Positions 1-35,049 of a DNA stretch of 35,049 bases are shown here, piece by piece (position 1 is the first letter of the stretch; every line of letters begins with the position of its first letter). The position numbers were made by a program, and so were the translations under genes. The stretch comes from Sistotremastrum niveocremeum HHB9708 (Eukaryota > Basidiomycota > Agaricomycetes > Sistotremastrales > Sistotremastraceae), in the NCBI GenBank assembly GCA_001630475.1, contig KV419455.1:85430-120478 (forward strand). The letters are read 5' to 3'. A model generated the notes under the pieces. It was not told where the DNA came from and searched no databases. It saw only the letters and a list, made by a program, of their open reading frames with translations.

Positions 1-3
1 GTA

Positions 4-695
4 TAGCGGTGGATTTCCACAAAAAATAAATTCACACACACAGACCACTTTTTCAACACACACAGCCCAAAAAACAGTAATTTTGCAACGTCCACCAGAT
101 TCCTAACCCTAAATTTCCCAGGTGTGCGTGTGTAAAACGTGAAAAATGTCTGTGGAGGGATATTCTGCCAACAAACTGGGGAATCTCCACAAAAAGTGTT
201 TTTACGCACACACACCTCATTTACACACACAGAGCCAATTCTGACCCTAGTCCATGAACATGTGCATGCTTGTGTGCATAAAATTCGAGTAAATTTCCTT
301 TTTTGGTAATTAAAATTCCGCACACAAGCACAATTTTGTTACACACCGACACTTTTGGGCCTTGTGTGTGAAATTTAATTACCATAAAAGGCAATTTTTC
401 CGAGTTTGAATGATATACACACAGTGTGAGTCAAGGGTCCTGGGGTTAAAACACAGCATTTATTGTGTTTGTGTGTTTTTTGTGGCAGTGTGAGGAAAAA
501 AACATTTTTGTGGAAATGTAACGGAGTTATTTTGCCACACATGAATTTGTTGATTTTGCGCATACAGCCCAGAAATTCCAGGGTCCTAGGGTTAGGAAAT
601 TTGACTGCGCATGAGAATTTTAGGGAAAATGGTCTGTGTGTTGCAAAAACTGCCACTGTGTGTGAAATTTGATTTTTTGTGGAAATCCACCATCA
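4..695. mobile_element. Foldback-type MITE, whole-element imperfect palindrome
   Basis: The left end GGTGGATTTCCACAAAAAAT (from position 8) is matched by its reverse complement ending at 691. The match continues imperfectly inward over essentially the whole element, for example 284-320 against 362-410 around a centre near 349. The arms are rich in CACACA/TGTGTG. The element interrupts the extra ORF downstream of pol. The exact ends are uncertain: a TA duplication at 2-3 and 696-697 would fit but only a few left flanking bases are present. No ORF of substance is present. Short open frames inside it are by-products of the palindrome. Confidence 0.8.
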
Positions 696-1359
696 TACAC
701 ATGCCGTGTCCCCATTTAGACGTCATATGTTCGGCGAAGTTGTTGATTTCGTCCCGAATGGCAACTAGTAAGTCGCGTCGGTCCAAATTCTTGTGTCGGG
801 TTATGCACCGTATGTAGAGTTCGGTGGAAAAGTTTCGGAGGGCGGCTCCTTGACGTGCTGACCAGTCAGGGACTGAGGGAAGGCATATGGAGACGTGAGG
901 TGGGCCGTGTAATGGAGTCATGGTGTTTATGGCGACTGGCGGGTAGGTGGCTCGAGCGGCGTCGATGAGTTCGCGCGTGAACCGAAGGTGTGGATGGAAC
1001 ATGCTCAGGGTCTCTCGCTTCCAATTCTTTTTGAACGTCTCTTTGTACCAGCCTAATGCTTCGAGGAATTGGTAGGTGAGGAATGCGGGGGGAAGATTGC
1101 AATATATGTGGCAGTAACTCGCGTTAGCGTGAAATTCAGCTTGGAAATGCACGAACGTCTTTAAGTCATGTATGCCATATTGCCTCCATCGGGTGGATAG
1201 GTCCTGAATCCAGGGTACGGCGTGCTCGGTAGTGAGCGGACGGGCCGGATTTCCCATGAGTTCGGTCCAATAAAATGCTTCGGCCGGTTGCTTGGGCACT
1301 ACGGTAGGATTTAGCTGCTGGGCTTTGTCGGATGTGGCGTTGAATTTCGATTGGGTCAT
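696..1359 (-). CDS. Extra ORF downstream of pol in the Gypsy element (C-terminally interrupted)
   Basis: An ATG at 1359 opens a frame of about 221 codons on the same strand as Gag-Pol, about 310 nt beyond the pol stop at 1667. It runs until the foldback element interrupts it at about 695. The frame is also open upstream of the ATG to about 1530 but without another ATG. The product is soluble-looking, rich in aromatic residues (WIQDLSTRWRQYGIHDL, FLEALGWYKETF, PSVPDWSARQG), without an obvious signal peptide, membrane span or zinc motif. I do not recognise a family. It precedes any 3' LTR, so it probably belongs to the retrotransposon as an accessory ORF. The alternative is a host or foreign gene caught at the end of a truncated element. 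Confidence 0.6.
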
Positions 1360-1666
1360 GATGCTTTGAGAGGATGTCGGTTGCGATGTGGATGAATATG
1401 GAATAGTTGGTGGGGAATTTGTTGCTTGAATGAGGAATTTTCGAATGGGTTTTATATTTTTGTTTTCGGTGCAGTCTCGCGGGGTTAACGAGGTATGCTT
1501 ATCGGGGTTATTAGAAGGTCGCCTCGGCAATTTAGAGTGTGCTTTGTATGTTCTAGATAGTATTTTGATTGCCGGGCGGCTAATCGGTTTTTCTGTTGTT
1601 TTTGTACGAATTTTGTGGAGTCGTGATAAATAAATGGGGAATAATTAATGGTCTCCTCCCGGTGGC

Positions 1667-2061
1667 TTAAATTTCGAGCTCCTGCTCGTTGTTGATGTTA
1701 CTGAGGGAAGGGGAGGCGATTGGTAGGATTGAAGAAGTACGCATATAATAGGGTATAAGCCGTTTAGCAGCGAAACGTAACTTCGAGATTGTGCCATCCA
1801 TTTCGGCGAGCGTATAAGCTCCTCCTTTATTTCTGGCGATGACAATATATGGGCCCAAATACCGAGGCTTCCAACTTCTGCCGAGATCGGTCTCGATTTG
1901 CGAGTTCCGGACTAAAACGAGTCAACCGGCTGAGAAATCGAAATCTTTGAGGGTAGAGTGGAAACAGTTGCTGAATTCCTTAGCTGACTGCTGGCGTGAT
2001 TTGAGGATAAGCTGATGCATCTTTTCTAGGTCAGCTTCTCGCTTTTCAAGCTGCCGAGCGC
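1667..2061 (-). pseudogene. Gypsy pol segment: integrase C-terminus with GPY-type module, in-frame TGA
   Basis: This is the last piece of the polyprotein. It continues the post-catalytic helical region (EKREADLEKMHQLILKSRQQ), then the motif LVLVRNSQ, then RYLGPYIVIARNKGGAYTL and AAKRLIPYYM, the GPY/F-like module typical of Gypsy integrase C-termini. It ends at a TAA (1667-1669). A TGA codon at about 1917-1919 interrupts the frame just before LVLVRN, where relatives have a sense codon. It is the only stop I found in the reconstructed polyprotein frame. The stop would remove the C-terminal module from integrase, so this copy is probably not autonomous unless the codon is read through. Confidence 0.85.
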
Positions 2062-2818
2062 TAGTGATGTGAAATATGATATGATATGATATTTTCCCCA
2101 AATTTTGGAATACTGATATCGTGATCAATATCGCAAATCCTAATATCTTGGAAATATCATATCAATATCGCGATATCGATATTTTGTTTTCAAAATCAAA
2201 ATATCGCATCAATTTAAATCGATTTTTATCACTTGTGCGATTTAAATCAGTTTGATATCAGTTTTTATCAATTTAAATTGCAATTTTTTTCTCATAACCT
2301 TCTCTAATCTACATATACCCTCCAGTATATCATGATATCATGGTACTGTGGTGCTATATCAGCCTATACATGCAGTCCCCAGTGATATCTGTGACTGAAT
2401 GATGACCTCATGGGAAGGTTCGACACCTGCGGGACCTGTGACGGAGGGTGACGGAGGGTGACATGGGTGACATCTGGTCCCCAGAGGGTGGGAACTTGCC
2501 TATATATGAGGGATATCACAGTATTATAGCATATAGGAGGCTATATATCACTTGGAAGGTGATATATACAGAGATATTGAGCCCCAAATACCCCAAATTG
2601 CACCCCAAAATGACCCCAGATGACCCCAAAATGACCTCAGTTTTTATCAGTTTTGATCGATATTTTGCGATATCGCAGATTCTGGGAAGGGCGATATTAT
2701 CATATCATGATCACCTCCAAAATCAGAATACTGATATCACATATCATATCACTTTGAGATATGATATGATATGATATGCGATATTTTGCGATATTAAATA
2801 TCCGTTTTTGCAACACTA
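2062..2818. mobile_element. hAT-like non-autonomous element, GATATC-word family, TSD CCGAGCGC
   Basis: The element is flanked by an exact 8-bp duplication CCGAGCGC (2054-2061 and 2819-2826). It starts TAGTGATG and ends CAACACTA, so the terminal repeat is of the TAGTGNTG type expected of hAT elements. The arms are saturated with ATATCATATC/GATATGATAT words in both directions, and the centre is unrelated and AT/GT-rich. No transposase is present, so it must move in trans. On the coding (minus) strand of the host Gypsy element the duplication ends in G, creating a possible GTAGTG donor. The far end plus the first base of the duplication gives CACTAG, a possible acceptor (see findings). Confidence 0.93.
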
Positions 2819-2881
2819 CCGAGCGCGGATCGCAATGAGTTGGTCAGGTGCGACGAGATCGGCAAGTTCTGGGGCTAGGTA
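2819..2881 (-). CDS. Gypsy pol segment: short linker between two insertions
   Basis: This sliver of Gypsy coding sequence lies between a hAT-like element and a TA-flanked MITE. On the minus strand it encodes LAPELADLVAPDQLIAIRAR, which joins the end of the integrase core (FDIAEATY) to the segment resuming at 2061 (ARQLEKRE). It matters because it proves both insertions are clean: removing each with one target-duplication copy keeps the frame. Confidence 0.85.
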
Positions 2882-2979
2882 CTTCAGAAAAAATTAGACC
2901 TACTTATCGTACTTTTGAGTACTTTTGAGTGCTAAAAAGTACTCAAAAGTACAATAAGTAGGTCTAATTTTTTCTGAAG
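2882..2979. mobile_element. 98-bp TA-flanked MITE with CTTCAGAAAAAATTAG ends
   Basis: This is an almost perfect palindrome. The left end CTTCAGAAAAAATTAGACC is repeated inverted at the right end, flanked by TA on both sides (2880-2881 and 2980-2981). TA duplication and tiny size suggest a Tc1/mariner-type non-autonomous element. The interior carries repeated GTACTTTTGA words. The same ends recur at 5391-5519 and, decayed, at 30016-30142. Confidence 0.9.
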
Positions 2980-3787
2980 TAAGTTGCTTCGGCGATGTCG
3001 AATGGCATTACGGGTTCGATTCCGTGTGCCATATAGTATGGGGAATGTCCTGTTGATTTTCGGGTCGTAATACGGTCTGCCCAAGTAATGTACGGTAGGA
3101 TTTTCGGCCACTTAGATAGATCTTTCCCGCACGTTCGTACTAAGGCTTCTCGTAAGGAATAATGTTGTCGTTCTATGATTCCCTGTGCTTGCGAATTGTA
3201 CGGAGATATACGGATATGATTAATATGATATTTCTTAGAAAGCCAATCGAGGGCGGCTATCCAAGGTGCTCCGTTATCCGATACAATTTCTGATAGGGAG
3301 CCCCACCGGCAAAGAATGTCTTCGAAAATGAATTTTCCCAGAGTGCTTCCATTCTCTTTCAGTAAGGCTCTTGCTTCAGGCCAAGCGGTAAGAGAGCATC
3401 GTCCATGAGCTATGTATCGGTAGCCTCCTGATTTAGGCATATACATCGTATCTACATGAGCTTTGGAAAATAAGGATGCTGGAGTTGGTACAGTCGGTGG
3501 AATATGGATATGCGTCGTGTTCCTGTGTTGACAAATGTCGCATGTTTGTAAGTACCATTTGAGATCGTTTGATAGGCAAGGCCACCAGAAGCGATCAAAC
3601 AGTAATCGACGAGTAGGATAGAATCCTTTGTGACCAAGTTCGTCATGAGTTGCGATCAATAATTGTAAGCGTTGTGAGTAAGGAACTACGACTTGGTGCC
3701 GACCAGACTGATGTCGTTTGTATAATCTCCCGGAGTGAACAAAGAATTGCTTCATTAGGCGCGCGATTTTACGGCGAGTGGCGTCGG
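2980..3787 (-). CDS. Gypsy pol segment: integrase zinc-binding domain and DDE core
   Basis: This is the integrase core of the retrotransposon. It shows the N-terminal HHCC zinc-binding domain (HDELGHKG followed about 30 residues later by CDIC). The catalytic triad follows: first D in AHVDTMYMP, second D in VSDNGAPW, E in GIIERQHYS. The downstream motif GHSPYYMAHG is common in this clade. All catalytic residues are intact. Integrase joins the linear DNA copy to the host genome. The segment is bounded by a hAT-like element on its N-terminal side and by a MITE on its C-terminal side, and the reading frame crosses both. Confidence 0.93.
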
Positions 3788-4247
3788 TAGTGTTTGCAAG
3801 TCAGGTCACTTAACCGCCAAATAACTGCGACTTAGCTGTAACTTAACCATTTGTGACCTAACCATGGTTAATGGTCATGGCTCAGAGCTGGTGGTCAAGT
3901 CACAGTCACGGACCTCCACGGAATTGTTAACCACTTGCCTTAACCAACATGGGTAAAACCTTGTCTACAGCCTTCCCCAGGCCTTCTAGTGTGTTCTGCT
4001 TGTCATACACATCATATATGAGGTCCAACAACCTAGATTCAGTAGTAAAAAGTGGAGATTTATGACTTTTTTGAGGTCATAACCGCATTAACTGGTCAAA
4101 GTCAGGTCATGGTCACCCAATTTTGGCTTAACCGTGACCGTTGGCGGTTATAGGTTACAGCAAAATCCCAAAAAATGACCGTGGTTTGGTTACGGTTAGG
4201 GCCTCTGAAGTGCCCATAACCTAACTTAACCCGACTTTCAAACACTA
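3788..4247. mobile_element. hAT-like non-autonomous element, TTAACC-word family, TSD GGCGTCGG
   Basis: It has exact 8-bp duplications GGCGTCGG at 3780-3787 and 4248-4255. The ends are TAGTGTTTGCAAGTC and, inverted, TAGTGTTTGAAAGTC. Both arms are filled with TTAACC/GGTTA and GGTCA/TGACC words. At 460 bp it is the shortest hAT-like copy here, with no coding capacity. It separates the RNase H/tether segment from integrase. Confidence 0.93.
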
Positions 4248-5219
4248 GGCGTCGGAGATATCGGAAGGGAATTCAAGTTGTTCAAGGTATTGGCGCACGA
4301 GCCGAAGTTCTTCTTCCTTCCTGATAGATTCTAGATTATGTGGGGGTAGTGATGTCGTAATGATGGAAGCTGTGGGGGAGTCCGTTTCTTTAGGGTCTTG
4401 AGTTTCTGTTTCCCGTTGATCGATGGTGAGGTTTGGTGTCGGAGATGAGAGGATGAAGACTTCTAATTTCTGCTCCATCAACTTCTCAAATTCTTCCTGG
4501 TTGTTTGGAAGCTCGTCGGGTGCTGCTGGTCTGCGAGAGAGTCCGTCCGCTGCCCTATGTTTTTCCGCAGGTACGTGCCGTAAGGTGAATGGAAATAGTC
4601 GAATATATGCGATCCATCTATTGAGTGTGGCGTTCGGTATCAATTCTGGATTATTTAGCATTCCCTTAATATAGGCTGCGTCGACTTCTACGACAAACTC
4701 GTTTAGACCAACTAGCCATTGGCGCGTTTCCCGAAGAGCGACACTTAATCCATACAGTTCCAGTTTTGCTTGTGAGTATCTTGCTTCTCGTTCGTTCCAC
4801 GTAACTGACCCATAGCGAGCAGGGTGCCTTTTGCCTTGATTGTCGAGTTGTATTAATATATAGCCGACCCCGATGATAGAGGAGTCGACGGATAATATAA
4901 TCTCATTTCTTGAGGAATAGTCGATTGGTTTGAGGGCGGGCGCCGTCGTGGCGGCTTGCTTAAGATCCTCGAATGCTGCTTGTTGTTCCTCTCCCCATGT
5001 GAAGGGAATATCCTTTCTTGTAAGCGCGGTGAGAGGTGAGGCCCGTTTGGCAAAGTCTTTAACGAATATTCTAATTAGTCCCATAGTGCCTAAGAATCCC
5101 CTGACTTCAGAGATCGTTCGACACTGAGGCCAATTTACGACTTTGACAACGTGAGTGTCATCGGCTCTTCTCCCGTAGTAATTACAGATATGTCCTAGAA
5201 TGGAAATCTCAGGCATGCA
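4248..5219 (-). CDS. Gypsy pol segment: end of reverse transcriptase, RNase H and tether
   Basis: It begins with the reverse transcriptase thumb (ISILGHICNYYGRR, then VRGFLGTMGLIRIFVKDFA). The RNase H domain follows with its four acidic residues: D in LSVDSS, E in QAKLELYGL, D in VEVDAAYI, and D in RAADGLSRR. A charged tether then leads to integrase. RNase H degrades the RNA strand after minus-strand DNA synthesis. The active site is complete. The frame joins the 5860-7784 segment across a hAT-like insertion with one copy of the 8-bp duplication removed. Confidence 0.93.
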
Positions 5220-5859
5220 TAGTGTTCTGAGGTCCAGTCACGACTGGACTTTTGACCCCCGGAGGGTGCGACTGGCAACTGCCGGTCCGGTTGCCGTCCA
5301 AAATTTGGCATGACTGGCAACTGCGACTGCGGTTGCGGTCCAGCAACCGGTCACGGCTGCGACCAGTCGCGCAACCAGTCATGGCCACTTCTTCAGAAAA
5401 AATTAGCTGCTATTTCCGCTATTCCCAGCTATTTTGGCGCTATTGTAGCTGTGAAATAGCGGAAAAATAGCCTCATTAGCCTAATTAGCCTATAACATAT
5501 GGCCTAATTTTTTCTGAAGTTTTTCCAGTCACAACTAGTCTTCTGTAAATATTTTAATCATTATTATATTATATATACTGTATATACACTTCATATGATG
5601 TGGTACATGCATATAGAGACCAAAATATACCAGATATGTCACCATAAACACCCATTTGAGACCCAAAATACCCTCTGGTTACCCTGGTTGGGGACCCTTA
5701 AGGGTCCTCGGTTGCGACCACGGTCACGACTGGTCATGACTGCGGTTGCCGGTTGCCTGATTTTCCAAGAACCTAGGCAACCGGCAACTGCAGTCCAGTC
5801 ACGGTCCGGTCGCGACTGCCGGTTGCCACCAGTCACAGCAACTGGACCTTGGAACACTA
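5220..5859. mobile_element. hAT-like non-autonomous element, GGTTGC-word family, TSD GGCATGCA
   Basis: It is flanked by GGCATGCA at 5212-5219 and 5860-5867. The termini are TAGTGTTCTGAGGTCC and inverted TAGTGTTCCAAGGTCC. The arms consist of GGTTGC/GCAACC and GACTGG/CCAGTC words. A 129-bp MITE sits inside the left arm. There is no transposase. It splits the reverse transcriptase domain just after its catalytic palm. Confidence 0.93.
5391..5519. mobile_element. Nested MITE with CTTCAGAAAAAATTAG ends inside a hAT-like element
   Basis: The ends CTTCAGAAAAAATTAG and CTAATTTTTTCTGAAG are identical to those of the 2882-2979 element. The interior differs, being made of AAATAGC/GCTATTT words. It lies in the left arm of the 5220-5859 element, so it is the later arrival. 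The flanking dinucleotides are TT rather than a clear TA, so the duplication is unclear. Confidence 0.85.
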
Positions 5860-7784
5860 GGCATGCAGATGAATAGTTTCTTTGCTGAGACAGTGGCTCC
5901 GGCACTCAATAATTTCCACAGGATGCGATTGACGTCAACGGCGTGTTCATAGACGAATCTTCGGATTTTTGTATTGAAAGTTGTCGTTTCGTATGTTCCG
6001 TCTTCGCTTTGATAAAACGATTTAGGTCCTTTAATGTTGATGTCGTCGATGAAGACTTGAGCTTTCTCTGGTATTTCATCTTGAAGGATGAAGACGATGT
6101 CTCCATGAAAGATTGCCACTGAATTGGTATATCCCATTGGTAGAGTGGTGAGTCGGTGTGTCCCTAAAGGACTTTGGAAAGTGGTGAGGTCTCTATAATC
6201 TGGGTGTATCGTCCTGTGATCATATCCTATGTAGATGTCGGCCAACGTATAGCAGGTCCTTCCTGCGCAACTTTCCACGACTTCATCGATAATAGGAGGT
6301 ATTCCTGAGTCTCTTATGCTGACACTGTTAAGCGGTTCCAAATTCCATACGATCCTAGGTTTTCCGTCTTTCTTAGGCACTACGAACCAACGGCATCGGT
6401 AGGAAGAGCTGGAGGGTTCTATTACTCCCATATCCAATTTGCGTTGAAGCTCCTTTACTAGTTGGTCGTGCATGCCGGGTGGTAGTCGGTAGTTCTTCTC
6501 GACCCATGGTACATGAGGTACGGTTGGGAATTTCACTGGTTCGAAGTATTCAGGTTTAAATTGACCCTTTTCACTGTCGTCCCAAGCAATTCCGAGCTCG
6601 TTATTCCTTAGCACGTGTTGAAACAACTTTATTTCTTCCGGCCATAGGAATCCGATTCTCAGTAGGTCTTCTTCTATCTTCTTCCATCGTTCTTCCGTGA
6701 GTCGTTTTCCAGGTACGAAGGTCGGTAATGGATGTTGGAGTGGGGGGAGGCTTAATAAGGGGTCTTCCGGGATTCTTCGTATGATTTTAAATTCGTCGGG
6801 TATTATACCGAGTACCGGATTGACTTTTTGGTCGACAGGTTTATATTTGTTGACAACATATACTCCTGGAACCGTTTGCTGATAGCTTTTTTGCATATAC
6901 CGTTGAGTCCTAAGGGGGAAGTATGGTTTCATCTCTTCCATCGATAGGATTGCTAAATCCCTAAAGGTCTCCGGCATGTGAGGTTGATCGTAAATAAGTA
7001 CGTCTTGTTGCAACACGTCCGCTATCCGGTATCTTCCTTTAGGAACGGTTGGTACGGCAATTGTTTCGTGGGGATGATTGGGATTTGTTAAGGTGATAGT
7101 CATGTCGCCTCCGAATTCAATTTCTTTGTTGCATCTTGATAACGCGAAGAATGGCATTCCTAGTAGCAAGGGTACTGGTGAACTAGGAACTACTTGCGCC
7201 TGGATATAGAAAGTAATTGTCCCGATTTGTAGCGGGAGGTTCCGAAGTTTCCCCTTGGTGTGAGAAACCGTCGTATCAGCGCCTTCCATCGACATTCGAG
7301 ATTTAACATGTAAGGATGGAGTTTCCATTTCTCGCCATAAATCTTCCCTGATCGTTATAATAGAGCAGCCATCGTCGATAGTGGCGCGAGTCTTGACGGA
7401 ATGGTTGAGTATGGCGTCTACCTCTCTCAACGGCATCGAGTCGCGGGCCACAATGTATTCTCGTCCGTTAATTACTTCGACTCCTTCTTCTTGAGTGGTA
7501 TCGACGTGTAGGGCCTGCTCTATTCTTTGGGGTTTGACGATTGATTGCAGGTATTGTCGTACGGCAGGACTGACAGCTAACAGGTGAGCCGGTGTCAGTT
7601 CTTGGATTCGGCCTTCCAAAAACATCTTCACGACTTCGTCTACTAGATGCTTACTTTCTGCCGGGCTGCGATATTGGTTTCGAGGTTGGAATTCGTGGAT
7701 TCTGTTTGGTACGTTCGTCGGAGTTTCATTTTCTCTTCGATTCGGAGTGGCGTTTGCCGTTTTGGGTTTTGGCTGACTTTGCGG
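5860..7784 (-). CDS. Gypsy pol segment: retropepsin-like protease and reverse transcriptase
   Basis: The protease has the catalytic motif ATIDDGCSIITI (near 7370) and the later LLLG motif (PVPLLLGMPFF). Reverse transcriptase follows: VPKKDGKPRIVWNLEPLN, the first catalytic Asp in TLADIYIGYD (near 6235), and the YxDD-equivalent FIDDINIKG (near 6045). All catalytic residues look intact. The frame enters without a start codon from the Gag zinc-knuckle segment across a hAT-like element and leaves into the thumb across another. Gag and Pol are therefore one continuous frame rather than a frameshift pair. Confidence 0.93.
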
Positions 7785-8508
7785 TAAGGGTGAGCTCGGA
7801 TCCGGATCTCCGGGCAGGTATACCTAGTATACCTAGATCCGGATCCGGCAATACCTGGATCCGAACGATCCGGATCCGATATGTCCGGATCCGGGTCGGA
7901 TCCCGGTCTGAGTTTTCGGAGGTGCCGGATCGTCGGGTCCGATGTTAATTAATATATTTATTATTTTCGATCTATTTATGCACTATTTGCGCGAACTCGA
8001 ACGACGCGACTCGTTTTCAAACTCAGCCCTTCGGCCCTCTGCCCTCTGCCCTCTCCCAGCACCTCCAACCACCGGATATGACGACTTCTACCCACTTCCA
8101 CATCATCAACCTCGCGCACCAACTGCTCAAGACAGTGTCTAGAAGTGAATGATGGATATAGAAGAGGATTTAAGTGGATTAGGGATGGATTAGAGGGTGG
8201 ATGCATGAGCAGAGGGTTGGATGTACCACAGGAGTGACCGAAAATGCGCGGATATTCAATAATATAATATAATAATCACATCGATAATCATGTAGATATT
8301 CGAAATCAATATATATATTGTTTTTTATATATGGTACCTATGATCCACGGATCGAGCCGTAGGTACGGGTCATCACGGATCCGGATCACTAGGTAATAGG
8401 ATACCTAGGGTCCGGATCATGTCCGGCTCTGGGTGACGAGACTGCCACCCTCTCTACCTATAGGTTCGGATCCCGGATCACCTAGATCCGGATCCGAGCT
8501 CACCCTTA
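7785..8508. mobile_element. hAT-like non-autonomous element, GGATCCGG-word family, TSD CTTTGCGG
   Basis: It is flanked by CTTTGCGG at 7777-7784 and 8509-8516. The perfect terminal repeat TAAGGGTGAGCTCGGATCCG is repeated inverted at the right end. The arms are packed with GGATCCGG and TACCTAG words. The 8-bp duplication fits hAT, but the TAAGGG end differs from the TAGTG ends of the other families, so this is a separate lineage. The centre (about 7930-8330) is an AT-rich unrelated filler with no recognisable gene. Confidence 0.9.
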
Positions 8509-9011
8509 CTTTGCGGTTTTGTAATTTCAGGGATTGAAACAGTAGCTACTATTTCTGGTTGCGTAGCTTCCAGGTTATCTTCTTCGTCTTCTTGAGTTAT
8601 ATATGGGAGAACCTCCAGGATATATGCTCCGTTCGATTCTTGAGTCCGAGGTACATTGTTAGATGTCGAAACGATAGAAGAATAAAGATTCGCTTGTTTA
8701 GCTAGATGCGCGTCCAAGCGTTCTTTTATGCATTGACCTGGGGTTCCTCTCGGGATCATTTCTCCAGTAGGTCCTAGGAAATGTCCGTCGGATTGTCGTC
8801 TTTTCATTCGGTTTGAGTTTATATATTCGTCCACCGTGAGACAGTCCTTGATTCCGTGGCCTTGGATTCCACAGAAAAGACATTTAAATGGTGCGTCGGA
8901 ATTCCGGTTACTGTATGCTGATTGGGGATTTCGATTGTAGGAGTGAGGGTTAACGGTCGGGACCGTCTGGTTGGCTCCTATTTTCGAAGTGAGCGACGCT
9001 AGAGTTTGGGC
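8509..9011 (-). CDS. Gypsy Gag segment: zinc knuckle and Gag-Pol junction
   Basis: This segment carries a nucleocapsid-type CCHC zinc knuckle, CLFCGIQGHGIKDC (CX2CX4HX4C), near 8845-8890. It is preceded by an Asn/Ser-rich linker and followed by an acidic region ending KPQS. The zinc knuckle binds the genomic RNA for packaging. It joins the Gag core (10661-11859) on one side and the protease segment (ending at 7784) on the other, in frame across two hAT-like insertions. Confidence 0.9.
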
Positions 9012-10660
9012 TAGTGATGCCGAAGTTCGGTTCGGTTCGGTCCTTGACCTTCCGAGCCCGAACCTCGAACCGAACTTCGGTTCGGTCCTCCCCCCTGCGC
9101 CCGGACCTGAACCGAACCTAGCGTCCGGTTCATAATGCGTCCGGTTCGGTTTGAACGCGGTCCGGACGCATCTCGGACGCTGTGAATATTTATTTTTTAT
9201 CTTCCATTTTTATTTTTGGCCGGACTCTTGATACAAGGCGACACACGTGGAATGAGGTGCACAGAATATATTGAAATGTATTCTAGTGATATAGAGGTGG
9301 TCGACGAAGTTTGGGAATTGCATTAGTGAGCAGCTTGAGGACGCAACGAGCAGAAGAAGGGCGGGGATTGCCCGTCTTGCAGTGTTCCGTCGGAGGGATG
9401 GGTATCGGGAGTATGTGAGTGAGAAGAAGGGCACGCACGTCAGCACGAGTGATTGAAAGTAATGAGAAACAGAACGCACGCGCATCACGGAGTGGAAGTC
9501 TCAGCACATCTCCCATCGCCATCGTCTTCCGTTCACAACCTCCGAGTCCCTTGAACCTGCATGCTTCTTTGGTGAGGCTTGAATACTCCTAGCATGAATG
9601 TCGTCACAGATGCGAGAGGACAAATGACACCATCTTGATAGACTAAGAGGAGGATACTCTCAGCAAATGTCGAAGATGGGGTCAAAATTATGGCTTACAA
9701 TATAGAGATGTCGGAGCAGAGATAGGGTCATTGACATCATTTGATGACACTCGACGACGATACGGTAGATGACGATATGACGGACTCCAACTTTGAAGAG
9801 CAGAACTGCATTGTTGGTGGCTTTTCAACTTGTCGTACGAACGATACTGAAATCAATGACGCCAAGTCATTGCTCGAGCTTTCAAGAGGAAGGAAAGGCT
9901 GACACTAGCGACTCCAAGTCGCTCGTATCACCTGCGTGCAGCCACAAGCACCAAGCTCGTCGCTATCGCCCTTTGTCGCCCGAGTATGATGTACCGAAGA
10001 CATGTGGTGAGGCTCCGAAGCGAAGTCGAGGGCGACAGGGGATGCCGAAGCTTGTACAGAATACATTTTTCAGTAGGTCGACAAGGATCTTCTGAGTGAC
10101 GTCCGAGTGATCTTGAAGAACTACAAGTCTCGAGGATGAAGGGAGCGCGAAGTCGCAGCCGCAGTTACAATTGGTAGAGTGTTGGTAGAGTTGACAGTGG
10201 ATTGGATGCTTTGGCTGCTAGTGCGGCTGGTGTTACTACCTCTACATTAGTAAAGGGCGAATGGTGAAGGACCTGAACGCGAAACAGAGGAGAGCCGATG
10301 GCAAAATGGACGAGGGAATGGACTCATGCTGAAGCGCTGACGCGTCCTCGTAGTTCGTCAGCTGACGGAGATAGCAGCGTTAGTGAGACTATCGACTTGG
10401 ATCAGTAATATATAACTGTTTGCGCTTTCTGCTAATCGAAAATCATACTCTGAAGTGCTACAATTCTCGTTATTTTTGATCATCGGTCCGCGGTCCAGTT
10501 CGGTTCGAACCGCGTCCGGGCTGCCCCAAGAAGAGCCCGAACCGCGAACCGGACTTCGGTTCGGTTCTCGGTCGAGCGCCCGAACCTGAACCGGACCGTA
10601 GGTTCAGTTCGGTTCGGACGCGGTCCGGACGCTTGGTCGGACCGAACTCCGGCATCACTA
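9012..10660. mobile_element. hAT-like element, CGGTTCGG-word family, copy 1, TSD GTTTGGGC
   Basis: It is flanked by GTTTGGGC at 9004-9011 and 10661-10668. The ends are TAGTGATGCCGAAG and inverted TAGTGATGCCGGAG. Both arms (about 9012-9180 and 10490-10660) are built of CGGTTCGG/CCGAACCG words. The 1.3-kb centre has different composition and no recognisable transposase. It contains three short hairpins with an NCCAA loop (9854-9957) shared with the second copy at 11860-13479. Confidence 0.93.
9854..9957 (+). repeat. Three NCCAA-loop hairpins in hAT-like copy 1
   Basis: The stems are CAATGAC/GTCATTG (9854-9872), AGCGAC/GTCGCT (9907-9923) and AGC/GCT (9947-9957). Each encloses a five-base loop GCCAA, TCCAA or ACCAA. 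The same series with altered but still paired stems occurs in copy 2. The third hairpin has only a 3-bp stem and would not count on its own. Confidence 0.6.
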
Positions 10661-11859
10661 GTTTGGGCCAACTCTCGTCGATCTTCTTTCATCGCCTTAT
10701 TCTGTTGCTCTTGGTTCTGCTGCATCTGGACAACTAGATCTCGGAAAAGCTTGGCGCTCTCGTCTTCTCTTTTGATGATGATTTCTTCCCTGACGGTCTT
10801 CGGTTTCCGTTTCCTAACCTCTTCCTCACTTGAACTGCTGCTATCCGAGCTTTCACTGGAATCTTCCGAGTCCGAGCTTTCGCTTTCTTCGTCAGATTCC
10901 TTAGACTTCTTTGGGGCTTTGACTTTCTTGCTTCTAAAGTACCATACCGCACTATGTCGAAGTTGGGCATAGGTATAATCATCCACCGGATTGTGCGGTC
11001 TGATTTCAATCCTTGCTACATCGGTCACAGCTTTATAAACTTTCGTGGGAAAGCCTTCGGCGTATAAGGAATCGATCTGGTCGCTTGAGATCAAGTTTGC
11101 TGATCGTAACCAGAGGGCGATCGTGTTGAACTTGTTGTCGTATTTAGTAAAATGGTCCAAATTCTTCATCTTCTTCTTGTGCATCTTTCTGACTAAGTTC
11201 ACCAGGTCTTTACGAGAATAAAGTCGGTTTTGATCGACTTGGGGATAGCATTGCAAAATACGTGCTTTGTATGCTTCCCAATTATTTCCTCCATAACCTG
11301 GTAAACGTTCCCACAATTTTCTACTCTTTTTCTCCGCGTAACGGGATACAGTTTCGGTCATGATTTCCGGTGTAAGATTGGCCCTTTGAGCGCACGTTTC
11401 GAATTCTCTCAGAAAGTCGGGTAAATCGGATGGTGTTCCATCAAATTTAGGTGCTCCTCGAGTTCCTGGGAAGGGCATTGCTACTGCTACCAGAGGTACA
11501 ATAGGTGGCTGCTGCGGGTTTGGTTGCTGGTTCGGTGGTTGTTGTTGTTGACCCGCATTGTTGTTTTGATTCTGAGGTGGTGCCGCATTCTGTGGGATTC
11601 CTTGGGGATTCGGTTGCTGATTTGGATCCATTAGAGCTAACGCGATTGCTGTGAGACGAGCTCGGAGAGCGTCTCTGTCAAAGAAATGAGGGGGGAGTTG
11701 TGGGTCCGGGAGTAAATGTTCTCTCGGCGGAGAGGGTGCTACAGGAGTGCTGTTACTCGACTGTGAACGAGACGATACAGTGGGGGTGAGTTCTGATAAG
11801 CTTCCAAAGATTTCTGAGGGAAGTTGGGCGTTGGTACTATTTTCCGATTCTGTCGGTGA
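10661..11859 (-). CDS. Gypsy Gag segment: capsid-like core
   Basis: The first ATG of the whole frame is at 11631 and starts a Gln/Asn/Pro-rich stretch. A capsid-like region follows with FDGTPSDLPDFLREFE and later WEAYKARILQCYPQ, resembling Ty3-type Gag. A Ser/Glu/Lys-rich acidic tract and a coiled-coil-like EQQNKAMKEDRREL lie at the C-terminal side. Gag assembles the virus-like particle. The frame is open upstream of the ATG to the next hAT-like insertion and beyond it (13480-13730). At 10661 it meets the first base of a hAT-like element; any further residues read into the element are artefacts. Confidence 0.9.
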
Positions 11860-13479
11860 TAGTGATGCCGAAGTCCGGTTCGGTTCGGTCCTTCACCTCT
11901 TGGGCCCGAACCGCGAACCGGACTTCGGTTCGGTCCTCCCTATACTGCCCGGACCTGAACCGGACCTAGCGTCCGGTTCACAAAGCGTCCGGTCCGGTTC
12001 GAACGCGGTCCGGACGCTTTCGCGGACGCCTCCATCAGTTGAGTTTTCCGGAAAAAATTGACAGCACAAAAAACCAGTTGCCGGTCGCATTTTTGAGATG
12101 CTATCATGGCTATGTGGTCGTTAGACAAGATATTTGCAGGATTGGAGCAATTGGGAGAGTCCGATACGGCAGTAATGATGAGGGCGAATGGATAACAGTT
12201 GTATTGACAGGCTAGTTACACGCGACTATCGAAGCAGCATGAATTATGCAGCGACGTTGAGTTCTTGGCGAATCTGAGGGAGACGACGGGAGAGGAGTCA
12301 GATGGATATGGGTTTTGATTCAGTCTGAAGCCTACGCGAGTGAGCGATGATGTAAAGATGTGAGCGCAATGGAGGGCAAAGAGTCGATAAAGAACACACC
12401 GATGTCGTCTAGATCACTATCCATCCTCAAGCCCCGCTCTCCTCTCTCTCAGCCATTCTAACAAGAGAAATTCTCCTCTACGACAATGCGAGTGACATGT
12501 TGTTGGATGACGAGAGAAGTAGAAATATCGCTCGAGGGACATCTTGATGGACGAGAGATCGTACGAAGCTGTCCGACAAAAGATGCGGGCTTCACCATTA
12601 GCGCGTGATATCGAAAGAAAAAGAAGAAAGAGCGTACTGTGATATGATACTCTCCTCTCGAATGATCCTCATAATTCGATGCACGACTCTTCAAATGTGT
12701 AGATTCAGTGTCGTACGAGTTTGAGCTGACGCAAATTGTGAGCAGATAGCCGAATACATGAGCGAGTATCACTCACATTCAACATCAGCGTGCGCTGAGC
12801 TCATGACTGTGTCGATACCGGATGTCTCGATACGATCCGCAGCCACGATATTGAAGACGCAGACGAGCACTCAAAGTATCAGTTTTAGTGTCGATAGGCC
12901 GCTGGACGATTCTGGAAATCTGAATGTCGGGACCGAGATCTGTCGTTGACGGAAATGGTGGCGAATCGTACGCGCGAGCAATGACACCAAGTCATTGCTC
13001 GTGGTATTGACAGGAGGGACGGGCTGATATAAGTGACACCAAGTCACTCTGATCGCCCGGGAATTGACAAGCACCAAGCTTGACAGCGTCGCCAGAGCAT
13101 AATGAAGGAGTGATGGTAATGACACGATAGTGTGTAGCGGTGGTAGCTGGCGTGTCGCGGTTGTTTGCGGTTGTTTGTTGGCCCACGGAAATATCGTCGT
13201 TGATGAGATTTGTATTCGGACTTATAAACATAACACTATTTCTACTTCCTATCACTCGAAAATTGCCTCTGTAAAAATTATTTTGGGATCGTTTTGGCCG
13301 TCGGTCCGAGGTTCGGTTCGGTTCGAACCGCGTCCGAGCTGCCTGGCAAACAGCCCGAACCGCGGACCGAACCGTTGGTCCCCCAGGTCGAACCGAACCT
13401 GAACCTGAACCGGACCGCCGGTTCAGTTCGGTTCGGACCGGGTCCGGACGCTTTGCCGGACCGGACGGCGGCATCACTA
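11860..13479. mobile_element. hAT-like element, CGGTTCGG-word family, copy 2, TSD GTCGGTGA
   Basis: It is flanked by GTCGGTGA at 11852-11859 and 13480-13487. The ends are TAGTGATGCCGAAGTCCGG and inverted TAGTGATGCCG. Size and arms match the 9012-10660 copy, so both are one family, yet the central parts are strongly diverged except for the hairpin block (12975-13082). No transposase is recognisable. It interrupts the N-terminal part of Gag. Confidence 0.93.
12975..13082 (+). repeat. Three ACCAA-loop hairpins in hAT-like copy 2
   Basis: The stems are CGAGCAATGAC/GTCATTGCTCG (12975-13001, 11 bp), AGTGAC/GTCACT (13032-13048) and CAAGC/GCTTG (13068-13082), each with the loop ACCAA. Compared with copy 1, the second stem changed C to T on one side and G to A on the other, keeping the pair. 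Confidence 0.65.
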
Positions 13480-13730
13480 GTCGGTGAGTGTTCGGTTTCG
13501 TGGTTTTCTTCTTCGGTCTGTTGATTGGAGGGTTGGGGGTTACGCCTTCGTTTCCCTCTTCCTAACTCTTGATTTTCTGGATCTAGTTCGGGGAGCTGCG
13601 GCCAGCTAGGTCTTCTTGTCGGTACGAGGTTCTTTGGCGGAATGGTGATATATTTTTCTGACTGCGAATCAGGATAGACTGGGGGTTCGGCCCAGCTAAG
13701 AAGTGGAGTGGAGGAGAATCGAGGTCTTAT
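13480..13730 (-). CDS. Gypsy Gag segment: N-terminal region without a start codon
   Basis: The frame opens after a TGA at 13731-13733, just inside the LTR and primer-binding site. It encodes a Pro-rich stretch (PLLSWAEPPVYPDSQSEKY, then LVPTRRPSWPQLPEL) and a charged segment ending EEENHETEHSP, then joins the 10661-11859 segment in frame across a hAT-like insertion. No ATG occurs in about 150 codons until 11631. Either translation starts at 11631, or it starts upstream at a non-AUG codon, or an ancestral start has mutated. Confidence 0.7.
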
Positions 13731-13744
13731 TCAATTGACTCCCC

Positions 13745-13760
13745 CTACGTCGGTCACCAG
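13745..13760 (-). promoter_or_regulatory. Putative tRNA primer-binding site
   Basis: Immediately inside the LTR end, the minus strand reads TGGTGACCGACGTAG, starting with the TGG complementary to the CCA end of a tRNA. This is the usual place for the minus-strand priming site. The tRNA is not identified. Confidence 0.65.
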
Positions 13761-13761
13761 A

Positions 13762-14521
13762 TGAAGAGTCGACTAACAGACTTGAGGGTCTGTCGACGAT
13801 AAAAGAAGGGTTTTAGGATTTATAGGGCTTTGTGGTACGAAGATCGAGGTGGAATATGTTGTATTTACTCGATGGTAGTACTTAGTATTTTATAACACTG
13901 TTCCTACTGCTCGAGACGATGTGAACGAATGTGAAGAGTATTTTTGAGGGTTTTATGGTTGATTTTCGATGTAGAAGGGTATCGGGGACTTCAGAGTGCC
14001 GAGATTTGATGCTACTAACTCTCAGTCGTGCCTACGAGTCGCGTCTTACGATTCTCGAGATCACACCGGATGTTTCTTGCTCAGTCTAGGTCTCTGTTTG
14101 TCTACTAGAGGGGGATCTGGTACATTGGAGCGTATTCACAGGGGTTTTTTATACTAATAAATATGGGGCTGACGAATCGAATGAGTAAAGTGATGAATAA
14201 GAAAGATCCTTGATCGACCGGAGTCGCAGGGAGGCTGAGAAAGCGAAATACGAAGCAGAAAGTGGTAAATAGGAAGGTGACGAAATTAGATTGGGAAAGG
14301 ATGAATAAGGGCCGTGCCTTCGCGGATATGATATCGCAGATGATGCGTGAGGTTGATAATCGTGTATCTAAGGTGACGAGGCAGGCGGGCGAATGAGTAA
14401 TGTGGTTTCGGTGGATATGGACTTTACGACAGGATGTCGGAGTTTGAATTATGGTTACTAAAAAGGAAAGTCAAACGAAAAAGGAAAAGAAATTTATTAT
14501 CGGCTACCGAGAGACTCTACA
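13762..14521 (-). repeat. 5' long terminal repeat of the Gypsy element (760 bp)
   Basis: On the minus strand it starts TGTAGAGTC (14521) and ends GACTCTTCA (13762), giving TG...CA ends with an 8-of-9 inverted match. The primer-binding site lies just inside and a TATA box sits at 14147-14153. A hairpin (13768-13797; outer GTCGA/TCGAC, inner CAGAC/GTCTG) lies at the U5 end. No second LTR is in the window for comparison, so the boundaries rest on the termini and on where the host gene resumes. Confidence 0.8.
14147..14153 (-). promoter_or_regulatory. TATA box in the LTR
   Basis: The minus strand reads TATAAAA followed by AACCCC. It lies about 370 bp from the U3 end and is suitably placed to start Gypsy transcription toward Gag. 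Confidence 0.5.
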
Positions 14522-14555
14522 GTAATAGAGTCCATAGAATCGAAAAAAGGCTCAC

Positions 14556-15683
14556 CAAGTCATCTGAACTGCTAGTCACCTCTACCCAGAACTGTGTCTG
14601 AAAGCTGACATAGACGGAAGCTAAGCAAAAGGTACTTGGAGCGAGATCGTAACGTGCCATTTCAGAGTGAGGACTATCAAAATATCAAGCTCAAGCATAA
14701 ATATGCTGCCAAGGCATGCGAGCGAGACCAGGCTGACCTATTACAACACCTTCCGAACCGGGTTAGTGAATGCGTGTGATATATATCACAAAGGGCGTAC
14801 CGACATGACCCAGTTCAATGAGGAGCTGCCCAGCAATACGTCAGCCGTCAGATTGGTGGTGAATTCTGTGAGAATGGAAAATGCCCACCATCGCTCCACA
14901 TAAGATCTTGTTCTTGTTACTTACTAGCAGAGAGTTCACCCTGAGTTCGAAGCTAATTTTGCGTTTGAGAGTGAGGTAACAATATACGGGTCCATATTCG
15001 TGTCAAAAAAAGCGTGTGGTAGATGAATTTTGTCGTGTACTGGAAGCAGTGATTAGCGGAGCGCCGTAGCCTGAATTTCGAATCCGTATTCACAGTGACA
15101 GGAATGGTCGCCTTTAAGAGAAAAAACAATCAATTAGATTATCCTGATCGCATTTTCTTCGCTGAGAAGAAGCTTACCCACAGGGTCCTGCACAAGAAAT
15201 TCACTCGATAAAAAGTTCCAGGCAAAGATGAAGCTTGCACGGACCAAGGAAGGATAAGCAAGGAAATGTAGTTTCCGAAATCCACAATAAAATATAGATA
15301 TGTGAAATGCCAACACATTGCTGTGTGAAGAGCTGACAGAAGCCTGTGTCGAGTTTCAATCAATTTCAATAACTGAAGCGTTCCTAATATCATCCCGTAC
15401 ATCACTGCGGTGACCTGCAACTCCATCCATAAGGAAGTTCCGCACCATTAAGAAAGTGGAAGTCACCATACCATCAATTTAAGACCATAGGAGTCGTGAG
15501 GGAAGGTCCTATAATATACAATGCCCTGAAAGGATGTCATTCCGAAGAGACTTCGAGCGCTCTGATAAGTCATTTGAATCAAGCCATCAACTGTTCCACG
15601 TACGTCGAAGACACGAGGATACATATCAAGGCGCCTCCCTCCCCGAACGTCACAAGATCAAGAGGTGCCAATGATTGGGACAT
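14556..15683 (-). CDS. Gene A: seven-span membrane protein, DUF6534-like, exons 1-12; split by the Gypsy element in intron 12
   Basis: The start ATG is at 15683. Twelve exons resolve with GT-AG junctions except the exon 11 donor, which is GC (14657-14656). They add up to 162 codons, ending in phase at 14556. Exon 1 is 15604-15683. The microexon VTAVM (14 nt), a 10-nt exon and the 18-nt exon ATIPVT match genes B-D; exon 10 is 9 nt (14729-14737) rather than 12. Visible hallmarks include FGMTSFQGIVYY, LHTAMCWHFTYLYFIVDFGN and FLTRIWTLSNKNKILCG. Intron 12 starts at 14555 and is interrupted 34 nt later by the retrotransposon LTR. Exons 13-18 are expected beyond the left edge. Function unknown; membrane location inferred from hydrophobic spans. 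It could still be spliced if the insertion is tolerated. Confidence 0.8.
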
Positions 15684-17773
15684 TCAAGGAGAGCCAGTCG
15701 GACTGAGCTGTTCCACCTCAAACAGAGCTTCTCATATAGATCTCTCTCGAATAAATTGTAACCTCATCCTGTGAGAAGCAGTACTGTACAGCTTCAGCTT
15801 CTTTCATAGTTGCACGCATCACCACACGTCAGTCGTGGTCGTCAACGCAGAGATTGATAGGGGTAGATGTAGAGATGTACATAGTTATTTACATTTTGCG
15901 GCTTTCGGAAGTGCTATGGAGCCAGAATGGACAAATGAGGACGATCGGCATGACACAGGAACACGTTCGATTCAAATCGATCGTCCACATGATCAGTACG
16001 TGGGTCGTGTTCCGCTGATAACGCCATCCTGCGGGATGTGGCATGTCTGAAAGAGCATTCCAAGAAAAGCAGGGCACTCAGGCACGCCGTAGTAGATCGT
16101 TGTGGTAAGATATGCGGAGCCATACTTTTCAGATCGATTCTACTCACAACATGGAGAGGGGTTCTGCATTGATTCTCAACTGAGGCTTTGTGGGAGTGTG
16201 ATCGCAAGATTCACAGGGACGATGAAGAGGGAGAAAACATGATAATTGCACACACGGCGCGCGTCGGGGACCGTCGGCAGAGGCATAAGAAGCATGGCAA
16301 TTGACAGTGAGAAAACATGGGATCAGAGACGTACGATGCTGGACCAAATGGGTCAAGTGTGGTGGTAGAATGGAGAATATGCTGCGCAACATCTGGTTGC
16401 CGGAACGAACGAATGAACGAAAGGAGCATATCCCAGGTCTCCGTGGTTCATTCTCTCAGAATCAGAGTGCTCCTTGTCTTCTCAACTCGAGTTGAATGCG
16501 TATAAATGAAGCCTTCATGGTCCATTCGAGGGGATCTCGTAGTAAGTTATGGATAGTCACAAGGGATACCGGAGTTTGGACTCACAGTCTATTTTAAAGA
16601 GCTTGAGCGAATGAACTCAGAGCAAGAAAAGCCGTCTTGATGTACAGGCCTAGTGTTCGTGATTTCCTCAGTCCATCCGATGCACTCGTATGATTCGTGA
16701 CCCTGTAGCAGGCTAGCATCTCTGTCTTCGACCTGAGAGCAAATGCAACGAAGACGTCCATCAATATACTGCTTTTGGTTGGCGATTTACGCTACTTCTC
16801 ATTTGATGCCACGATCTGCTGCCGGTGTGCTGAATACAGAAGAAAACCGCCAGTAGCTGCAACTGGACTGAGAAGAGTCAAGTGGAGTGATAGCGGTACT
16901 ATTCTGGTGAATTCTTGATCTGTGGTTGAAAGTACTGATGAAAGCAGTGCACTACTCTTCTGGATTTCAACTTGTCGAGACGATAAGCCATAGAATAGGT
17001 TGAGAATGCAGAGTTGAGTTGTCGGCTCGTTTCCTTGCTCGCCTCCGATGATATTAGCCAGCGCATTGCGGAGAGCTTGAACGCCCATCCTCGTGCAAGC
17101 GGCTGTTGATGAGCAATTTTTGTTCTGTCATGGTGCATCGTCTACCAAGGACTGGTACTATGGCAGGATCAGTCAGAGAAACACAATATGGTGGCGAGTT
17201 GGGCCGCGAGAGAGAATAATAGCGGAGTTTCAATAGTAATTCTCCTGGACTGCTCTCTTGAACAACGGTGCCACATTGATGGCTACCACTGTCCTACTAG
17301 GAAGAGGCCATCTTTTGACACTTAAAAAAGCCTCCGGCAAGACGAGTTTCCCTTTCCAGGTGTCGTTTTGACCGTCTTCTCAAAAGATCCACAAGATCTC
17401 AGACGCCGCGGACAAGTCTCACAGCTATCAAACTCATCACTGCCTGGCGCCTCGAGCAAACGATACAGTATTATTGTTATTTTATGACTAAGTCTCGCAG
17501 TCTCTCACTCGAGATGGGTTCGGGCAACAGTAGCTTCTACTGCGGGCTTAATACGTGGGCTCGGCATCCTTATCAGAACAAGCTGCTTCTAAATCACACT
17601 GCGTGATGCTCATCCGTAAACCTTCATTGGACAACGGCGAGACAATGCAAATCTTACCTCGTCAGTGAAAGTCTCGATTGTCCTCTGGACGTGTACGATC
17701 GAGCGGGGAGGAGCGTACAAAACACTCGGCTTGATAGATCATCGATCATATTCAGTAAATCGTCAAGTTTGTG
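15684..17773. other. Intergenic region between genes A and B
   Basis: No gene is recognised here. The only open frame of note is 16792-17088 on the minus strand (98 codons from an ATG: MGVQALRNALANIIGGEQGN...), with no family resemblance I can name and no clear junctions. It probably includes the promoter of gene A (right to left) and the 3' flank of gene B. Confidence 0.5.
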
Positions 17774-19723
17774 TCATATGACAGGAGCGCTCACATCACT
17801 TTTAAGCATGGCTTTATCGGGAACTGAAATTCTTCTCGCGTCATCCAAGTGCATACTAAATGGAGAATTTGAGATGGGCGAATTCGGCGGCTTCATACAA
17901 GTTGATTCCCTCAACGACCTCCGCGTAGCCGGATCTAGACGTGCGATGTTATAGAGTTCTGCATCCGTGAATTCGGCCAGCCGCGACCGCAGTCTCGTCC
18001 TGGTGTTGAGACTGTCATACGCATCCGGTCCAGTTTCAGTCAGCCCTTGCTTGGACTCGACATGCCAGCACTTACGAAGTCAATATGGCGTTAGTGCATA
18101 CTGGCGATAAAATCAGCAGGAGCAGATCGATGCAAGATGATAAATCATACACTCAATCGTGATTTCGAAGGCTCCGATGAAAGCTGCATTATTGGGGAGG
18201 CCCAAGAACTACGGGAACGTCATCTTCAATGTCGGTATAAAGATGATACAAGGTCCGAGCTTACTAGCCCAAGAACGACGAGGTCGCCAATCCTGAATAT
18301 TCGTCACGGTCAATGAGCCGCTAGGCACCGAAAGACAACAGACATACGCCGTGATCATACCACTATTGATGGTGTAAAGAATGAGAGAGGAGATGAGGGT
18401 ATCAGTCCTACGTCATGTAAGTTTCGAGATCGAGAAGCGGGAATTTCCTGTGACATGCCTTTTGTATCCCGTTCGACAGTGATGCAAGTAATAGCAGAGT
18501 GATGACGTAATCATCAGATCGCAAGAAAGACTCAAGGATATAGCAGCCGTTGCTAGGCCCTACGCAAATGTATGATCGGTCATACGGAGGAAATGCTGAA
18601 GTGCTATTGAATTGCCTTAGTTCTCGGGTCACTGATCAGATCTGTCCAATAGGGAATCTGGAAACTGAGGCAACACGATGTAGCTGGGCCACCATTTTCG
18701 GCCGGAGGAATCGACATACCATTTGCTAGTGAACTCTGTAATGTGATGAATAGAACGGAACCGTCAAATACTGGCAACGATTACATGTATATGTGTTAGC
18801 GCTCACCCATTGTGACACCTATCGTCATTAAGTCCTTTGAGTAAATTAGCCCAGAATGGTCCGACACATACCGACATGGGCCGCCTCCAGGAGAAGCTAA
18901 TTCAGCCATCAATATCGGCGTCGCATGGCGGGCGACGATAAAACTCACGATGACGCCACATAGAACTCTGTTCTTGCCGCTCACTGATAAAGGCATTGTC
19001 AGTAAACGATAACCAACGGCGCTCGAGTAATGCTCACAGGTCCATATTCTGGTCAAGAAGAACATGTGGTATATGCATTTTGCAATATACTAGAGATGAT
19101 CAAAGGCTCAGTCATAAAAATGATGCTTTTGTCAAGATTTGGTGAAATACTCACGGTGACGGGGATGGTTGCCTTGGGAGGAATCATTAGCACTGCGTCA
19201 ATGTTAACAGTGTCGGGATTGGCACATACTGATAGCGTCCTGTAAATCGATTCCGTGATCAGTGACACCTATGGGCTAAGCGAAAGCACCACCGACCAAA
19301 GAGGTACAAACAACAGGCCGTAATTCCCAAAATCGTTTATGAAGTATCGATATGTGAAATGCCAGCAGATGGCGATGTGAAAAGTTACTAGGAAGCTGCC
19401 CAAATCTATTCAGCGACACAGCGACACACGGTGTCGCCACTTCTCACGTGACAGATGCTACCTGGTCGCATGCCGATATTCAGCACATTATCAGGAAGAT
19501 ATGTAGCTGATAGGCCAACCGTTAGTCTGAGCAGCCAAGGATCCCGGGGAAAAGTCCTGAAATAGGTTATCCCTTGAAAAGACGTGAGACCGTAGAGGCT
19601 AAAAGTTTGACATCAGCAGCGGTCTTCTCCTACAATAAATGTCAGATACCTCGAAGAAATAAATATGCATATCAATGCAATGCCCTCTCCGTAAGACGCT
19701 AAGCTGGGAGATGAATCAGACAT
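17774..19723 (-). CDS. Gene B: seven-span membrane protein, DUF6534-like, 18 exons, 330 aa
   Basis: The start ATG is at 19723 and the TGA at 17774-17776. The 18 exons total 993 nt. Verified exons include 1 (19650-19723), 3 (19448-19461, 14 nt), 5 (19230-19239, 10 nt), 6 (19155-19172, 18 nt, ATIPVT), 10 (18807-18818, 12 nt), 12 (18616-18664), 13 (18459-18559) and 18 (17774-18011). Introns 12 and 13 begin with GC (AAG/GCAATT and AAAAG/GCATGT); the others I checked begin with GT. Motifs: SLYGLTSFQGITYF, HFTYRYFINDFGNY, FFLTRIWTLSGKNRVLCG, SLCYYLHHCRTGYK, TDTLISSLILYTINSG, LGLPNN and SLNTRTRLRSRL. These read as a seven-span protein with a hydrophilic cytosolic-type tail, matching what I remember of the DUF6534 family of Agaricomycetes. 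Ligand or activity unknown. The frame is intact. Confidence 0.85.
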
Positions 19724-21685
19724 TGTGAGATCGTGGCACGATCAGCAGCTGAAGGTGGATCACGATTGGAGGTGGTCATATAGAAAGTTGAGGTCCTGAT
19801 GGCCACGACGCAGAGAAGCATCGGATGATCACCGCACTTCTTGAAACGTTGCGTGCAGATCAATCGCAGGGCAATCAAGGCACAAGTCTATAGAGACGGA
19901 CGAGGTACTACCAGTGACGAGCCAAAACCAGGTCCGATATGCCTGAACTTTGAGATAACCAGTAGCATGGCGTCGCTCCAGAGAGCTGTTCAGTTCAACT
20001 CCCTCGTTCCTGCGATGGCTTGTTCTGCCTTCAGCAGCTGTGTGATAGCATGATTTTCTCGGATCTTCCTATAATGCTGTCTGTCTTTTGGAGGAGTGGA
20101 TTATCGGGCCGGGCGGAGCAAAACGAAACGGAAAGACCCCGCGCACTATGAGGTGTTGAGGCGATAGCTCGTTGTGTGCCTTTTCAATACGGCGAGAAAG
20201 AATGTGGGACGAATCCGTCTTCGGAGATTCAGAACTTCGTAAAAGACGTTGGGTCCGAGGCTCGAGCCCCGAGGTGGACTGTCAGATGATGACAGGCTCA
20301 GTTTTCCCCTGGAGCAGAATCGTTACGAACGAAGCTTGGGATGCGGCGCCTTGAACGACACGATCACAGAGCGACTTCAAGACTGCAAACACACAGACGC
20401 ATCGCAAGGCGATAAGGGAAAAAAGTTAACGCGAAACGAAACCCCTGAGCTTCCCAGGAGTATGGCAGTAAATAGAGACAAACGAGCCAGCCGATGGGTA
20501 GACATAGAAAATGCTCTAAATTCAGACGCATCAATAGATGTAGAGAATCGATAACGTGAAGTAACCTCAAGTCATACCAGATTCATGCTAAGAAGACGAC
20601 ACCCGCAAACACATCCCGCTCGCAGCGCGGCAACACTGTTACTAAAGTGACTTAGTCTGTCAGTGTTACAAACTGCTAAATTTGTGGACAGCGGCCGCCA
20701 TTCCTTTGGATGTTCCGGGAGCCGTCGAGACAGCAGCAGCGGATAGTGAGTATAGGATTCAGTCTGTAGCACAAACGGAGAAGCCTTGTGAATGTTGCTG
20801 GGAACGTTGAGGTCCTGGTCAACGTTGAAGAGCCTCCGGCGTTACCCGGACGGCTTGGTAGTGCTTCGGCGAATTCGGCCGACTGATCTCCGCTTTCAGG
20901 TTCTCTGGTGATGGTTTCAGATGTTGCTTCGTGATTTGGTTCCTGGCTTCCTCATTTCATACGGCGACTTTTGGATCAGCAATTGGAAGTAGGGGCACCA
21001 AGTGAATGGCGTAGTGTCATAAGTTCTTGAGTCGACTCAACCCAATTTGCCCAACGCAAGTTATGCAACGTGTCAACTATCAATTATCGACTCGGATCGT
21101 CTCCAGGACGTCTCATCATGTTATCCTACCTGGGAATGGCTCGAAGCAAGGCAGCCAACGGGACCGATGTTCTGTGGAGGAGCTGATTCTGCTGATCAAG
21201 ATGCGGGTCGTGATTGCGTTGCGAAACTCGAAGTCCTTCTCTGATCTGAACGTCTTCTCTATGATCGGCCTCCTTTATTTGCATGCAGCGTCTGCGATAT
21301 CCTTTCTCGACCGCAAAATGCGTAAATACCTAACATGAACGAGTCTGGTATATGAAAGTGCGGATAGCGGTCATATTATTTGGTACATTTTCTAATTTCT
21401 CTGATGCATAATACGTGAAGCTTAAGACAGAACCAAAGCTTCACTTTCCCAGATCTCTTGTTTGAGAAATACACGGACCTGTCCTAATAGACTCTTTGCG
21501 TGGAATCCTGACTCCCGTTCTTACGGATAACGTCTATTGTTCGTCAGCAGTCGATATGTCCGCTTTCCCCCATGGTTTTAAACATCATGCCCCAAATACT
21601 GAACCATGGGTACAGATCTAGTAGCGACCTTATGACTTTCAGGCGGCTGAATGAAACCAAACATGAGATACATATGAATAGCCTG
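19724..21685. other. Intergenic region between genes B and C
   Basis: About 2 kb with no recognised gene. Open frames around 20250-20550 and 21027-21338 (plus strand) are short, overlap one another in different frames and lack convincing junctions or motifs. Upstream of gene B it should hold that gene's promoter; no clear TATA is visible. Confidence 0.45.
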
Positions 21686-23677
21686 TTAGAGTTGTGTACG
21701 AACCTGGCTCAGAGTTATAGCACCGCTGGGAAACCCAGGCGATCCAGGCGATCCCGGAGAATCTAAGTATTTCTCGTTTGGGGACCAAAACCTCTGCGAG
21801 TTAGGGCTATCTGCCAATAGATCATCCAGATTCAGCCGTCGCATTGGTGTGTCTATCGGAGTATGGCTGTACGATATCACAGCACTGTTGTAGTCGGCTA
21901 GCTTCGAGCGTAGTTCGGTCCGCGTATTGAGGCTCCATAATGAGACTTCAGTATAGCGATGGTGACAACTCCGGAGAAGCTCACGAGGTCAAGACTGCGT
22001 TGGCGTATACTGAACATTATATTCGAAATCCACGTCAGCAACATTGGAATGAACCGTATGAAATCCGAGCGAAGCAACGCACATTCGATTGTGACCTCAA
22101 AAATCGAGAAGAAGGCGACATTGTTCGGTAGAGCGAGAAACTAAACGCCGAGTAAGTCAGCCAGTAGGCAATTCCAAACCATCAAAGTGGGATTACTCAC
22201 CGTTGCCATGACAGCAGCATCTCCAAGGCTAAGCATCATATTCACTTCTCAATTTCGTTCGATGGGGAGCGCATAAGAACATACGCTGTGACAATGCCCG
22301 TATTGATGGAGTAAATGATGAGATTTGATAGTAGAGTATCCGTCCTAGCTCGCGTCAAGAACTGTCCAGTAAGTCAAAGGCAACTCACTTTTTATGACCA
22401 GTTCGACTGCGATGTAGATAATAACACATCGACGCGGTAATGCACAGGTCGGCAGCAAGGCTCGCGCTGAGACACGCCGTAAGTAAGTGCTGGATGTTAA
22501 ATCAATAAATCCATTTGGCGGGGCATAGGAAAGGCAGACAACAGACTCTGTTACCGGGTGTACTTGTAAGCTGGGTGAAGTATATGGCCTGGAAACTGGA
22601 AGGTCATATCTCAGAAAGTATCTTTACTGGACTGGTAACTGGAGTATAACGATTATACGCACCATTTCACGGTGAAGGCTTTCCAGAGTTGTCAGGGAAG
22701 AGGAAAAGCTTGACATTCATATCGAGGAGACCATACCTATATCGCCGGCTATACCCATAGGTGGTTTCAGATTAAGAGAGCCTTCGGATTATCGGCTCAC
22801 CAATATGAGCGAGCTCCAGCGTAACCTTTGAAGAAGAAATGTTCAGAGCACTCGTCGGAGGAAATGGATGAATCGGATACTCACGATAGATCCACACACA
22901 AACTTATTCTTGCGGCTCACTGTTGGCGAAACCGTCAGAAAATTTTAAGCTTAGCGATCTCACATACAGATCCATATCCTCGTGACAAAGAAGAAATGGT
23001 AAATGCTCTCCGCGACGCACTACACGATGGCTCGCAGTAAGAATGGGTTGATCGGTGTTTGGCCCTATTTGGCACTCACCGTAACCGGGATGGTGACCTG
23101 CCATTCGGTCAGCTCATTTCTGTTCAACCCTCAAATGTAAAAATCCCTACTTTAATCGTCCTGCATCAGAATGGCTTTCAGAATGAATCGAGAGACCGAG
23201 ATACCCTGATCGAAGGTGCAGGCTTACCATGGACCCACAAGTAGAGATAAGTCGTTCCCGAACTCAACAATGAAGTAGTGATACATGAAGGACCAGCAAA
23301 GGCATATGTGAAACGTAGAGAGAACCCTGTCGCATGGAACTCTATCGGTCATCAACAAGTTATTTCTTCAGAGAAATTCACATCACGGAAGCGACCTATG
23401 CGCATGGCTTTTCTGTCAGTCCAGGAGACACTGGCAATCGATTCATGAAATGGTGCCCGAGTGATTCACCATAATTTTGAGAGACAGGGGATCATGAGAG
23501 AAATTTCTGAAATAGGATATTCCCTGGAACGACGTGAGGCCAAAGAGACTTCGCTCGTGAGTTGATTTAGTTTCGATTCAAAGAGGCTAAACCATGGTAC
23601 CTTGAAGACAAAAAGATGCATATCAATAGAATACCCTCTCCATATGAGGCCGGATCGGACAACGAAATAGCCGCCAT
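21686..23677 (-). CDS. Gene C: seven-span membrane protein, DUF6534-like, 18 exons, 334 aa
   Basis: The start ATG is at 23677 (MAAISLSDPASYGEG) and the stop at 21686-21688. The 18 exons total 1005 nt. Verified exons include 1 (23601-23677), 2 (23470-23548), 3 (23382-23395, 14 nt), 5 (23151-23160, 10 nt), 6 (23080-23097, 18 nt), 10 (22737-22748, 12 nt) and 18 (21686-21932). The introns I checked are GT-AG and about 50-70 nt. Hydrophobic spans include GEGILLICIFLSS, FHICLCWSFMYHYF, VTIPVTVCVAESIYHFFF and ASMCYYLHRSRTGH. The C-terminal tail has a Gly-Ser-Pro repeat (SPGSPGSPGFPSG) not seen in the paralogues. Internal exon lengths equal those of B and D. Likely an integral membrane protein; role unknown. 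Confidence 0.87.
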
Positions 23678-23754
23678 TTAGGGGCTTGAAAGAGAGTGTC
23701 GTCGCCTGGATTTCGAAGGATTACGAACAGGAGAAGACTCGAGAGACAGTGACT

Positions 23755-23761
23755 CTTTATA
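23755..23761 (-). promoter_or_regulatory. TATA-like box upstream of gene C
   Basis: The minus strand reads TATAAAG 78 bp upstream of the gene C start codon, a plausible core promoter position. No equivalent perfect match was seen upstream of the other three paralogues. Confidence 0.35.
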
Positions 23762-24412
23762 TGAAACACGGAGGTTGTGAATAAGTGGCAGAGAATCATT
23801 TTAGAGGTCTGATTCTTCGTGCTATCGTGAGAGAAATGTTTTGCCTTCGAATTGGAGTTGTGGACTCATTTGAGTCGCTCCATGTCGCCGTTATCTGGAT
23901 CATACATCAATCCCGTCTCGAGAAGGCCTCTCTTTACTTTGCTAGGTCTCGCCATTCAAATTGCTTCTCGATCATGACCACTGCAGATGATGTCTCTGGA
24001 CAGGAACCGTTTGCGGAGGCTGTCGGTCCGGATTTTGTTTCTTGATCGCCCTGTCGAATGTTTGTCGAAAAAAACACCTTGCCCGGAGGTCGTGCCCGGT
24101 CGTGAGGGCACATCTGGATGGGCAGAATGCACAAGACACCATCTTTGATATTATCCACTTTCTCATGTTTCAGGAACTTCCGCTACAACACAGTTTTTGT
24201 AAAATTTTGAAGGGCTCAGTCAACGAGAAAAATCGGAGAAAAAGGAAGGCCACGTTCTTCCCCGCTTTGACTCTGACTGATAGAAGAGCGTCTGTCAGTT
24301 TTGAAACGGACTCCTTGATCTTCAGAAACAGATGCTGATGTGCACTTCTCGGCCTTCGAATCCAATTCAATTATCTCTGATGACAGCAATGACTCGGACT
24401 TGACACTGACGC

Positions 24413-24444
24413 GAAGCCATCACTGATGAGTCAGTGATGGCTTC
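24413..24444. repeat. Perfect 14-bp inverted repeat with 4-base loop
   Basis: GAAGCCATCACTGA is followed by TGAG and then its exact complement. It lies about 270 bp downstream of the gene D stop. There is no T-run beside it, so a simple terminator is not implied. It could be a remnant of a small foldback element or a structured 3' UTR or cis element. Confidence 0.75.
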
Positions 24445-24712
24445 TCAGTCTTGAGTCGAGAGCTTTTTCGTAAGATGATATTATAAGCAAGTGATATGTG
24501 TCCTTCTCGCGTTTTCTCGCGCTATCAAAGCTCAGGCGACAAATAAAACGACGTAAGATGCAGGCAAGTTGATTAGGGCCATCATACACTCCACTGCATA
24601 TCGAAATGACGGGCTATATATATATATCACTCTTAGGTCTTAACATCCGTCTCTGTTGGCTATCATATCTCGGGAAGGTTCAAAGCCGCGGGCTATGTGA
24701 TTTTGTCGGAGT

Positions 24713-26617
24713 TCATTCACTCGCGCTAGTTTTCATGAAGGCATTAGCAGGAGAAGCAAGCTCGCCCTTCGCCTCCAGATCCGAGAATTTGGCATACGGG
24801 GATCCAGAGTGCCTTTTACTCTCAGGCAGTGGATACAACCCTAAACGAAGCATTGGATGCCCGCTTGGAGCGTCGTTGGTTGAATTAGAAGCCGTGCTGC
24901 CGTTAATCAATCTTGATCGTAGCGTGGTCCTGGTGTTGAGCCTACATGGCCAACATCAGCTGAGTAGATTTCGAATGAATAGTCTGAAATGCCTACGAGG
25001 TTAAAATAGCGTTGGCATATACTACCGAGTGCGTCAGAGACGTCAAGCGGGAGACACTATGAGAAGACTTCGCACTCACGTTCGATCGTAATCTCGAATA
25101 TTGCAAAGAAGGCAACGTTATCCGGGAATCCCAAGAACTAATAAAACATTGAAATCAGATCACCAAGAATAATGTCCCTCAATATCGAAGAAGTACCATG
25201 GCCATAACTATCGCATCTCCAACACTGTGATTACATTTGTTCAATGCGGACTGAAACCGCGTAAGAGAACTCACGCAGTGATTATTCCGGTGTTGATTGA
25301 GTATAAGATCAGACTCGTTAATAGGGTATCCGTCCTGCATCAAGTCAGCGATCCAGCAAGACTCGAAAGAACCGAAGGAGCTACTTTTTGTACCCCGTTC
25401 GACTGCTGTGTAGATAATAACACATTGACAATGTGATAACAACGTCGGAGCAAAGGCTTGTGCTTAGACAAGCCGTGACCAAGCGCTATACGATAGTCAG
25501 TATCAAATGGGGCGATCAGACGTGCGACAATGCATGTACTTTGTTCTCAGGAATACCGGTAAGCTCTGTGAAATATGTCGCTTGAAAGCTGAGCAGCGCA
25601 ATATTGAGTCCGCCTATTTAATCGTGTAGAGAATCTACGACATACCATTTGACAGTGAACGCTTCCAGAACATGATAAATCAGCGACCGCCTTTCCCTTT
25701 GAGGTTCAGAGATGACACACCTGCGATGCTGCCTATGTCCAAGTTGGTGCTGGTTCAATAAATATTCATCACATGAACGTACCGACATGCGCAAGCTCCA
25801 TGAGAACCTGAGCCCGATCACCAGAATTATTAGTATATATTGCAGCGCATAATTCCGCGTTCCTTACAATCATTCCACAGAGGACCTTGTTCTTGTTGCT
25901 CACTGTAAAGCATATGTCACAATTCGAAATGCGCGCTTCAGAGGTTCGACGTACAGGTCCATATTCTCGTCACAAAGAACAGATGACATATACACTCAGC
26001 AGCACACTGGTCACAGATTCAACGTCCGAGAATTTCAAGCAGGTCATTTGACTGACTGTTACGGGAATGGTAAGCTTTGCAAAGGCCCGATCAATCTGGA
26101 ATACATTTTGAGCGGGAAAGCAATTACCTTGACCGCCCTGCAGAACAAGCACCGTCAGTATTGAATATCGTACGCACACATATTCTAACCATGGAGGTAT
26201 CAGGAGCGAGACATAGTCTCCGAATCCAATGATGAAGTAATGATACATAAAAAACCAGCATAAGCACACATGAAACGTCGAAAGGGTCCTGTTGCAATCA
26301 AAATGTTAATGATAGTCCTGAACGATAAATATGACGCAGCTATACATAACGGAAGCCACCTGCGCTTATAATGTAAGCACCGAAAAACGATACTGTCTTG
26401 GATGCGCCGCACCATGATTTTCAAAGGCTGAGGATCGCTGGTGAAATTCCGGAAATATGATATCCCTTGGAACGACGTAAGCCCATAGAGACTGAGATTA
26501 TTTTAGTCCGGTTCCCAAGCTCCGACGGCTGTAAGCCGACCTCGAAGACAAGAAGATGCAGATCATCAGAACTCCTTCCCCATACGAAGCAGGTTTATTC
26601 AAGGAAAGAGCCGCCAT
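24713..26617 (-). CDS. Gene D: seven-span membrane protein, DUF6534-like, 18 exons, 328 aa
   Basis: Exons on the minus strand: 26617-26541, 26491-26413, 26359-26346, 26288-26190, 26137-26128, 26074-26057, 26006-25955, 25902-25868, 25807-25783, 25732-25721, 25661-25646, 25588-25540, 25485-25385, 25334-25275, 25224-25197, 25137-25080, 25021-24997 and 24941-24713. All introns are GT-AG and 49-60 nt. The total is 987 nt with no internal stop. Spans can be seen around GEGVLMICIFLSS, FHVCLCWFFMYHYFI, LTIPVT plus CAAECICHLFF, CGMI plus VLMELAHV, LSMCYYL, LILYSINTGIITA and FFAIFEITIEL. Motifs RIWTLSNKNKVLCG and YLHSSRTGYKKTDTL are typical of DUF6534 as I recall it. Membrane protein of unknown role; the hydrophilic tail probably faces the cytosol. 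The family name is recalled, not searched. Confidence 0.9.
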
Positions 26618-27213
26618 CTTGAATTTCGACAGCAGTGAGGGAGAAGCGTGTCCACAGCGAGATACGATGTCTGGGAGCCTACTTATGGGAGGCTTGCCCA
26701 AGAAGGTGATGCATAGGACTGAGAGTCCACGAGTGTTGTTTGATGGTAGAGGGAGTTGTCTGCTCGGCTTGCGTCAAGGTACAGATGCTGAGCTCGGCAG
26801 CATAATATGTCAGTTGAGACCGAGCCCCGCTCTCGATTGCATAAATGATTGAAAATTTTCCACAGCACCTCGAATTTCAAGATGTCAACGTCGCCCTACA
26901 ATTGAGACTATTTAGTTGACCAAACAGCTCAAGGGGGTTTCGGAACCTTAAATCCGTACCCTGGGTCAGGGTGTGTGTGTGTGTCCCAGGCCCTTCCGCG
27001 CGTAGATTATACCCAATCATTTTGACCCGGATTTTGCCCGAATATGGTCTACATTGTAGTTCTAATGCATTCTAGCGCATGTACAGTACAATCCCAGCCT
27101 AATCCGACCTTCCTTCGTGCCCAAACGCGCTGCTTATATCCGTTCCGGCCGAGCACGGCGCAACCGATACCCGACCTGCCTTTTTCGCTCGTCCTCTTCC
27201 AGTTGCCTGAGAC
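26618..27213. promoter_or_regulatory. Divergent intergenic region between gene D and the zinc-finger gene
   Basis: About 600 bp separate two start codons pointing away from each other, so it should contain both promoters. A (GT) tract near 26971-26984 and a pyrimidine-rich stretch before 27214 are visible. No convincing TATA was found. Confidence 0.45.
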
Positions 27214-30002
27214 ATGGACCCCGACGAGGTAAGTCCCTGCGCCTTCTCGTGCTTCCCTATTCAATTTATGTCAATAGATCGAGAAGATCATACAGGTAGT
27301 GTTGGACAGGCTCAGGCTCAAGCCGCGGCCGAGCCTGAGCCGGGCCGACGGCTTTGCGAGCCGAGCCTGAGCCTAAGCCTGTATCTGAGACGGCTCACGG
27401 CTCAGGCTCAGAGGTCGGTGGGCCGTGGGCCGTAGGCTTGAGCCGCGGCTTTCAATAAATAATATATATATTGATATATATCATAAACGTCTGATATCGC
27501 TATTACTTTTGAAGACTCGGAAGGGTTCTATCGCCCCCGCGAAGGTTGCGGCTGTCTCCGACCATCTCCGACCACTCCCCCCAGCATCGTCGACCAAGCT
27601 CGGACGCGGCGATGGCGTCGTCTTTGTCTCTTTCAACCTCACACTATACCCAAAGGATCCCATAGCATCCACTCACCAAGATCTCGACCCTCTAGAGCAG
27701 CTCCGGCCTTCGAACGCGACCTCGTCAAGCCCGTCATCCGACTCGACTCGCTCATCCTCGACCGTGCGGTCAACGATGCTCTTGGTCTACGCCAACGATA
27801 ACGTGCATCCTACTACTTCAAGTCGATATGGATACCGATAGCTTGATGGATTGATGAGGTCTGGGCAGTTTGCACCCGAATCGTGCGTTCCAATTCTGTC
27901 ATTTATTCGACCGTCACTGAATTCCATTTTCCTTCGTTTGCGACACTTCTGAACGCATCACCCACTTTCCCACTGCGTCGCCCACTATCTCATCGTCCGC
28001 ACTCATCGTCTCTCGACTTCGTACGACGTCTTCGACCCACGTCGCAATCATGACACGTGTCTGCTCCGTCGACACCATCTCCCCAATCAGTCTCTCGCAA
28101 CAATCTCTTGCTCTTTCTTGAACCACGCATCCGTCGTCGTATGTGCATCAACTTGCCCTTGCATTCCCCGTTGACCCCAACCTCAATCATATGTCTCTCC
28201 GCCAGTCAAGAGCGGACCTCGTTGGTACGCGTAGTCTCCGATTCCTTGCTCCAACGTGCTCAACGTCTCATTTCAAGCCATGCGAAGATAAGAGAGTGTC
28301 TGGTATAGCTTCTAGTAGTGTATTGTAGCTCTGTTTGACGGCAATAATATATGAGAACTCCTCTACCTGAAAGCCGCGGCTTGAGCCTGGGCCGGGCCTG
28401 AGCCGGCCTGATATGACGGCTTAGGCTCAGGCTCAGAGATTCTGAGGCCGCAGGCCGGGAAAGCCGGGCCTAAGCCGGCGGCTTTGAGCCGAGCCTGAGC
28501 CTGTCCAACACTACATACAGGCGACTGCGATACCTCCTGATGGCAAAATTACGTGCCCAAAATGTGGCAAACCCCTGCAAATGGCAAATTCTGCACATAA
28601 TCTGAGACAGCACCTGGGATCAAAGGATTGCGAGAAGAGACAGGCCATCAATAAAAAAAAACCGAAATATACTCAACAATCCCTTGCTGCATTTGCGAAA
28701 CCAAAACCACCGCAGCCGCCAAAAGCGGCGCCTGCGACGTCGTCGGTCTCCGTGCCACCTCCCATCCTTATCGACGACGAAAGTTTTTCCCCTCCCCCAA
28801 CATTATCTGAAGATATTTCAAACAACGTGGAGGGAAGAGATCACGCCGCTCCGCCACATTCCTTAGAGCCGGCACCTGAAGAAACGCATCAGTCCGAGAT
28901 GATCGACCTCACGACCGACGAGATGGGTCCACTTGCCTTATTCAAGATTGCGGTCGAAGCACTACCCCCTGACGCTGTTCCTGATGGCAAAGCGGGAGAC
29001 GGGCTATTCTCAGAGTTTGCCATCTCGTGTGAAGAATATATGAAGGACGTACCAAAGGACGGGCTGTGGGAGAAGCTGAATCCCAAACTGCATCACCTCT
29101 GTGATTCACAGGTCCCGATGGAGAAGGTAGTGGCTTCTATCCGAGGAGGCACTCACGGAGTGAGGGCACTCTTGGCGCTTCTGACAGCACTGGTAGCGAA
29201 GAAAGAGATAGTCGAGGGGATGTTGGAAAGTAAGTTGGAACGTCTGAGGGAGGCCATGAGTACATTGTGAGTTGAGATGCGAAATTAAACCTCGTTCGTG
29301 CAGCACTGAACGAATCTCAACAGTAAGGGAAAGCGGGTACAGCGTGAAGCGGTTGGTGACCAGCAGTCGGGAGCGAACAGAGAGCTGGGGGGGCATACGA
29401 GTCCTATAGACGTTGATGATCCCAATACTGCCATAACACTGCCCATGAACAAGCAGCTCTCGCCCGACGGATATCAACTACGCACCTTCGTTGGAGGCAG
29501 ACGAGCATACTTCGTCTGTCCCGGCCTCATGCTCATCTTTGAGCCTGGTCACCATCCTCTCCTCTCCTACCCATGGATCCTTCACTTCAAAATCAACCCT
29601 CCGTGGAGTACCCTCGTCGAAGACAGCATCATGTTCATCCGATCGCGGACCTGCCTTGATCGTGTTGTCGGCGACGCTGAATGTTGTCGTAGCTGCGCCG
29701 ATCTAATGAAGACCGACGTCCTACAGGGCATATTATCTCGCGATAAGAATGGCGTTCATGAAAACTCACCACACCATTTCCAACCCATCTCCGGTTTACT
29801 CGCCATTCTGGTCGTGAAGAGCGCGAGAGTCGACGCTTATCGATTAGTCCTACTAGAGGGTGTGGCCGGGACCCGGCAGTACGAGAGGCTGGAGCGGATG
29901 TGGAGTAGTGATACCAAAATTAGGAAAAAATGTCTAAAAGATAGGAGTATCCGTATGGTTACAGTGGCTGCCAAAAAAAAAATCAGCAAATTTGACTTCT
30001 GA
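27214..30002 (+). CDS. Zinc-finger protein of a basidiomycete repeat-associated family, 485 aa, hAT element as intron 2
   Basis: Exons: 27214-27228 (MDPDE), 27278-27295 (IEKIIQ, 18 nt), 28521-29266 and 29324-30002, total 1458 nt. Intron 1 is 49 nt and intron 3 is 57 nt, both GT-AG. Intron 2 (27296-28520) is a hAT-like element plus one copy of its duplication. The protein has an N-terminal zinc finger (CPKCGK, then HNLRQHL; C-X2-C-X10-H-X4-H). A Pro-rich linker follows, then an acidic/helical central part ending in a coiled-coil-like ESKLERLREAM. The C-terminal part has CX-type residues (CLDRVV...CCRSC) followed by GILSRDKNGVHEN. That last layout recalls a multicopy Agaricomycete family of uncharacterised zinc-finger proteins, usually longer at the C-terminus. 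This copy may be shortened: a MITE begins 14 bp past the stop. Function unknown; nucleic-acid binding inferred. Confidence 0.8.
27297..28513. mobile_element. hAT-like non-autonomous element, GGCTCAGGCTC-word family, TSD CATACAGG, acting as an intron
   Basis: It is flanked by exact CATACAGG at 27289-27296 and 28514-28521. The ends are TAGTGTTGGACAGGCTCAGG and its inverted copy. The arms are made of GAGCCTGAGCC/GGCTCAGGCTC words. The 900-bp centre has different composition and no recognisable transposase; an open frame at 27425-27841 has no motif. The left duplication plus first element bases give CAG/GTAGTG and the right duplication gives ACATACAG/G. Splicing there would restore the uninterrupted coding sequence exactly. 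Confidence 0.93.
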
Positions 30003-30015
30003 GCGCACAGGTGTA

Positions 30016-30142
30016 CTCAGAAAAAATCAGGACGGGTGCTATAGACTATTTAGGTTATTTTCCTGCTAATGTAAAATTTTTCAGCCAGAATAGCGCTAAA
30101 ATAGCAGGAAATAGCGAAAATAGCAGCTTAAATTTTCTGAAG
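30016..30142. mobile_element. Degenerate MITE related to the CTTCAG family
   Basis: The ends CTCAGAAAAAATCAG and TTTTCTGAAG and the AAATAGC-rich interior resemble the 5391-5519 element. The terminal match has decayed and no clear duplication is seen. It begins 14 bp after the stop of the zinc-finger gene. Confidence 0.7.
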
Positions 30143-30289
30143 CGCAGCCAACTTACTGATCTATATAAGGTTAAGATAACAAAGATACTAAACTTCTAAA
30201 GGCAGGAATTGATTCTCGTTGCTTGAGCTCAAACAGGGAAAGCAACTCCATGGTCAATTGCGTTCTAATATTGTCGCCGCCTAATAATA

Positions 30290-30712
30290 TACATGTGCAC
30301 ATGTGCCTGCCCTGAAGTAGACATGGACTAGGCATCCAGAGAGCGATGATAACAGCCTCCCTGGATTTACACTCCTGAGTCCAATGTGCAAACAGCTACT
30401 TATCCTTATTCTCTGTGTGTTTGCCCACAATCCCAGCACCTCAAAAACCCCTACTTTTGCCTCGTCGATTTAAGTTCTGCCACATGGATGGTGACACTCC
30501 AGAAACAAAAAGGAGCTGAACTTGAACCAAAGAGGCGGAAGTGGGCATTTAGGAGGTGCTGGGATGGTGAGCAGACACACAGAGAATAAAGAGAAGTAGC
30601 TGTCTGCACATTGAACTCAGGAGTGTAAAGCCAGGGAAGTTGTTACCATCAATCTCTGGATGCCTAGTCCATGTCTAAGGGCATGCACATGAGCACCTGG
30701 ATATTAATTACC
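30290..30712. mobile_element. Foldback element, imperfect long palindrome
   Basis: The left arm ACATGGACTAGGCATCCAGAGA (from 30321) pairs with the right arm ending at about 30676. The pairing continues inward imperfectly through CTCCTGAGTYCAATGTGCA, TTATTCTCTGTGTGTYTGC and CCCAGCACCTC around a centre near 30497, and outward to about 30290 and 30712. No target duplication is evident. It has no coding function. Confidence 0.8.
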
Positions 30713-32129
30713 CAGGCATAATTGTTGCTTATGTAGCATAACCTCTCTTACTGGGGTGCCAATCTTTCACCCATTAGATCTTGTGAACAAGTCCACTCTT
30801 TGTCTGGAAAATATACCGAAAAAGTTGACGTACGTTGACATTTTCAATACACTCCAAATTGAGACATCATTGACATGTATGATTAATATCATCCATACCA
30901 CTGATGCCTCTCTTAAGTGAGTTCTCTCCACTTGGTCAATGGGCTATCCGAGGAGTTCTGTCCTGACGCACTGTTTCCACTCCACTTACCCTAAACCAAT
31001 ACTATTTAGAATGAGCAGGCGTTGACCTCAGACCTACTATTCACTCAGGGTGCCACGGTTATTTTTAATAATATTACTTTTATCTCTCTTAGTAACCAAC
31101 TTTCATTTTCGCCAGCGAACAAGCATCCATTAATTAACGCCAACTTCCGATTTAAATCAACCAACTCCATCTTCTATCAGCTCTGGGATATCTGTACCCC
31201 TCTTATGTTGAATCTCAGCATTTAATGACCAGGATCTGAGGCGTCTGTGTCCAGCCTCTTACCCTTTTTCTCCAAATCAGAACCTTTTTTTTTAATCCAT
31301 CCACAAAACCGAGCCAGCGTAGGTAACTAACCTACACCGGAAGCCAGAATCAGACTCACATTAAGCAATCAATCGTGTTGTTGCTTCATGTTGTTGAGCC
31401 CCAGTCTTTCCTTCCATGTAGTAGGAAAAGGCATTTTTTATGTGTAGAGTAACTATTTTGACGCGGCGGGGTGCAAAATGTGCCGACATGCGACTTTCGC
31501 AAACTCCGCCATGGCGCGTCGTGTACTTGGGTGTCCGCCACTCCAATAAACACTTACAAACATAGCCACTCGTCACCGAACTCCAAAAGCTAATGCAGGG
31601 GGGGCGAATACCTTATTTTTCATTATTTATTAGAAATGCGAGCCGTAATTCAGCTTATATATAACAGATAAATAGTTAGCGAGGAAAATACAATAAATAC
31701 TGACCTCCCCTTCTGCGCCTATTGAAGCCTATGGACAGATGCTAATAAAAAACCATATTGAGAACGGATTCATAAGAGTCAAATTAAAACCATAGCACCC
31801 CAGCGTGGTGCTGTATTAACTAGGAGGTTCTCCGGTTAACTGCGCAGATCGGACGGGTTGCGGTGTTCTCAAAGACCTATGGACGTGTATACAGGTAAGA
31901 GAAACGTCTAGCTCCTATGGGATAGTACTCTTCAACGCGCACGATTTGATGTTGAGAGAATATATACCGTGAACATGTATTTTAATCTTCTTGGCATTGT
32001 GCCTGACTAGTTAATTAAGTAGGCTTAAGTATAACCAAACATGCAGGTTTCGCGTACACGCTGGCCTGCGAGAAGACTCCAGCATAAGGCACCATGTATA
32101 TGCACCTCATTAGTTATTCGAGGGTTTCT
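30713..32129. other. Unassigned region
   Basis: About 1.4 kb, AT-rich in places, with short open frames only. No motif, junction set, repeat or RNA gene is recognised. It probably contains the 3' flank of the minus-strand gene to the right. Confidence 0.5.
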
Positions 32130-33118
32130 TCAATCACCAGGACAGTGCTGATAATCACAAAACAGTCCATCAACGTAATAGATGTTTCGGGAGAGACGGC
32201 GGACTTTGTTCTGCTTGCCGATGGGAATTTGGAATGATCGATCATCAAGAGCATGTCGATCTCCAAGATGACAGGCTTCCGCACATTCATAATGGCTGGA
32301 TGTGCCATTTAGGACGGTGAGATGTGGGAAATTGTTTGCCAGATGTAGTCTGCTGTGCACGGGGCCTATGGTCCTAGCTGCCAGCGTCATGTGAGGATAG
32401 ACGATATGAATAACATTCTCTCCGATCATGTTCATATGAGCGGTCATGCTCAGGAACTGGAGACCATTAGTCAAGGTGCGATTGCTGCTCGGCATAATCT
32501 TTACGCCCATGGTTTTGAAAGGGGTCTGTTTCAGGTAGAGAAGGCATTCATCGGACGAGGCCCCACTGCCTGGTGCAATAAGATCGGGAAGGAGTCTGAT
32601 TTCTCGCCTAGAGAAGATTTAGATGCTGATACAGGCACCCAGGTCAATACGTACCGATAATATTCACAATTTTCAAGCCAGTCGCCTATACTCTCCATGC
32701 TGTTTTGTTTACGGCTAGTCGGACATATGATATGAAGCATTGAGCTAGAAGGACTGTCAGTTATTGCCGGCAAGCCCAATAAGTATCGGGTAGAGGCGTC
32801 GCCGCATATGTATGCGTCGTGGCGCCACAGAAGAGATAGAAACATGCGGGGTGCGGAAGACCAGGGCTGGAGAAATTTCACAAGATGTTCATACAGCACA
32901 TCTCTGAAATTTTCAACAGCGTAACACGGGGCTAGTGAATGTCCCTCGTGCATCAGTAGCAGCTCCTGAAGAATAGAGAGTGTAGTTTTAAGAGGGCGAT
33001 CTAGATGAGTGCTGTCCATAACGAACTGCCAGGGACAGACAGGTCCGACTATATATATATAGAGATTCCTATTAAGCACAGACAAGCTGATCAATCTATG
33101 CGCCATGACATGCTTCAC
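32130..33118 (-). CDS. Hypothetical protein, possible nucleotidyltransferase-like basidiomycete family, 299 aa, two exons
   Basis: Exon 1 is 33118-32655 and exon 2 is 32565-32130. The 89-nt intron (GTACGT...GGCAG) joins EYYR to GASSDECLLYLKQ in frame. The total is 900 nt. The start may be a later ATG (for example MDSTHLDRP), because the N-terminus contains a low-confidence hydrophobic stretch. Seen motifs: ICGDASTRYLLG, HIICPTSRKQ, AHMNMIGENVIHIVYPHMT and YVDGLFCDYQHC. The G-x-A-S-x-R-x-L-L-G plus later MN-I-x(7)-YP-x-T arrangement reminds me of uncharacterised Agaricomycete proteins with a nucleotidyltransferase-like core. The catalytic Asp pair is not evident, so activity is doubtful. Confidence 0.6.
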
Positions 33119-33951
33119 GCATCAATATTGTCCTGTAGATTGATGGGGCAACTGTATGCCAGTGATGTGCTGCATAATGATCAGACGTCTCTCCTGATGC
33201 AGCCATAAGGGGCCGTCATTGCATACCCGCGTGTCCCGGGAAATAGATGCACGCCTTACAAAATTTGATAGGGGACTCTGAACTGTAGGCGTCTTTATTA
33301 TACGCACAGGTACAGACCTGATCGATCAGATATACAGACGCATCTGCTTCTTTCCGTTGTGAGCGGGCCGCTCGCTAATATTGGCATCAGAGGATCACAT
33401 GGTAACATCAACTGTGGGAATGTGTATTGTATGGTAGATACCTTCTTAGGAGTAGGCCTCATGTTGACGTTCTTCTAGGCGGAAAATTTCAAACTCAGCT
33501 GGATCGGTCGGTCCGTTTTAGCTGTGTTTGAAATATAGTCGGGCAGTGCAGCTGGTGCGTAACATGGTATATGATGGCAATATTGATTAGATTCGAGATT
33601 GCATACTGTCCTGTATCAACAGACCAGTTATGGCTGTGAGTAAAAGATCTGGATGCAGTACAGGGTCATTTATGTCATGCCGTCATAGAGGAGTAGTTCC
33701 TATTACTTAACGCGTAGTTTGTGGCAGTGCACAGCTAATTATACCCTAACACGCGGACCCGTGTCACATCAAGCGGATCTTCCTGGGACATTATTATCTC
33801 TGTGCCCACTATAGGCTGCAGATTTCAGGACTCCCCTGTTCGACATGTATCTCCATCTGTCAATCGGTGAATAAGTACAGTCCCGTTAAATTTTCAGAAA
33901 TTCACAACATGCTGCAAAGGTGTACAGGATCACACGGGAGAACTGGCTATC
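33119..33951. other. Unassigned region between two convergently unrelated genes
   Basis: The region between divergent genes probably contains both promoters and possibly an upstream exon of the 33952-34749 gene. That frame is open upstream to a TTTTCAG acceptor-like site near 33897. Nothing else is recognised. Confidence 0.4.
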
Positions 33952-34749
33952 ATGTGCCATGCAGGCTCGAATCTTCCATGCAGTGGTTCGGTAGGAATTC
34001 TAATGCCTCACAATCCAGCTGTGGGCATCTCCATCTACGAGGGAAGCAGACCGCTTGCTATTGAGAATTTCTTTGTAGCAAGTATAACTCCTAGCCGGGA
34101 GTGCGTGTCACAGGAGGGACTGGTCTGGTTAACGGTAGAGGTGGATGAGCACAGGGGGATGACGGTGGTCTTTGGTGATGACATTGGAACATGCGTATCT
34201 CTAGGACAGGTTCGTACGGCACCGGAGGATCTGGATGAGATCATGGAAATGTGGCAGTGCGCATTCCATCATCGTCACCGAGACAGGCAAATTACCCAGT
34301 CTTTCAAACTGTTTCACAGTTGTGTCGGGACAGTCTCAAGTTTTGAGGACTGTAAGTATCAAGATATATTTTTAAAATAAGACTAACGGGAGTTTTATAT
34401 AGCTGCGCGTGTTCACGCTGGGGAGGAAAATTGCGCTATATATTGCCATGTTCTGCTTTCTGCAGCACATAAAATCTCAGTACTGCAGGAAAAAATTATG
34501 CGGCATATTGACAGCGTGTCTGCTGCAGGATCAGCAACCACATCAATGACCTTTTCTGACGACCAGTCCATCTCTGAGGAAGAGTCGATTTCAGAGAGTA
34601 CTGCAGAGAGATACATTATACCTCCAGGCATACATGACGTTCATTCTCGTCATGGGATCACGACCTCAGATGGCTGGACAGATTCTCGCCGTGGAGTAAT
34701 GAGCAGTCTGTTTGACCCAGACAACGTCGTAGACCGCGACTTTTTGTAG
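33952..34749 (+). CDS. Hypothetical protein, at least 248 aa, two visible exons
   Basis: Exon 1 is 33952-34351 and exon 2 is 34403-34749, joined over a 51-nt GT-AG intron (GTAAGT...ATATAG). The total of 747 nt keeps the frame. The frame is open upstream of the ATG, so an earlier exon could exist. The N-terminal half contains GLVWLTVEVDEHRGMTVVFG and a segment with DLDEIMEMWQCAFHHRHRD. The C-terminal half is Ser/Glu-rich (SISEEESISEST) and ends RDFL. No membrane span or known motif is visible. The function is not inferred. Confidence 0.6.
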
Positions 34750-35049
34750 AGGTTGATGTGCTGTCATCTGCTACTACCTGTACTATAATGGAGTAAGGAA
34801 CGAGCACACCTCACACCTACCCATTCAAAATTCAGTTTATTGTGTGTGGTGTAAATTTCAGCGCAGATAAAAGGTATTTTAAGACTCCGCTACGGAGATG
34901 AACATCTGTTGATGACAGATCTATTCCCCCCCCCCCAACATATCGTGATGTTTCTATCATGATGTAGATCTGGAATTAACGAAGTTGAAGAACAGACCAC
35001 ATTAGGAGCGTCTCGGTCACCCGGGGAGAGTAGGCGAAGTCTTGTCATC
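34750..35049. other. 3' flank of the last gene, no feature recognised
   Basis: It contains a run of 11-12 C residues near 34925-34937 and otherwise ordinary sequence. No gene or repeat structure is seen. Confidence 0.5.

What the first reader, a model, noticed from the sequence alone, without database searches (positions are those of the whole stretch)
27278..28530. A hAT-like transposon that would be an exact, lossless spliceosomal intron
The 1217-bp element has an 8-bp duplication CATACAGG. Because the duplication ends in AGG and the element starts with TAGTG, the left edge reads CAG/GTAGTG, a donor, and the right duplication reads ACATACAG/G, an acceptor. Splicing there removes the element plus one duplication copy and leaves the coding sequence exactly as before insertion (...ATC ATA CAG GCG ACT...). 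The gene is otherwise intact over 485 codons. This is an introner-like birth of an intron from a DNA transposon caught with all marks still visible. Seen: duplication, ends, junctions, frame. Inferred: that splicing occurs.
Basis: partly seen in the sequence, partly recalled or inferred. Interest (0 to 1): 0.92.

Follow-up and report, generated by a model that had tools for sequence, protein, structure and literature searches.

The report
Transposon insertion with chance splice-like edges
A small jumping gene has landed inside a fungal gene so that its edges look like the ends of an intron, but the left splice signal is very weak, the insert is far longer than this genome's usual introns, and the gene is broken further on by another repeat, so it is more likely an ordinary disruptive insertion than a newborn intron.

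Summary
The geometry is real: a 1217-bp element (27297-28513), 23-bp perfect inverted ends, perfect 8-bp duplication CATACAGG; removing element plus one copy restores an open frame. A paralogue on contig C38 has the same phase-0 first intron and reads straight across the insertion point, so the element entered an exon. 'Intact over 485 codons' is wrong: at about 29852 the gene runs into a second, 99.8%-identical repeat; a matching later half lies on contig C40, with stops and another insertion. Splicing is poorly supported: against 276 introns inferred from this genome the donor is at the 0.4th percentile and 46% of exonic GTs are as good; 1225 nt compares with a 53-nt median; the acceptor is good. 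Lossless edges arise at 3.6% of simulated exonic insertions. Three copies were found, two without AGG: not an introner. A second hAT-like family (436 ends) shows AGG at about the chance rate, but one such copy sits in sense in an F-box exon and is the better candidate for an RNA test.

The parts
27214..27228 (+). first coding exon of the host gene (ATG..., MDPDE)
   Evidence: frame and gene model; the C38 paralogue has a similar short first exon, MASN, and a phase-0 intron
27229..27277 (+). intron 1, GTAAGT...CAATAG, 49 nt
   Evidence: donor at the 95.7th and acceptor at the 67.8th percentile of inferred introns; predicted on the joined empty site
27278..27295 (+). 18-nt exon fragment ATCGAGAAGATCATACAG left upstream of the insertion
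   Evidence: aligns (EIEKIIQAT with ESEEIIYT) to a paralogue exon that is contiguous across the insertion point
27289..27296 (+). left target-site duplication CATACAGG
27297..28513 (.). 1217-bp non-autonomous hAT-type element
   Evidence: inverted ends and 8-bp duplication; two relatives at C12:181673-182910 and C25:137364-138572 share about 180 bp and 145 bp at the ends
27297..27319 (+). left terminal inverted repeat TAGTGTTGGACAGGCTCAGGCTC
28491..28513 (-). right terminal inverted repeat
27296..27301 (+). would-be donor GTAGTG (CAG/GTAGTG)
   Evidence: score -3.76, 0.4th percentile of 276 introns; 46% of 4032 exonic GTs score as well or better
28501..28520 (+). would-be acceptor ...CCAACACTACATACAG with branch-like CCAAC 13 nt upstream
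   Evidence: acceptor at the 61.6th percentile; 2.3% of 5272 exonic AGs as good; CCAAC is one base off CTNAY
28514..28521 (+). right target-site duplication CATACAGG
28521..29266 (+). exon downstream of the insertion
   Evidence: open frame, similar to the C38 paralogue
29267..29323 (+). 57-nt intron GTGAGT...CAACAG; the unspliced frame has stops here
   Evidence: the C38 model has an intron at a comparable place. The gene finder chose another intron here, 29230-29276, giving an early stop at 29326
29324..29851 (+). last gene-derived coding stretch, to about residue 436-437
   Evidence: paralogue similarity ends here; the repeat match begins at 29852
29852..32463 (.). second repeat that truncates the gene; at least 2612 bp
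   Evidence: 99.8% identical to C83:1-2612 and 100% over 94 bp to the end of C65

Best explanation
A non-autonomous hAT-type element, of which three copies were found, transposed into the second exon of a gene of a small dispersed family (weak BED-finger and transposase-like resemblance). hAT integration duplicated the 8 bp CATACAGG. Because the element begins TAGTG and ends CACTA, any target ending AGG makes a formal CAG/GT...CAG/G arrangement that could be removed without loss; this happened here by chance. The donor is so poor and the would-be intron so long for this genome that the main expected transcript, if there is one, removes intron 1, runs into the element and stops 24 codons inside it (MDPDEIEKIIQ-VVLDRLRLKPRPSLSRADGFASRA-stop). 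The gene was also cut at about codon 437 by another repeat and is probably a relic. Shown: insertion, ends, duplication, exon contiguity in a paralogue, truncation, site scores, chance rates. Inferred: lack of efficient splicing, loss of function, and that the missing half lies on contig C40.
For: Element, ends, duplication. Paralogue exon contiguous across the point and same phase-0 first intron. The gene finder given the real sequence starts downstream at ATG 28581 and does not choose the element as an intron, with short introns only or with a flat long tail. Lossless edges at 3.6% of simulated exonic sites. The retained reading frame stops inside the element. Truncation by a second repeat; a C40 stretch resumes at the matching place, carries an in-frame TGA and a further hAT-type insertion. 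Other copies of the family lack AGG.
Against: The acceptor is good (61.6th percentile) and a branch-like CCAAC sits 13 nt upstream, near the usual spacing. The frame downstream of the element is open, once one short intron is removed, to the second repeat, as it would be if the message were still used. The splice model rests on introns inferred ab initio (30 of 55 loci are P450 matches, a few loci overlap slightly), not on RNA. With no length penalty the finder did choose long introns here, but other ones, with an exon inside the element. A copy of another hAT-like family is also found in sense in an F-box exon with AGG.
Confidence: 0.77

Rival explanations
1. De novo intron: the spliceosome uses CAG/GTAGTG and ACATACAG/G, removes element plus one duplication copy and leaves the message unchanged (the first reader's view; the mechanism proposed in print for transposon insertion at AGGT).
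For: Exact frame restoration; exon contiguity in the paralogue; good acceptor and branch-like motif; mechanism described in PMC3443670 (passages) and TSD-recruited splice sites in PMC9860276 (passages).
Against: Donor at the 0.4th percentile; 1225 nt against a 53-nt median; gene truncated downstream; edges expected at 3.6% of exonic insertions.
Confidence: 0.13
2. Intron extension with exon skipping: the strong donor of intron 1 (27229) joins to the acceptor in the right duplication (28520), removing the 18-nt exon as well; product MDPDE-ATAIPPDGK stays in frame, minus six residues.
For: 27229 donor at the 95.7th percentile and 28520 acceptor at the 61.6th; frame stays open.
Against: The intron would be 1292 nt, and the competing acceptor at 27277 is good (67.8th percentile) and gives a 49-nt intron of normal size.
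Confidence: 0.06
3. The 18-nt stretch was never an exon: the old intron 1 ended at CATACAG and the element merely landed at the 3' end of an existing intron.
For: CATACAG as it stands before GG at 28520 is a good acceptor, and skipping the 18 nt keeps the frame.
Against: The paralogue's exon continues through the homologous residues, ESEEIIYT aligning to EIEKIIQAT, and the model of the joined empty site puts the acceptor at 27277. The homology here is only a few residues at 32-35% overall identity.
Confidence: 0.04

Closest known systems
Maize Dissociation (Ds, a hAT element) making an intron de novo (Giroux et al. 1994; seen here only as a reference entry in PMC3443670; not held)
   Same: hAT-type element in a gene; its title says that an intron was synthesised de novo by the element
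   Different: As recalled, there the spliced message was seen; here there is no RNA. Here the donor is very weak and the host gene is truncated.
Transposon-insertion model of intron gain at protosplice site AGGT (Yenerall and Zhou 2012, PMC3443670, passages read)
   Same: Duplicated AG-G supplies both sites and the coding sequence is unchanged on removal
   Different: Here the duplication ends AGG and the T comes from the element; the donor beyond GT is non-consensus for this genome
Introners (Gozashti et al. 2022, PMC9860276, passages read)
   Same: Inverted ends, duplication, splice sites drawn partly from the duplication occur in some introner families
   Different: Introner families there have 5 to more than 2,000 copies and median lengths of 30-654 nt, enriched in genes in 161 of 175 genomes; this family has 3 copies of about 1.2 kb, 1 in an exon. 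Ascomycete introners there have neither TSDs nor TIRs.
Second hAT-like family of this genome (TIR TAGTGTTCYRAGGTCCAGT; 436 ends)
   Same: 8-bp duplication, TAGTG ends, some AGG targets
   Different: Different sequence beyond TAGTGTT; the paired copies read in full are 506-640 bp; far more copies. No autonomous member was shown.

Membership tests
hAT superfamily | 8-bp target-site duplication | tested here: met
   3 of 3 copies have perfect 8-bp duplications
hAT superfamily | short inverted ends beginning YAGNG (motif recalled) | tested here: met
   TAGTG at both ends, 23 bp identical
hAT superfamily | mobilised by a hAT transposase with the same ends | tested here: inconclusive
   the element's 138-aa ORF has no Pfam match; 21 hAT-dimerisation matches in the genome, of which locus L027 on C20 has one similar end, TAGTGATGGCCGGGCCGGGCTTGGGCTC; its other end was not fetched
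Introner | family of many copies acting as introns in many genes (5 to more than 2,000 in PMC9860276) | tested here: not met
   3 copies; the other two insertion points lie outside predicted exons (models over 200 nt only) and have no AGG
Introner | length in the known range (family medians 30-654 nt) | tested here: not met
   1217 bp here, 1238 and 1209 bp in the other copies
Introner | spliced in transcripts | not testable with these tools
   no RNA data held
De novo intron by transposon insertion | insertion into an exon formerly contiguous | tested here: met
   C38 paralogue contiguous; empty-site model contiguous
De novo intron by transposon insertion | removal restores the reading frame exactly | tested here: met
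De novo intron by transposon insertion | splice sites that fit the host's consensus | tested here: not met
   acceptor fits (61.6th percentile), donor does not (0.4th percentile)
De novo intron by transposon insertion | splicing seen in RNA | not testable with these tools
   no RNA data held

The most novel reading that the evidence does not exclude
hAT elements of this fungus, whose fixed ends TAGTG...CACTA complete a donor and acceptor whenever the target ends AGG, are spliced out when they land in exons in the right orientation: this copy and the F-box copy at C4:1047495-1048019 would be two independent newborn introns with duplications and inverted ends still intact, in a group (fungi) whose ascomycete introners are reported to lack both.
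Probability: 0.1. Interest if true: 0.72.

Novelty: new member of a known kind. Interest (0 to 1): 0.32.

Why it matters
Intron birth from DNA transposons is known, but cases with intact duplication, inverted ends and an exact, lossless junction are useful because the ancestral site can be read directly. If spliced, this would be a TIR/TSD-bearing case in a fungus. As the evidence stands it mainly shows how often such edges arise by chance (3.6% of simulated exonic sites), a baseline that any claim of this kind should beat. It also points to a cleaner test case in the same genome, the F-box insertion on C4.

Tried and rejected
Orthologues elsewhere: the protein search scored the 8000 candidates sharing most words, none at E<=0.001, so only paralogues of the same genome could be used. 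Paralogues C4, C22 and C36 were looked at, but their first exons are too different to test the insertion point; only C38 is informative. A wider search for the family with a 16-mer at 2 mismatches gave 34 matches against 29 for the reversed control, and only the 6 already known ends were perfect. Interiors of the three copies: 47-52% identity by alignment against shuffled means of 43-44% (largest shuffle 47-50%); two of the three pairs exceed all ten of their shuffles, window/C12 most clearly, but this is of no use for dating. Pfam on host-gene pieces: zf-BED 19.7 bits against a cut-off of 20.6; TNP-like RNase H 13.7 against 24.6; both below cut-off, so the family is left unnamed. I first took locus L037 for an autonomous member of the second family; on rechecking the coordinates its two ends bound only 506 bp (143-648), which does not include the hAT domain at 1501-1668, so that was dropped. 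A control sample of non-AGG copies of the second family, to compare exon frequency, could not be fetched. For the F-box gene no paralogue spans the insertion point (three weak partial matches). The home-made gene finder is not fully sensitive: it missed the open frame with a CxC5 domain at C14 and, at this gene, chose another downstream intron than the 485-codon model, so 'no predicted exon' is weak evidence.

Full report
What was checked. The window is contig C62:85430-120478 of a 34.7-Mb genome in 111 contigs and runs to the end of that contig. Short introns, 111 P450 matches and KDZ-associated, retrotransposon and hAT sequences suggest a filamentous fungus, probably a basidiomycete; that placement is my inference, no name is given. 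The element is at 27297-28513 (1217 bp), flanked by CATACAGG at 27289-27296 and 28514-28521; its ends match as an inverted repeat over 23 bases. Its one ORF over 120 codons (138 aa) has no Pfam match, so it is taken as non-autonomous.

The host gene. ATG at 27214, intron 27229-27277, the insertion after codon 11, intron 29267-29323 and a stop ending at 30002 give 485 codons once the element and one duplication copy are left out. In the same genome a paralogue on C38 is 32-35% identical over residues 5-437. It starts MASN, has a phase-0 intron, and then reads ESEEIIYTLTDDGKCPLCG in one exon, aligning to EIEKIIQATAIPPDGKITCPKCG. So the first intron is old and the insertion point lay inside an exon. 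A gene finder trained on this genome agrees for the joined empty site in the first exon, the first intron and an exon running across the insertion point; further down it disagrees, taking an intron at 29230-29276 and a stop at 29326. The 29267-29323 intron rests on the open frame after it and on the likeness to C38, which continues past it to residue 437.

The gene is not intact. The likeness to C38 ends at residue 437. From 29852 the window matches C83:1-2612 at 99.8% and the last 94 bases of C65 at 100%; the three places share the edge ACTAGAGGG and differ before it. Residues 438-485 are therefore repeat-encoded. The C38 model has 3981 nt of coding sequence. A search with 619 residues of its later part found pieces on C38, C40, C4, C22, C36, C86 and C34; a tblastx of the later part against the window found nothing at E<=1e-3. 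On C40 the match starts 2.9 kb from the contig start, at residue 3 of the query, with a TAA four residues in; after that stop, by my reading, LNEKKSRLRRLKQIEDGK lines up with C38 from the leucine at which the window breaks off. Further on C40 shows an in-frame TGA (IIGIA-stop-EHAH) and is interrupted at C40:3519-4027 by another hAT-type element. I infer that C62 and C40 hold two halves of one broken gene; the halves were compared, not joined, and no read evidence was seen.

Would it be spliced? I built a splice-site model from 55 loci (202 kb; 30 P450 loci, 21 hAT loci, 4 others; a few overlap slightly), starting from GT and AG only; it settled at 276 introns: median 53 nt, +5 G in 95%, +6 T in 74%, +4 G in 2.5%. 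Intron 1 of the gene has a donor at the 95.7th percentile. The element's donor CAG/GTAGTG scores -3.76, 0.4th percentile; 46% of 4032 exonic GTs score as well or better. The acceptor ACATACAG/G is at the 61.6th percentile and only 2.3% of 5272 exonic AGs match it. 207 of 276 introns have CTNAY; the element's end offers CCAAC, one base off, 13 nt from the site. The would-be intron is 1225 nt. The training search was limited to 200 nt; allowing 1500 nt brought four introns over 200 nt, of 497-827 nt, so long introns are rare but not excluded. With the real sequence the finder begins at ATG 28581 and does not take the element as an intron, unless length costs nothing, when it picks other sites, with an exon inside the element. 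If the element is retained, the frame stops 24 codons into it.

Chance. Simulating an insertion with these ends at 83,985 positions of predicted coding sequence gives a lossless GT-AG arrangement at 3015 (3.6%), the NNNNNAGG type at 1183 (1.4%), and one whose donor reaches the 5th percentile of the inferred introns at 472 (0.56%); within this gene 39 of 1257 (3.1%). The present case is of the NNNNNAGG type and not in the 0.56% class.

The families. Three copies of this family were found: C62, C12:181673-182910 (TSD ATCAGCAT) and C25:137364-138572 (TSD TACCTCAT); the last two cannot be lossless and their insertion points lie outside predicted exons of models over 200 nt. Their ends are 87-94% alike; the interiors are 47-52% alike against shuffled means of 43-44%. 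A second family with ends TAGTGTTCYRAGGTCCAGT has 436 ends against 28 in the reversed control. Of the 100 ends that the call listed, two are preceded by AGG and five allow any lossless arrangement. A direct search for AGG before the end gave 106 matches up to two mismatches, in a capped list: three exact AGG ends (C4, C24, C90), one with AGG and a one-base difference in the end (C14), and two listed degenerate ones on C12 and C17; so at least four to six of about 436, against 1/64 expected (about seven). Flanks of the four clear ones were read: C4 lies in sense in an exon of an F-box gene (Pfam F-box-like, E 8.3e-08) whose frame is open across the joined site, in a low-scoring model (4.6) with relaxed ends; C14 lies antisense in an open frame with a CxC5 domain; C24 is in no predicted gene; for C90 no second end with the same duplication was found. 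Copies in the retrotransposon frame of this window (5220-5859, TSD TGCATGCC) and in the C40 gene (TSD GTCATGAT) cannot be lossless. So coding frames are hit with and without AGG, and nothing seen here shows that AGG copies are favoured, though the sample is small and the planned control could not be fetched.

Comparison with print. Transposon insertion at AGGT as a source of exact introns is set out in PMC3443670 (passages), whose table names Zea among the species and which cites Giroux et al. 1994 on maize Ds; that paper was seen only as a reference entry (not held). PMC9860276 (passages) reports introners with splice sites taken from the duplication, 5 to more than 2,000 copies per family, median lengths of 30-654 nt, and ascomycete introners without TIRs or TSDs. 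A search for 'introner' with 'basidiomycot' listed three papers (listing only); three other searches and one on intron gain and hAT in fungi were read as listings. The present element differs from introners in copy number, length and exon share.

Verdict. The anatomy is as described and the exon-insertion history is supported. The claim that a working intron was born is not: the donor and length argue against it, the gene is a probable relic, and the edge pattern is what a few per cent of insertions give. It remains testable by RNA, and the F-box copy on C4 is the better place to test it.

Noticed in passing
G000 C4:1047495-1048019 (L081): A 509-bp copy of a second hAT-like family sits in sense in an exon of an F-box gene with TSD CGTGCAGG; removal would be lossless and the frame is open across the joined site. 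Donor equally weak (CAG/GTAGTG, -3.76), acceptor fair (1.29).
   Followed up: partly
window 5220-5859: A 640-bp member of the second hAT-like family (TSD TGCATGCC) interrupts a retrotransposon frame on the - strand (aspartyl protease above Pfam cut-off, RVT_1 below it); by eye the reading resumes on the other side.
   Followed up: yes
L037 (C46) 143-648: A 506-bp copy with variant ends TAGAGTTCCAA(A/G)GTCCAGT and duplication AGAAGTAC lies about 850 bp from a hAT dimerisation domain (1501-1668) that it does not contain.
   Followed up: partly
L027 (C20) around 1141: hAT transposase locus with an end TAGTGATGGCCGGGCCGGGCTTGGGCTC resembling the ends of the window element; possible autonomous relative. 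The other end was not fetched.
   Followed up: partly
window 29852-35049 and contig C40 start: The end of contig C62 and the start of C40 may hold two halves of one gene parted by a repeat, so the contigs may be neighbours in the chromosome.
   Followed up: partly
L083 (C14:811950-813700): Another copy of the second family interrupts, antisense to its AGG edge, an open frame with a CxC5 cluster associated with KDZ transposases.
   Followed up: partly
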